A DNA stretch of 64,000 nt from an uncultured beta proteobacterium (GTDB taxonomy: Bacteria > Pseudomonadota > Gammaproteobacteria > Burkholderiales > Burkholderiaceae), in contig CAIQHU010000060.1 in assembly GCA_903871735.1 (NCBI GenBank), positions 62,001 to 126,000 on the forward strand, written 5' to 3'. Both the position numbers and the translations under genes were made by a program. The notes under the pieces were generated by a model. That model worked only from the letters and a program-made list of their open reading frames with translations. It did no database searches and was not told the origin of the DNA. This document shows, one piece after another, positions 1 through 64,000 of the stretch (position 1 is its first letter; the number at the start of each line of letters is the position of its first letter).

Positions 1-147
1 GGTCAAGAAAACGCTCTTAGTGAAATTGAGTCATTCAATCCAATTGACGATGGCCACGCTTTAAATCGTTTTGCCAAATGGTTAGATGATCCTTTATTAT
101 TAGAAAAAATTTTAGTGAGTAATCCTGCTAAGTTGTATGATTTTTAA
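1..147 (+). CDS. C-terminal end of an amidohydrolase-like protein (partial, truncated by window start)
   Basis: Open frame 1 from base 1 to TAA at 145-147: ...GHALNRFAKWLDDPLLLEKILVSNPAKLYDF*; the ending resembles amidohydrolase_2 family C-termini. Confidence 0.55.
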   Translation, partial: GQENALSEIESFNPIDDGHALNRFAKWLDDPLLLEKILVSNPAKLYDF

Positions 148-175
148 TAATTTGTTAAAGAGAGATAATTAAAAA

Positions 176-1147
176 ATGAAAAAAAACTATCTGGGATTTT
201 CGGTATACCTTACGATTGCAAGTTTTTTAGGATTTTTTGCTAGTAGCGTGGTTTCTCAAGAGACTGGTAAGCAGATCCGTTTGATTGTCCCATTTGCGCC
301 TGGCGGTAGTAACGATATTGTTGGACGTGCAGTTGCTCAGCAGCTTTCACCGCGTTTAAAGCGTAGCGTTATCGTTGAAAATAAACCGGGTGCAGGGGGC
401 GTCTTGGGCGCTGAAATTGCTGCTCGAGCTGAGCCAGATGGTAATACCTTACTACTTATTTCATCCAGTTTTGCCATGAACTCATCGATCATGAAGTTAA
501 GTTATGATCCGGTGAAGTCTTTTGCGCCGCTAGCGATGCTAGGGATGGGGCCAAGTGTGATTGTGGTGAATAGTGCTACACCCGTAAATTCCATCAAAGA
601 GTTAGTTGATTTTTCAAACAATAATCCCAGTAAGACGAATTTTGGCACTGCTGGAGTTGGCAGTTTTCAGCATTTCGCAATTGAATTATTTAAGTTAAAA
701 ACAGGTGCTAATTTTGTCCTAGTACACTATAAGGGGGGTGGACCTGCACTGGTTGATTTGGCGGCTGGTCATATCCAGATTTCTTTAGGCAGTTTGATAC
801 AAATGCAAAATTTCATGAAAGCTGGGCAAATTAAAGTTTTGGCTGTTGCAGGTAGTAAGCGGGTACCACTTTTACCAAATGTTCCGACCTTAAAAGAGTT
901 AGGTATTGATGTGGAAGCTTCGAACTGGTGGGCTATTTTGGCACCTACAGGAACCTCTAATGAGTTACTAGATGCATTTCATAAAGAGATCAATCAAGTT
1001 TTGGTTGATCCTGAAATTAAGCGGCGATTTGCTAATGAAGGTGCAGAATCATTGCCGATGAGTCGTCTAGAGTTTGAGAAACTCCTCAGTGAGGAGTCGG
1101 TGAAGTGGGCTAGAGTTGCCAAGTTAACAGGCATTAAGGCGGAGTAG
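176..1147 (+). CDS. Bug/TctC-family tripartite tricarboxylate transporter substrate-binding protein
   Basis: Signal peptide, IRLIVPFAPGGSNDIVGR, VENKPGAGGVLGAE, YKGGGPALVDLAAGHI motifs. Confidence 0.95.
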   Translation: MKKNYLGFSVYLTIASFLGFFASSVVSQETGKQIRLIVPFAPGGSNDIVGRAVAQQLSPRLKRSVIVENKPGAGGVLGAEIAARAEPDGNTLLLISSSFAMNSSIMKLSYDPVKSFAPLAMLGMGPSVIVVNSATPVNSIKELVDFSNNNPSKTNFGTAGVGSFQHFAIELFKLKTGANFVLVHYKGGGPALVDLAAGHIQISLGSLIQMQNFMKAGQIKVLAVAGSKRVPLLPNVPTLKELGIDVEASNWWAILAPTGTSNELLDAFHKEINQVLVDPEIKRRFANEGAESLPMSRLEFEKLLSEESVKWARVAKLTGIKAE

Positions 1148-1155
1148 GAGAATTG

Positions 1156-2007
1156 GTGGAATTGATCTTGAGGCCGATCACGCCAAATTTTGGATTAGAA
1201 ATTACAGGGATAGACTTCAGTAAGCCGGTTAATGCGCAGGTCAAAAAAGAATTAAACGATTCTTTCTCGCAATACGCAGTTTTAGTTTTTCCGAATCAGG
1301 GCTTAGAACCAGCTGAATTGATACAGTTTGGTGAAATCTTTGGGCGGGTAATGGAGCAGCAACTCAAAGATTTTGTTTTGCCAGATTTTCCTTTAGTTGG
1401 GTATAACTCTACGAAAGACTTACCAAGTAAAAATGGCAAGTTACAAGTACGTGGAGAAAATTACCATACTGATCACTCCAATGATCTTGCGCCACCTCGG
1501 GCAACGAGTTTAGTGGCTGTTCAAATACCATCTTATGGCGGTGATACGCAGTTTGTCGATGTTCGTCAGGCTTATGATGACTTAGATGTCGATCTGAAAA
1601 ATCGTATTAAAAATTTACGTTCCTTACACGTGCACGGGAGTAGTCGAAGTCCGAGGAGTTTTGCCAAGTTAAGTCCCGAAGCAGCAGCTCTCATTCCTAG
1701 GACAATTCAGCCTTTAGTGATCCGCCATCCAGATAGTGGGCGCCCAGCTTTATACCTTAATACTGGACGTATGGAAGGTATTGAAGGGATGGCGCAGGAT
1801 GATGGATTTCAGTTGATTGAGCAGTTATATCTGCACGCAACGCAAGCGAAATATGAATATCGGCATCAATGGCGGGTAGGTGATTTAGTCATCTGGGATA
1901 ACCGCAGTGTGATGCACCAAGCCAATGCGGATTATGACCCTTCGGAGTACCGGTACTTGTATCGCATTATGATTGCAGGTAGTCCAATTGAGCCTGCATT
2001 TATATGA
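1156..2007 (+). CDS. TauD/TfdA-family 2-oxoglutarate dioxygenase
   Basis: TauD-like N-terminus (ITPNFGLEITGIDF), HTDHSN Fe-binding motif, WDNRSVMHQA; start TTG 1153 or GTG 1156 after GGAG. Confidence 0.9.
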   Translation: MELILRPITPNFGLEITGIDFSKPVNAQVKKELNDSFSQYAVLVFPNQGLEPAELIQFGEIFGRVMEQQLKDFVLPDFPLVGYNSTKDLPSKNGKLQVRGENYHTDHSNDLAPPRATSLVAVQIPSYGGDTQFVDVRQAYDDLDVDLKNRIKNLRSLHVHGSSRSPRSFAKLSPEAAALIPRTIQPLVIRHPDSGRPALYLNTGRMEGIEGMAQDDGFQLIEQLYLHATQAKYEYRHQWRVGDLVIWDNRSVMHQANADYDPSEYRYLYRIMIAGSPIEPAFI

Positions 2008-2033
2008 TTCGTATGTGGTTAACTCGTGCAGGT

Positions 2034-2414
2034 TTATTTCGCGTTAGCCTTTTTATTTTCTAATGCTTGTAGTCTGTTTTGGTAGATTTGTAGGACCTCA
2101 AGGCGAGCGCCGTGCATTTCAAGTAAACCGATTGCCACTTCCATATCACGGATAGCGTTTGGGAGGTTTCCTTTACTCTCATCAGTTTCCGACATTTTCC
2201 ATAAAATACGTGGATTTTGAATCAGTGTGAGGGCAATATATTTGTTTTGATCAGTCTCTAAGCCTTTAAACACTCTCGCGTCTGGTATTAAGAAATAAAT
2301 TCCGCCAAAAATCATAGCGACGACAATCAGACTTTTTACGAAAAACTTTCCGATATCTGTTTTGAGGAAAAGATTATCGCTACTTTTATCAAAATCATCT
2401 ATTTCTGTTTTCAT
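2034..2414 (-). CDS. Hypothetical membrane-anchored protein
   Basis: 126-aa ORF with one TM segment (FVKSLIVVAMIFGGIYFLIP) and a helical C-terminal part. Confidence 0.6.
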   Translation of the reverse strand: MKTEIDDFDKSSDNLFLKTDIGKFFVKSLIVVAMIFGGIYFLIPDARVFKGLETDQNKYIALTLIQNPRILWKMSETDESKGNLPNAIRDMEVAIGLLEMHGARLEVLQIYQNRLQALENKKANAK

Positions 2415-2421
2415 CAGTCGC

Positions 2422-3975
2422 CTAGTTCACTTTAAGTTGAAAATCATCCACATAATATAGGAAATATGGTTTACAGTCGTGCATTTTTAACGCAGGATTT
2501 TTAATTTTTAAAAAGTTTGTATCGATCGAGTTTCCTTGTGGGTCAGCATCTGAAGTGATAGCAAATTGATAGGTTGGTCGAAAAAATGTGGTACTTGTTT
2601 CCCAGTAATCTCTCGTTAAAAAGGGTCGTTGATATTGAGCAAGGGTAATATGTTGTTTGCTAAGCGCTTGAAATTTCTTAGCTGTCCAGTAGCCAGCGAT
2701 GCCATGTTTTAAGGATTTTTCTTGAATAAATGTATCAATACAGTGCATCTCTGGTGGGTAAAAGTCGGTATGCAGCTGGGTTGATTGATAGTCCTGATAT
2801 TGTTGATGAATGCCTTGCAGAACAATCACCGAACCAATGATAGCAAGGACGGTATTGATCGCTGGAATGTGTTTTTTGCTCAGGATGTAGGAAATTGGCA
2901 GAATTAAAACAATGGGAAGTAAGAAAACAGGAATCGCATATCGCGGCGCAAACCCCCAGTTCGAAAAAATAACGACTAAAAGAGTGAAGCCACTCATGCA
3001 TAAAAAAAACTGGATTGGCAAAGAAATACGTTGATACGTATTTAAGAAAACGTGTTTAGGACCATGGCCGATAAAAAGCACGCCAAGTATGACGAGGTAA
3101 GTACCCGGGATGATCCAAAAAATGGGGCTATTTTTAAAGGCGCTGGCATTGAAATGATTGATGATATTCGCAAAGCTATTTTTAGCGTTATCTAATCCCA
3201 AGGATGCTGACGGATGGGCTGCATTGGTAATTAATAATTTGATAATGATCATTGAACCAATGGTGGCTAAAGCCATAATGAATAGCAATTTTTTGAATTT
3301 TGCTAAGCTCATTTGATCATGCAGGTATTGATAAAGGCAGATTGCACCTGCCGGCAGAATAAAGTGCAGAAGCAGTAACTTGTCTGAGAGATTAGCAATC
3401 AGAACAAGACAGAAAAAAAGGGCTAATTTCTTTTGCGAGATGTCATTACTTTGCAATATGCGAAAAAACAGGCCCATTTCTAGTAATAGCAGAATGTAAG
3501 CGCCAAAGTGATTCACGATGGTAAAACTTAAGTCAAAGGGACTTAAAAGATTTAAACCAAGTTGGAGGGTCCAAAGAGTCGAGAGTGTGGCAAAGAAAAT
3601 GGCCAGGATCTGATGGATAAAAGACGATAAAAAATAAGATGTCGCCCAGATACAAATGATGATTTGGCCGATTAAAAAAGCATAGGAGACCCAAAAAGTA
3701 GATTGCGAAAAAAGACTGAGGATTAGATAAAGTAGGAAGTCTGGAAAAAGAAACAGAACATGGGCTAGATGCCAATTTCGGATATCTCCCGATCGCCGCA
3801 GAATATCTTCAGTGAGAACAGCTAGGAAAGCAGCATCCGAATCAAAAATGCCATTGAAAGACAGTTTTAGACCAAGGTAGGAGAGTGAAAACTGGGATAT
3901 GCTGAGGACTGTAAATAAAACCGATAAAAACAATAAATAATTTTTCAGACTAGGCATGAGGATTTTTATTGGCAT
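2422..3975 (-). CDS. Polytopic membrane protein of unknown function
   Basis: 517-aa ORF with many hydrophobic segments; no family motif I can name confidently. Confidence 0.75.
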   Translation of the reverse strand: MPIKILMPSLKNYLLFLSVLFTVLSISQFSLSYLGLKLSFNGIFDSDAAFLAVLTEDILRRSGDIRNWHLAHVLFLFPDFLLYLILSLFSQSTFWVSYAFLIGQIIICIWATSYFLSSFIHQILAIFFATLSTLWTLQLGLNLLSPFDLSFTIVNHFGAYILLLLEMGLFFRILQSNDISQKKLALFFCLVLIANLSDKLLLLHFILPAGAICLYQYLHDQMSLAKFKKLLFIMALATIGSMIIIKLLITNAAHPSASLGLDNAKNSFANIINHFNASAFKNSPIFWIIPGTYLVILGVLFIGHGPKHVFLNTYQRISLPIQFFLCMSGFTLLVVIFSNWGFAPRYAIPVFLLPIVLILPISYILSKKHIPAINTVLAIIGSVIVLQGIHQQYQDYQSTQLHTDFYPPEMHCIDTFIQEKSLKHGIAGYWTAKKFQALSKQHITLAQYQRPFLTRDYWETSTTFFRPTYQFAITSDADPQGNSIDTNFLKIKNPALKMHDCKPYFLYYVDDFQLKVN

Positions 3976-4008
3976 AGCTTAAGAAGATGAAATCTGATTT
4001 GAAAATGC

Positions 4009-4049
4009 CTCAAGGGAATAGTCTCAAGGGAATGGTCTCAAGGAATGGC
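4009..4049. repeat. Short imperfect tandem repeat, 3 units of about 14 nt (CTCAAGGGAATAGT / CTCAAGGGAATGGT / CTCAAGGAATGGC)
   Basis: Read directly in the 95-bp gap between 2422..3975 and gspC. Confidence 0.8.
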
Positions 4050-4069
4050 TTGATTGTAATCAGAAATGA

Positions 4070-4654
4070 TTATTTATTGAGTGGGGGTTTTGGGTTTGGT
4101 GAAGATTTTGATTTTTCCACCATAATCTGTTGTTTCTTGCCCTGATAGATAAGGACAACATGGTCATCATGAATACTCTCAAGCACCATGCCGTTGCCTA
4201 AGCTTTCGCCTAAGCTAATGACGCCGGTCGGTTTGCCATCTAATTGAAAAATAGCAAAACCTTTACTTTGCCCATGTTGGTCGGCTGTGGTTGAGATAAT
4301 GCCTGTTAAGATCGGAGTATTTGCAGCGGAGGTACTTGTTCCAAATAACTGTCCTACAGGGGTTTGCCCCTCGCTAAAGTACACGGTAGTTTGCCTGTCT
4401 GTAGTCTTTTCAGGCGTTGGTAGTTGAAAGTAAACGAGGCAGAGTTGGAGGGAATAGATCAAAGCTAATGCCATCAGTAAAAAACGGCAGTAGACAGCGA
4501 CCAACTGTGGATTTATTCGAGCGAAGAACGAAGGAGTTGCGAAGTGGGACGCAGACGCTCTGAGTTTTGGGGTGTTATGCGGTGTTGAGTTTGGTAAGAA
4601 ATCCTGAAACTTTCTTTCTTTGGTTAGCTCGGTTAGGATTTTTCGGATCATCAA
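4070..4654 (-). CDS. gspC: Type II secretion system protein C (short form, HR domain without PDZ)
   Basis: Single TM then LFGTSTSAANTPILTGIISTTADQHGQSKGFAIFQLDGKPTGVISLGESLGNGMVLESI, matching the GspC homology region; divergent from gspG. Confidence 0.8.
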   Translation of the reverse strand: MMIRKILTELTKERKFQDFLPNSTPHNTPKLRASASHFATPSFFARINPQLVAVYCRFLLMALALIYSLQLCLVYFQLPTPEKTTDRQTTVYFSEGQTPVGQLFGTSTSAANTPILTGIISTTADQHGQSKGFAIFQLDGKPTGVISLGESLGNGMVLESIHDDHVVLIYQGKKQQIMVEKSKSSPNPKPPLNK

Positions 4655-4785
4655 AAGCTCATTCGGAGATACGTTTAATTTGAATTATTTATGTATAAAA
4701 TAATTAATAGCGGTGTAATTCATCAGATAATACAAGTATATAGATGTTTAAATAGGATTTTTCGATATATTTGATAAAGAATGCT

Positions 4786-5235
4786 ATGACCAAGCGCGCA
4801 TTTCAGACGATACAAGATCAAGAAACCCAAAAGGGTTTTACTCTCATCGAAATTATGGTGGTGATTGTAATTATTGGTGTTTTAGCAACTCTAATTATTC
4901 CCCGTTTGATGAGTCGGCCAGACGAGGCTCGGGTGATTGCTGCTCGGCAAGACGTGGCAACCATTGTTAGCGCATTAAAGCTCTATCGCTTAGATATTGG
5001 CCGTTATCCGACCTCGGAGCAGGGCTTAAAGGCGCTCGTAGCAAAACCGAGTGAGGAACCTATTCCGACCAACTGGAAAATAGGTGGTTATTTAGACCGC
5101 TTGCCAAATGATCCGTGGGGTAAGCCATATCAGTATTCAAGTCCTGGTTTAAAAGGGGAGATGGATGTCTTTAGTTTTGGAGCGGATGGTAAATTAGGCG
5201 GTGTCGAGTTGGATACGGATATTGGAAACTGGTAA
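4786..5235 (+). CDS. gspG: Type II secretion system major pseudopilin GspG
   Basis: KGFTLIEIMVVIVIIGVLA prepilin signal; RYPTSEQGLKALV, LPNDPWGKPYQY; TTG 4771 is an alternative start. Confidence 0.97.
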   Translation: MTKRAFQTIQDQETQKGFTLIEIMVVIVIIGVLATLIIPRLMSRPDEARVIAARQDVATIVSALKLYRLDIGRYPTSEQGLKALVAKPSEEPIPTNWKIGGYLDRLPNDPWGKPYQYSSPGLKGEMDVFSFGADGKLGGVELDTDIGNW

Positions 5236-5671
5236 AAAAAAATCGCAAGGATTTACGCTCATCGAGTTTTTAGTAGTTTTAGTGATTCTTTCGGTGGTTC
5301 TTGGTTTAGCTACTTTGCGATTACCCAATCAAGATCAGCGCTATTTTCAGGATCGATTAGAGCAATTGACAGCGGGTCTAAATATAGCTCAGGACGAGAG
5401 TGTTATCACGGGCGTACCTATTCTTGTTCAAATTGACCCAGTGGGTTGGCGGTTTTATCAATTACATGCAAGAAATCAGTTCCGTTTATTACAGTCCCCG
5501 CTGGCGCCACAGGACTGGCATAAAAAGGTCGAATTAAGTGGTTTAACTGAGTTAGTGATTGGACAAGAATCGATTACCGAGCCATGGTCAGTAGAGATCA
5601 AGCAAGATCAATTCAAAGCACAGATCAGTAAGACAGAGATGCTGTTATTCCAACTACAAATTATTCGTTGA
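5201..5671 (+). CDS. gspH: Type II secretion system pseudopilin GspH
   Basis: QGFTLIEFLVVLVILSVV prepilin motif; position in operon; start uncertain (GTG 5201 or TTG 5222). Confidence 0.88.
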   Translation: MSSWIRILETGKKKSQGFTLIEFLVVLVILSVVLGLATLRLPNQDQRYFQDRLEQLTAGLNIAQDESVITGVPILVQIDPVGWRFYQLHARNQFRLLQSPLAPQDWHKKVELSGLTELVIGQESITEPWSVEIKQDQFKAQISKTEMLLFQLQIIR

Positions 5672-6081
5672 GTTTTAGGATGAATACTTGGCCTAGTTCG
5701 GAGCGGGGGTTTACCTTAGTTGAGGTTTTAGTAGGACTAATCATTTTGTCGATAGCTTTATTAGCAGCGATGCGTGGGATTGGTACTATTGCGAACACAC
5801 AAATGGCGGTGAGTACTCGGCAAGCGGCCTTATGGAGTGCTGATAATTGGCATATCCAAATGCAATTGCAGCAGGAGTGGCCTGATTTGGGAACCACGTT
5901 AATACCTTGCCCGCAGATGCAATATCAATTGATTTGCCAACGTAAAGTAATTAGTACGCCTAATCCACTCTTTCGGCGGGTCGAGATTGGTGTTTTTTTA
6001 AAGGGTGATGGTGATTTGAATAGTCCACAATTAGCTTGGTTAGTGCAAGTTATTGTGCGAAAGAATGCAGGTGTTTTATGA
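5668..6081 (+). CDS. gspI: Type II secretion system pseudopilin GspI
   Basis: ERGFTLVEVLVGLIILSIALLAAMRG; position in operon. Confidence 0.93.
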   Translation: MSFRMNTWPSSERGFTLVEVLVGLIILSIALLAAMRGIGTIANTQMAVSTRQAALWSADNWHIQMQLQQEWPDLGTTLIPCPQMQYQLICQRKVISTPNPLFRRVEIGVFLKGDGDLNSPQLAWLVQVIVRKNAGVL

Positions 6082-6659
6082 AATCGAGGGCTGGTTTTGC
6101 TTTAATTGAGTTATTAGTTGGATTAGTTATATTAGCCATAGTTGGTTTACTGGCCTGGCGGGGATTAGATTCGATCTTGCGGGCCAAGGATGCCATCGAA
6201 AACCGTATGCGCAGCAGTGCGCAGATTGATCAGGTTGTTAGTCAATGGGTGACTGATTGTGAGATGTTAGTCCGGTTGGAGAATAGTGCAGTGAGCCCTG
6301 CGCTTGTTCATCAAAATAGTTTATGGTTACTCCGTCGAACTTTTAAAAACCGCGATGTGTATTGGCAGATTGTTCGTTACCAATTGATTAATCAACAATT
6401 AGAGCGCTCGGTGAGTCGATTATTTCAGATAGAAACGACCAGTCTTGATCTCTGGGTAGGTTTTAGTCGGGAGATGGATAGCCGAATTGGCCCCTTTCAA
6501 AAAACTTTCCAGGTGGATTTTGTAGAGCGTCAAGAATTTCGTTTATTTTTTAATTCTGAATCAACCAAAAAGCAGTTACAGGGCATGCAAGTTGAGTGGT
6601 GGTTGAAGGATACGCTCTTACCCTTGAGTAAAAGTTGTTTATCTGGGATTCGGATATGA
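6078..6659 (+). CDS. gspJ: Type II secretion system pseudopilin GspJ
   Basis: RAGFALIELLVGLVILAIVGLLAWRGLDSI; ATG at 6078 overlaps gspI stop (ATGA). Confidence 0.92.
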   Translation: MKSRAGFALIELLVGLVILAIVGLLAWRGLDSILRAKDAIENRMRSSAQIDQVVSQWVTDCEMLVRLENSAVSPALVHQNSLWLLRRTFKNRDVYWQIVRYQLINQQLERSVSRLFQIETTSLDLWVGFSREMDSRIGPFQKTFQVDFVERQEFRLFFNSESTKKQLQGMQVEWWLKDTLLPLSKSCLSGIRI

Positions 6660-7603
6660 GTTGTTTATTTAAGAAGGAGCGTGGTTCTGCGACGATTACT
6701 GCGTTAATTGTGGTGAGTATTAGTACATTAATCATTTCTGGGTTAATGTGGCGTCAAGAAGTGCAGGTTCGGCAATTAGAGCACCGCAGACTTCAACAAC
6801 AAGCAGTTTGGATTGAGCGTTCTGCGATTGATTTGGCGCGGGTAATCTTGCGTGAAGATCTCAGAAATAGTGGCGTGGCGGATTTTATCGGTGAGCCATG
6901 GTCATTACCTTTAGCGCAAAGTAGAGTCGCCGATTTTTTTAAAAGTGCTGATTTACCCTACGAAATTGAGAATATGACAATTCGGGGGCAGTTAATTGAT
7001 GCGCAGAGTCGATTTAATCTTCGGAATTTGTTAAGTAACGATGGTCAGCAATTAAATTCGGTGGGGATTTTAATCTACAGTCGATTATTAAATTTAATAG
7101 GATTAGATGCTCAACTCGCCAATCCTACGGCATTATTTTTATTGAAAAATGGCTTAGCATTCAATCATCCGGAGCAACTTCGCGGTATTACTGGCTATAG
7201 TGATAAAAGTATTCAATTATTAAGTCAATATGTGACCACCCTGCCTCAAGTAACACCAATTAATCTAAATACTGCCTCGATAGAGGTTTTGATGGCAATT
7301 TCTCCGAGTATTTCGCGGGAGGACGCGGAAAAAATAACTCTTGCCAGAGTTATGCAGCCGTTTAAGTCTAGCGGGGATTTTTTGAAGTTGCTGGAAAGCT
7401 CAATGAGTTCTGGGTCACAGATGGTGATTGATAATAGTCAAATCGACGTAAAATCTCAATTCTGGTTAGCTCAGTCTGATATTGAGCTTGGCAGGAGTCA
7501 TTTTTTAAATGTAACGTTGATACAACGCACCAATAATTTATCGGAAAAGGGTAATAGTACACAAGTGATTTGGACGCAATTATCTAATTCGATCAGGCCA
7601 TGA
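6656..7603 (+). CDS. gspK: Type II secretion system minor pseudopilin GspK
   Basis: ERGSATITALIVVSISTLI, DAQSRFNLRNLL, INLNTASIEVLMAISPSIS; ATGA overlap with gspJ. Confidence 0.93.
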   Translation: MSCLFKKERGSATITALIVVSISTLIISGLMWRQEVQVRQLEHRRLQQQAVWIERSAIDLARVILREDLRNSGVADFIGEPWSLPLAQSRVADFFKSADLPYEIENMTIRGQLIDAQSRFNLRNLLSNDGQQLNSVGILIYSRLLNLIGLDAQLANPTALFLLKNGLAFNHPEQLRGITGYSDKSIQLLSQYVTTLPQVTPINLNTASIEVLMAISPSISREDAEKITLARVMQPFKSSGDFLKLLESSMSSGSQMVIDNSQIDVKSQFWLAQSDIELGRSHFLNVTLIQRTNNLSEKGNSTQVIWTQLSNSIRP

Positions 7604-8799
7604 GTACTGTCATTATTCTTTGTCCTGCGATGCCCCACCAATCCAATATCGATGACTGGATTGAGAGGGAGGTATTGACGCAATTTTCATGGAATCTCCA
7701 GGGCCCCAAAAATCTCTCTGGCGTTGGCCGGATTGCGGACATTCCATTTGTAGATGAGGCTATTGTCTATCTGGACACAGCCGACGTTCGGTTGGTAAGC
7801 GCGCTAGTACCGCCGATCCGTGGCAAGCAATTACAACAAGTAATTGTGAATTTATTAGAAGATCAATTGTTAAGTAGCATGCAGCATAAGACGCTGATTG
7901 AGCTTACACCAAATGATGTCGCTGAGAAAACTTTTGCGGTGCTTAATCAGTCTTGGTTGCAATATCTTCTCCAAGAATTACAAAAACTCTCGACGCGCAG
8001 AATCGTTCTCTTACCAGACTGTTTTATTTTGCCTTTTTCGATCGATATAAAACAGGATGCCTATACTCTTGAGGCAGATCAGATCAAGTTACTTACCAGG
8101 ACTAGCATGTTGATGGGGGCTGCTTGGCGAGAAAAATATACCCCTGAAACCGGGGGGGCTGTTTTACCTTCAGTAACTGATTTTCAGGGTGCAAGGGTCA
8201 TGGACTGGCCATTTATTCTGAAACATTATCGTCAGTTTTTAAATGAGAATCCACAAATCAGTTTGGTACCGAGTAACTTTCGTTTTCAGCGGGAGAGTAG
8301 TCAGGCTGAGGCGGCGCATCATACGTGGCAAAGTTTTGCGACCTGGCTGGGCGTTTACCGGTGGTTGCTAATCTGTTTAGTTGGTGCGGTTGCGTTGCAT
8401 GCAGTTTTTTTAGCGGCGGTTGTTTATAAGACGTGGCAATGGGATCAACAGATGCTCAAGCTTGCGCAGGCCAAGATAAGTTCACGCTTGATTGTTGATA
8501 CGAATTCTTTGCCAGAGTACATTGACATTGCGCGTGGCCAAGTTCGGCAATCTAGTCAGTTGAGTCAAGCGGATTTTTTACCAATGCTTGAGCAGTTGAG
8601 TAAGTTACTACAGCGATTAGGTGGCGTTGTTCCAACGCGCGTTGTTTTTAATGAACGTGGGATATTATTTGAATTATCTTCTGCTATGACGGCGCAGGAT
8701 GTTTATAAAAAGAGCGGTGAGATGTATCTACAAATCATCGTTTTAGGAAATAATCAGTACTTGTTACCGATTTTTGCCGGTTTAAGAGAGGGTAAATGA
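7600..8799 (+). CDS. gspL: Type II secretion system protein GspL
   Basis: Position, length and single late TM segment; ATGA overlap with gspK. Confidence 0.88.
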   Translation: MSTVIILCPAMPHQSNIDDWIEREVLTQFSWNLQGPKNLSGVGRIADIPFVDEAIVYLDTADVRLVSALVPPIRGKQLQQVIVNLLEDQLLSSMQHKTLIELTPNDVAEKTFAVLNQSWLQYLLQELQKLSTRRIVLLPDCFILPFSIDIKQDAYTLEADQIKLLTRTSMLMGAAWREKYTPETGGAVLPSVTDFQGARVMDWPFILKHYRQFLNENPQISLVPSNFRFQRESSQAEAAHHTWQSFATWLGVYRWLLICLVGAVALHAVFLAAVVYKTWQWDQQMLKLAQAKISSRLIVDTNSLPEYIDIARGQVRQSSQLSQADFLPMLEQLSKLLQRLGGVVPTRVVFNERGILFELSSAMTAQDVYKKSGEMYLQIIVLGNNQYLLPIFAGLREGK

Positions 8800-8800
8800 C

Positions 8801-9334
8801 GTGAGTAAATTTCTGAGTCAACTGAGTAGCTTACGGATTTCGGCCTCATCAACTGCTAAAAATCGGGGCAATCGATTTGGTATGACTACTTCTTATCGAA
8901 GAGTACTACTCATACTAGCTTTGATTTTGGTAGTGGTGGTATATTTTATGTGGATACAACCCATCCAAGAGGCTATTTTAAAACGTTTGGCTAGTAAACC
9001 AGTCCAAATGTTCGAGTTAGAAAATCTGCTCACTCAGGCAAGTACGCCATTATCTGCTGATCTACAGTATGTTTTACCGCTGAGTGAAGCTGATTTACCT
9101 AAAATTCGGGATTATTTACAAAACCAAGGTATCAAGCCAAGTTTATTGCGAATTATCACGGTTCCGCAGACTACTTTAGAGTTGCAGGCTAAAAATGTTT
9201 CCTTTGAAATCGTTGTGGCAGTGATGAAAGAATTACAACGTCGCTGGCAGATCACGCCTTTTTTGGCCGAGATAGTTAGCGGTCAATCGGCTGGTATGGT
9301 TGATATGTTGATAACATTTAAACAAGAAAAATGA
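8801..9334 (+). CDS. gspM: Type II secretion system protein GspM
   Basis: Short N-cytoplasmic single-TM protein between gspL and gspN. Confidence 0.85.
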   Translation: MSKFLSQLSSLRISASSTAKNRGNRFGMTTSYRRVLLILALILVVVVYFMWIQPIQEAILKRLASKPVQMFELENLLTQASTPLSADLQYVLPLSEADLPKIRDYLQNQGIKPSLLRIITVPQTTLELQAKNVSFEIVVAVMKELQRRWQITPFLAEIVSGQSAGMVDMLITFKQEK

Positions 9335-10107
9335 GTCTTTTACTGAAACCTATTTCTTACCAAAAGAGATTCCTGAGTTGGTTTTTGATGATTACTTTGC
9401 TGGTGGTGTTGATAATTCATCAATTACCTGCCCGTTGGGTGATTCGTATAGTTGCAGATCAGACATTTTGCCAAGTACATTTAAAAGATATTTCTGGGAC
9501 GATTTGGCAGGGTAGTGCATCTCTAGGAATTGCGCAATTAGTACCTGGTTCAACTGCGTGTAGTCGTTCAAAAACGATCACAGAACGATTTAATTGGGAT
9601 TTAAAATGCTCTTTGAACGATTGGTCATGTTTTTTGAGGGTTGAACATCTCGCTTTTGAAAAACCCCTGATGATTAGTTGGGCTGATGGCCGGTGGAAGC
9701 TTTCCAATAATATTTTGAAGATATCTGCGCATTTACTAGAAAACTTGGGTAGTCCATGGAATACGATTAAGCCAGTTGGGCAATTGACTGCTAGTTGGTC
9801 TGATCTGGAATTAGGGCAAGGTGGGCTGGGGAGTTTAAGGATTGTGATGCATGAAATATCAAGTCCAATTAGTCCCGTCGTGCCACTGGGTAGTTACGAG
9901 ATTATGATGAATATGGCGATGTTAGATCAGTGGGACCTCAAAACGCTGATGGGGCCTCTAGTTTTAGCCGGACAGGGTAAGATACACGACCGGCAGTTAT
10001 CTTTTGTTGGTCAGGCCTTTGCCTTGAACCAAAATACGGAATCACTGGCAAGTTTGTTATCCTTGATAGGTGTGCAGCAGGGCGATATTTATCGTTTGCA
10101 ATTTTGA
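9331..10107 (+). CDS. gspN: Type II secretion system protein GspN
   Basis: N-terminal TM, LPARWV, ISGTIWQGSASLGIAQ motif; ATGA overlap with gspM. Confidence 0.88.
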   Translation: MSLLLKPISYQKRFLSWFLMITLLVVLIIHQLPARWVIRIVADQTFCQVHLKDISGTIWQGSASLGIAQLVPGSTACSRSKTITERFNWDLKCSLNDWSCFLRVEHLAFEKPLMISWADGRWKLSNNILKISAHLLENLGSPWNTIKPVGQLTASWSDLELGQGGLGSLRIVMHEISSPISPVVPLGSYEIMMNMAMLDQWDLKTLMGPLVLAGQGKIHDRQLSFVGQAFALNQNTESLASLLSLIGVQQGDIYRLQF

Positions 10108-12272
10108 GAGTATTTTTGATGCAATATTTGTTGAGAAAACTAGTTATTTTAGGAAGTTATCTGTTCTTCGGGATAGGTTTGGGATATGCGCAGCCCAGTA
10201 CTACAGACAGTATTAACTTAGCTTTTTTTAATACGGACATTGAAGCGGTGGTTAGTGCGATAGCAAAAGCCACGAATCAGACGATCATCTTAGACCCTAA
10301 GGTTAAGGGTGTAATGAGTTTATCTAGTGCTCGCCCAGTTTCATCTGTAAAAGCCTTAGAGGCTTTATCAACAGCTCTTAGAATGAATGGTTATGCCTTA
10401 ATTGATGCGAATGGTACCTACCGGGTCGTCACTGATGCAGAAGCGAAATTACAAAGTACATTAGTCACTGGTAAGCGTATTGGTGGTGATGAGGTGATTA
10501 CGCGCGTCTTTAAATTACAGCAAGAGTCGGCCAATAACTTAGTCGCCACGCTCAAGCCTTTAGTTTCACCGAATAGTTCGATGAATGCGTATTCAGGTAA
10601 CAACTCCATTGTCATTACGGATTACGCTAGTAACATCCAGCGGATTGCCCAGCTAATTGCTTCATTAGATACCCCAGATGCTGGCAAGGTCCAAAGTATT
10701 CAGTTGAAAAATGCCACGGCGCTGGAGACAGTTGCTTTATTAACCAAGATATTTGATACAACTAATACAGCTAATCCGGAGCCGGCTTTTAAGATTGCGT
10801 TTGTTGCTGAGCCAAGGAGTAATTCGATATTAATTCGTGGGGGGACTTCGGATAAGCTGGCCCAGGTACGAAGTTTAATTGCCAATTTAGATGTTCCTCA
10901 AAAAGAAAAGTTTGGCAATATTTGGGTTGTCCCATTAAAAAATGCCGACGCCACCAAATTGGCGATCACCTTACGGGCTATTGTTGCTGCTGATGCCTCT
11001 TTATCTGCCCAGGCAACGGGTCAACAACTTGGTGTTCAGACTTTACCAAATCCAGCGATGAATCAAAATCCAAGCGCGAGTCTAAATTCAGCCAATTTAG
11101 CCAATGTTAGCTCTGGACAAATGGGTTCGAGTGCCGCTACTTCTGCATTGACTAGCTCTAGCGCGCCGTCTACTGGGGGCATTATTCAGGCAGATCCTTC
11201 GACGAATTCACTCATTATTACGGCTAGTGAGCCACTTTTTCGTAATTTAAAACAAGTCATTGAACAACTAGACAAGCGGCGGGCCCAAGTCTATATAGAG
11301 GCATTGATTGTCGAGTTGAGTGCTGCGGACGCTGCCCAGATTGGTGTGCAGTGGCAAAATATTTCTGGTACGAGTAATAATGCAGTCTATTCAGGAACCA
11401 ATTTTAATGCTGGAGTTGGGACTGGCGCAAACGTGGTTAATTTGAGTAGCAGCACGAACGCCATTTTAAGTGGTGGTGGCACGGCGACCTCGGCCACGGT
11501 CGCGCCAGCCGCTGGTTTAAACCTGGGGTTGATCAAAAGTTTTGTAGGCGGAACAGGAATTTCTGCTCTTGTGAATGCCCTAGAGTCGCGAGCTGGCACG
11601 AATATCTTATCGACACCTAATTTGATGACGCTCGATAATGAAGAAGCTAGGATTGTGGTTGGTCAAAACGTCCCGATTATTACTGGCCAGTTTTCGCAGG
11701 GGACGGTTAGTTCAACGGGGGTAAACCCATTTCAGACAGTCGCTCGTCAGGATATTGGCGTGACTTTGCGAGTTAAGCCACAGATTTCTGAGACGGGGAC
11801 AATTAAGTTACAGATTTATCAAGAGGTTTCCTCAATAAACACTAGTCTTTCAACCACGACTGGTGGATATGTCTTGAATAAAAGAAATATTGAGTCCAAT
11901 GTGTTGGTTGACGATGGTCAAATGTTAGTGCTTGGCGGTTTAATGCAAGATAGCTATACAGATAGTGCCTTTAAGGTACCTTATTTGAGTAATATTCCTT
12001 ATTTAGGCGCGCTCTTTCGGTCCGATGCGAAAACCAGAGAGAAGTCTAATTTGATGGTCTTTTTAAGGCCGAAAATAGTCAAGGACGAGAATGAGTTAAA
12101 GAATTTGTCGGATAGTTCTTTTGATTCGATGAATCAAAGAAGAGAAAACTTTGAGCAAGCTCCTAAATTAGTTCCTAAGGAGAAATTACCGACTATGGAT
12201 GAATTCTCAACAATTCAGACGCCTAGCAGTAAAGAGTCGAGTCCCGCGGCAGTGCCTTTTGCTGTGAAATGA
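10104..12272 (+). CDS. gspD: Type II secretion system secretin GspD
   Basis: Repeated N domains, VYIEALIVELSAADAAQIGVQW, NEEARIVVGQNVPIITG, VDDGQMLVLGGLMQD secretin motifs. Confidence 0.97.
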   Translation: MRVFLMQYLLRKLVILGSYLFFGIGLGYAQPSTTDSINLAFFNTDIEAVVSAIAKATNQTIILDPKVKGVMSLSSARPVSSVKALEALSTALRMNGYALIDANGTYRVVTDAEAKLQSTLVTGKRIGGDEVITRVFKLQQESANNLVATLKPLVSPNSSMNAYSGNNSIVITDYASNIQRIAQLIASLDTPDAGKVQSIQLKNATALETVALLTKIFDTTNTANPEPAFKIAFVAEPRSNSILIRGGTSDKLAQVRSLIANLDVPQKEKFGNIWVVPLKNADATKLAITLRAIVAADASLSAQATGQQLGVQTLPNPAMNQNPSASLNSANLANVSSGQMGSSAATSALTSSSAPSTGGIIQADPSTNSLIITASEPLFRNLKQVIEQLDKRRAQVYIEALIVELSAADAAQIGVQWQNISGTSNNAVYSGTNFNAGVGTGANVVNLSSSTNAILSGGGTATSATVAPAAGLNLGLIKSFVGGTGISALVNALESRAGTNILSTPNLMTLDNEEARIVVGQNVPIITGQFSQGTVSSTGVNPFQTVARQDIGVTLRVKPQISETGTIKLQIYQEVSSINTSLSTTTGGYVLNKRNIESNVLVDDGQMLVLGGLMQDSYTDSAFKVPYLSNIPYLGALFRSDAKTREKSNLMVFLRPKIVKDENELKNLSDSSFDSMNQRRENFEQAPKLVPKEKLPTMDEFSTIQTPSSKESSPAAVPFAVK

Positions 12273-12322
12273 TTCGGATTATTTCGTTTACTCGTGTGTC
12301 GTTTTGCATATAAGGTATAAAA

Positions 12323-13723
12323 GTGTTCAAGATCCCCTTCTCGTATAGCAAAGCGCATGAAGTCCTCTTGCAATCTTCGGGGGGGCAGGCGGAAGTTTTA
12401 TGGCATACCACCAATACGCCTTGGCATTGTATTCAAGAGGTGATGAGTCTGGTTGGGCCGATACATCGGCAATTAAAACCGAGCGCTACTTTATTGCAAG
12501 AAATTAATGAAGCCTATGCCAGGGACGATACCGACGCTGCTCAAGTAGCTGATGAAGTAGAGGAGTCGGTTGACTTATCGCAGTTATTACAAGAGATGCC
12601 GATTGCGCAAGACTTGTTAGAAATGACCAATGATGCCCCCGTCGTGCGGATGATTAATAGTCTTTTGAAGCAGGCTAGTCGAGATGGCGTATCGGATATT
12701 CATCTGGAAGTTTTTGAGCGGCAATCGGTCGTGCGATTTCGGGTTGATGGCCATTTAAGAGATATTGTCAATATGCGTAAGGATTTGCATAGCGCCCTCG
12801 TCTCGCGAATTAAGATCCTGGCTTCCCTAGATATTGCTGAGAAAAGATTGCCCCAGGACGGTCGTATTTCATTGCGGGTTGGTGGTCGTCCGATTGATGT
12901 TCGTGTATCCACTTTACCAACAGCACATGGTGAGCGAGTTGTTTTACGAATTCTAGACAAGGACTTTAGTAAATTAGACTTAGTTCGGCAGGGCATGAGT
13001 GGGCAAACTTTTTCAGAGTTTGATGCTTTAATTCACCGGCCGCATGGTATTGTTTTAGTAACTGGTCCGACTGGTAGTGGAAAAACGACTACTTTGTATG
13101 GTGCTTTGTTACGTCTTCGATCGACGGTGAATAACATTATGACGGTTGAAGATCCGATTGAATATAACTTAGATGGGATTGGACAGACGCAGGTAAATCC
13201 CCGCATTGACATGAACTTTGCTCGGGCCCTACGAGCGATTTTGCGTCAGGATCCGGATATTGTGATGATTGGGGAGATTCGTGATTTAGAAACTGCCCAA
13301 ATTGCCATTCAGGCCTCTTTGACAGGGCACTTGGTTTTGGCGACCCTGCACACGAATGACGCTCCTTCGGCGGTTACTCGACTGATTGATATGGGTATTG
13401 AGCCGTTTTTACTTTCATCTTCTTTGCTGGGGGTTTTGGGTCAACGGCTCATTCGATTAATTTGTGCGAGTTGCCAGGGTGTTGGCTGCTCTGTATGTGG
13501 TGCTTCAGGGTTTAGTGGTCGGGCTGGCGTTTATGAATTAATGACGATTAACGATATCATCCGCGACTTAATTCATCAGTCTGCAGCAGAAAGTAGTATC
13601 CGTCAAAAAGCGCAATTAGGTGGAATGCGAACCATGGCAGAAGATGCGCAGAGATGGTTTGATGCTGGGAAGACGACGCAACAAGAAATTCTGCGCGTAA
13701 CTGGCAACTCGGTACCTGATTAA
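12323..13723 (+). CDS. gspE: Type II secretion system ATPase GspE
   Basis: Walker A GPTGSGKTTTLYGAL, MTVEDPIEY, RAILRQDPDIVMIGEIRD, CASCQGVGCSVCGASGFSGRAGVYEL. Confidence 0.97.
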   Translation: MFKIPFSYSKAHEVLLQSSGGQAEVLWHTTNTPWHCIQEVMSLVGPIHRQLKPSATLLQEINEAYARDDTDAAQVADEVEESVDLSQLLQEMPIAQDLLEMTNDAPVVRMINSLLKQASRDGVSDIHLEVFERQSVVRFRVDGHLRDIVNMRKDLHSALVSRIKILASLDIAEKRLPQDGRISLRVGGRPIDVRVSTLPTAHGERVVLRILDKDFSKLDLVRQGMSGQTFSEFDALIHRPHGIVLVTGPTGSGKTTTLYGALLRLRSTVNNIMTVEDPIEYNLDGIGQTQVNPRIDMNFARALRAILRQDPDIVMIGEIRDLETAQIAIQASLTGHLVLATLHTNDAPSAVTRLIDMGIEPFLLSSSLLGVLGQRLIRLICASCQGVGCSVCGASGFSGRAGVYELMTINDIIRDLIHQSAAESSIRQKAQLGGMRTMAEDAQRWFDAGKTTQQEILRVTGNSVPD

Positions 13724-13727
13724 CGCT

Positions 13728-14948
13728 ATGCCACGTTTTCATTTTGAAGCGGTATCGTATTCTGGAAGTACTGAAAAAGGGATATTAGAGAGTGATTCTT
13801 TGCAATCTGCTCGGCAACTATTACTGAGTAAGCAGCTTGTTCCTATCTCGCTAAGCCCTTATCAAGAAAACGCGAAGAAGAGTATTTGGCAGCAAATCAC
13901 CTTCAGTAAGCAGCGTCTTAGTCAAGATGAATTAGCCTTTTTTACGAAGCAGTTTGCTTTATTAATTCGCTCTGGTATTCCCATTGATCAGGCTTTGGCA
14001 ATTTTGTCAGAAGAGACAACTTCTTCTCATGTGCAGGATATTTTAGAGGGTGTCTTAGATGAATTGCGATCTGGTATGCCACTTTCAAAGGCGATCAGCA
14101 CGCAGCCGAAATCTTTTGATACCTTGTATCAAGGTATTGTTGCAGGTGCAGAGCAAAGTGGAAAATTAGGCTTAGTCTTACAAGAATTATCTTTGTTTTT
14201 GGACAAGCGGCAAGCTCTACGACAGCAAATAACGAATGCTTTAGTATATCCAGCGCTATTAATTAGTATCTCGATCATGGTGGTTATCTTTTTGATGACG
14301 AGTGTAGTGCCGCAGATTGCGAGAGTTTTTGCTAGTTCAAAACAGCAATTACCATTTTTAACGCGTTTTATTTTAGGCTTATCTGAGTTTTTAACGACCT
14401 GGGGTTGGCTCTTATTACTGATCTTATTATTGACTGGTTTTTGCGTACATTTTCTCATCAAAAAGGAGCGGATCAGAAAGTCTTTTGACGGATTTTGTTT
14501 GAATTTACCGATGATTGGCCATTTAATCCGATCATTTGAAGTTGCCCGTTTTGCCAATAGTATGTCGATGATGATTGCCGCGAACGTACCGATACTGGAT
14601 GCTTTGCAGACTGCCAGGCAGACCCTATCCAATGTGGTTTTACAGTTTGCCATTGTGGATACTGAAAAGCGGGTACGAGAAGGCACTAGTTTTTCACGTG
14701 CACTTGGTATGACGGGGGTATTTCCAAGTTTATTGATTCATTTGATTCGGGCGGGAGAATCTTCTGGTCAATTAGCGCAAATGTTAAAGTACGGTGCGCA
14801 AAATGCTGAATTAGATGCTCAGCAAAAAACAAAGATGATTTCGACCTTACTAGAGCCCATTTTGATTTTATTGATGGGCCTGATTGTTTTGGCAATTGTC
14901 TTGGCGGTAATGGAGCCTATTTTGGAGATGAACTCAGGTATTCGTTAA
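13728..14948 (+). CDS. gspF: Type II secretion system inner-membrane protein GspF
   Basis: FFTKQFALLIRSGIPIDQALAIL, LVYPALLISISIMVVIFLMTSVVPQ, T2SS_F duplication, LLEPILILLMG. Confidence 0.97.
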   Translation: MPRFHFEAVSYSGSTEKGILESDSLQSARQLLLSKQLVPISLSPYQENAKKSIWQQITFSKQRLSQDELAFFTKQFALLIRSGIPIDQALAILSEETTSSHVQDILEGVLDELRSGMPLSKAISTQPKSFDTLYQGIVAGAEQSGKLGLVLQELSLFLDKRQALRQQITNALVYPALLISISIMVVIFLMTSVVPQIARVFASSKQQLPFLTRFILGLSEFLTTWGWLLLLILLLTGFCVHFLIKKERIRKSFDGFCLNLPMIGHLIRSFEVARFANSMSMMIAANVPILDALQTARQTLSNVVLQFAIVDTEKRVREGTSFSRALGMTGVFPSLLIHLIRAGESSGQLAQMLKYGAQNAELDAQQKTKMISTLLEPILILLMGLIVLAIVLAVMEPILEMNSGIR

Positions 14949-14985
14949 GTTTTGAGCAAAGAGCCTAGCATCCTGACAGCAGGCC

Positions 14986-15216
14986 TTAGTTAGACATCGA
15001 GGTTGACTCTTTCAATTTGGTTTTAGCTGTATCACTAATATCTAGAACCACTGATGGTGAAATTGGGTTGGGTGTGGAGTTGGATTGGGTGGCTACTTGA
15101 TTGAGTTTGGTTTCATCATTATTGATGGTTGTTGTGGATTTGGTTGGTGTAAGACTTGAGTCAAGTTTGGAGAAGACTTGATCTGCTGAGCTAAGAGCAT
15201 AGGAAGAGACATTCAT
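14986..15216 (-). CDS. Small uncharacterised protein (76 aa), paralog of 16103..16315
   Basis: MNVSSYALSSADQVFS...STPNPISPSVVLDISDTAK shares both termini with the 70-aa ORF. Confidence 0.75.
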   Translation of the reverse strand: MNVSSYALSSADQVFSKLDSSLTPTKSTTTINNDETKLNQVATQSNSTPNPISPSVVLDISDTAKTKLKESTSMSN

Positions 15217-15326
15217 CGTGCAATCCTTTCAATCTGTAATGTGAATAATCATATCATTTTTACATATTGAGAGGAATTTTTTGGCTTATAGGGTCATCAA
15301 ACGGGTAAGTTTATAAAGAGATATTT

Positions 15327-15953
15327 ATGAGTTCGATATTAAAGCAGTTACTTGGTATAAAAAATCCAGTTTTTTTACAGCAACTCATAGACGCAATGTG
15401 TAAGCCAATCGAGCCCTTAGTTAGCGAGGCTTTATTACAGGTTGGTGAGCTTGTGGATCAGGTTTCTGGGGAATTTGATATTAAAAGTGCAGAAATACAG
15501 GCATTTGACCAGGTTTTGAGAGAACAAGACGCGGCTGCGATTAGCGCACTCCAAACGTTAAAGCTGGCAAAGCCCAATGAGGTGAGTATTTTAAATAGTT
15601 TGTGGCAGATCTCATCGGGCAAGCCTTTGGGCAGTGAGTTTAGTCCTCTACTAGGTCTTAAGCAACTACAAAGTGATGCAAAAGCGGCTTTGCTTGCAAT
15701 CCAACAGCTGCAGGCGCAAATCAAGTACATGCGGCACCTATCCAGTGCAGTGCGAAAAATTACTAAGGAGCGTCAATTAGGATCTCAAAGTTCCAAAGAG
15801 GCGGTTTCTGAGTTAACTGAATATCTCTTAAATCGAAGAACAAGATCAATTTTAAAGCAGGCTTATGAACGAGGTTGGATGCCAGAGGTACCCTTAAACA
15901 GTTCGGCAGAGCGAGCAATTTTTAAAGAAATTTGGTATCTAGTAAAAAAGTAA
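15327..15953 (+). CDS. Hypothetical protein, predicted helical and cytoplasmic (208 aa)
   Basis: Uninterrupted ORF, no signal peptide or recognisable motif; lies between the two small paralogs. Confidence 0.65.
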   Translation: MSSILKQLLGIKNPVFLQQLIDAMCKPIEPLVSEALLQVGELVDQVSGEFDIKSAEIQAFDQVLREQDAAAISALQTLKLAKPNEVSILNSLWQISSGKPLGSEFSPLLGLKQLQSDAKAALLAIQQLQAQIKYMRHLSSAVRKITKERQLGSQSSKEAVSELTEYLLNRRTRSILKQAYERGWMPEVPLNSSAERAIFKEIWYLVKK

Positions 15954-16102
15954 GGAAGTAAAGAAGGATGTCCAGTCCGTAAAGTTTGACAGGATAGCAC
16001 TTAGCTAGGACCAATTAGGAAACAGAATATAAAAAAGGAACTACTGTAAATCGGGGGCAGGGGTGAGTCTTTGGTGAAGAAAACCTGTATTGCGTGTGTT
16101 CT

Positions 16103-16315
16103 TTACAAAGACATCTTAGCTGTTCCGCTAATATCTAAAACCACGGCCGGGGAGACAGGGTTGGGAGCGGATTGTTGTTGAGCAGCTTCAGCAGATTTAC
16201 CAAAATTGTTTATATTATCTCGAATCACATTGAGTGACTTCGCATAATTTTGGTTCGCTTGAATGCTAGAAAAGACATCATCTGAAGAAGTTAGCGAGTA
16301 GGATGAGATATTCAT
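16103..16315 (-). CDS. Small uncharacterised protein (70 aa), paralog of 14986..15216
   Basis: MNISSYSLTSSDDVFS...SAPNPVSPAVVLDISGTAK. Confidence 0.75.
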   Translation of the reverse strand: MNISSYSLTSSDDVFSSIQANQNYAKSLNVIRDNINNFGKSAEAAQQQSAPNPVSPAVVLDISGTAKMSL

Positions 16316-16524
16316 AAATTTTTTTCAATTAATTAGAATAAGGTCACTATATCATTTATTCGATATATTGGCTAAATATTTGCAGATTTATTGATAAAAC
16401 AGGTGCTTTATGCAATGCGAGTTGGGAAAAGTCAGTCCTGCGCTGATCCATTTAGTTATTTTGGGTACTTGGAGTGCTTCTTGATGCATGTAAGTCGTAC
16501 TTAACTACAGAAGATGGTGGATAG

Positions 16525-17580
16525 ATGTTTAGTTTAGATTTGCAAGAATGGGGTAGTCCCTTACAAAAAGTATTAAGAGCTCAGCCGATCCCTCAGGGTT
16601 CTGAGGTACTGATCAAACTCAAGTATTGTGGTGTATGTCATAGTGACGTACACATTCGGGATGGATATTTCGAGTTGGGCAGTGGTAAACGGTTTCAGAT
16701 GCAAGAGCGCGGTATGAAACTGCCCATGACGATGGGTCATGAACCCTATGGAACTGTTATTACTGCCGGCGAAGACGCTAATGATGTGCCGGTTGGAGAA
16801 GATCGGCTGGTTTATCCTTGGACTGGCTGTGGACAATGCCCTAGTTGCTTAGCACAGATGGACAATTGGTGTATGCAGCCAAGATATTTAGGTATCCAAA
16901 GACCAGGGGGGTATGCCAGTTACTTATTAGTCCCTGATGTGAAGTACTTAATCGATGTCGGCGGAATCGATCCGATTTTTGCATCGGTTTTGGCTTGCTC
17001 GGGTTTAACTGCTTACTCAGCGATCAAAAAACTTCAGCCCTGTAGCCTTGCAGATCATATCGTGATTTTCGGGGGAGGTGGCCTCGGTTTAATGGCGATT
17101 GCGATTTTAAAAGCCCTTGGCCATAAGAGTATTGTTTTGGCAGAAATTGATGAAAAGAAATGGGCACTAGCTCGCACGGCGGGAGCTACCATGCTTATCA
17201 ATCCCCAGCGATACGAAGAGGCTATTGAGCAATTAAAAAGTGTCACTGGAGGTTTATGGGGTGCGATTGATTTTGTAGGGGCTACGCAAACCGCAGAAGT
17301 AGCACTGCAGTCTTTACGAAAAGGTGGCAGATTGATTAGTGTGGGACTATTTGGTGGGGAGATTAAGTTGCCAACGGTTACTTTGGCGCAGCGTGCCTTG
17401 ACAATTCAAGGGTCGTATGTCGGTTCTTTACCAGAATTAAGAGAAGTTGTTGAATTAGCTAAAACAGGTCGTTTACAGCCACTTCCCTTGAGCACTTGTA
17501 GCGCAGATGAGATATCCAGTGTTTTAGATCAACTCAAGTTAGGGCAAGTACAAGGTCGGGTAGTTGCTCGGTTTGATTAG
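16525..17580 (+). CDS. Zinc-dependent alcohol dehydrogenase
   Basis: CGVCHSDVHIRDG, GHEPYGTV, CGQCPSCLAQMDNWC, GGGGLGLMAI. Confidence 0.93.
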   Translation: MFSLDLQEWGSPLQKVLRAQPIPQGSEVLIKLKYCGVCHSDVHIRDGYFELGSGKRFQMQERGMKLPMTMGHEPYGTVITAGEDANDVPVGEDRLVYPWTGCGQCPSCLAQMDNWCMQPRYLGIQRPGGYASYLLVPDVKYLIDVGGIDPIFASVLACSGLTAYSAIKKLQPCSLADHIVIFGGGGLGLMAIAILKALGHKSIVLAEIDEKKWALARTAGATMLINPQRYEEAIEQLKSVTGGLWGAIDFVGATQTAEVALQSLRKGGRLISVGLFGGEIKLPTVTLAQRALTIQGSYVGSLPELREVVELAKTGRLQPLPLSTCSADEISSVLDQLKLGQVQGRVVARFD

Positions 17581-17708
17581 TGAGCGGTATTAGACCCTTT
17601 AGAGTAGCACCAAGACTCCGAGGAAAGATCGATTTTATTTTTTAAAAGACATGATGCAAAATCCGTGAATGTTCCGCCAATATCAATGCCTATTGACCAA
17701 TGTGACAC
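17577..17708 (-). pseudogene. Truncated 5' remnant of a hydantoinase/5-oxoprolinase subunit A (HyuA)-like gene
   Basis: GTG at 17706-17708 preceded by AAGGA; frame reads MSHWSIGIDIGGTFTDFASCLLKNKIDLSSESWCYSKGSNTAH*; IGIDIGGTFTDF is the HyuA N-terminal signature, and the rest of the gene is missing. Confidence 0.75.
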
Positions 17709-17800
17709 AGAGATATCCTTGTAAAAATAATCAAGAAACAATAATACTTCGCTGGTATGCAGGAAGTTGAGTGATCATACTTTTAGTTTGCCTAAAAAAT

Positions 17801-18799
17801 TTAGTCAGCTTGCGCACCTGAGTCTTTAACAACTTTTGCCCATTTTTGGACCTCAGAGCTAACATGTGAAGAAAACTGAGCAATGGTTCCACCTACAGGA
17901 TCTGAGCCTTCTTTTGCCAAAACACTTCTAAATTCTGGATCACTCAGGATACGATTTACGACTTCATTTAGTTTGTTAACAATATCTGATGGGGTATTTG
18001 CTGGGACAAATAAGCCTTGCCATGAGTTAATTTCGTAATTAGGGTAACCTATTTCAGATATTGTTGGAGTATCTGGAAGAGAGCTCACCCTGTTTTTTGT
18101 AGTCACTGCTAGAGCCCGTAATTTACCACTCTTAATATGTGGAAGCATACCTGGCAGGAGGCCGAAATGCGTTTCAACTTGGCCTGCTAATAAATCGTTT
18201 AAAACAGGCGCATTACCTTTGTACGGAATATGCGTCATTTGGATATTAGTAATTGTTTTAAACATTTCACCCGCAAGGTGAGGGGACGTCCCCGAGCCAG
18301 ATGAGGCGTAATTCAATTTACCAGTATTTTCTTTCGCGTAAGTAATAAATTCTTGAATTGTTTTTGGTGGCAATGAGGAGTTAATTACAAGAACAAGCGG
18401 TAAGGATGAGATTTGAATTACAGGTTGAAGATCATTCAGAGTGTCGTAGCTTAATTTTGATCTTAGGCCTGCGTTAATTGCTAGAGAGATTGTGGTCAGT
18501 AAAATCGTATGTCCATCAGCTAATGATTTAGCTGCATGGGCTACACCTATAGTAGATCCTCCACCAGCACGATTTTCTACTACTACGGGTTTACCAAGTT
18601 GTGAAGAAAGTTTTTGGCCTATGGCTCTTGCAGTTACGTCTGTGCTACCACCCGCGACAAAAGGCACAATAATCGTAATGGGTTTGCTGGGATAGTTTTG
18701 GGCCAAAATTGGTGTTGGGCTAAAACAAACAGTTGCCAGGACTAAAGCAATTAGATAGTTTTTACTGATTTGCCAATCGGAGGAGGATATGTATATCAT
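17801..18799 (-). CDS. Bug/TctC-family substrate-binding protein
   Basis: Signal peptide, ITIIVPFVAGGSTDVTAR, VENRAGGGSTIGVA, PYKGNAPVLNDLLAGQV. Confidence 0.95.
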   Translation of the reverse strand: MIYISSSDWQISKNYLIALVLATVCFSPTPILAQNYPSKPITIIVPFVAGGSTDVTARAIGQKLSSQLGKPVVVENRAGGGSTIGVAHAAKSLADGHTILLTTISLAINAGLRSKLSYDTLNDLQPVIQISSLPLVLVINSSLPPKTIQEFITYAKENTGKLNYASSGSGTSPHLAGEMFKTITNIQMTHIPYKGNAPVLNDLLAGQVETHFGLLPGMLPHIKSGKLRALAVTTKNRVSSLPDTPTISEIGYPNYEINSWQGLFVPANTPSDIVNKLNEVVNRILSDPEFRSVLAKEGSDPVGGTIAQFSSHVSSEVQKWAKVVKDSGAQAD

Positions 18800-18809
18800 T
18801 TCTTTAAAG

Positions 18810-19721
18810 CTATCTAGAAGCTGCTATTACGGGATTTGCAATCATGCCAATTTTTTCAATATGAATTCGCATTACATCACCAACATTTGCAAGTATTGGC
18901 GGGTTGTGATACATGCCTGGTCCAGGCGGCGAGCCTGTAGCTAATACATCTCCAGGTTCTAGAGGGAAAATTCGTGATAAGTGGGCTATAAACTGTTTTA
19001 CAGAAAAAAGCATTTCTGAAGTATGAGCACTACAGACTTCTTTTTCATTTAAATATGTTTTCACAGTTAAATTTTGTGGATCAGGTATTTCATCTTTTGT
19101 AACCAAATACGGCCCCATAGGACAAAAGGTTTCAAATCCTTTGGAGATGAGTAAAAGCCCCTGAGCTTGTAAGCATCGAGCGGAGACGTCATTCATAATG
19201 GTGTAACCCGCAACATAATCTAGTGCATTTTCTTCTTCAACGAAATAAGCTCGCTTACCGATTATGACGGTTAGCTCTCCTTCAAGATCTAGTTGTTTGA
19301 CAATTTTGGGATAAATGATGGGTTTATAGGGGCCGGTAATAGCCGTGGTGTATTTTGAAAAAATATGGGGCATTGGTGGGGTTACAATTTTTTCTTGGCG
19401 AGTTGCACCTTCTTTTCTTAATTCATCAAGGTGTCGTAAATAGTTTCTACCACCCATCATGATTTTGCTAGGATTTAGGATAGGCGACTGCAGGTCTACT
19501 AGTTCTTCAATAGTACCAAGGTCGGTATTATTTTTGGAAAGATATGATGAAATTGCTTGCTTTGCCAATTGGAGCGCTACATCACCCATAGCCATAATGT
19601 TCACCATATTCTCGGGCAACTGCTCCGAGGCAGATAAAAAAGAATTTAAATGAATAATTCGACCATCAACTGATGCCCCAATTTTCATGGAATTATTTTC
19701 TTGATACGTGACTAGTTTCAA
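18810..19721 (-). CDS. Fumarylacetoacetate hydrolase family protein
   Basis: LDLEGELTVIIGKRA, YTIMNDVSARCLQ, LEPGDVLATGSPPGPG. Confidence 0.93.
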   Translation of the reverse strand: MKLVTYQENNSMKIGASVDGRIIHLNSFLSASEQLPENMVNIMAMGDVALQLAKQAISSYLSKNNTDLGTIEELVDLQSPILNPSKIMMGGRNYLRHLDELRKEGATRQEKIVTPPMPHIFSKYTTAITGPYKPIIYPKIVKQLDLEGELTVIIGKRAYFVEEENALDYVAGYTIMNDVSARCLQAQGLLLISKGFETFCPMGPYLVTKDEIPDPQNLTVKTYLNEKEVCSAHTSEMLFSVKQFIAHLSRIFPLEPGDVLATGSPPGPGMYHNPPILANVGDVMRIHIEKIGMIANPVIAASR

Positions 19722-20059
19722 AACTGTCTCCCAGTTAGATTGTTTTTTTAGAGCATATCATATTTAATCTATTTTTCTATTTTGTCTTTGAAACGATGCG
19801 TTAATGTAATTTCAACCCTCCCCAATCGCCTTGTAATAAGGCGCACATCCAATCGCTGGTTTGCGACAAGTTTTTCGTATCTCTAATCCTTTATTATCGA
19901 GAGTCAATATTAAAAATTTAAGTACCCGCTGTTCGTTCTCGATGCTGAGGTGCTGATGAATTCCCTAGCCGAATTTGGCGTTCAATTCAAGAGCATTTAC
20001 GACAAGATGGGCGTGCTAATTTAGGCTCGCAAAATTGTGGGGTAATTATCTAAAAATCA

Positions 20060-21022
20060 TCAATCAACAGTGACGTTTTGCTCTCGGATGACCTTAGCCC
20101 ATCGCGCTGTTTCTCTGCGAATCCAGCGCTCAAAATCCTCTGGGTTAGCATAAGAGGGTTCTAGCCCATTTTCAAAAAATTTATTCTTAATTTCTGCCGA
20201 ATTGAGTATCTTTGCAACGTCAATATTGATTTGTGCCACCACCTCAGGCGGTATTTTTGCAGGTCCCATGATACCCACCCAAGCTTCAGTATCAAAACCG
20301 GGAATGGTTTCACTCATAGCTGGAACGCCTGGAGCTAGGTTGCTACGTTTTCCTGAAGTGACTGCCAGTACACGCAAACGGCCCGCTTTGATATGAGGGG
20401 CTACTGTGGGTAAAGCGGCAAACATGGCGTCGACCTGACCAGAGATTAAATCCACCATAGCGGGCCCACCGCCTTTATAGGGCACCACGGTCACGTTAAT
20501 ACCAGTAGAGTTTTTTAACAGCTCCAACATAAGTCGAGCTGGGGAACCAGGACCCACAGTTACAAAATTGATGGCAGAGGGTTTGTCTTTGGCGTACTGA
20601 AGCAAACTGGGAAGAGTTTTGGCCGGAAAGTTGGCGTTAGTCACCAGTAACATGGGCGAGCGAGCCACCATTGAAATGGGTATCAAGTCTTGCAATAAAT
20701 CGTAATTAATTTTGTACAGGTAAGGGGCTGCTGTCGAAGTGTCAAAAATCGCCATGAGGGTGTAGCCATCAGGCGTTGCTTTAACAGCCGCTGAGGTGCC
20801 AATGGTGCCACCGGCTCCTACACGGTTTTCTACCACGACTTGCTGCCCCCAAGTATCTGATAGTTGCTGACCCATAATTCGAGATACTACATCTGCCATT
20901 CCGCCTGGCGCAAAAGGAACGATTAACTTGACGGGCTTGTTAGGCCAAGATTGGCTTATGGCCAAGAGCGGGCACATAACCAAGGAAAGTAAGAAAGTGA
21001 TTTTGAATAATTGGCAGCGCAT
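20060..21022 (-). CDS. Bug/TctC-family substrate-binding protein
   Basis: VKLIVPFAPGGMADVVSR, VENRVGAGGTIGTSA, PYKGGGPAMVDLISGQVD. Confidence 0.96.
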   Translation of the reverse strand: MRCQLFKITFLLSLVMCPLLAISQSWPNKPVKLIVPFAPGGMADVVSRIMGQQLSDTWGQQVVVENRVGAGGTIGTSAAVKATPDGYTLMAIFDTSTAAPYLYKINYDLLQDLIPISMVARSPMLLVTNANFPAKTLPSLLQYAKDKPSAINFVTVGPGSPARLMLELLKNSTGINVTVVPYKGGGPAMVDLISGQVDAMFAALPTVAPHIKAGRLRVLAVTSGKRSNLAPGVPAMSETIPGFDTEAWVGIMGPAKIPPEVVAQINIDVAKILNSAEIKNKFFENGLEPSYANPEDFERWIRRETARWAKVIREQNVTVD

Positions 21023-21029
21023 ATAAGTT

Positions 21030-21767
21030 TCAGTTAAATAAATTAGGTGTGGACTGATTGATTTTACCTACCTCGTAGTTCCACACACCCATGTAGGAAC
21101 GTTCAGTTTTTTTATGTTCTCTGGCACGAATCGCTTCGGCGTGGGGCAAGAGGCGAAGAGCTCCAGCCGCCATGGCTTTGAGTTGGACGCCTGCAGAAAT
21201 CTCCACTTCTTTAGTCACTACGACCGCCTCTTGAACATTGCGCCCACAAACCATGATACCGTGGTGTTGCATCATGACCGCATTGCGTTGCCCCAAAGCG
21301 TCCACAAAGGCTTTGGCCATTAAAGGGTCGATATGGGCGTTGTCATAGTCTTGGAGCAGCACCATGTCTTCATAGAGTCGAGCGGCAGAACGCTCAAAAG
21401 GTTGCAACACTTGACCAATGGCACCAAGTGCTAAGCAGTTATCAGCATGGTGGTGGGTGATCGCGTTGATGTCCGGACGCGCTGCGTACAACATCCCTTC
21501 AATTTTTAAAGAGGCATTGACCGTGCCATCTCCTGAGAGCACATTGCCTTGAAAATCACATTCACGTAGTCCATCAACGGTCACGTCTTCAAAACTATCG
21601 CCCCACTTGTAACTCCAAAATGTTTGAGCGCCGGGCAGTCGGGCTGTCAGGTGGGCTAATAAGCCAAGTCCAATGCCATAACGTGCCAAAATACGGTACC
21701 CGTAGACCAAATTCTTTTTTAGTTGCTCAAGAGTCTCAGCGTTGTGCTCTGGTGAAGATGTATTCAT
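21030..21767 (-). CDS. Class II aldolase/adducin family protein
   Basis: HLTARLPG, ITHHHADN, MQHHGIMVCGRNVQEA; internal Met (MNTSSPEH) at 21767 preferred because it avoids overlap. Confidence 0.88.
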   Translation of the reverse strand: MNTSSPEHNAETLEQLKKNLVYGYRILARYGIGLGLLAHLTARLPGAQTFWSYKWGDSFEDVTVDGLRECDFQGNVLSGDGTVNASLKIEGMLYAARPDINAITHHHADNCLALGAIGQVLQPFERSAARLYEDMVLLQDYDNAHIDPLMAKAFVDALGQRNAVMMQHHGIMVCGRNVQEAVVVTKEVEISAGVQLKAMAAGALRLLPHAEAIRAREHKKTERSYMGVWNYEVGKINQSTPNLFN

Positions 21768-21799
21768 TGTTTTTAGTTCCAAAAATAAATTGAGGCCAT

Positions 21800-23035
21800 T
21801 TAGCCCCAAGGGCCCAAATACACCTCGCCCATATAGGTGTCAGTTTTGGAGCTCAGAGTTTCTGGCCATTTTTTCCAATGAAGGTCAGAATCATCATCCT
21901 TGCCTCGCGGACGAGATTGGCCACTCCAGCCCACTTGGTCCATCGTGTAATAGAGTTGAATGGCATGGCCAGATGGATCGATCACATGAGCCGAATAATC
22001 GATACCGGGGGTCAAAGCTTTGGGTACATCTAAAAACTGACAGCCTTGCTCTTCTAGGAAGTACAAAGCGTTTTTCAGCTGGCGATAGTTAGCTAATTGA
22101 ATGCCAAAGTGCATCAGCGTGGTGTTCTCACTCATACCTAAACTTTGGCGCATTGCAATGGGATACAGGGCTAGGGAATGGTGCTCTGTATTACATCGTA
22201 AAAACACACAACGGTGACCATTCCATATGACTTCTTCGGTCAGCAAAAAGCCCATGATGCCTAGATAAAAATGTTCCATTGCCTCAAGGTCTTTGCAAAA
22301 CAGTCCCACCGGACCATGCCGCACAACCTTAAAAGGGCGAGGTAACAAAATACCATCTACGTCATAGATGGCGGGTTGGACTTCTGGGTGCCTGTGTCCA
22401 GAACTCAAGTCCACACCCTGTTCGCGCATCAGATCTACCTCAGCATATTCGGGCATTTGAGGCAAGGCTGGACGCTCATGAAAACCGCGCGTGTAAGCAG
22501 GTTTAGGTTTGGATGTGCCCATCCAACCAATCTGCTCCATGCCGTAGTACAACTCGTTGCGGTGACCTTCAGGATCAAAGGGATAAACATGCCAATTGGA
22601 ACCAGGCATGTCACGCCCCACCCGATTGATTGGGACGCCTTTACTTTTAAAAAAATCAATGCCGTTTGATATTTCGCGCAGGCTGCTCACCTGCCAAGTC
22701 AATTGGTTGATGGTGACATCCTCGGGCAACTCTCTGCCACGAGCATGGGCGACCTTACGGTCTCCGAATACAAAGGAGTGATGGTCTGTGCCATGACGTG
22801 TGAAGTAGAGGTTGGTGTCACCAATTTTTTTAAGCTCATCTTTATTTGGACTGCGAGCTGCAATGTCCATGGGATCAGAAAGACGAAACCCTAAAAGCTC
22901 ACAATAAAAATGCAAAGTTTTTGCCGTGTCTTGTACATTTAAACCAAAGTGACCCAAGCGCCGAATTTTGAAAGGCTGAGGAAAAAGAATACCGCCCACC
23001 TCATATTGAGTAGAGCTAAGTACGGTCACGTTCAC
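21800..23035 (-). CDS. VOC-family extradiol ring-cleavage dioxygenase-like protein (two VOC modules)
   Basis: Two repeats: RRLGHFGLNVQDTAKTLHFYCELLGF and VRHGPVGLFCKDLEAMEHFYLGIMGF; HLxxxVxDPxGHxxxLYY. Confidence 0.88.
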   Translation of the reverse strand: MNVTVLSSTQYEVGGILFPQPFKIRRLGHFGLNVQDTAKTLHFYCELLGFRLSDPMDIAARSPNKDELKKIGDTNLYFTRHGTDHHSFVFGDRKVAHARGRELPEDVTINQLTWQVSSLREISNGIDFFKSKGVPINRVGRDMPGSNWHVYPFDPEGHRNELYYGMEQIGWMGTSKPKPAYTRGFHERPALPQMPEYAEVDLMREQGVDLSSGHRHPEVQPAIYDVDGILLPRPFKVVRHGPVGLFCKDLEAMEHFYLGIMGFLLTEEVIWNGHRCVFLRCNTEHHSLALYPIAMRQSLGMSENTTLMHFGIQLANYRQLKNALYFLEEQGCQFLDVPKALTPGIDYSAHVIDPSGHAIQLYYTMDQVGWSGQSRPRGKDDDSDLHWKKWPETLSSKTDTYMGEVYLGPWG

Positions 23036-23976
23036 TGCCCTTGGACTACTGGGTTTTGAAGTACACCCAAGCCAGAAATTTCAATCCGAACAATGTCGCC
23101 TGGCTTGAGAAAAGTTCCTTTGGGTCGGCCGACTCCAGCTGGAGTTCCAGTTGCAATGACGTCCCCAGGACGAAGTGTCATGCGGCGACTAAGGTACTCG
23201 ATTAACTCTGGCACATTGAAAATCAGATCAGCGACTAAGGTGTCTTGCTTTTTTTCTTCATTGACCCACAGCCTTAAATGACACTGGGTATGGTCTGCAA
23301 TTTGGTCGGCTGGTGTGATCCATGGCCCCATAGGTGCAGCACCATCAAAGTTTTTATGACCAAACCAATCAATGTTCCAGCGAGGCCAATCTGGACGCCT
23401 ACTTAAATCACGCGCGGAAAGGTCGTTCATGATGGTGTAGCCTGCCACGTATTTCATGGCATCTTGAACTGAAACATTACGCGCAGTTTTGCCAATCACG
23501 ACAGCAAACTCACCTTCCCAGTCCACACTATTAGACACCGATGGTAAGGCAATGTAGTCAGCAGGACCCAGCACGCAATGAGGGCCTGATTTTAGAAATA
23601 GATAAGGCTGAGTGACCGATTTATCTACGCCTTTGCCTTCAGCAGACATTTCTTGTGCATGAGCGCTATAGTTAGCTCCGGTGCAGTAAATAGCAGGCGG
23701 ATACATCAGAGGAGCCTGAAGCTTGATTTGGCTTAACGTCAACTTGATATGTTCTGTTTGCGTTGCCAGTTCATGTAATGCTGGTAAGGCAACCTCCCAA
23801 GCGTTCAATACAGCCAGAGTTGATAAGGCCCATGGGCAATTAGGTAAGGCTAATTGCAGGTCCACCACATGATGCTCGCCAACCAAAATCCCTGGTCGTA
23901 CTGACTCAGGCGTTGCTGCATGCTTTGAAGCCTCATCTGAGATTAATGTGTAATTTAAAAGTCTAAAATCAGCCAT
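23032..23976 (-). CDS. Fumarylacetoacetate hydrolase family protein
   Basis: VDWEGEFAVVIGKTARNV, YTIMNDLSARDLS, RPGDVIATGTPAGVG. Confidence 0.95.
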   Translation of the reverse strand: MADFRLLNYTLISDEASKHAATPESVRPGILVGEHHVVDLQLALPNCPWALSTLAVLNAWEVALPALHELATQTEHIKLTLSQIKLQAPLMYPPAIYCTGANYSAHAQEMSAEGKGVDKSVTQPYLFLKSGPHCVLGPADYIALPSVSNSVDWEGEFAVVIGKTARNVSVQDAMKYVAGYTIMNDLSARDLSRRPDWPRWNIDWFGHKNFDGAAPMGPWITPADQIADHTQCHLRLWVNEEKKQDTLVADLIFNVPELIEYLSRRMTLRPGDVIATGTPAGVGRPKGTFLKPGDIVRIEISGLGVLQNPVVQGQ

Positions 23977-24013
23977 ATGAAATTCTTTAAAAAAAATCGC
24001 GCATGATGGAACT

Positions 24014-24184
24014 TCAGCAGTAATAAGCCATTGGGGCTTTGTTGAGTGCTACGCGAGATGGACTTGCAGCGAAAGCCCAAGGTGCACGGTCGACTAAGTC
24101 TGACTGCATGTAGTAACGCGTTATCCTTTTTGTCGGGTCGATTAGTGTACAGAGTTCTTCGAGGGCGAAGATTTTTACGGTCAT
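24014..24184 (-). CDS. Small ORF (56 aa) at the head of the minus-strand catabolic cluster; absent from the supplied ORF track
   Basis: ATG at 24182-24184 to TGA at 24014-24016: MTVKIFALEELCTLIDPTKRITRYYMQSDLVDRAPWAFAASPSRVALNKAPMAYYC*. Confidence 0.5.
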   Translation of the reverse strand: MTVKIFALEELCTLIDPTKRITRYYMQSDLVDRAPWAFAASPSRVALNKAPMAYYC

Positions 24185-24683
24185 AGTCGTCAAATTATTT
24201 TGAATTTAAATATCTTACCAGTAAAACTGTAATAAAAAACTTTTTTATCCAATAATTTTTTTCAGGTAGGACTGCTAATTATTTGAATGGTTCACGCGGT
24301 AAACGTAAATTGATCATCTCAAGAATCATATCGTATAAATAACTATATGAGTATTAACGGTAACATGTAAAATAAGTACGAAGTTCTTAATTGACTCTCG
24401 TAGGATATGCTGCAGATGAAGTGCCACTGATATAAAACAGATGATGAGAAGCACCAAACACGAAGTGGAGCTTAGTACTAAAAATTGTCATAACAAGGAC
24501 GAGCAATTCACTAGATTTCAGTGGATCAATATTAATTTAATAATATCAATTTGACTTGCGCATGGGGTGCAGTAGGGGAGTGATATCCTAAAAATTCTTT
24601 CTTTAGTTGACTAATGAAGTTTTTGTTTGATATGAGATTGGTTTTTATATTGCTTACATAGTACTTACATGGCTTTAAAATAG

Positions 24684-24720
24684 AAAAGGCTTCGAAGGTG
24701 ATTTGCCTAGGAAGCCTTTT
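24684..24720 (-). terminator. Rho-independent terminator candidate downstream of tRNA-fMet
   Basis: Perfect 10-bp inverted repeat AAAAGGCTTC / GAAGCCTTTT (24684-24693 / 24711-24720); on the minus strand the stem ends in a T-rich tract. Confidence 0.7.
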
Positions 24721-24726
24721 ATCTAT

Positions 24727-24803
24727 TGGTTGCGGGGATAGGATTTGAACCTATGACCTTCGGGTTATGAGCCCGACGAGCTGCCAGACTGCTCCACCCC
24801 GCG
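24727..24803 (-). tRNA. Initiator tRNA-fMet (anticodon CAT), CCA encoded
   Basis: CGCGGGGTGGAGCAGTCTGGCAGCTCGTCGGGCTCATAACCCGAAGGTCATAGGTTCAAATCCTATCCCCGCAACCA; C1/A72 mismatch and GGG:CCC anticodon stem are initiator hallmarks. Confidence 0.97.
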
Positions 24804-24877
24804 TCTGTTCTGTACTAAGTCTTCTACTATATCACACTTTACTCTAGAAGCAAGGTTTAGCAGGAGGTATTAGTTAA

Positions 24878-25720
24878 TTATTGTACAAAGGGGCTTTTAA
24901 TATTTTCTTGTTCAAAGATCACCTTAATCATACCTTGGAACTCTCTTCGGATATGCGCTTGGTATTGCGGAATTACTTTTAAACGGCAGCGCAGGGTTAC
25001 TGAGGATTCAGACAGAATTTCAACTCCAGCAATCTCTAAATCATCCAAAATCATTTTCTTTAATGTTGGATCATTGCGCAGAGTTTGAGCAATTTTTTTA
25101 AGAGCACTATTCGCATCAGCAATGTCTTGTTTGGAGGATATAAGGACATCCATGACTGCATAGGAAAAATTTCGAGTACGATTGGTGACAACAGTGATGG
25201 CGCTATTGGGTACAAAGTGAACTATCCCCTCATAATCCCTTAGGCGAATATAGCGTAGAGTCACTTCTTCGACGGTGCCATTTTTTCCGGCTATTTCGAC
25301 GATATCACCCTGTCGGATTTGATCCTCTAGCAGCATAACAAAACCCGTAAAATAATCTTTGACGAGCGTTTGAGCACCAAAGCCAATAGCTACTCCAGCT
25401 AAACCAGCTGTAGCTATTAACGGTGCTACGGAGATTCCGACGGTCGATAAGATAATCATGACACTCAAGGCGAGTATGCCAACAGAAGTTACATAACGCA
25501 GTACTCTTGAAAGAGTTTGAACTCTTTGTACATCGTCGCCTTGAGAACGATTACTGACTTGCGTTTCAATGTTGCTAATTAATTGATGACTCGCTTTAAA
25601 AATTAGCCAAGTACATAGAACGATAAAACCAATTTCTAAAATAATAAAAATGATATCCACCCATGCGATTAATTCGCTGAGGTGGTATTTTTCTAGAAGC
25701 TTTATTACAGAGGTTTTCAT
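24878..25720 (-). CDS. MscS-family mechanosensitive channel
   Basis: LIATAGLAGVAIGFGAQTLVKDYFTGFVMLLEDQIRQGDIVEIAGKNGTVEEVTLRYIRLRD. Confidence 0.95.
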   Translation of the reverse strand: MKTSVIKLLEKYHLSELIAWVDIIFIILEIGFIVLCTWLIFKASHQLISNIETQVSNRSQGDDVQRVQTLSRVLRYVTSVGILALSVMIILSTVGISVAPLIATAGLAGVAIGFGAQTLVKDYFTGFVMLLEDQIRQGDIVEIAGKNGTVEEVTLRYIRLRDYEGIVHFVPNSAITVVTNRTRNFSYAVMDVLISSKQDIADANSALKKIAQTLRNDPTLKKMILDDLEIAGVEILSESSVTLRCRLKVIPQYQAHIRREFQGMIKVIFEQENIKSPFVQ

Positions 25721-25799
25721 ATTGAAAAATCAATTTAAAAATTCATTCAGGCATATCGCAAAGTAAGATAATATTATTTTCTTATTTTAGATTGATATT

Positions 25800-26780
25800 A
25801 TGCTACGTTCCTTTGAGTTTGCTTCCGATTTAGGCTTTGATATTTATGCTGTCGATACAGGATTTGTTCGACCAGAATTTGATGCCTCATATATCGTTGC
25901 CAATCGCAATAAGGCCGGCACCGGCCTAGAAATGTCGTTGGCGGTAATTGATGTTGGTCCGAATGCTGCGGTATTGCGTATTTTGCAGACTATCCAAGAA
26001 CTGGGTTGTCAGAGTACTCAAGTTGCATACTTAATCTTAACGCACATTCATTTAGATCATGCAGGTGGGGCTGGGTTATTGATGCAAAAGTGTCCAAATG
26101 CGAAGTTGATTGTGCATCCAAGGGGAGCAAGACATATGATTGATCCCTCTGCATTAATTGCCAGCGCTTTAGCAGTCCATGGTCAAGACCATGTGGATCA
26201 GGAGTACGGGCGGATTTTACCAATTCCGGCGACTCGAGTTATAGAAACCTTTGACGGATTGAAGATTGATTTAGATGGGCGAGTATTAGAGTGTTTTGCA
26301 ACACCAGGCCATGCAAAGCATCATATTAGTATTTGGGATAAGCTGAGTTTGGGCATGTTTACGGGTGACACCTTTGGCTTATCGTATCGGGAATTTGATA
26401 CTGACCAAGGGGCTTTTATCATGCCCACATCGTCTCCGGTTCATTTTGATCCGCAAGCGCTTAGAGACTCTTTACAAAAGATCATGCAATTTAAGCCCAA
26501 CAGGATATATGTCACGCACTATAGTGCGGTAGAAAATGTACCTCGGTTGTATCAGAATTTTTTACGAATTTTGTCCGAAGTGGAGGTCTTAGGAAAGCGT
26601 TTTGCTCTAGACCCACAGCGTCATGACTTGTTTAAAAAAGGGTTATTAAGTCTTTATATACAGGAGCTTAGGATGATGGGTTGTGAACTGTCCGAGGCCC
26701 GGATAGACGAATTATTAGGTATGGATATTGAATTAAACGCACAAGGTATGGAAATTTGGTTAGACGCCTTGCAGACTTGA
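25800..26780 (+). CDS. Metallo-beta-lactamase fold hydrolase
   Basis: LTHIHLDHAGGAG, CFATPGHAKHHISI, TGDTFG. Confidence 0.92.
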   Translation: MLRSFEFASDLGFDIYAVDTGFVRPEFDASYIVANRNKAGTGLEMSLAVIDVGPNAAVLRILQTIQELGCQSTQVAYLILTHIHLDHAGGAGLLMQKCPNAKLIVHPRGARHMIDPSALIASALAVHGQDHVDQEYGRILPIPATRVIETFDGLKIDLDGRVLECFATPGHAKHHISIWDKLSLGMFTGDTFGLSYREFDTDQGAFIMPTSSPVHFDPQALRDSLQKIMQFKPNRIYVTHYSAVENVPRLYQNFLRILSEVEVLGKRFALDPQRHDLFKKGLLSLYIQELRMMGCELSEARIDELLGMDIELNAQGMEIWLDALQT

Positions 26781-26826
26781 TGATGGCATAGGTTTACAAT
26801 CATGAAAACTTCCAATCAAGGTATCC

Positions 26827-28767
26827 ATGTCCCTGAGTAATCCTGAGTATTCTGAGTCAAAGATTTTAAGACCGATCAATCTGCATCACGGTGATCATTC
26901 TCATAAAGGTAGTTTAAGAACTTTAATGTTAGGTGCCATTGGAGTTGTCTTTGGCGACATTGCGACTAGTCCTTTATATGCATTGAAAGAATGTTTTAGT
27001 CCGCAGCATGGTATCCCTTTTTCGAATGAGGCGGTATTTGGAGTTATTTCGATGGTGTTTTGGGCTTTTATGGTGGTTGTATCCATTAAGTATGTGATGT
27101 TTATCATGCGCGCTAGCAATCATGGCGAGGGTGGTATTTTGGCCTTGATGGCCTTAGCCCTGCGAACTGTACCCGTGGGATCTAAATCTGCGATGGCAAT
27201 TATGATGCTTGGTGTGTTTGGAGCCGCCATGTTTTATGGTGACGCGGTCATTACACCGGCTATTTCTGTTCTCTCAGCGGTTGAGGGTTTAGAAGTGGTT
27301 TCACCCGAATTAAAGCGTTTTGTTATTCCGATTACCCTGATAATTCTAATTGGTTTATTTTTAATTCAGAAGCGAGGCACATCGGTCGTTGGGATATTAT
27401 TCGGCCCGATTATGGTTATCTGGTTTTTAGTATTAGGTCTGATGGGCTTAGTTAATATTGTTGATTACCCGCAAATCCTAGCGGCTATTAATCCCTACTT
27501 CGCGTATGAATTCCTATATGAGCACTCTTTAGAAGCGTTTATTGTTTTAGGGGCGGTATTTTTAGTACTGACTGGTGCAGAAGCTTTATATACGGATATG
27601 GGGCATTTTGGAATCAAGCCGATTCGATATGTTTGGTTTTTTATTACCTTACCTTGTTTACTGCTTAATTATTTTGGTCAAGGTGCATTTCTGATTAATA
27701 ACCCAGAAGCAATTGTGAACCCATTCTTTTTAATGGTACCTGAGGCTGTGACATTTGCTCTTGTTTTATTAGCGACTGTAGCCACTGTGATTGCCTCGCA
27801 GGCTGTAATTTCTGGGACCTATTCGATGACTAGCCAAGCTATTTTGCTAGGCTTTATCCCAAAAATGAAAATTTCTTACACATCGGATAACGAAATCGGG
27901 CAGATTTATATGCCAACGATTAATTGGCTTTTGTTATTTATGGTGGTGGTGGTGGTTATAACTTTTAAAAGCTCAGCAAATTTAGCAGCCGCATATGGCA
28001 TTGCAGTAACCACGACAATGATTATTGACACGATATTAGCTGCAATTGTTATGAGTGTTGTTTGGAAATGGAATCCAACCTTTATTGCTCTAGTAATTGG
28101 CGCATTCATTGCTGTGGATTTATCCTTTTTCTCGGCCAATTTGTTAAAGATTGCTGAGGGTGGATGGTTCCCGATTTTAGTAGGCAGTATTTGTTTTCTA
28201 TTTTTAATGACATGGTATCAAGGCCGTAAAATTTTGCGAGAGAAAGCGATAGAGAAGGGCATTCCACTCGAGGGGTTTGTTAAATCTTTACAGGCTCATC
28301 CGCCGCATCGGGTAGAGGGGACTGCGGTATTTTTAACCGCGCACGTTGATTTTGTGCCAGTAGCGATGTTGCATAATTTAAAGCACAATCGTATTTTGCA
28401 TGAGCGCATTATTTTTCTCAAGATTAGCACATGGGACGTGCCTTATGTGAAGGAGTCGGAGCGGATTACGTTTAAGGATATGGGCAGTGAGATGTATTTA
28501 GCTAGAGCCATATATGGCTTTAAAGAAACCCCGGATATGTTACAGATCTTAAATGATTTAGCGAAATACAATAATTTAGAATGTGACTTGATGGAGACTT
28601 CATTCTTTTTAGCAAGGGATACGGTGATTGCATCGGCGATACCGGGTATGCCTTTATGGCGAGAAAAGATTTTTGCTTGGATGTTTCAAAACGCCGCTAA
28701 GCCATCGGATTTTTATCAGATTCCGACGAATCGGGTGGTTGAGTTAGGGGCTAAGATCGAAATTTAA
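26827..28767 (+). CDS. kup: KUP-family potassium uptake protein
   Basis: [65 protein letters not shown]. Confidence 0.97.
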
Positions 28768-28839
28768 TGCTGGTAATTGTTGATGGCTGGAGCAGTTCTG
28801 ATTATGCCATCAACAAATCGTTTACTAAAAAGTGGTTGA

Positions 28840-30048
28840 TTAAAAAGCGGAGATGCCAGTAATCGCCCGGCCCAAGATGAGGGCGTGGATATCATGCGTG
28901 CCTTCATAGGTATTGACTACTTCTAGGTTAAGGAGGTGACGGATGATGCCATATTCATCGGAGATGCCATTACCGCCATGCATATCCCTTGCCATTCGTG
29001 CGATATCGAGGGCTTTACCACTCGAATTCCGTTTCATAATCGAGGTGATTTCTGGGGTAGCGGTTCCCTCATCTTTCATTCTTCCTAGGCGCAGGCAGCC
29101 CTGCAGTGCAAGACAAATATCAGTTTGCATATCTGCTAACTTCTTCTGGATGAGTTGATTTGCCGCTAGTGGTTTAGCAAACTGTTGGCGATCTAGGGTG
29201 TATTGGCGACTTGCACTTAAGCAAAACTCTGCCGCGCCCATGGTACCCCATGCGATCCCATACCGGGCAGAGTTCAAACAGGTAAAAGGACCTTTAAGAC
29301 CAGATACATTGGGTAGTTCATTTTCATGAGGAACAAAAACTTCGTCCATCACGACTTCCCCGGTAATGGAGGCACGTAATCCCATTTTCCCTGCCATTAA
29401 TGGGCTCGAGAGGCCTTTCATCCCTTTTTCAAGAAGATAGCCTCGGATCACACCATCATCATTTTTAGCCCAGATGACAAATAGATCTGCAATAGGTGCA
29501 TTGGAGATCCAAATTTTTGAGCCACTCAGGCTAAATCCACCTGGAACAGATTTGGCGCGCGTGATCATACTACCGGGATCGGATCCATGGTTGGGTTCTG
29601 TTAGTCCAAAGCAGCCGATGAGTTCGCCGGTAGCTAGGCGGGGCAAAAAGCGTTTCTTTTGTTCTTCGCTACCGAATTCATTGATGGGTACCATGACGAG
29701 TGAGGATTGCACGCTCATCATGGAGCGGTAGCCAGAGTCGACGCGTTCGACTTCTCTAGCGATGAGGCCATAGCAAACATAGTTTAATTCTGAGCCACCG
29801 TATTCAGAGGGGATAGTAGGGCCGAGTAGGCCAAGGCTGCCCATTTCTTGAAAGATGCTCGGATCACAGGTTTCATTGCGAAAGGCATGTAAGATTCTAG
29901 GCGCGAGTTGTCCTTGGGCATAATCTCTGGCGGCTTCCATAATCATGCGTTCTTCGGAACTTAATTGTTGGGTTAGAAGAAGTGGGTCTTCCCAAGAAAA
30001 AACTGGTTTCGCAGATTTAGTAGACATGCCATCTTTCGTAGTTTTCAA
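28840..30048 (-). CDS. Acyl-CoA dehydrogenase, glutaryl-CoA dehydrogenase-like
   Basis: [78 protein letters not shown]. Confidence 0.92.
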
Positions 30049-30132
30049 TTTTTGTGTGGACAGGTAAATCAGTTTAGACTAAATTACCCATAAAATTAAT
30101 TATAAATTACAAATAACATCAAACTGCAAACT

Positions 30133-30837
30133 ATGACAAAAAGAACATTTCGATACTACGATGTCATCGTTGTAGCATTTGTGACAGTTTTACTTTGTTC
30201 CAATTTAATCGGTGCTGGAAAAGCCGCCCAGGCTGACTTGCCTTTGCTAGGCACGGTTGTCTTTGGAGCGGGCATCCTATTTTTCCCCATATCTTATGTG
30301 TTTAGCGATATTTTGACTGAGGTATACGGTTATGCCTACGATCGAAGAGCGGTTTGGTGTGGCTTTGGAGCACTTATTTTTGCAACCTTGATGTCTATCA
30401 TTGTGATTCATCTAACACCAGCGCCCGGTGAATACAACACCCGATTACAAGATGGCTTGCAAGCAGTTTTTGGTAATACCTGGAGAATTGTCATAGGCTC
30501 TATGACCGCCTTTTGGTGTGGAAGTTTAATTAACGCATATGTTTTGGCCAAGATGAAGATTTGGTCGAATGGTAAGTATTTATGGATGCGCATGATTGGT
30601 TCAACGGCGGCAGGTGAACTGGTTGACTCTTCGATTTTTTACTTTGTAGCTTTTTATGGAATTTGGTCTACTCAGCAAGTCATTGAGGTTGCACTAGCCC
30701 AGTACGTTTTAAAAACTGGTTGGGAAATCTTAGCGGTACCATTTACGTACCGGATTGTGCAATGGCTAAAAGAAAAAGAGTCGGTTGATCATTATGATGT
30801 TACAACGAACTTTAACCCATTTAAAGCGAGTCTTTAG
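30133..30837 (+). CDS. Queuosine precursor transporter (VUT family/YhhQ-like)
   Basis: FPISYVFSDILTEVYGYA, STAAGELVDSSIFYFVAFYG. Confidence 0.93.
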   Translation: MTKRTFRYYDVIVVAFVTVLLCSNLIGAGKAAQADLPLLGTVVFGAGILFFPISYVFSDILTEVYGYAYDRRAVWCGFGALIFATLMSIIVIHLTPAPGEYNTRLQDGLQAVFGNTWRIVIGSMTAFWCGSLINAYVLAKMKIWSNGKYLWMRMIGSTAAGELVDSSIFYFVAFYGIWSTQQVIEVALAQYVLKTGWEILAVPFTYRIVQWLKEKESVDHYDVTTNFNPFKASL

Positions 30838-30857
30838 TCAGCAAGTAGATTAATTGG

Positions 30858-31754
30858 TTAGTCTTCGGTAGTCGAGAAGAGTCGGGTATTGGCCGCTTGG
30901 TCTAGACCAAGGGCTTCTTTTAAAAAAGGTAGTACATCTTCTAACATTTGCTGCAATTGCCATGGTGGATTGATAACCCACATGCCGCTCGCAGCTAAGC
31001 CACTGCTAGTAGTGATTTGCTTGATTTGTAGTTCTGCTTGCAAGTAGGGTAAGTTTTTTTCGGCACAAAATGCTTGCAATTTTTTGGGTAAATTGTGGGC
31101 ATTTTTATTTGTCAGAATAGGATACCAAACCAAGTACACGCCTGTGGCAAAACGTTTTATGGCTGATTCAAGAGCGCTCATTACGTAGAGATAATCTTGT
31201 TGATCCTCATAAGAGGGGTCGATCAAACAAAGTCCTCGACGCGTTGGTGGTGGTAAAAATGCTTTCAGACCAGTAAAGCCATTGCTATGCTGTATTTGAA
31301 TATCTTGCCTAGCCAAGTTCTGACTCTGTTGATAGTGTTTGATATCTTTTTGTAATAAAGGAAAATCGCTAGGATGTAATTCAAAAAGGCGCAGTTTATC
31401 GTCTTGGCGCAGGGTTTGTAAAAAGAGTTGTGATGAACCCGGATAGTAACGGGTTTGTTCTTTGCTAAAATTGTGTCGCAATATTTCTTGCAAATAATCT
31501 TCTATACCTTGAGGGAGTATGGAAGTTTTTTTATTCTGGGAATAGGTATTTAAGGCAAGAACACCCTCATGCGCTTCTTGGCTAGTCATCGCAAAACGGT
31601 CTTGTAAATCATATAGACCCGCCCCAGCATGCGTGTCAATGAGCAGCAGGGGTGTTGGTTTTTTATGGAGAAGGCGAATCGTCGCTAAGAGGGTAATATG
31701 CTTTAGTACGTCCGCATGATTACCTGCATGAAATCCATGGCGATAACTAAACAT
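30858..31754 (-). CDS. rlmJ: 23S rRNA (adenine(2030)-N6)-methyltransferase
   Basis: MFSYRHGFHAGNHADVLKH, IDTHAGAGLYDL, CLIDPSYEDQQDY, GSGM-like C-terminal WVINPPW. Confidence 0.95.
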   Translation of the reverse strand: MFSYRHGFHAGNHADVLKHITLLATIRLLHKKPTPLLLIDTHAGAGLYDLQDRFAMTSQEAHEGVLALNTYSQNKKTSILPQGIEDYLQEILRHNFSKEQTRYYPGSSQLFLQTLRQDDKLRLFELHPSDFPLLQKDIKHYQQSQNLARQDIQIQHSNGFTGLKAFLPPPTRRGLCLIDPSYEDQQDYLYVMSALESAIKRFATGVYLVWYPILTNKNAHNLPKKLQAFCAEKNLPYLQAELQIKQITTSSGLAASGMWVINPPWQLQQMLEDVLPFLKEALGLDQAANTRLFSTTED

Positions 31755-31768
31755 GGGTTATTTTTTTA

Positions 31769-32572
31769 TTAAGAATTTTTATTCTGAATCAACTGCCGAG
31801 CGATAATCATCCAGGTCGTCAAAATAATTAAAGCAAGGATATTTTGAATCGGTCGATTCATCAGAAAGTCCAGAGTCTCAAAAATCAGCATATACAAACA
31901 AAATATACTTGCCAACAAGACGACTTTAGCTGGCCAGGCTGATAGTGCCAAATATTTGCTATGTACTAAGTTAATGACTAAAGGTCCAATCAGTCCGCAG
32001 CACATGCCAACTGCTGAGCCTATCAGGACATCTTCTACCCAGTGCGCACCAACGGCAATTCTAGATAAGCCAGCGGCAATAGCTGGCAAAATAATCCAAT
32101 ACCAACGACTTCTCTGGATTTTTGGGATGGTGTAAAGAATAGCAAAAGCGATCGTAAAGGCAGTCATCGTATGGCCAGAAGGCATGCCATTACTGAGGAG
32201 TGGTTGGTCGATCAGATGAAACAGTTGATGGTCGATGATGCCAGCTGGACGGGGTGTATCAGCCCAGCTCTTTAGCCACATCGATGTTAAGGCAGCGCAC
32301 AAGCCAGAAATCAAACAAGCATAGAAATTTTTGGGAGCCACTAGTAAAAGTGGGAGTGTCAAGGCAAAAAGTGCCCAGCCGTTTCCGAAGAGGGATAGTC
32401 CAGTCCAAAGGATATCTGGATAATTGCTCGTGTACGTATTAATCCGTAAAAACCAAGCTTGATTATTGACCGACTGAAAGAAAAGTAACCAGATTGCAAA
32501 TGGGGTGAATGGCCACAGAAGAACGTAGGGCGTAAAAATTCTCTCAGACATGGGTTTGATAAACTGATTCAT
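31769..32572 (-). CDS. PAP2-superfamily phosphatase
   Basis: KSWADTPRP, MPSGHTMTAFT, SRIAVGAHWVEDVLIG. Confidence 0.93.
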   Translation of the reverse strand: MNQFIKPMSERIFTPYVLLWPFTPFAIWLLFFQSVNNQAWFLRINTYTSNYPDILWTGLSLFGNGWALFALTLPLLLVAPKNFYACLISGLCAALTSMWLKSWADTPRPAGIIDHQLFHLIDQPLLSNGMPSGHTMTAFTIAFAILYTIPKIQRSRWYWIILPAIAAGLSRIAVGAHWVEDVLIGSAVGMCCGLIGPLVINLVHSKYLALSAWPAKVVLLASIFCLYMLIFETLDFLMNRPIQNILALIILTTWMIIARQLIQNKNS

Positions 32573-32574
32573 CT

Positions 32575-33843
32575 TTAATCAAGCGACGCAGATAAAGGTA
32601 CTGGATTTAACCAAGTTTGCATCGCTTTTAAAACTTCCGATACTTGAATCACTTGCAGACATTGATTATCGATGCAGGGTGTCTTACGGTGGTTGGCAGC
32701 ACTCACGCAGGGTGAGCAGGCTAGTTGCGCATAGATCGGAATTGATTTACCAAGGGAGCCATACAAGGCAGGAGTTTCAGGGCCATATAAGACAACTGTT
32801 GGTAAAGGAGTTACTGCAGAAAAGTGACCCGGCCCAGAGTCATTAGTTACCATGACATCGGATACATGGTACAGCGCAGGGAGTTCTTCGAACTGCACAT
32901 GGCCCGCAAAATTAATCACTACAGGCAGATTAACCATGGTCCGAATATGTTCAGCATAGGCGATTTCACTCGGTGAGCCCGTAATTAAAAAGAGTGCTTC
33001 TGGCCAGCATTTTGCAGCCTCGATGATTAATTCAGCAAAGCGTTCTGGAGCCCAGCGCCTCTGTGGAAGCAGATCGCTGGCATTGGGATTAATTAAGATA
33101 ATTTTTGGGGGTAGGGTAACTGGCCCGACTGACCGATTGGACGCAGCTAGGGCAGTTTTAATACGTTGAGCAATAATTTCTTTTTCTAATGGAGTCACAG
33201 TGGCTTGCGCGAGTCGGACGGCATCATCCGGTATGTGAACTTTCGAGAAGGGTAATTCGATTTGGTTGGCAAAGGCGGCATGTACGAGCGCTAAAAAGTT
33301 CTTACTAATATGCAGATGGGGGTTGTAATGGACTGCATGGGTAAGTAATTTTCCACGCCACAAACCTTCCCCATGAAAGATGTGGTACCCAACGCGTTTA
33401 GAGGCTCCTGAGCAACCGGTTAAGAGAGCTGTAAAGCGCGAAAAAAGCTCTAAATCGATGACCGTATCGATCCGTAGAATGCGCAGACGAATGATGACTT
33501 TTAAAGTGCTCAAGAAGAGTGGCAATAGACCGCTAGAATCGATTGTGAGGATATGGGCTTTGGGAACGGTTTGAAGGAGATTTAAGCTGGCTTCATTACT
33601 TTTAAAAATTAAAAAATAGATTGCTGCGCCACGTTGGATAGTTTCTCGCATAGCAGGGTCAACGAGAATAGCGCTCCCCATTTCGGAGAGTTCGATAAAC
33701 AACACCCGTTTAGGCGGTTTGAGTGGGGAAGTCCATAGGCTTCGAATCAGGTCGCACAAGAAAACCAGCGGAGTGAGGATGGCGCATAACGGCACACCGA
33801 TTAGGTGATCGATCCGTCGCATAGTATCAACACGAATTGTCAT
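32575..33843 (-). CDS. Glycosyltransferase family 9 (heptosyltransferase-like)
   Basis: ILINPNASDLLPQRRWAPERFAELI, VTNDSGPGHFSAVTPLPTVVLYGPE. Confidence 0.92.
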   Translation of the reverse strand: MTIRVDTMRRIDHLIGVPLCAILTPLVFLCDLIRSLWTSPLKPPKRVLFIELSEMGSAILVDPAMRETIQRGAAIYFLIFKSNEASLNLLQTVPKAHILTIDSSGLLPLFLSTLKVIIRLRILRIDTVIDLELFSRFTALLTGCSGASKRVGYHIFHGEGLWRGKLLTHAVHYNPHLHISKNFLALVHAAFANQIELPFSKVHIPDDAVRLAQATVTPLEKEIIAQRIKTALAASNRSVGPVTLPPKIILINPNASDLLPQRRWAPERFAELIIEAAKCWPEALFLITGSPSEIAYAEHIRTMVNLPVVINFAGHVQFEELPALYHVSDVMVTNDSGPGHFSAVTPLPTVVLYGPETPALYGSLGKSIPIYAQLACSPCVSAANHRKTPCIDNQCLQVIQVSEVLKAMQTWLNPVPLSASLD

Positions 33844-33850
33844 GCCAATA

Positions 33851-34840
33851 TTATGACAGGTGTTCGTTTTTCCTGAGCATTAATTGGTAGGCGCCTGGTA
33901 AATAATTCACGATAGTCAGGAGCCCATAAAAGATCGAGGCAAGGATAACAAGGCTTGCCTCGATACCCCATAAGCCAAGAATAGCAGCCACCGATGTCTC
34001 CCGGATGCCCCAACCAGAGATGCTCAGAGGGAGGATCATTAGTAAGGCCATGGCAGGAATAGCAATCAACAGAGCCTCAATTGGGACACGAACTTGGCAA
34101 GCTTCTAAACATGCTAAAAATGCCAAAACATTTAAATAATGTATACCAGTTGCAACAGGAATTTGGATGAGATTATAGGGTGCACCCCAAGCAAAGATTG
34201 TTGGGTTAAAACTTTGCTTCGCTTGTATTTTTTGGAGTAAGTGTTGGTACAAAGAGCGAGTTTGAGGGATATATAAAAGAAGGCTGATCAGACTAGCTCC
34301 GATAAGCATAATGAGTAATAAAGTCCAGCCAAGACTAGGCACCCACTCGCCTAGCATAGTCCCACCAATCCCAAGTCCAAGTGCACCTAAAAGGCAACTA
34401 CCAGCAAGCCCTAAAGATCGGTCTAGAGCCACATTGATAAAGGATACAGATAAATTAGCGTCATGCGTAGCTTGTTTTTTACTGGCTTGATGGGCCTTGA
34501 GCGCGCGATAACTATCTCCTCCAAGAGTAGATGGCAGGCCTTGATTAATCAGTCCACCAGCAAAGTACCAAAGTACACAATCTTGAAAAGAGTTCTTATT
34601 ACTTCTACGCATGATGAGCGCCCAGCGCAGCCCCGATAGAATCGTACAAAAAAACATCAGTAATAAAGCCAGCAATAACCAGATTGGATTTATTAAAGGC
34701 AGCGCTAATTGAATTTTATGCCAGTCAATATTGGAGAAGGCGTAGAGTAGTAATAGACAGGAAAATACAATTCGTATGAGGGGTGAATATCGTTTCCAAT
34801 GACTTGGATTTGGAGCATTATTTGTTAGCTTGCTCATCAT
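33851..34840 (-). CDS. Lysylphosphatidylglycerol synthase TM-domain / flippase-like (UPF0104) membrane protein
   Basis: SGLRWALIMRR, LGGDSYRALKA, LSISGWGIRETSVAAILG. Confidence 0.88.
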   Translation of the reverse strand: MMSKLTNNAPNPSHWKRYSPLIRIVFSCLLLLYAFSNIDWHKIQLALPLINPIWLLLALLLMFFCTILSGLRWALIMRRSNKNSFQDCVLWYFAGGLINQGLPSTLGGDSYRALKAHQASKKQATHDANLSVSFINVALDRSLGLAGSCLLGALGLGIGGTMLGEWVPSLGWTLLLIMLIGASLISLLLYIPQTRSLYQHLLQKIQAKQSFNPTIFAWGAPYNLIQIPVATGIHYLNVLAFLACLEACQVRVPIEALLIAIPAMALLMILPLSISGWGIRETSVAAILGLWGIEASLVILASIFYGLLTIVNYLPGAYQLMLRKNEHLS

Positions 34841-36350
34841 TTTTTTCTGGGCTTCTCATTGGATTAGGCTGTCCTTGCCAATTTTTGCAGAGGAAAAATT
34901 CAAATTTGGATAGATCTGTACCGAAGCGATTAATCGTTAGAGCATCAATGGACTGACAATTTTCAAAGGCATTTTTTTGAATGGGCAACTCAAAGGACAT
35001 TTGGGACCAGTTGAGTAAAATTGCTGACGATCCTATTGGGAGTTCACCAAACCACAGGTCAAATTGATCTTGTCGATTATCGAGGACAAAGACGGGTAAT
35101 GGCTTGGCATACCATGCAGTACGACTGCCTAAGGTCCAATTTTGGACAACTAGGTTACTAGTCTGATGTAGTTGACTTAGTTCTTGTAATTTTTCACCAG
35201 CTTGACTCCAACCATAGAGGTCTGCAATTGGATTTTTTTTACCGAGTTGATCATGCATGGAGACGGTCGGAATTCCGCCAAAAAATAAAAAAATAAAGCC
35301 AGTAAGACATAGGCCCAGTTGTAGGCCAATAAAAATTCTAATCCAAAATCGACGATGCATCGTCCAAGCATTTGCTAAACCAATTGCGCCAAAGGGGGCA
35401 AGTGCAACCCAGGCAGGTGAAGTCCAGTGCGGCAAGCTACTGCCACCACCAGATTGGATGGTGAAGATTGTAAAGGGGATGAAAAAAAAGCTGAGCAAAC
35501 AAGTTGGGCTTTGCAAAAAGCGTCGATAAGTCCAGATAATACCAAGGATGCAGAGTAATCCAAAACATATTATTTGATTGAGTAAGAAGCTAAATATGCG
35601 GCTAAATTTCCACTCGCCGCCAGCCCCATGACTCAATTGATAAGTAAAAGAAATCCAGTCGTTCTGATAATTCCAGATCCAGATTGGCAGAGTTAGTCCT
35701 GCTGCGATGCCTAGGCAAAGCCATAAGCCTGGTCTTTTGAAGATTAATAGTCCATGCCAGGTTATCAAGCAAACTGGAATACCAATCGCAAAGAAGATTG
35801 AGGTATATTTAGCGAGTGCAGATAGACCTAATACAAAACCAAGGATGATCCAGTCGTTGATGTCTTGGGGCTTTATTTGGTATTGAGACTGGCTGATTCG
35901 TAAGGTCAGAAGGATCATTGCTGGAACTAGAGCGATCAGTAGCGTATCTGGTAGGAGTCCAACGGCTAAAACATGCATTATCGGAGCCGCCAAGAGAATC
36001 AGGGCAGTCCACCAATGAACTGATTTTAAGCTTGGCTGGTCAAAAGAGTCTTGAAATATATAAACTAGATTTTTAGATATTTCCATGCTGATTAAGACAC
36101 AAATTAACCAGAGTAGTTGCGGTATTAAACGTATGACACCATCTGGCAGATTTAGCCAAACCGGGAAAAATTGTATCCAACCAACCAAGGGAGGGTGATC
36201 AAAGTAACTCCAATCCAGATGCTCTGCGTATAAGGCGTAGTGTGCCTCATCGACTGAAAAGTCTAGAAGAAACCCAAAGATAAGATGAATAATGACAGAA
36301 AGTCCCAGGACTGTAGCTGTAAATTTTGTCCAAGAAATTGACTGTCCCAT
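34818..36350 (-). CDS. Glycosyltransferase family 39 / ArnT-like membrane glycosyltransferase
   Basis: DFSVDEAHYALYAEHLDWSYFDHPPLVGW, many TM segments. Confidence 0.92.
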   Translation of the reverse strand: MGQSISWTKFTATVLGLSVIIHLIFGFLLDFSVDEAHYALYAEHLDWSYFDHPPLVGWIQFFPVWLNLPDGVIRLIPQLLWLICVLISMEISKNLVYIFQDSFDQPSLKSVHWWTALILLAAPIMHVLAVGLLPDTLLIALVPAMILLTLRISQSQYQIKPQDINDWIILGFVLGLSALAKYTSIFFAIGIPVCLITWHGLLIFKRPGLWLCLGIAAGLTLPIWIWNYQNDWISFTYQLSHGAGGEWKFSRIFSFLLNQIICFGLLCILGIIWTYRRFLQSPTCLLSFFFIPFTIFTIQSGGGSSLPHWTSPAWVALAPFGAIGLANAWTMHRRFWIRIFIGLQLGLCLTGFIFLFFGGIPTVSMHDQLGKKNPIADLYGWSQAGEKLQELSQLHQTSNLVVQNWTLGSRTAWYAKPLPVFVLDNRQDQFDLWFGELPIGSSAILLNWSQMSFELPIQKNAFENCQSIDALTINRFGTDLSKFEFFLCKNWQGQPNPMRSPEKNDEQANK

Positions 36351-36358
36351 CTATTTAT

Positions 36359-37144
36359 TTAGGCGGATGGGTTTTTAGAGTCTAAAAAGCTGTCTAGGCG
36401 ATAGGTTAGAACTAACGTGTCGCGCCAAGATTGACTCGGTTGATTGCGATCAATGGGTTGAATAGGGGTGGTTTCATGCAGCACTTTTTGATCATCGAGT
36501 AAGAGAATACTCAGTGGTGTGTCTAAAGTAAAGCGTTGGCCGTGGGGACTATCAGTAGCGAAGACTCGCGTTTCGCCCCCTTTGATAGCTTGTCGATCGA
36601 TTAAGAGAACAGCTACAAAATGGACACCATCGCGGTGAGCGCCTTCTGGTGTGGGGCGACCGATACCCCCTATCGTATCAATCCGAAATTGATGGATTTC
36701 AACAAACCACGTTGGCTTGTGGGGTACGTTGCGGGTTGGGCTATTTATTTGGGTTGCTGTGAAAATATCACCTAGTTGTACAAGGAGACTTTGCAGAGCA
36801 GGGTGATCGATAAATGCGGCATCACAAGGCGTGAACCACCGATCCATACCACCGTGCAGGGCATTATAGGACGTTGGTTGAAAATGTGGTCGGTAGGGAA
36901 CTATGGTCACATCATGGTGGTTAATCAAAACGCTCGCGTGTTTACGCTGACGATACTTGCCACCATCTTTTAAATATTGATCAGGCTCGAGGTGTTGCCA
37001 AAATAATGCCAACTCATCCCAGGATTGAAGGGGACATTGGCACAGATTAATCAGGTCATCAGCACGCAGCAGAGCAAAGCCATCTTGTTGCAGTGCTTGA
37101 GTTGCGCTTGCTAGGGGCGTATAGGGAGGAGAAAAAGAAATCAT
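36359..37144 (-). CDS. 2OG-Fe dioxygenase family protein
   Basis: PTPEGAHRDGVHFVAVLLIDRQAIKGGETRVF, VLHETTPI. Confidence 0.88.
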   Translation of the reverse strand: MISFSPPYTPLASATQALQQDGFALLRADDLINLCQCPLQSWDELALFWQHLEPDQYLKDGGKYRQRKHASVLINHHDVTIVPYRPHFQPTSYNALHGGMDRWFTPCDAAFIDHPALQSLLVQLGDIFTATQINSPTRNVPHKPTWFVEIHQFRIDTIGGIGRPTPEGAHRDGVHFVAVLLIDRQAIKGGETRVFATDSPHGQRFTLDTPLSILLLDDQKVLHETTPIQPIDRNQPSQSWRDTLVLTYRLDSFLDSKNPSA

Positions 37145-37238
37145 TGGCTGTAAGCCTTCTATTTTATATCCAATGAGTATGCCATGTAAAATCTCCTGGC
37201 TTTACACAGACAATGGTTTTAAACAGCTAACGGAATAA

Positions 37239-37907
37239 TTAAGGCTTTGCTTGGTGGCGTAACTTGAAATAATAACCAATTCGCCAAAGAAGCAGGACCA
37301 AGAGGATTGCAAGATAAATATTCACCGTAGTTGTGTCATTTTTTGAGGCTTTATGTAACCAGTAATGGAGAGGTGCTAGAAGTGCGATCAGATAGATGAG
37401 TTGATGAAGTTGCGCCCATTTCCGGCCTAAGCGTTTTTGCATGGATTTAGTTGAGGTGATCGCTAGGGGTAAGAGGCAAAGAAAGGCAAGCAGTCCAACT
37501 GTGATGTAGGTGCGTTTGAAGAGGTCCAGGTAGATTGCATTCCAATCAAAATAATGATCCAAAATAATCCATGTCAAGAGATGGATGGATGCATAAAAAA
37601 AACAAAATAAGCCGAATATGCGCCGCAACTTGAGAAGATCATTCCAGCCGCTGAATTTACGTAAGGGGGTAATGGCAAGAGTTAAGCACAGCATAATGAG
37701 AGCCCATGAGCCGGTAAAACGCGTAATGAACTCGATCGGGTTAGCGGTTAATTGATCAGAAACACCAAACCACATTAGGCGAATGAGGGGCGATAAGCAA
37801 AAAACAATAGCTACCAAACGCAGGGCTTGGTAGCTTACAAGAGATTTAGTAATTTTTACGAAGATCCATTCCGGCATAGAGCGAGGCAACTTGATCGGCA
37901 TAGCCAT
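37239..37907 (-). CDS. msrQ: Heme-binding membrane subunit MsrQ
   Basis: Ferric-reductase-like TM protein; [65 protein letters not shown]; directly follows msrP. Confidence 0.95.
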
Positions 37908-38823
37908 TCATCATCAGTGTTTTTCTTTTGGGGGCGAAGAAACCTTTGTCATCTCCAATCCGGCGTTCTGATGCTTGTGACCATCGAGGATGGTCGACTT
38001 CTGGGTTGACATTCGAGTAAAACCCATATTCTGAAGGAATACTGATCATCCAGCTACTTTTGGGCATTTGCTCGACAAAGCGGATTTTGACGAGCGACTT
38101 GGCGCTTTTAAAACCATATTTCCAAGGAACTACCAATCGTACTGGAGCCCCATTTTGTTTAGGAAGTACTTCGCCATAAAGTCCCAGAGTGAGGAGTGTC
38201 AGGGGATGGTTGGCTTCATCAAGCCGCAGGGCTTCAGTATATGGCCATTGGATCACATTACTTTTAAGTCCTGGCATTTGGTTTTTATCAGCAAGGGTTG
38301 TGAATTCAACAAACTTAGCGGAGGTTTGGGGTTCGACTTGTTTAATGAGGGCAGATAAAGGAAAGCCGTTCCAAGGAATCACCATGGACCAGCCCTCGAC
38401 ACAGCGCATCCGGTATACGCGTTCTTCGATCGGGGCTAATTTAAGGAGGTCATCGATATCAAAGGTTCGGGGTTTATTAACGAGTCCTTCGACGCTAACT
38501 TTCCAGGGTTTGGTTTGGAGTGATCCAGCATACATTTTTGGATCTTCTTTATCAGTTCCGAACTCATAAAAGTTGTTATAGCTAGTTACGTCTTTGTAAG
38601 ACGTTGGCTTTTCTAAGATCACGTAATTGGTATTGGGCGATGTTTTGAGCTTATTGGGGGTTGGCGGGTTTGCTTGAGCATGAGCCTCACGCGTGAACCA
38701 CTGGCTCATTTCGAATCCGAAGGCCCCAGTAGCTGCTAGTTTGAGGATTTGGCGACGGTTTTCGAATACAGCTTGGGGTGTAATTTCGGAACTAGGGATG
38801 GTAGGTATTTGGATTTTCATCAC
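37846..38823 (-). CDS. msrP: Protein-methionine-sulfoxide reductase catalytic subunit MsrP (Tat signal)
   Basis: [16 protein letters not shown] Tat motif; [51 protein letters not shown]. Confidence 0.97.
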
Positions 38824-38932
38824 TTTATTTTATAAGGAATAGTCAGAATTTGCAGTTTATCGTAAATTTTTGAGGAATTTGGGATGAAGTTATACAATCT
38901 GTACACCTTACCAACTTTATGATGATTGAGCC

Positions 38933-40057
38933 ATGAGTAAATTATTTACCGAATTCCAATTAAATAGTCCGCGTGGACAGATGACCTTACCAAACCGGAT
39001 GATTGTAGCTCCGATGTGTCAGTATTCTTCCGAGGATGGTTTAGCCAATGATTGGCACCTAACCCACTGGACTAATTTAATGAATAGCGGTGCGGGAGCC
39101 GTCATTATTGAGGCCACCGGTGTGACTGCTGACGGTCGTATTACGCCAAATTGTTTAGGAATTTGGAATGATGCTGGTGAGCAAGCGATTACGGAGCGTT
39201 TAAAACGTGCCAGAAAATTAGCACCGCAAGGCTTGGTTGGGCTGCAATTGTGCCATGCGGGTAGAAAAGCTTCTAGCCAAGTTCCTTGGGAGGGCGGTGC
39301 TTTGATTCCACCAGCGAGTCCGGGTGGTTGGCAGACTGTTGCTCCTTCGGCGGTAGGTCATAATCCGAACGAACCTGTGCCAAAAGCATTAGACCTGGCA
39401 GAAATGGCTGCAATTAAAGAGGCTTTTGCGCAGGCTGCGCTTCGTGCTGAGCGTGCGGGAGTCGATTTTATTGAGTTACATGGCGCCCATGGTTATTTGT
39501 TACACCAGTTTATGTCCCCCTTAGCGAATCTTCGCACGGATGAGTACGGCGGTTCATCCGCCAACCGCATGCGCTTTCCGATTGAGGTCTTTGCGGCGGT
39601 TCGTGCGGTTTATCGTGGGGTTTTAGGAATTCGGGTTTCTGCTTCGGATTGGGCGCAAGGGGGCTGGACTCCTGAAGAAACCATTACTTTGGCGCAAGCT
39701 TTAAAGGCGCACGATATTTCGTATATTCATGTTTCGAGTGGCGGTGTTTCACACCAACAAAAAATTAACCTTGGTCCAGGATATCAAGTCTCTTTTGCTA
39801 AGCAAGTAAAAGCAGCAACTGGTATTCCAACAATTACTGTGGGGTTAATTACCGAGCCCCAACAAGCGGAGGATATCTTGCAAGCAGGTGACGCGGATTT
39901 GATTGCGTTTGCCCGGGCCTTCTTATATAAACCAAGATGGGGGTGGGAGGCGGCAGCTGCTTTGGGTGGTCAAGTAGAAGCGGCGCATCAATATTGGCGC
40001 TGTTTACCCCGTGAGCACCAGCAGGTTTTTAAGACCTTAAAAATCGGCCAAAGATAG
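38933..40057 (+). CDS. NADH:flavin oxidoreductase / Old Yellow Enzyme family (YqjM-like)
   Basis: NRMIVAPMCQYSSEDG, LCHAGRKAS, GVDFIELHGAHGYLLHQFMSPLANLRTDEYGGS. Confidence 0.96.
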   Translation: MSKLFTEFQLNSPRGQMTLPNRMIVAPMCQYSSEDGLANDWHLTHWTNLMNSGAGAVIIEATGVTADGRITPNCLGIWNDAGEQAITERLKRARKLAPQGLVGLQLCHAGRKASSQVPWEGGALIPPASPGGWQTVAPSAVGHNPNEPVPKALDLAEMAAIKEAFAQAALRAERAGVDFIELHGAHGYLLHQFMSPLANLRTDEYGGSSANRMRFPIEVFAAVRAVYRGVLGIRVSASDWAQGGWTPEETITLAQALKAHDISYIHVSSGGVSHQQKINLGPGYQVSFAKQVKAATGIPTITVGLITEPQQAEDILQAGDADLIAFARAFLYKPRWGWEAAAALGGQVEAAHQYWRCLPREHQQVFKTLKIGQR

Positions 40058-40167
40058 TCCTTTTAGAGGTTTTAAAGAATGCCTTGCGTCTTTTTTGCAA
40101 TGACACAAAAAGTCCATTAAGATAGATATTAGTTTGAATTCAAATGCTATCTTAATAAGGGTTAACT

Positions 40168-40782
40168 GTGCTCCATATTTTGAAATTGGATTTGGGTGGC
40201 ATTCCTCAAAGTTGGGTTAATGCTGAGGAGGCTACCAAGCATTACGCCGAAGGCAGTATATCTTGGACCTTAGGTAAACCCATTGCGGTGATGCGCGGTG
40301 GCATATCTCGCAATACCGGTAAGCAGTCACTGATTGAGTTACATTCGATATTTGCTACGAAGGGGGCAGCTCGGATCAATTTATTTGAAGTAATTCCTGC
40401 CATCACAAAGAGTAAGTTATATCGACGTGATCAGGGTTTTTGTGCGTATTGTGCTCATCATGTGAGTGAGCTTGATTCAGAAGCAGAGCATATTATTCCT
40501 GCGAGTCGAGGCGGTTCTTATTCGTGGATGAATTTAGTCATTTCTTGTCGAGCTTGCAATCAGAAAAAAGGGAATCGAACTCCTGAGCGGGCTGGCATGT
40601 CTTTAATGTACGCACCATATATCCCTAGTTTGTATGAGGATATGATTTTAAAAGGGCGTCATATTCTGGCGGATCAGATGGAATTTTTAACGGCAAACCT
40701 GCCTAAAAATAGTCGCTTGATCCAAAAAATTGCCGTTAGTAAAAACCATGACTCTCCATTGAGTGATCCATTACGCAGTTGA
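40168..40782 (+). CDS. HNH endonuclease family protein
   Basis: RDQGFCAYCAHH...EAEHIIPASRGGSYSWMNLVISCRACNQKKGNRTPERAGM. Confidence 0.92.
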   Translation: MLHILKLDLGGIPQSWVNAEEATKHYAEGSISWTLGKPIAVMRGGISRNTGKQSLIELHSIFATKGAARINLFEVIPAITKSKLYRRDQGFCAYCAHHVSELDSEAEHIIPASRGGSYSWMNLVISCRACNQKKGNRTPERAGMSLMYAPYIPSLYEDMILKGRHILADQMEFLTANLPKNSRLIQKIAVSKNHDSPLSDPLRS

Positions 40783-40852
40783 TTCGGGCGGGTACCACTG
40801 GCCCGGAATTGCATCGAAGCTGATTTACAAAAATCTCTAGTCCAACAGGTTT

Positions 40853-42040
40853 TTAATGACGCGCCTGTTTAATTGGTTGATGATCTTCGAGCTCATTCAG
40901 ATATTGGCGCATGGACTGACCTTCTTTTTTTAAATAATTCTCAACTGCTAAGCCAAAGCGATCGTCCAGTAAATAGTGCATAGAGAATAGGTTAACGGGG
41001 AGGAGTCCGCGGTGAATTTTATGTTCACCTTGGGCACCACCCTCAAAGATGGCAATTTTTTCTTGAATACAAAATTCAATACTTTGGTAGTAAGCGGTTT
41101 CAAAATGTAAGTTACTCACGAATTTTGTACTACCCCAGTAACGTCCATAAGCGCGTTCCTGGCCATCTTTATTTCGATCGCGAAAGAGCAATGAGGCGGC
41201 GATATGAGTACCTTCTTGAATAGCAAAGATCAGATGGAGGTAATCTGGCATATGTTGACCAATTTGGGAAAAAAACTCTCGGTTTAGGTAGGGTTTATTA
41301 CCGTGATTTAAATAATTGGTTTCATAGCAAGCATAGAAGGTTTCCCAATGTTGAGGAGTCATTTGAGAACCTGGGACATGGATAAATTTAACGTTGGCAG
41401 ATTGCACTTGAGAGCGTTCGCGCAAAATATTATTACGTCGTTTTTTATTGAGGGTGTATAAGAATTCTTCAAAAGAGGATAAACAATTTCCGGGATGCTC
41501 GAGTGATTGGTTTTGCCAATGGAACTGGATTGACTCTCTACGAAGATAACCTAGATCTTGAAATAGAGCTTGATCACCGAACATTGGGAATAGGACGTGG
41601 ATCGAGGAGTAGCCCTGTTCTTTTGCAAACTGCGCCGCACTTTGTAAAAGATATTTTGCTGCCTCTGGATCATTGCCAAGTATGCGTGTTCCTCCGACTG
41701 GGGTGAAGGGGATTGCTGACAGCATTTTTGGGTAATAACTCAGGCCATTTTCTTGGTAGGCATTAGCCCATGCCCAATCAAAAACATACTCACCATAGGA
41801 GTGTGTTTTGAGATAAAAGGGCATGGCAGCGAGAAGTTGACGCGGGGATGATTGCCAAACAGTAAAGTGGCAGGGTTGCCAGCCCGTTTTTTGACTAACG
41901 CAAGCACTTTGCTCCATCGCTAATAAATATTCGTGACGAATAAATGGGGAGGCTTGGGGATGCCAAATGAGGGCATTCCACGTATCAGCTGGAATTTGGT
42001 GAATTGCTGAATAAATTTCAGTCGTGTACGAGGAATGCAT
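40853..42040 (-). CDS. GNAT/FemAB-like N-acyltransferase (DUF482-type peptidogalycan biosynthesis family)
   Basis: NKKRRNNILRERSQV, GRYWGSTKFVSNLHFETAYYQSIEFCI, FEGGAQGEHKIHRGLLP. Confidence 0.88.
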   Translation of the reverse strand: MHSSYTTEIYSAIHQIPADTWNALIWHPQASPFIRHEYLLAMEQSACVSQKTGWQPCHFTVWQSSPRQLLAAMPFYLKTHSYGEYVFDWAWANAYQENGLSYYPKMLSAIPFTPVGGTRILGNDPEAAKYLLQSAAQFAKEQGYSSIHVLFPMFGDQALFQDLGYLRRESIQFHWQNQSLEHPGNCLSSFEEFLYTLNKKRRNNILRERSQVQSANVKFIHVPGSQMTPQHWETFYACYETNYLNHGNKPYLNREFFSQIGQHMPDYLHLIFAIQEGTHIAASLLFRDRNKDGQERAYGRYWGSTKFVSNLHFETAYYQSIEFCIQEKIAIFEGGAQGEHKIHRGLLPVNLFSMHYLLDDRFGLAVENYLKKEGQSMRQYLNELEDHQPIKQARH

Positions 42041-42066
42041 GGATACTTCTGATTAAAGCATCAAAA

Positions 42067-42615
42067 TTAGGAATGCGTATCTTCGGGTTGAATGCCTGTA
42101 GCAATTAAAAAGCGCGACACCATATTATAGGTAGCAACAACCGCGACCATTTCCACAGTTTTTTGTGGTCCTAAAGCTTGATTTAAACGCTGCATCACTT
42201 CATCTGGAACTTCTATATCGCGTGTCATTGCAACCGTCAGAGCGATCACGTCCAGTTCAAGAGCGTCAAATAATTGACTATTAAACGCGGCAGTGCCAAT
42301 TTTACGAAGTTCTTGCACTTGCTCTGGCGTGCCGCCGGCTTTAACGAATTCTGGGGCGTGATGAAAGAACTCATACTCTGCACGGTTGAGGATAGCAACG
42401 CCACACATACCGATTTCTTTATGTTTATCGTTTAGACTCAGGTTTTGACGGATTTCTTTGAGCATCGAGTTCCAGCCACGAGTTAGGGCGGGACTATTGA
42501 GAAGCATACGGTCTAAATTCATAAGTGTGCCTCCACGACGGGCGCGGACTGCATCCACAATTTCTTTGGGTTCTTTAATATCTTGCGGTTGATAGGGGAT
42601 AATTTGTTTTGTCAT
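42067..42615 (-). CDS. Carboxymuconolactone decarboxylase-family protein
   Basis: AhpD/CMD-like helical pattern; RARRGGTLMNLDRMLLNSPALTRGWNSML, EYEFFHHAPEF. Confidence 0.82.
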   Translation of the reverse strand: MTKQIIPYQPQDIKEPKEIVDAVRARRGGTLMNLDRMLLNSPALTRGWNSMLKEIRQNLSLNDKHKEIGMCGVAILNRAEYEFFHHAPEFVKAGGTPEQVQELRKIGTAAFNSQLFDALELDVIALTVAMTRDIEVPDEVMQRLNQALGPQKTVEMVAVVATYNMVSRFLIATGIQPEDTHS

Positions 42616-42754
42616 AAGATGGCTTAAAAGTTAATGATTGAGAGCATGCGTGGTTAATTGCAACCAACTAAACTAGACCTATTTTTAAATAAGTAATTGA
42701 TTTAAAAATAAGAGCTAAGCTTATTTTAATTGTAATTCCAATTTGGAGGCAGGA

Positions 42755-43147
42755 TTGAGTGATCCACTGATTCAACCTGGTCAGGTGATTTGTCGAACTG
42801 GGCAATTAGAGCCGGGTGGTTTAGCTTTTCGATTTATAGTTTTTTATGAGGAGTTATGCTTACGCATTAAGATCCCTATTTCTGTTGAAGATCACTTACC
42901 AGCCTTTGTCGTGAATTATCAAGGGAACTATTACGCCTATTTAAACCGGTGCGCGCACTTACCTATGCAAATGGATTGGAATCCTGGAGAGTTATTTGAC
43001 GATGCTAAGCGGTACTTGGTTTGTGCAACGCATTATGCAGTTTATGAGCCAGATACGGGAGTATGTATTTCTGGCCCATGTCGATTAGGTTCTCAGTTAG
43101 TCGTCTTGCCGATACGAGTGATTGGTGAGGATATTATTCTGCTGTAG
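42755..43147 (+). CDS. Rieske [2Fe-2S] domain protein
   Basis: CAHLPMQMDWNPGELF...LVCATHYAVYEPDTGVCISGPC; GGAGG at 42745-42749 favours the in-frame TTG at 42755 over 42743. Confidence 0.88.
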   Translation: MSDPLIQPGQVICRTGQLEPGGLAFRFIVFYEELCLRIKIPISVEDHLPAFVVNYQGNYYAYLNRCAHLPMQMDWNPGELFDDAKRYLVCATHYAVYEPDTGVCISGPCRLGSQLVVLPIRVIGEDIILL

Positions 43148-43685
43148 GTGCTTGGTCGAGTTGTTTGAGTACTTGAAAAATTTCACGAAACGATTTCGGG
43201 GGTTTATTTTCAAGCTGTTCCTTACGGGCATTACGAATTAATGTTCTGAGCGTTTGGATATCAAAGTTTGGGTATTGGTTAATGAGTTCAGTAAAGCGTT
43301 GGTCATCAATCATTAAATCGGCTCGCAATTTTTCAAGGTAGTGCATTCTGGCAATTTCAGCTTGATTTACACCCTGTATGGCATCTAGTCGCGCTTCGAT
43401 TGCATTGATTTCAGATTCATCAAGGCTGCGCATTAATTTACCAAGATACAGCTTGTGCCTTTTGATTGCCCCAAAAGTTTTTATCTTCGAGGTCTCTAGT
43501 AATTGCTCACGTAAGTGATCATCAATTGGAAGAGACTTTATTGCATCGGAGCTGAGTTCGGACAGTGTCTTTGCGAGTTCTTGTCGGGCTAGCATCTGGC
43601 GTTTAATCTGCGATTTACTTGGTCCGAAATCCTCTTCGTCGATTTCGGACTCTGGAGCACGAGATAGATTGGCTGCTGGCTTCAT
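43134..43685 (-). CDS. darP: Ribosome-associated protein DarP (YjgA/DUF615)
   Basis: GPSKSQIKRQMLARQELAKTLSELSSDAIKSLPIDDHLREQLLE, HKLYLGKLMRS; internal Met avoids overlap with selO. Confidence 0.92.
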   Translation of the reverse strand: MKPAANLSRAPESEIDEEDFGPSKSQIKRQMLARQELAKTLSELSSDAIKSLPIDDHLREQLLETSKIKTFGAIKRHKLYLGKLMRSLDESEINAIEARLDAIQGVNQAEIARMHYLEKLRADLMIDDQRFTELINQYPNFDIQTLRTLIRNARKEQLENKPPKSFREIFQVLKQLDQAPTAE

Positions 43686-43692
43686 CGGTATT

Positions 43693-45207
43693 TTAAGATG
43701 AACAGGACACTTCGAGTGTCTTGGCCCAGTCCGGAGGTAGTTGGGCGTAATCCGCAAAATCTGGTCGTTCAGTAAATGGTTTAGCCAGGCACTCTTGTAA
43801 GCGATTGATTTCGGAAAAATCGCCTTCTTGCGCTTTGTTGATAGCTATTTGGGCAAGGTGTTGACGCAGGATATAAGCTGGATTGATAGCCCGCATTGCT
43901 GTGGCTATTTGCGGGCGTTTTTCTTGTGGAAGAAATGCTAAGTAAGGCTGGAGCCATGCGTCATAAGCTATTCGATCTATGCAAAGGTCGCGCAGAACCG
44001 GATTTTCTGGATTTTCAATCACATCTGCTAGGTGTCTAAAGAAATAGGTATAGTCGATTTGTTGTTGATCTAGCAGATGAATGATCGGTTCGATGACGGA
44101 TTGTCTGATTGTTTCTGATGAGACTTGATCTGTAGTTTGTAAAGCCTGATCAAGGCCTAATTTTGAACACATGATGGCCTGGTAAGACTTTTGATACTGA
44201 GGTAAAAATTGACCAAGCACGCCCTGGAGTGCAGTGATGGCGATCTGGATTGCTTCGTCACTATCATCTTTGGCAATCAGTGGCAGCAAGGCTTGGGCTA
44301 GGCGGACTAAATTCCAATGGAATACTTGGGGTTGGTTAGCAAAGGAATAGCGACCCTGGCTATCGGTGTGATTACAAATATGGTTGAGGTCAAATTGATC
44401 CATAAAACCAAATGGTCCGTAATCGAGGGTGAGGCCCAGAATCGACATATTGTCCGTATTTAGAACCCCATGGCAAAACCCCACACTTTGCCATTTTGCA
44501 ACTAAGCTTGCACTGCGTTCAAGGACCTCTTCAAAGAGACTTAGATAGGGGTTTTGATCTTTCTGAAGATCGTTGAAATGATGGCTAATTACAAAATCAG
44601 CTAAGCGTTTCAGATGCTCCAACTGGCCTGTAGTGGCAAAGTGTTCAAAGTGACCAAAGCGGATAAAGCTAGGTGCGACGCGAGCTACTACGGAGGCTGT
44701 CTCTACAGTTTCTCGCACAACTTGTTTGGGTGAGGCAGTAATTGCTAGTGCTCTAGTGGTTGGGATATGCAGGCCTGCCATTGCTTCAGAGCAAAGATAT
44801 TCTCGAATAGAGGAGCGCAGGACAGCGCGACCGTCTCCCATCCGGGAATAGGGTGTTTTACCAGCCCCTTTTAATTGGATTTCAAAGATCTGTTGTTGGT
44901 GTTCAACTTGCCCTAGGGTAATGGCTCGGCCGTCTCCTAATTGGCCAGCCCAGACTCCAAATTGATGACCAGAATACACACTTGCGTAGGGTTGAGTATG
45001 TGTAATCGGATGATTACCACTAAGAATCTCTATCAAATCTTGCTGATTGAAAGACGCGGGATCTAGCCCAATCAGTTCAGCTACTTGAGTTGAACTTGCG
45101 ACGAGGCTTGGACTGGGCAGTGGACTTGGATGAAGTGGAGTTAAAAAATTAGTCCCGAGCTCATAAAAGCCACTTTGCCAGTGGAGGTCAGACAAAGATT
45201 GATGCAT
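43693..45207 (-). CDS. selO: SelO-family protein adenylyltransferase (YdiU)
   Basis: YSGHQFGVWAGQLGDGRAITLG, LKGAGKTPYSRMGDGRAVLRSSIREYLCSEAM, HGVLNTDNMSILGLTLDYGPFGFMD. Confidence 0.97.
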   Translation of the reverse strand: MHQSLSDLHWQSGFYELGTNFLTPLHPSPLPSPSLVASSTQVAELIGLDPASFNQQDLIEILSGNHPITHTQPYASVYSGHQFGVWAGQLGDGRAITLGQVEHQQQIFEIQLKGAGKTPYSRMGDGRAVLRSSIREYLCSEAMAGLHIPTTRALAITASPKQVVRETVETASVVARVAPSFIRFGHFEHFATTGQLEHLKRLADFVISHHFNDLQKDQNPYLSLFEEVLERSASLVAKWQSVGFCHGVLNTDNMSILGLTLDYGPFGFMDQFDLNHICNHTDSQGRYSFANQPQVFHWNLVRLAQALLPLIAKDDSDEAIQIAITALQGVLGQFLPQYQKSYQAIMCSKLGLDQALQTTDQVSSETIRQSVIEPIIHLLDQQQIDYTYFFRHLADVIENPENPVLRDLCIDRIAYDAWLQPYLAFLPQEKRPQIATAMRAINPAYILRQHLAQIAINKAQEGDFSEINRLQECLAKPFTERPDFADYAQLPPDWAKTLEVSCSS

Positions 45208-45209
45208 GG

Positions 45210-46181
45210 CTACTCGACTTTGCCAATCTTTTTTACAATATCCGACATTTTTTTAGCATCCAGATCCCAGTAAGTTTTAAATTCTGGAGCGTCCAGATAT
45301 TGAATTGGTGAGCCCGTACCGTCGAGTACTGATTTGACGCGCGGATCATTTGCTGCCAATTTTGCTGCAGCGCGAAGTGTTTCTGTAATCTCGTTCGATA
45401 CGCCACTAGGTATAAAAAGTCCAGACCACTGGGCAAACTCGACATTTTCACCAATTTCTTTAAAGCTTGGGACATCTGGTAGGCTAGCTAGGCGCCCAGT
45501 TCCCCAATGGGCGAGTGCTCTTACTTTACCAGCTTTAATTTGTTGCACGATGGAGGCTGGGCCGGTAGCGAGGGCATCGACTTGTGTGCCTAGTAACGCA
45601 ATAATGGCAGGTCCTGCTCCGGTATAGGGAATATGGGCCATACCAAAGGAGTTATTTAATTTAATCATCTCCATGGGAATATGCATCGTGCCATAGTTGC
45701 CAGAAGATCCAAAGTTGTATTTGCCAGGATCTTTTTTCATGGCGGCGACGAATTCTGGATAGGTTTTCCATGGACTATCAGCGCGAACTACTAATACGGT
45801 TGGATCGGCGGTAAAACGAGCGATCGGTTTAAACTGGTTCGTCTGGAAGGAGATTTCTTTACCCAGAATTTTATCGGCTTCGGGGATGATCGAGATAGAT
45901 GATAAAGACATAAGAATGGTATAGCCATCGGGCTTGGCTTTAGCCACATAGGCCATACCAACACCACCACCAGCACCAGCTCGGTTTTCAACCACGACAG
46001 TTTGGCCAAGGTGGCGACTCAGCGCTTCGGCTACTGGCCTGCCAACGGTATCGGCTACACCACCAGGCGGGAATGGCACAATCATGGTGATTGGGCGGCT
46101 TGGCCATTTATCTTGCGCCTGCACAGCAGGCATTGCTAGGCTAAACAGGCAGACTAGAGCGACAACAGTTTTTACAAGCAT
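45210..46181 (-). CDS. Bug/TctC-family substrate-binding protein
   Basis: Signal peptide from Met at 46181 (MLVKTVVALVCLFSLAMPAVQA), ITMIVPFPPGGVADTVGR, VENRAGAGGGVGMA. Confidence 0.95.
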   Translation of the reverse strand: MLVKTVVALVCLFSLAMPAVQAQDKWPSRPITMIVPFPPGGVADTVGRPVAEALSRHLGQTVVVENRAGAGGGVGMAYVAKAKPDGYTILMSLSSISIIPEADKILGKEISFQTNQFKPIARFTADPTVLVVRADSPWKTYPEFVAAMKKDPGKYNFGSSGNYGTMHIPMEMIKLNNSFGMAHIPYTGAGPAIIALLGTQVDALATGPASIVQQIKAGKVRALAHWGTGRLASLPDVPSFKEIGENVEFAQWSGLFIPSGVSNEITETLRAAAKLAANDPRVKSVLDGTGSPIQYLDAPEFKTYWDLDAKKMSDIVKKIGKVE

Positions 46182-46443
46182 TGTCTGAATTATCGTTTGA
46201 GGCTTGCAAGGATTAGAACTGAAGCATTGCTGAGGTGAAGAAGAGTGATACCTAGAATTCAAATATATAGTTTGCATACAGTTTCTTTCTTATTCGTAGG
46301 GGTGAACTAAGCAGAAGTTCGATCAAAGACCTGATTCAATCGGAGTACAGATACCGCATTGTAAAGCGAACAGCCGTATTTGGTTCTAAATGAGAGGTCT
46401 GACAGTAGAATAATCCAAGTTTAGATAATACAATCTGAGATAC

Positions 46444-47271
46444 ATGAAAAAATTAGCTCAGGTATTAACTATTGCTGGATCAGACAGTGGCGGTGGTGCG
46501 GGTATTCAGGCGGACTTAAAGACGATGAGTGCCTGGGGTTGTTATGGCCTAACGGTGCTTACTGCGGTGACCGCGCAAAATACTCTGGGGGTAAGCCATA
46601 TTGAAGCGTTAAGTCAGCAGTCGGTAGCCGCACAAATTACAGCAGTTATGACAGATTTTGACGTCAATACGATTAAGATTGGCATGCTCGCGAGTCCCGA
46701 GTTAGTGCAAACGGTTGCCAATAGTCTGCGGGACTATCCGAGGGTGCAGATTGTGCTTGATCCCGTTTTGGTAGCTACTTCTGGAGCAGTTTTAGGTAGT
46801 GCGCAGACAGCTCAGAGCCTGCAACAAGATTTATTTCCAAGAGCGCGTTTAATCACACCTAATTTATCTGAAACTGCGGTCTTATTAGGGCGACCCATTC
46901 ATACGGTTGAGCAGATGGAACAGGCTGCTCGAGAATTGGTTGATTTAGGTGTGCATGCTGCTTTAATCAAGGGTGGACATTTAGAAGATACCGATTTGTT
47001 AGTTGATGTCTTGGCCATCAAAACAGGGCAAAGTATTTTGATGAGGCGGTATGCGCATGCAAAAATTAGCACCGAAAATACCCACGGCACTGGTTGCACT
47101 TTGTCCAGTGCGATTGCCTGTGGATTAGCTCTTGGCGCGCCTCTTGAAGAGGCTGTAGCGCAAGCGATTGACTATGTCCAAGAAGCAATTCGGCACGCTG
47201 TTTCGTTGAATTTGGGGCAAGGCCCCGGGCCTCTTTGGCATGCGTTTCGTAATTTCCCCCGCATGCTTTAG
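46444..47271 (+). CDS. thiD: Bifunctional hydroxymethylpyrimidine kinase/phosphomethylpyrimidine kinase
   Basis: TIAGSDSGGGAGIQADLKTMSAWGCYG, VLDPVLVATSGA, NTHGTGCTLSSAIACGLA. Confidence 0.97.
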   Translation: MKKLAQVLTIAGSDSGGGAGIQADLKTMSAWGCYGLTVLTAVTAQNTLGVSHIEALSQQSVAAQITAVMTDFDVNTIKIGMLASPELVQTVANSLRDYPRVQIVLDPVLVATSGAVLGSAQTAQSLQQDLFPRARLITPNLSETAVLLGRPIHTVEQMEQAARELVDLGVHAALIKGGHLEDTDLLVDVLAIKTGQSILMRRYAHAKISTENTHGTGCTLSSAIACGLALGAPLEEAVAQAIDYVQEAIRHAVSLNLGQGPGPLWHAFRNFPRML

Positions 47272-47329
47272 TATTTTTACTATAGGTCGCTTACCCGAAA
47301 AAATAGAAATCTTTTAAAGATAAAATGAT

Positions 47330-48232
47330 TTACTTAAAATGTTTTTGTAGTTTGTTGATCGCTGCTGTGTAGTCAGGCGAATTAATTACAGCACGAACGA
47401 GAGCGGCTGAACCGACCCCGGTATCTAATACTTGTGAGATAGTGTTTTCATCAACACCACCGATGCCAACGAGTGGATATTGGGCAAGTAGCTTGGCATA
47501 ATATGTGAGTCGTCCTAAGCCTTGCGGAGCAGTTTGCATTTGTTTGAGCGTCGTAGGAAAGATTGCACCTAGTGCAATATAACTAGGCGCATATTGGTGG
47601 GCTCTGAGCATTTCAGCATAGCCATGTGTGCTGATTCCAAGTCGAAGGCCTGCTGCCCGAATGCGGGATAGGTCTGCAGTATCTAAATCTTCTTGACCAA
47701 GATGAACCCCGTAGGCTGCCTCTTCAATAGCAAGTTCCCAATAATCATTGATAAAGAGTTGACTATCGTATGCACGTCCAGTAGCAATTGCAGTTTTTAC
47801 TTGTTCAAGAATTTGCTGCTTATCATTTGATTTAAATCGCAGTTGGATTGTTTTTAAGCCTGCTTGCGCAAGTTTTTTGACCCAACTCGCATCGGGAGCT
47901 ACAACATAAAGCCCTAGATTTTTTGGACAAGGCGCAAAACTTTCAGAAGGATTTGGGTGAATACCAAAGAGCATTGGTGATGCTGGCCAGGTAAGTGGAT
48001 CAAATTGTTCTAGGGATGAGCATTGTTGTTGCCAGGCCAGAGCAATGCACTGCGCATCTTGATTGATAAAGCCGAGTTGCCATGAAGCCGCTTTAGTAAT
48101 TCGATAAATTGGTTCGTGACTTGAAAATGTCAGAGACTGAAGATCTTCCTTTTGGGGAATCTGCAACTTTTGATGAAATTTGATAATTGCTTGCGCTAGC
48201 GCATGTTCACTGGGGTTCAGATGATGCATCAT
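47330..48232 (-). CDS. thiE: Thiamine phosphate synthase with about 105-aa N-terminal extension
   Basis: TIQLRFKS, LFINDYWELAIEEAAYGVHLGQEDL, GISTHGYAEM, ALGAIFPTTLKQ, VGIGGV. Confidence 0.93.
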   Translation of the reverse strand: MMHHLNPSEHALAQAIIKFHQKLQIPQKEDLQSLTFSSHEPIYRITKAASWQLGFINQDAQCIALAWQQQCSSLEQFDPLTWPASPMLFGIHPNPSESFAPCPKNLGLYVVAPDASWVKKLAQAGLKTIQLRFKSNDKQQILEQVKTAIATGRAYDSQLFINDYWELAIEEAAYGVHLGQEDLDTADLSRIRAAGLRLGISTHGYAEMLRAHQYAPSYIALGAIFPTTLKQMQTAPQGLGRLTYYAKLLAQYPLVGIGGVDENTISQVLDTGVGSAALVRAVINSPDYTAAINKLQKHFK

Positions 48233-49050
48233 TTTGAAGACTCAGATTGGTGCCAAAAAGGTGTACCTAAAGTTGGGGTACTCGCCTTGGCCTGATGATG
48301 CTCGTTCATCGGCCCAGCTTCAAAGGCATTTCGACCGGCCAAAACTGCTTGTGCAAAAGCTTCGGCCATTCGCACGGGATGCGTCGCTAGGGCAACGGCC
48401 GTATTCAAGAGAACGGCGTCATAGCCCCACTCCATTACCTGGCAAGCATGGGATGGTTTCCCAAGGCCTGCATCGATAATCATGGGTACTTGCAGGCGTT
48501 CTCGTAAAACCTGTAGGGCATATGGGTTATTAGGGCCTTTGCCAGTTCCGATTGGTGCTGCCCAAGGCATGATGGCTTGACAACCGACGTCTACTAAGCG
48601 CTGGCAGACCACTAAATCTTCCGTACAGTAGGGCAGAACCTTAAACCCTTCACGAATTAACTGTTGTGCGGTTGGTACTAATTGAATCGTATCAGGTTGG
48701 AGCGTGTAGTCATCGCCGATAATTTCTAATTTAATCCAATCGGTAGCAAACACCTCGCGCGACATATGCGCTATTTGCATGACCTCTTCGGGGCGGTGGC
48801 AGCCTGCAGTGTTTGGTAGGATGGGTATTTTTAAATCTTTAATAATTTCCCAAAAGCCACTTGAAATAGGTTCGGGATTTGCACCTTGACGTCTCAGGGA
48901 GGCAGTAATCATTGCTGGCTCGGCAATTTGAAGAGCTTGCACCAAAATCTGTGGTGATGGGTAGCGCGAAGTTCCTAAAAAAATTCTACTTGAAAACGTT
49001 TGGTCATAAAGTGAAAAGGTTGTGGGAGCTATATTTGTTTGAGTAGACAC
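48229..49050 (-). CDS. thiG: Thiazole synthase
   Basis: SRIFLGTSRYPS, LPNTAGCHRPEEVMQIAHMSRE, MPWAAPIGTGKGPNNPYAL, GYDAVLLNTAVA. Confidence 0.97.
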   Translation of the reverse strand: MSTQTNIAPTTFSLYDQTFSSRIFLGTSRYPSPQILVQALQIAEPAMITASLRRQGANPEPISSGFWEIIKDLKIPILPNTAGCHRPEEVMQIAHMSREVFATDWIKLEIIGDDYTLQPDTIQLVPTAQQLIREGFKVLPYCTEDLVVCQRLVDVGCQAIMPWAAPIGTGKGPNNPYALQVLRERLQVPMIIDAGLGKPSHACQVMEWGYDAVLLNTAVALATHPVRMAEAFAQAVLAGRNAFEAGPMNEHHQAKASTPTLGTPFWHQSESSK

Positions 49051-49053
49051 AGA

Positions 49054-49260
49054 TTAACCTCCTGTAACTGGTGAAATGATTTCAAGTTGATCCTGATCGA
49101 TTATTTCTGTTTGAGGGTAATCTTTTTTAGGAATAAAAATCCCATTTTTAGCGATCGCAAAGGGGGGTGTCGGATTTATTTGTAACAGTATTTCAGACAG
49201 TGTAATCGCGTTCGATACAGTGCTCAATTCTGTAGCCACTTGATTAATCAATATTTGCAT
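49054..49260 (-). CDS. thiS: Sulfur carrier protein ThiS
   Basis: 68 aa, C-terminal GG (EIISPVTGG), within thi operon. Confidence 0.95.
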   Translation of the reverse strand: MQILINQVATELSTVSNAITLSEILLQINPTPPFAIAKNGIFIPKKDYPQTEIIDQDQLEIISPVTGG

Positions 49261-50332
49261 GATTTTCTTGAATCTGAATTGCTAAATGACGAGCGGTATG
49301 ACTAGTCCCTGTTTCAATCAACTCCAGAGTTGCATCGACGATGGCTGGAGCGATTAAATAACCATGTCGGTATAGGCCATTAATTTGAAGGGTTTGGTCA
49401 TTTAAATACTGAATAGCAGGGGAATTATTGGCTAGGGTTGGGCGACACTGGGCGTTTGCCTCAAGCATTCTTGCTTCCGCAAAACCTGAGTGGATAGTAT
49501 ATGCCGCGCTTAACAGTTCGAGGGTTGATCTGACGCTAATTGCAGACTGATCTTCGGATTCGATTTCAGTAGCACCGATGACATAGATGTGATCCTTTTT
49601 AGGAGCTATATAAATTGGATATTTGGGATGCATCAGTCTAGTTGGTCTTTGCAACTGGACTTCGGGCGCAAAAACTCGAATGACCTCCCCCCGAACACCG
49701 CGTAATGCTTGCCATTGTGGTCTTGATCCTAGCCCTCGGCAATCAAGTATCCAGGTATGCGAATTCGTTGGAAAGTCGCTTGGTTTTTTTGGACTTTGCC
49801 AGTTGTAAGTCACACCGAGTTCAAGCCCTTTTTTGAGGAGAGAATCTAAAAGAGCGCGATTATCAAGTTGTCCCTCATTGGGCAGATAGATACCTTCCCC
49901 AAATGCTGGGCTTAGGTTTGGCTCTAGATTTTTTAGAGCAAGCGTGTCAAGGTGCACTGATCTTGCGTATTGCTGATCAAGATGTTGTTCGACCTGATGC
50001 AGTTGTGTCTGAAAATGTCTTGCCACTGAGGCATCTTGCTGATGCCAGATGATGAGTGAGCCATTGTGCTGAAAAAAAATATTTGCGTTGAGTTCCTCAA
50101 TAATAGTAGGCCAGCGAGTCAGGCTATAAAAGCCCATGTGTACGATAGGTAGTTCGCACGAGACTGACTCCGCAAGAGGTGCTAACATGGCAGCAGCAGC
50201 ATAAGCTGCTGATTGTTGATGCTCGAGAGGGCTTTTTTCAAAGACCGCCACCTGATAGTTTTTCTTGGCTAACGAATAAGCGAGTAATCTACCTAGCAGG
50301 CCGGCTCCTAAAATAATGATGGATTGACGCAT
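49244..50332 (-). CDS. thiO: Glycine oxidase / FAD-dependent oxidoreductase ThiO
   Basis: IIILGAGLLGRLLAYSLAKKNYQVAVFEK, YIAPKKDHIYVIGATEIES, NGLYRHGYLIAPAI. Confidence 0.95.
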   Translation of the reverse strand: MRQSIIILGAGLLGRLLAYSLAKKNYQVAVFEKSPLEHQQSAAYAAAAMLAPLAESVSCELPIVHMGFYSLTRWPTIIEELNANIFFQHNGSLIIWHQQDASVARHFQTQLHQVEQHLDQQYARSVHLDTLALKNLEPNLSPAFGEGIYLPNEGQLDNRALLDSLLKKGLELGVTYNWQSPKKPSDFPTNSHTWILDCRGLGSRPQWQALRGVRGEVIRVFAPEVQLQRPTRLMHPKYPIYIAPKKDHIYVIGATEIESEDQSAISVRSTLELLSAAYTIHSGFAEARMLEANAQCRPTLANNSPAIQYLNDQTLQINGLYRHGYLIAPAIVDATLELIETGTSHTARHLAIQIQENHANID

Positions 50333-50395
50333 AATCGGAACTAGATGGATTAATTGGTTGGCGCGCGTTGGGTAAAGGAGCCGCGCGCCTTCGAA

Positions 50396-52300
<1,905 letters not shown>

Positions 52301-52320
52301 TCAACAGAGACAAGTTATTG

Positions 52321-52400
52321 AAAACTCCCCACGCCAGTATTATCTGGTTCGGGTGAAGGGTATTTCTCAGCCAGTAGATTTCTACTAGCACCCCTGTTTC
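52321..52400 (-). promoter_or_regulatory. TPP riboswitch (THI element) upstream of thiC
   Basis: Minus strand: CAGGGGTGCTAGTAGAAATCTACTGGCTGAGAAATACCCTTCACCCGAACCAGATAATACTGGCGTGGGGAGTT, with conserved CTGAGA and CCAGATAATACTGGCGTgGGGA segments. Confidence 0.95.
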
Positions 52401-52516
52401 ATCCAAGCTTTAATTTAACACAATTTAGCGCACTCGCCCGACAGATTTTAAGGTGCGCTTAAAACCTGTCTAAAACATGTTCGTAGTTGCCTCAATTGAA
52501 TAACTCCTAAGAGTCA

Positions 52517-53284
52517 TTAGTAACGATAACGTGCTCCACCATCGACATTAATGACCTCACCGCTCAGATATTTACCATGTTCGGAAGCCAAAAAGACGGC
52601 TAGCTCAGCAATTTCCGAGGGTTCTCCCATCCGGCCATAGGGCAGATTACCGACTAATTTAGCATACGCTTTTCGGTCAACTTCATTGGTTGGGTTGAGG
52701 ATACTTTCAGTGCGGGTTGTACGAATTAAGCCTGGGCTGATCCCAACCACACGGATATTGTCATCCACACTCTCAGATCCAAGGGCATTCGTAAAAGCAA
52801 CAAGTGCAGCATTGGCGGTTGATGTACCAATTGATTTAGCATTCAAACGTTCAGCAGCAATTCCGATAATATTAATAATGACTCCGCCGTGAGCGTGTAA
52901 TTTCATGAAGGGGTAGACTCTTCTGGTTAAGAAGATGGTGGACATGACTTTACCCTCCCAAGCGTCTCGGAATTTGGTTGGATCGATTTCGAATAAAGAT
53001 CCGCGCCCCATTGCGCCCGCTGAGTTCACTAAGATAGTCGTCTTCGCAAAGAAGGGCTCGAGTTGATCGATATTTTTATCTTCTGATAGATTGACTGCCA
53101 TTGTTTGAACATCGACGCCGTACTCCGCCACTAATTGCTGCTGAGCTTGTTGCAGAGATTTTTCATCTCTGGCAACAAGTCGCAGTGCACAACCGCGTTT
53201 TGCAAAAGCTGAAGCGATACCAAAGCCAATACCTTTTGAGCCACCGGTAATAAGTACTACTTGATTTTTAAAATCTGTTGTCAT
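52517..53284 (-). CDS. Short-chain dehydrogenase/reductase
   Basis: VLITGGSKGIGFGIASAFAKRG, LVNSAGAMGRGS, SGEVINVDGGARYRY. Confidence 0.93.
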   Translation of the reverse strand: MTTDFKNQVVLITGGSKGIGFGIASAFAKRGCALRLVARDEKSLQQAQQQLVAEYGVDVQTMAVNLSEDKNIDQLEPFFAKTTILVNSAGAMGRGSLFEIDPTKFRDAWEGKVMSTIFLTRRVYPFMKLHAHGGVIINIIGIAAERLNAKSIGTSTANAALVAFTNALGSESVDDNIRVVGISPGLIRTTRTESILNPTNEVDRKAYAKLVGNLPYGRMGEPSEIAELAVFLASEHGKYLSGEVINVDGGARYRY

Positions 53285-53329
53285 TGAGAAATCTTTACGT
53301 TAGTTAGAAGGAAAAAGAGGGTGGAGTTA

Positions 53330-54313
53330 CTATTCTGGCTTGATCTCAAGTTGACGGATACGCTGGCCCCATACTTGACTTTCTTGCGCGATGAATTTTG
53401 CAAATTGGGCTGGATTATCGTCTCTGGATTCTGCGCCAATATCAAATAGACGTTTTTGCATGACTGGGGTAGCCATGATTTTTACGATTTCACCATTGAG
53501 TTGATTCACGATTGCTTGAGGAACTTTTGCTGGCAAGAACAAAGCGTACCACTCGTAGGTAACCACATTCGGGTAGCCAGATTCAGCAATGGTGGGTAGA
53601 TCTGCGAGGGCGGGAGGCCTTTTCGCGCCAGTTGTCGCAATGGCGCGTAGTCCGCCGGATTTTACATGGGGCATTGTGGCAGTTGGGCTATTGACGAAGA
53701 CTTGAAACCGACCTGCGAGTAAGTCAATAATCGCTGGACCACCGCCTTTATAGGGAATACTGAGGACATCGATACCGGCTTGTTTTTTTAGGTACTCCAT
53801 CGTCAGGTGTCCTGAGGAGTTGCCGCCGGGTTGACCGTAAGCTAGCACTCCGGGGTTGGCCTTAGCGTAGGCGATGAGTTCGGCAAATGTTTTAACTGGC
53901 AGACTCGGATGAACGGTCAGAAGGCCTGGCATGATACCCACCATAGCAAGAGGGGTAAAGTCTTTTTCGGGATCATAGGGCAGAGACTTAGAAATATAAG
54001 GATTAATGACATGAGAACTAATCAGCATTGCCATGGTGTGACCGTCTGGCGCAGATTTAGCAAGTTCACTCGTCCCGATAATTTGATTGGCCCCCGGCTT
54101 ATTCTCGACAATGACGGTTTGATTGAGTACTTTACCTAGTTCTACAGCTAGGGACCTTGCTAAAAAGTCATTGGTAGCACCTGGCGCGACTGGCACAATA
54201 ATTCTGAGATTTTTACTTGGAAAGGGATCTGCCGCATTGCTAATTCCGCAGGTACTCATCATGGTGAGCCATAGCGTAGCCAAGGCGAATTTTTTGAACT
54301 GGTTTTGGAGCAT
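53330..54313 (-). CDS. Bug/TctC-family substrate-binding protein
   Basis: Signal peptide, LRIIVPVAPGATNDFLAR, VENKPGANQIIGTSELAK, PYKGGGPAIIDLLAGRF. Confidence 0.95.
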   Translation of the reverse strand: MLQNQFKKFALATLWLTMMSTCGISNAADPFPSKNLRIIVPVAPGATNDFLARSLAVELGKVLNQTVIVENKPGANQIIGTSELAKSAPDGHTMAMLISSHVINPYISKSLPYDPEKDFTPLAMVGIMPGLLTVHPSLPVKTFAELIAYAKANPGVLAYGQPGGNSSGHLTMEYLKKQAGIDVLSIPYKGGGPAIIDLLAGRFQVFVNSPTATMPHVKSGGLRAIATTGAKRPPALADLPTIAESGYPNVVTYEWYALFLPAKVPQAIVNQLNGEIVKIMATPVMQKRLFDIGAESRDDNPAQFAKFIAQESQVWGQRIRQLEIKPE

Positions 54314-54672
54314 CGTAATTCCTTTGAAAGTTAGGTGATGAATACAGATTAGTGTAGGCAGGTGGTATATTTTTTAGTAGGAATTTGTGCTTGAAATGTT
54401 GATTATCTGGTTTATGCTAAAAATTAGTATTTTTTATTTGTAGTATTTTAGATGATTATTTTTATACACACTCAAAGTGTAACTAAAAGTCAGTAATCAA
54501 CCGAATCAGTAAATACCCGTGGAGGTTGTTTTAGTTAATCTAAAGGTTCAATCACAGACCATTTTCTGCATTCATGAGCGATTCTTAGGAGCACTGAAGA
54601 AGCATTTAGTATCTTTATAAAGTGTTAAGATAATGCCAAGAATTACCTTAAACTAGGTAAATAATTAGGAGA

Positions 54673-55758
54673 TTGTCGATGCAACACAAGCAATTAGGAA
54701 TTGCGGTCATTGGTGCTGGCCGGATTGGTACGCTGCGAGCTAGACTAGCTGCCAAACATCCTTCTGTACAATTTTTAGCGATTGCTGATCAGGATATTTC
54801 AAAAGCGAAAGCACTCGCTGAAACTTGTGGAGCTGATTTTTATTCAGCAGATAATGATGAGGTGATTGCTCGGCCTGAGGTGACGGCAGTTTTTGTTTCG
54901 ACCCCGGAAGGTGAGCATGCAGCGCCGATTAAAAAAGCCCTCGAGCTTGGTAAGCCTGTCTTAGTAGAAAAGCCATTAGCACTCACCTTAGAAGATGCAG
55001 ATGATATTTTAGCAACTCTGCAAGCGACTGGAGGTAAGCTAAACGTTGGATACAGCCGTCGTTTTAAAGAATGTTACTTGCGCGCAAAGGAACAAATTAT
55101 TCATGAGCGTTTAGGCAAAATTATTGGCGGAACTGCTCGGGTGTATAACTCCCGTGCGCAAGCTTTTTCTATTTTAAAGCGGGACCCGCATGCGACTCCA
55201 GTACTTGATGTATTAACGTATTACGTAGATTTGATGTGTTGGTTCTTAGATGGAACGAGTAAACCTGTAGAAGTAGTTGCTCGGGGACAGTCTGGGGTGT
55301 TTAAGGCTGCAGGGTATAGCGCAGATGATGTGACTTGGGCAATTATTACTTTTTCTGATGGCGCAGTCATTAACTTGGGAATTAGTTATGCCCTTCCGGC
55401 ACGTTATCCCACTTTGGGGCAATCGGATCGACTTGAACTACTGGGTTTAGAAGGTACGATGATCATCGATGACGATCATATGGATCATATTTTATTTTCT
55501 GATCGGGGAATTCCGCATGCCTATGTCCCGGATCACGCAGTGAATATGGCCTTTATTGGGAGCAATACAGCTGGCGATTGGGCTTGTGGAGATTTTTGGG
55601 GGTCCCTTGGGAACGAAACGCGTTCTTGGTTGGACTCCTTAGTGACGGGTAGTCCAACGGTGCATACAACACCCTTGCAGGCGCGTATGAATTTAGAGAC
55701 CACAATTGCCATTGAGCGGGCGGTTGCCAGCGGGCAATCGGTTCGTTTACCTTTTTAG
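54673..55758 (+). CDS. Gfo/Idh/MocA-family oxidoreductase
   Basis: IAVIGAGRIGTLRARLAAK, VEKPLALTLEDADDIL, NVGYSRRF. Confidence 0.95.
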   Translation: MSMQHKQLGIAVIGAGRIGTLRARLAAKHPSVQFLAIADQDISKAKALAETCGADFYSADNDEVIARPEVTAVFVSTPEGEHAAPIKKALELGKPVLVEKPLALTLEDADDILATLQATGGKLNVGYSRRFKECYLRAKEQIIHERLGKIIGGTARVYNSRAQAFSILKRDPHATPVLDVLTYYVDLMCWFLDGTSKPVEVVARGQSGVFKAAGYSADDVTWAIITFSDGAVINLGISYALPARYPTLGQSDRLELLGLEGTMIIDDDHMDHILFSDRGIPHAYVPDHAVNMAFIGSNTAGDWACGDFWGSLGNETRSWLDSLVTGSPTVHTTPLQARMNLETTIAIERAVASGQSVRLPF

Positions 55759-55770
55759 AGGAAGTACAAG

Positions 55771-56736
55771 ATGTCATTCAGAATATTACGTAGTATTTTT
55801 GTATCCGCTATAGTTTCAATCACGTCTTTGAGCATGGCGCAGCAATATCCCGAGCGCACGGTAAAGATTGTGGGCCCTGGTGCCGGTTCTGGTACAGATT
55901 TAACGGCTCGAATTTTAGCTAAATCATTGGCCAAAATTTGGCAGCAGTCGGTCATCATAGAAAACCGTCCAGGTGCAGGTGGTACCTTAGGAATCTCTTC
56001 GGTTGTGAATGCTCCTGGAGACGGTTATACCCTCCTCGCGCAATCGGCCACTTATGTGATTAATCCGGCAGTTTATAAAAATCAAGGTTTTGACGTTCTC
56101 AAGAGTTTAGTAGACATTGATATGATTGCTACGACGCCTTATATTTTAGTAACGGCTGCGAGTAACTCAGCGCAACATGTTAAAGGGTTAATACAGGAAG
56201 CTAAAGCCAAACCTGGCGATTTAACGTTTAGTTCAGCGGGTGTAGGGAGTTCCACCCATTTAGCTTCAGAATACTTTAATCAGGTTGCAGGTATTAAGGG
56301 CATGCATATTCCTTATAAAAGTACTCCCGAAGCATTGCAAGATGTTATTTCTGCTAGGGTAACTTACATGATGGCGCCTTATGAGACGGCGATTACGCAT
56401 ATCAAGTCTGGTAAGTTACGAGCACTTGGTTTATCGAGTAAGGTGCGATCTGAAATTAGTCCACAAATACCAACGATTGCAGAGCAATTGGATCCAAATT
56501 TTGATATTAATTTTTGGGTTGGTATTTGGGCACCAATGGCAACCCCTGATAATATTGTGCAAAAAATCAATGCTGATATAAGTAAAGCATTGCAAGATCC
56601 AGAAACGAAGACATCATTTACGAATGCAGGTATCACCGTCCGGACGATGGGACAGCAACAATTTGCTAAGTACGTGCGGGAGGAAATTGCGCGTTATAAA
56701 GTGATTGCTGGTAAGGCGGGTATTACCCCGCAATAA
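55771..56736 (+). CDS. Bug/TctC-family substrate-binding protein (atypical ligand-loop motif)
   Basis: Signal peptide; VKIVGPGAGSGTDLTARILAK, IENRPGAGGTLGISSV, PYKSTPEALQDVISARV. Confidence 0.92.
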   Translation: MSFRILRSIFVSAIVSITSLSMAQQYPERTVKIVGPGAGSGTDLTARILAKSLAKIWQQSVIIENRPGAGGTLGISSVVNAPGDGYTLLAQSATYVINPAVYKNQGFDVLKSLVDIDMIATTPYILVTAASNSAQHVKGLIQEAKAKPGDLTFSSAGVGSSTHLASEYFNQVAGIKGMHIPYKSTPEALQDVISARVTYMMAPYETAITHIKSGKLRALGLSSKVRSEISPQIPTIAEQLDPNFDINFWVGIWAPMATPDNIVQKINADISKALQDPETKTSFTNAGITVRTMGQQQFAKYVREEIARYKVIAGKAGITPQ

Positions 56737-56776
56737 TCCAATACATGAATACAACAATGATGAGAGAGCAAGAGTT

Positions 56777-57958
56777 ATGTCGATAGGGTTTGAGTCTAGT
56801 GCTCTTGGCCGTTTTAAGGTTTTAGACTTGTCGCGAGTCCGAGCAGGTCCAGTTTGTGTGCGTCAATTAGCTGATTTTGGAGCTGACGTTCTAAAGATTG
56901 AAAACCCTGTATATGAAAATTTAGCAGGTCCTCGGGACGGTTCTGATTTTCAAAATTTACACCGCAATAAAAAATCGTTGACTTTAAATTTGAAGTCGCC
57001 AGAGGGCGTGAAAATTTTTTATGAATTAGTCAAGACTGCTGATGTGGTGGTTGAAAATTATCGGCCTGATGTGAAATTTCGTTTAGGAATTGATTACGAG
57101 ACTTTAAAGGCAATTAATCCAAGAATTATCCTAGTCAGTATTTCTGGCTTTGGTGAGGACGGGCCCTATGCCAGTCGTCCTGGTTTAGATCAGATTGCTC
57201 AGGGTCTTTCTGGGTTGATGTCGGTGACTGGTAAGGCGGGTGAAGGTCCGATGCGGGCTGGCGCAGCTATTGCTGATGTTACGGCTGGTTTACTAGGTGG
57301 TTTAGGTGTTTTGACTGCACTACTTGAGCGGGAAGTTAGTGGTCAAGGTCAGTGGGTACAATCGAATTTATTGTCAGCGGGGATTACTCTTTTAGACTTT
57401 CAGGCGGCGCGTTATACGATTGCCAACGATGTGCCTAAACAGATGGGTAATGATCATCCGAGTTATATGCCAACATCGGCTTATCCGACTAAGGACGGCT
57501 TTATTAATATCGCAGTCACTGGCTCCTCTGGCTGGGAGAACTTTTGTCGGGTGACTGGCCGAGACGATTTGTGGCAGGATATGCAATATAAGACTCCGAA
57601 GGGAAGATCTGATAATCGGCATAATTTAAATCAAGCTTTGAGTAAAATGACTCTTGAAAAGACCACTGCTGATTGGATGGATATATTCCTAGGTGGGCAA
57701 ATAGCTTGTGGTCCTATTTACCAAATGAATGAAGTCTTTGCGGATCCACAAGTAAAGCATTTACAATCGACTGTAGCGGTAACTCATCCTGAACTTGGCG
57801 AGTTAAATTTATTGAATCAAGGGGTTAAATTAACTAGAACACCTGCTAAGATTGTGAGTAGTTCCCCGTTACAAGGTCAGCATACTAACCAAGTGTTAGA
57901 AGAAATGGGATATACCGAAGAGCAAATTACCGATTTACGCACAAAGGCAGTCATTTAA
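56777..57958 (+). CDS. CaiB/BaiF-family CoA transferase
   Basis: FKVLDLSRVRAGPVCVRQLADFGADVLKIENP, NLHRNKKSLTLNLKSPEG, SISGFGEDGPYASRPGLDQIAQGLSGLM. Confidence 0.95.
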   Translation: MSIGFESSALGRFKVLDLSRVRAGPVCVRQLADFGADVLKIENPVYENLAGPRDGSDFQNLHRNKKSLTLNLKSPEGVKIFYELVKTADVVVENYRPDVKFRLGIDYETLKAINPRIILVSISGFGEDGPYASRPGLDQIAQGLSGLMSVTGKAGEGPMRAGAAIADVTAGLLGGLGVLTALLEREVSGQGQWVQSNLLSAGITLLDFQAARYTIANDVPKQMGNDHPSYMPTSAYPTKDGFINIAVTGSSGWENFCRVTGRDDLWQDMQYKTPKGRSDNRHNLNQALSKMTLEKTTADWMDIFLGGQIACGPIYQMNEVFADPQVKHLQSTVAVTHPELGELNLLNQGVKLTRTPAKIVSSSPLQGQHTNQVLEEMGYTEEQITDLRTKAVI

Positions 57959-57981
57959 AACCTATTAATCACTGGAAAATC

Positions 57982-58764
57982 ATGGCAGAAATTATTACAA
58001 AAAAAGAAGGACCGATTGGCAATATTATTTTTTCAAATCCTCAGAAAATGAATGCCATGAGTTTAGATATGTGGCTAGGCGTTCCCAAGGCGATGCGAGA
58101 GTTTGAAAAAGACCCAGAGGTGCGCGTCATCGTAGTTAAGGGTGGTGGGGAGAAGGCTTTTATTTCGGGTGCGGATATCAGTCAGTTTGATCAGTTACGA
58201 GGTAGCGCTGATCAGCAAGAAATTTATAACCAAGCTGTAGCCGAGGCCTATCTAGCACCAACGCTGAGTTCTAAACCAGTGGTGGCGAGTATTCGCGGCT
58301 ACTGTTTTGGTGGGGGCTTAGGGTTTGCAGTTGCTTGTGATATGCGAATTTGCTCAGAAGATGCTCAGTTCAGAATGCCTGCCGCACGTTTAGGCTTAGG
58401 CTATGGATTTGAGGGAGTAAACCGTTTTATCAACGTTATTGGACCAGCTAATACGGCTGATATTTTCTTTTCCGCAAGACGCTTTGGTGCAGCCGAGGCG
58501 CTCCGAATGGGTTATGTCACGCAGGTTCATCCATCCGATCTACTCGAGCAAGAGACTAGTAAGTATGTTGGTTCAATGGCCGAGAATGCGCCTATGACGA
58601 TGAAGGCCATTAAGGCGGCAGTATTGCAGTCCGCGGTGCTTGAAAAAGACCGAGATGTTGCCCTCGTGTCCAGATTAGTAGATGCGTGTTTTGCGAGTGA
58701 GGACTACAAAGAGGGTCGAGCTGCCTTTCTGGAGAAAAGAACACCTATATTTCGCGGGGTTTAG
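57982..58764 (+). CDS. Enoyl-CoA hydratase/isomerase family protein
   Basis: VVKGGGEKAFISGADISQF, IRGYCFGGGLGFAVACDMRICSEDAQFRMPAARLGLG. Confidence 0.95.
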   Translation: MAEIITKKEGPIGNIIFSNPQKMNAMSLDMWLGVPKAMREFEKDPEVRVIVVKGGGEKAFISGADISQFDQLRGSADQQEIYNQAVAEAYLAPTLSSKPVVASIRGYCFGGGLGFAVACDMRICSEDAQFRMPAARLGLGYGFEGVNRFINVIGPANTADIFFSARRFGAAEALRMGYVTQVHPSDLLEQETSKYVGSMAENAPMTMKAIKAAVLQSAVLEKDRDVALVSRLVDACFASEDYKEGRAAFLEKRTPIFRGV

Positions 58765-58867
58765 TTGACGATTGGATAGCCAATTTTTTTAATTGGAACG
58801 ATGTGATATCTCAAAATAATGACAAAGGAAAATGGCGATGCACTTACAATGTGTTGGAGGATGTCAA

Positions 58868-59854
58868 ATGTTGATGAAGATTGGCTCTAGAGTTTGTGCT
58901 CAGTTCGCCATTTTGAGTTTGGGGCTCCTACTGATGTTTGGAGTTCTAGCTCAGGAGCAATTCCCACAAAAACCGATTCGTTTAATTTTGGGTTATCCCC
59001 CTGGCGGTTCAGCTGATTTTGTTGCGCGAATTACTGCAGACGCCATATCTAAAGAATTAAATGTGAACGTCTTAGTCGATAACAAACCTGGCGCGGGTGG
59101 ATCGATTGCCACGGATATTTTAAGTAAGACAGCCGCCGATGGGTATACGATTGGTCTGTTAGCGCCGCATGCACAGATCAAAGCATTATTTCCGAAATTG
59201 GGCTTTGATCCGGATAAAGAGTTGCTGCCGGTTTCAAAAGTGTCTCTTGGAACGATGATTATTGTGGTTCATAATAAAACGCCCTTTAACACATTACAGG
59301 ACTTAATTACCTATGCGAAGGCAAATCCTGATAAGTTATTTAATGCATCATCTGGTAATGGATCCTCTCCACATTTAGCATCTGCTTTATTTGAGTCTGC
59401 TGCTGGGGTCAAGTTTGCAACGATTCAATTCAAGGGCGGAGGTGCGGCTGCTCAGTCAACTATTGTTGGTGACACACAGGTGATGTTTGCCACACCAGCA
59501 ACGGTTATGGGATTTCTAAAAAGTGGTATGTTAAGACCAATCTCTTTGACGAGTTCTAAAAGGTCAGATGCTATCCCAGGAATACCTAGTGCACTAGAAG
59601 GCGGGTTAAAAAACTACAATATGGATTTTTCGTATGGGATTTATGTCCCTAAAGGAACGCCTGACGCGGTCATTAAGCGATTATTTGATGCTACGACGAA
59701 GGGTTTATTGCAAGCTGGCGTCAAAGAACGATTTGCAGTTCAAGGACTTGATATTAGTCCATCTAAATCCACGGAGGATTTTATTGCAGAATTAAAGCAG
59801 GAAGCGCCAAGTATTTATAGAGCAGTTAAGGAGTCTGGTGCAAAGGTCGAGTAG
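58868..59854 (+). CDS. Bug/TctC-family substrate-binding protein
   Basis: Signal peptide, IRLILGYPPGGSADFVAR, VDNKPGAGGSIATDIL. Confidence 0.95.
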   Translation: MLMKIGSRVCAQFAILSLGLLLMFGVLAQEQFPQKPIRLILGYPPGGSADFVARITADAISKELNVNVLVDNKPGAGGSIATDILSKTAADGYTIGLLAPHAQIKALFPKLGFDPDKELLPVSKVSLGTMIIVVHNKTPFNTLQDLITYAKANPDKLFNASSGNGSSPHLASALFESAAGVKFATIQFKGGGAAAQSTIVGDTQVMFATPATVMGFLKSGMLRPISLTSSKRSDAIPGIPSALEGGLKNYNMDFSYGIYVPKGTPDAVIKRLFDATTKGLLQAGVKERFAVQGLDISPSKSTEDFIAELKQEAPSIYRAVKESGAKVE

Positions 59855-59921
59855 GAATGAACTATTCGGTTGCTGAGCTTGATTGTAGAAGTCATTTTAA
59901 AAAAGATTTTTAATTACTAGG

Positions 59922-60371
59922 ATGGGTTTATTTATGAAGCGTTATTTATCAAAAATTTTAATTGTATTGAGTTCTTTTTTTGGTGGCGCTCATGCTCAGC
60001 CTGTAACTCCAGTGCAAGGAGCTGTTACTGAATTTAAGAAAATTGATACAGTAGTGGGGACTGGGATGGAGGCTAAAGCTGGGGCGAATGTTTCAGTGCA
60101 CTATACGGGATGGTTGTTTGATACCAAGTCAAAAGATAATAAGGGTAAGAAATTTGATAGTTCTGTAGATCGTGGCCAGCCATTTGGATTTCCATTAGGT
60201 GGTGGACGAGTGATTAAAGGTTGGGATGATGGTGTCCAGGGTATGAAGGTCGGCGGTAAGAGGACACTCATTATTCCTGCGGCTATGGGTTATGGTGCAA
60301 GTGGTGCAGGGGGAGTTATACCTCCCAATGCTACTTTAATATTTGATGTGGAATTATTAGCTATTAAGTAG
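59922..60371 (+). CDS. FKBP-type peptidyl-prolyl cis-trans isomerase with signal peptide
   Basis: VSVHYTGWLFD, GKKFDSSVDRGQPFGFPLGGGRVIKGWDDGVQGMKVGGKRTLIIPAAMGYG. Confidence 0.96.
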   Translation: MGLFMKRYLSKILIVLSSFFGGAHAQPVTPVQGAVTEFKKIDTVVGTGMEAKAGANVSVHYTGWLFDTKSKDNKGKKFDSSVDRGQPFGFPLGGGRVIKGWDDGVQGMKVGGKRTLIIPAAMGYGASGAGGVIPPNATLIFDVELLAIK

Positions 60372-60542
60372 AGGCAAGTAGAATTGCTTAGTACAAGTCG
60401 TCTCGTAACGTCATCAAAAATAACTTCAATGAATTACGATTCTAAAGAGTGTTGAATGATTGGTAATTAGCTACCAGTTAATTTGATGGCTGACAGTTTT
60501 CTTACAGTATGTGTATTAAGCATAGAATAAAAAGAGAGATCA

Positions 60543-61898
60543 ATGTCAAATATATTAATTAAAAATGCCATGATTGTATCTATGGATGAGGCTACCGGCG
60601 ACTTTGATTGTGGCGATATCCTCATTGAGGGGGATGTCATTAGTGCAATAGGTGTTGGTATTTCAAATAAGGATGCATCGATTATCGATGCGCAGGGTAG
60701 CATCGTAATTCCGGGATTAGTGAATGCGCATACGCACACTTGGCAAACGGCCTTGCGAGGTGCGAGTAGTAATTGGACGATCTTAGAATATTTTAAAAAT
60801 ATGCATGCTGGTTTAGCTACGAATTTTGTACCGGACGACGTCTATATTGCTAATTTGTTTGGTGCATTAAATCAAATCAATTGTGGAACGACTACTTTAG
60901 GTGATTGGTGTCATAACAATCCGACGCCAGCGCATACCGATCGCGGTATTGATGGTTTAGAAGAATCGGGTATACGGGCAGTATTTTTCCATGGATCGCC
61001 CAAGCCAGATCCAAAGCCAGGCCAAAAACATTTTAGTGAAATACCACACCCTAGATCTGAGATTGAAAGACTGCTTGCTACCCGGTTTAAAACCCCCAAT
61101 ACTTTAGTCACCTTAGGTATGGCAATTTTAGGGCCGCATTATTCAACCTATGAGGTTGCTGTAGAAGATTTCTTGTTAGCTCGGGAACTAGGATTGATTG
61201 CTAGCATGCACTGTGCAGGAGCAGAGGCGAAGACTCCGGACGGTTGGGATCGTTTAGCTAAAGAGGGTCTTTTAGGAAGTAACAATAATATTGTGCACGG
61301 TAATAATTTAACTGACGAGCAGTTAAAGATGATGATTGATTTAGGCGTTACTTTTAGTCTGACGCCAGAAACCGAGATGGCTCAGGGGCATGGTTACCCG
61401 ATTACTGGACGGTTAAAAGCTTTAGGCAGCGCACCTTCTCTAGGGGTAGACTTAGAGTCTGGAGTTTCTGGGGATATGTTTACAGTTGCGAGGATGGCGA
61501 TGGGGATGCAACGTGCTATCGATAATGCGCACTCTAAAGAAGCTTATGGGAAGTTACCCGATACCTCAACCATTACTTGTAAAGAGGCTTTAGAATGGAT
61601 TACCATTCGTGGTGCGCAGGCTCTGAAGATGGAAGATCAAATCGGTTCTTTACGGGTTGGGAAAAAAGCAGATGTAGTCATTATTCGGGCTAGTGATATT
61701 AATATGTGTCCTGTCCATGATCCGATATCTTCAGTAATGATGCAAACCAGTTTGCATAACATTGATACAGTAATTATTAATGGTGAGGTGAAGAAGAGAA
61801 ATGGTCAGCTTTTATATGAAAATTTGCATATAGGTAAATTAAAGCTTGAGGAGTCTGGCAAAAGACTGATGAAGCAATTACGCTCTGCAGTACATTAA
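60543..61898 (+). CDS. Amidohydrolase-family (chlorohydrolase/deaminase-type) protein
   Basis: IPGLVNAHTHTWQTALRG, ASMHCAGAEA, NNIVHGNNL, VGKKADVVII. Confidence 0.93.
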   Translation: MSNILIKNAMIVSMDEATGDFDCGDILIEGDVISAIGVGISNKDASIIDAQGSIVIPGLVNAHTHTWQTALRGASSNWTILEYFKNMHAGLATNFVPDDVYIANLFGALNQINCGTTTLGDWCHNNPTPAHTDRGIDGLEESGIRAVFFHGSPKPDPKPGQKHFSEIPHPRSEIERLLATRFKTPNTLVTLGMAILGPHYSTYEVAVEDFLLARELGLIASMHCAGAEAKTPDGWDRLAKEGLLGSNNNIVHGNNLTDEQLKMMIDLGVTFSLTPETEMAQGHGYPITGRLKALGSAPSLGVDLESGVSGDMFTVARMAMGMQRAIDNAHSKEAYGKLPDTSTITCKEALEWITIRGAQALKMEDQIGSLRVGKKADVVIIRASDINMCPVHDPISSVMMQTSLHNIDTVIINGEVKKRNGQLLYENLHIGKLKLEESGKRLMKQLRSAVH

Positions 61899-62074
61899 AA
61901 AGATAATCAAGAAGTGTTGATACGATGTACATATCGTAATTATTTTCCCGATCTATGAGATTGCGATATGCAGTATTGAAGTACTTTTATCCTAAAGAGT
62001 ATGGGGTAGAGTTGGGAAGATAGTGGTAGTTTTTAATCAAATGAGTTTAGAAATCAATGATGAATACTACATCA

Positions 62075-62917
62075 TCAGGTAATACTCAAAAAAATGAGCG
62101 CCGAAAATGCGCAAGCTAGGCCTAAATATTTTCGTACTGTAAACGGTTCTTTGAGTAAAAAATAACCCATTAAAGCGGTCACAATAAACCCCATTTGGGA
62201 GATTGGTACTAAAGTGCTCACCTCTCCAATTTTTAGACCTGACAAGAGAAGTATTAAAGCGATTAAAGTAAAGATACTTGCGCTGGCACCGTATTTCCAA
62301 GCAACTGGAATAGGGCGAAAGCCGCGATCTTTATAAAATGCAAAGCCAAGAGCTAATGGAAAAAAAATACTAACTTGACCAGTAATGATGGTTGCGGGAG
62401 TACCTCCCCATAAAGCGCCAACCTTGTAAATAAAACTAGCAACGCCCATGAGGGTAGTGGCGATGACGACTTGTATAAGAGCCTTTTGAGATATGCTAGT
62501 TTTTTTTTCGCCGCCAAGAAGTAAAAATACTGCACAGAGTGACGCACAAAGAGCCAAAAACTTCAGTAGAGTAAATCGCTCATCTAGGAAAAATACGGCT
62601 AGGATAGTTGTGATAATAAAGCTCAGTCGAAAGATCGGCGCAATAATACTTACTGCCCCACTTTTGAGACTTCCTAAAAAATTATATAAAGCTAAAAAAG
62701 TGATAAGCCCATTGGCCATCCCACAAAAAAAAGATTTTTCAAAGTAAAAACTTTGAGTGGCATATCCATATAGCAAGATACCCGGTGTAAACAGCATGGA
62801 CTGTATTGCCATGAAATGATACGATTGGACACCTTGAGAGGCAGCACTTTTATAAATCCAGTCTGATAAGCCATAAAAGACCATGGCGATGAGAGCTAGC
62901 TGGATACTCTCATGCAT
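62075..62917 (-). CDS. EamA/DMT-family transporter
   Basis: About 280 aa, ten hydrophobic segments in a duplicated pattern; IIAPIFRLSFIITTILAVFFLDERFTLLKFLAL. Confidence 0.9.
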   Translation of the reverse strand: MHESIQLALIAMVFYGLSDWIYKSAASQGVQSYHFMAIQSMLFTPGILLYGYATQSFYFEKSFFCGMANGLITFLALYNFLGSLKSGAVSIIAPIFRLSFIITTILAVFFLDERFTLLKFLALCASLCAVFLLLGGEKKTSISQKALIQVVIATTLMGVASFIYKVGALWGGTPATIITGQVSIFFPLALGFAFYKDRGFRPIPVAWKYGASASIFTLIALILLLSGLKIGEVSTLVPISQMGFIVTALMGYFLLKEPFTVRKYLGLACAFSALIFLSIT

Positions 62918-62979
62918 AGTTGATGTGTAACTGACGGATGTCGCGGGAAATCCAGTGTATATGGATCTGAGAATAATAA

Positions 62980-64000
62980 TTAATAAGCTGGATCTCGATG
63001 TTGATTACGGATTTGATCAATAGCAAGTAATATTTCTTCGCTTAAAACGGTACCGTAGATATCTAAATTTTCATCTAATTGAGCAATAGAGGTCACACCA
63101 ATAATGGTGCTGGCCACCTGCCATTTGTTATAGCAAAAAGCGAGTGCCATTTGGGTAGGTGTCAGGCCATGTTGGATAGCGAGAGCGTTATATAGTTTAG
63201 CGGCTGATAATGCGCTAGGTCTTCCCCAGCGCTGCTTACGGATAGATTCATATTTGGAAATTCGGCTATCTGTTGGCGCATGCTGGCCAGTTGTACCAGA
63301 TAAATCATACTTCCCAGTAAGTAGTCCAAAGGCAAGCGGTGAATAGGCTAGTAGTGAGACGCCTAAGCGGTAGAGACTTTCATCTAGGGCATTTTCTACA
63401 GTTCGATTAACCAGGCAATAGACATTTTGGGTGGTGGCGATACGAGGCAGTTGATATTGCTCGGCAAGACGAATAAATTCGTGTACACCAAAGGGGGTTT
63501 CATTCGAAACTCCGATATAGCGAATTTTTCCTTCTTGCACAAAACGCCCTAGAGTTTCCAGTTGCTGGTGAATACTCAGCATTTGAAGATCATCTTTGTT
63601 GGGATCGAAGTACATCGTTCCAAAGGATGGAACTGAGCGATTTGGCCAGTGAATTTGATAGAGATCAATGACATCGGTACAGAGTCTTTTAAGACTACCG
63701 TGAAGTGAGTATTCCATATCCTTGACTGTTAAATCAGATCTACCATCCCTGAGCCAAGGTGTTTGGCCTCTAGAAGGTCCTGCCACTTTGGTAGCTAAGG
63801 TGATTTGGGATCGTTTAGAGGGATTTTTCTTCAACCAATGCCCAAGGATTGTTTCTGTGTCATTAAAAGTATGGGCAGTAGTGGGAACTGGGTACATTTC
63901 AGCGGTATCTAAGAAATGAATATTACGTTCAAATGCACGATCCAGAATCTGATGAGCAAGAGATTCTTGTACTTGTTGCCCAAAAGTCATTGTGCCAAGA
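62980..64000 (-). CDS. Aldo/keto reductase (Tas-like), 5' end outside window
   Basis: LGTMTFG motif continues past the ORF-track Met to base 64000; HFLDTAEMYPVPT, IDLYQIHWPNRSVP, IRYIGVSNETPFGV. Confidence 0.93.
   Translation of the reverse strand, partial: LGTMTFGQQVQESLAHQILDRAFERNIHFLDTAEMYPVPTTAHTFNDTETILGHWLKKNPSKRSQITLATKVAGPSRGQTPWLRDGRSDLTVKDMEYSLHGSLKRLCTDVIDLYQIHWPNRSVPSFGTMYFDPNKDDLQMLSIHQQLETLGRFVQEGKIRYIGVSNETPFGVHEFIRLAEQYQLPRIATTQNVYCLVNRTVENALDESLYRLGVSLLAYSPLAFGLLTGKYDLSGTTGQHAPTDSRISKYESIRKQRWGRPSALSAAKLYNALAIQHGLTPTQMALAFCYNKWQVASTIIGVTSIAQLDENLDIYGTVLSEEILLAIDQIRNQHRDPAY

Follow-up and report, generated by a model that had tools for sequence, protein, structure and literature searches.

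What is the role of two tiny genes that lie directly behind a run of T2SS genes, and do they serve that neighbour? The window, by which we mean the whole stretch of 64,000 nucleotides analysed, comes from a freshwater-type bacterium and carries two minus-strand ORFs of 76 and 70 aa, ORF1 and ORF2. An earlier note had placed them right after gspF and on either side of a plus-strand ORF of 208 aa (p208), and that description is accurate (Table 1). The two had also been taken for paralogs because of shared N- and C-terminal ends; those ends read as the note gave them, and the similarity is indeed far beyond chance, a single BLASTP comparison giving 46% identity over 70 aa (57.8 bits, E=3e-18). 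The claim of an unrelated middle has to be given up. The alignment of ORF1 with ORF2 spans the whole of both proteins and has a gap of 2 residues, the middle being more divergent than the ends, and the ORF2 middle (LNVIRDNINNF) is conserved in a relative from a flagellar locus (VNSIRDEINNF). A search of the 2.76-Mb genome gave no copy besides these two.

Table 1. Positions of the features discussed, in the window unless a locus is named.
Feature	Position	Strand	Basis or remark
gspF, last gene of the T2SS run, neighbour only	13728..14948	+	Pfam T2SSF E=1.3e-54
ORF1, 76-aa small protein MNVSSYALSSADQVFS...TPNPISPSVVLDISDTAKTKLKESTSMSN	14986..15216	-	ATG start; paralogy, purifying selection
Divergent intergenic region ORF1/p208	15217..15326		Predicted from sequence reading
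p208, 208-aa orphan protein between ORF1 and ORF2	15327..15953	+	Mostly helical, low-confidence model
ORF2, 70-aa paralog MNISSYSLTSSDDVFS...APNPVSPAVVLDISGTAKMSL	16103..16315	-	ATG start; most similar to the small protein from the flgN-fliA gap of G206/G174
Predicted sigma-70-like promoter of ORF2, TAGCCA-17-TATAGT with TG	16346..16374	-	Sequence reading
Wider small-protein sub-family members	L018:1669-1926, L041:4947-5183, L065:1062-1319, L066:9093-9350

Purifying selection acts on ORF1, ORF2 and p208 alike, so that they are genes, not chance ORFs. Between the window and G103, ORF1 differs by 15 synonymous changes and 1 nonsynonymous change (dS 0.35, dN 0.006); the comparison of ORF1 with G024 is uninformative for selection, because the gene and its upstream DNA are almost identical in the two. 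Between the window and G024, ORF2 shows 9 synonymous and 2 nonsynonymous changes, and p208 about 24.5 and 6.5, respectively. The gene starts are poor in interspecies DNA changes, synonymous ones included: ORF1 has 0 in its first 46 nt (15216-15170) and 16 beyond, and the start of ORF2 (16315-16211) is likewise unusually poor in them. The binomial P values are about 0.05 and 0.03, a weak signal since the cut-offs were picked after looking. The DNA around the start of the small gene of L018 and L022 (the G206 and G174 copies, described below) is identical.

Does the pair belong to a known family? The earlier note recognised none, and neither do Pfam, NCBIfam, PADLOC or PDB, while PHROGs returns only noise at E=0.01-0.02. 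A defence or phage origin was rejected on these PADLOC and PHROGs results, and an RNA element was rejected because Rfam gave no match and the 5' RNA is unstructured. Homologs were found neither on plasmids nor among viral contigs, and literature searches on Polynucleobacter flagella and secretion yielded no title or abstract bearing on ORF1 or ORF2. For the small protein, AlphaFold predicts with low confidence a single helix (11-44) and flexible ends, at a mean pLDDT of 59 and with the best block at residues 51-60; the p208 model, with a mean pLDDT of 46, is not good enough to base a fold search on. Searching 60 relatives and then 186 genomes of the genus, probably Polynucleobacter (GC about 43%), we found close homologs in five: the window's own genome (G000), G024, G103, G206 and G174. 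The order-level and family-level samples, of 399 genomes each, hold no credible homolog beyond the genus. Weak homologs in G017, G019, G020, G025 and G030 are chance matches whose frames are not such small proteins, the family-level matches in G603 and G778 lie in frames that overlap or run antisense to ordinary genes, and those in G616 and G866 contain in-frame stops. The family is narrow: as far as searched, it is confined to a few species with larger genomes, all from one Burkholderiaceae genus. The window's genome, G024 and G103 form one tight clade with the common arrangement gspF-ORF1-p208(-ORF2); ORF2 comes next in order in G024, and G103 has the first third of ORF2 at the end of another contig. 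p208 is found only in these three genomes.

Where do the relatives outside this clade reside? In G206 and G174 a homolog lies between flgN and the convergent fliA, with flgA and flgM as neighbours, the orthologous small gene occupying L018:1410-1641 and L022:120-354, respectively. It reads MTTANISSYAFNSSNDIFYTM... and then ...SPN[PA]VSPSVVLDMSGTAK, and each of the two genomes has its own single-base frameshift in it, which suggests independent decay, assembly errors being less likely; the gene may thus be dispensable in those species. The two stretches of it that can be read match ORF2 at 60% and 51%, middle included, and score lower against ORF1, which makes ORF2 the more probable orthologue. 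G206, G174, G191 and G203 also encode a second, more distant sub-family, whose small protein is related but extends further at its C-terminus. It resembles ORF1 and ORF2 in size, in polar composition and in a P.[ST]PA.[IV][IL].[IL]S.T motif near the C-terminus, but this shared core is followed by an extra tail, SSxGNLYxSxxxW (more broadly SSxGN[LI]YxS...W), that ORF1 and ORF2 do not have, and its N-terminus and middle are barely alignable with ORF2 (20-24% identity). The profiles of the two sub-families, A1 and A3, align in hhalign at E=2.3e-4 and a probability of 44.5%; together with the C-terminal motif, this similarity gives moderate support only to a link between them. One copy of the wider sub-family adjoins the flgN-fliA homolog in G206 and G174, and another stands beside FliL in G206 and is found again in G174. 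A member heads the flgA-flgM-flgN-fliA cluster of G191, and one in G203 has a matching flagellar neighbourhood split over two contigs. Wherever the neighbourhood was read, the member of the wider sub-family lies in a flagellar cluster; around the relatives, Pfam identifies FliA, FlhF, FlgA and FliL, and a FlgM match is also found. This location is seen for the relatives in G206, G174, G191 and G203, not for the window's own pair.

In the window's genome, genes for FlhA, FlgI and the hook/basal body are present, on contigs similar in composition to the window. A true flagellin was not found in it, the single Flagellin_N match being a FlgL-like gene after flgK. Its flgN-fliA gap (L050:17282-17515) holds a small Cro/XRE-type DNA-binding ORF and not the small protein. 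G024 and G103, both incomplete drafts, lack a match to FlgI, FlhA or flagellin, all three markers being absent in both, and keep the pair; a flagellum may therefore not be needed. FlgI occurs in 63 of the 186 genus genomes, most of which are without the family.

Among known proteins the nearest in looks and neighbourhood is FlgM, the anti-sigma-28 factor (PF04316). The relatives of ORF1 and ORF2 are encoded close to flgM, both kinds of protein are small and flexible, and they have a vaguely similar [AS]..[IV]D[IV]S.[ST]AK stretch. The C-terminal, sigma-28-binding part of FlgM, which PF04316 covers, has no counterpart in ORF1 and ORF2, however, as these end soon after the motif, and a true FlgM is encoded in the genomes as well. 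ORF1 and ORF2 do not match PF04316, and the hhalign probability is 1.2%, so we reject them as FlgM. The earlier note's aside on flagellar small proteins, offered there as speculation, gains support from the genomic context of the relatives; sequence similarity to FlgM itself falls short of significance. FlgN, the export chaperone (PF05130), is a gene neighbour in G206 and G174 and likewise has a helical middle, although this compares it with a low-confidence model; ORF1 and ORF2, at roughly half its length, do not match its profile, and there is a FlgN-like gene besides them.

The upstream regions were read for promoters. ORF1 has a candidate extended -10-like element, TGATATGAT (TGATATAGT in G103), about 35 nt 5' of its ATG, and the predicted ORF2 promoter matches it in extended -10-like style and lies about as far upstream of its own ATG, though promoter-like sites are no more numerous in the region than in shuffles. 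Neither gene has a convincing sigma-28 promoter, the best score of 10 of 12 being reached by ~5% of shuffled trials, and the best sigma-28-like match of ORF1 is not conserved in G103. Early flagellar genes require no sigma-28 promoter.

How do the competing explanations fare against these observations? The earlier note had tentatively suggested a T2SS-linked regulatory, chaperone or effector role, and the location of the pair immediately behind gspF in each of the three clade members would agree with this or with an accessory function. The neighbours are genuine T2SS genes (gspM, N, D, E and F, read and confirmed by Pfam). GspF is nevertheless present in 32 of the 186 genus genomes, two of them with distant 28-30% matches, and 29 of the 32 are without the pair, which accompanies gspF in the three near-identical clade members only; co-occurrence, which the earlier note had wished to see checked, thus gives a T2SS role little support. 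Linkage in three near-identical loci amounts to a single event and therefore says little on function. Family members occur in G206, G174 and G191, where GspF has no match, and that of G203, a genome with GspF, is in a flagellar cluster. As the note had said, no signal peptide is apparent in either protein, which also speaks against such a role. We consider a T2SS function improbable. Where the sequence downstream of gspF was read in other T2SS loci, an M23-peptidase-like gene mostly comes next (L103:2727-3629 and L128:600-1487, for instance), and an M23 protein, 33% identical, is encoded near the FliL-linked small gene of G206. A contig titled Thermoflexus hugenholtzii (L014, CALPOM020000091.1) is nearly identical to the window's T2SS locus, and its title looks mislabelled.

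A self-contained island of ORF1, p208 and ORF2 with an unrelated function, for example as a module for regulation or stress with p208 as target or partner of the small proteins, would make the flagellar location of the relatives incidental. The three genes stay together under purifying selection in the window's genome, G024 and G103, the latter two showing no flagellar markers, and ORF1 and p208 have a divergent promoter region in common. Three near-identical loci make this synteny weak evidence, however, and p208 is absent from G206, G174, G191 and G203, whose family members, where the neighbourhood was read, are all in flagellar clusters; an island of this kind appears rather unlikely, if a serious competitor. 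Might the small proteins instead be flagellar type III export substrates or FlgM-like decoys, with the unstructured N-terminus as export signal and the C-terminal motif imitating the stretch that precedes the sigma-binding domain of FlgM? The relatives neighbour flgM and flgN, and SPAVVLDISGTAK and TPAASIDVSVSAK look alike, hhalign aligning 18 columns, yet the low match probability, the lack of a Pfam FlgM match and of a sigma-28 promoter, and the retention of the pair where flagellar markers are absent leave little room for this idea. Patchy distribution and the frameshifted copies of G206 and G174 would suit lineage-specific orphan genes of little function, on their way in or out; given how strongly purifying selection acts in the window's clade, we regard this as a slim chance.

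We tentatively favour, as a possible role, that ORF1 and ORF2 are flagellum or motility accessory proteins. Because the relatives reside in flagellum gene clusters, the pair probably serves motility or another surface machine and not the adjoining T2SS. Both are genuine, translated small proteins, presumably cytoplasmic, and each would be mostly flexible, with a single weak helix in its middle. The conserved C-terminal NPxSPxVVLDISxTAK may constitute a docking motif that binds a putative flagellar or motility-regulatory partner, the protein serving as a flexible adaptor. In the window's clade the genes occupy a separate island, ORF1-p208-ORF2, whose position after the T2SS genes is most likely incidental. 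A bolder version, to which we give little credence, is that a new small disordered protein family rides on or tunes the flagellar export/sigma-28 switch, and that one branch moved beside the T2SS genes and was kept after the loss of flagella; if true, this retention would imply re-use for another surface machine.

What are the implications for the locus? The original observation is right, its T2SS reading is weak, and the pair represents a real but narrow orphan small-protein family. An unannotated family under selection is thereby documented, and the hypothesis on its function shifts from T2SS to motility. Should the motility role prove true, the flagellar systems of freshwater bacteria would gain a small protein that is a regulator or linked to export; should it prove false, the pair would be one more lineage-specific small-protein family. 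The DNA upstream of flgA carries a conserved gene run in G191 (L065:2206-9449), G206 (L023:60-6270) and the window's genome (L050:7823-15315), encoding a 268-aa protein, a membrane PDZ protein, a CheW-like-looking protein and two proteins of ~800 aa. PDZ is the only domain that Pfam recognises in it, and the run looks like a degenerate chemosensory set.
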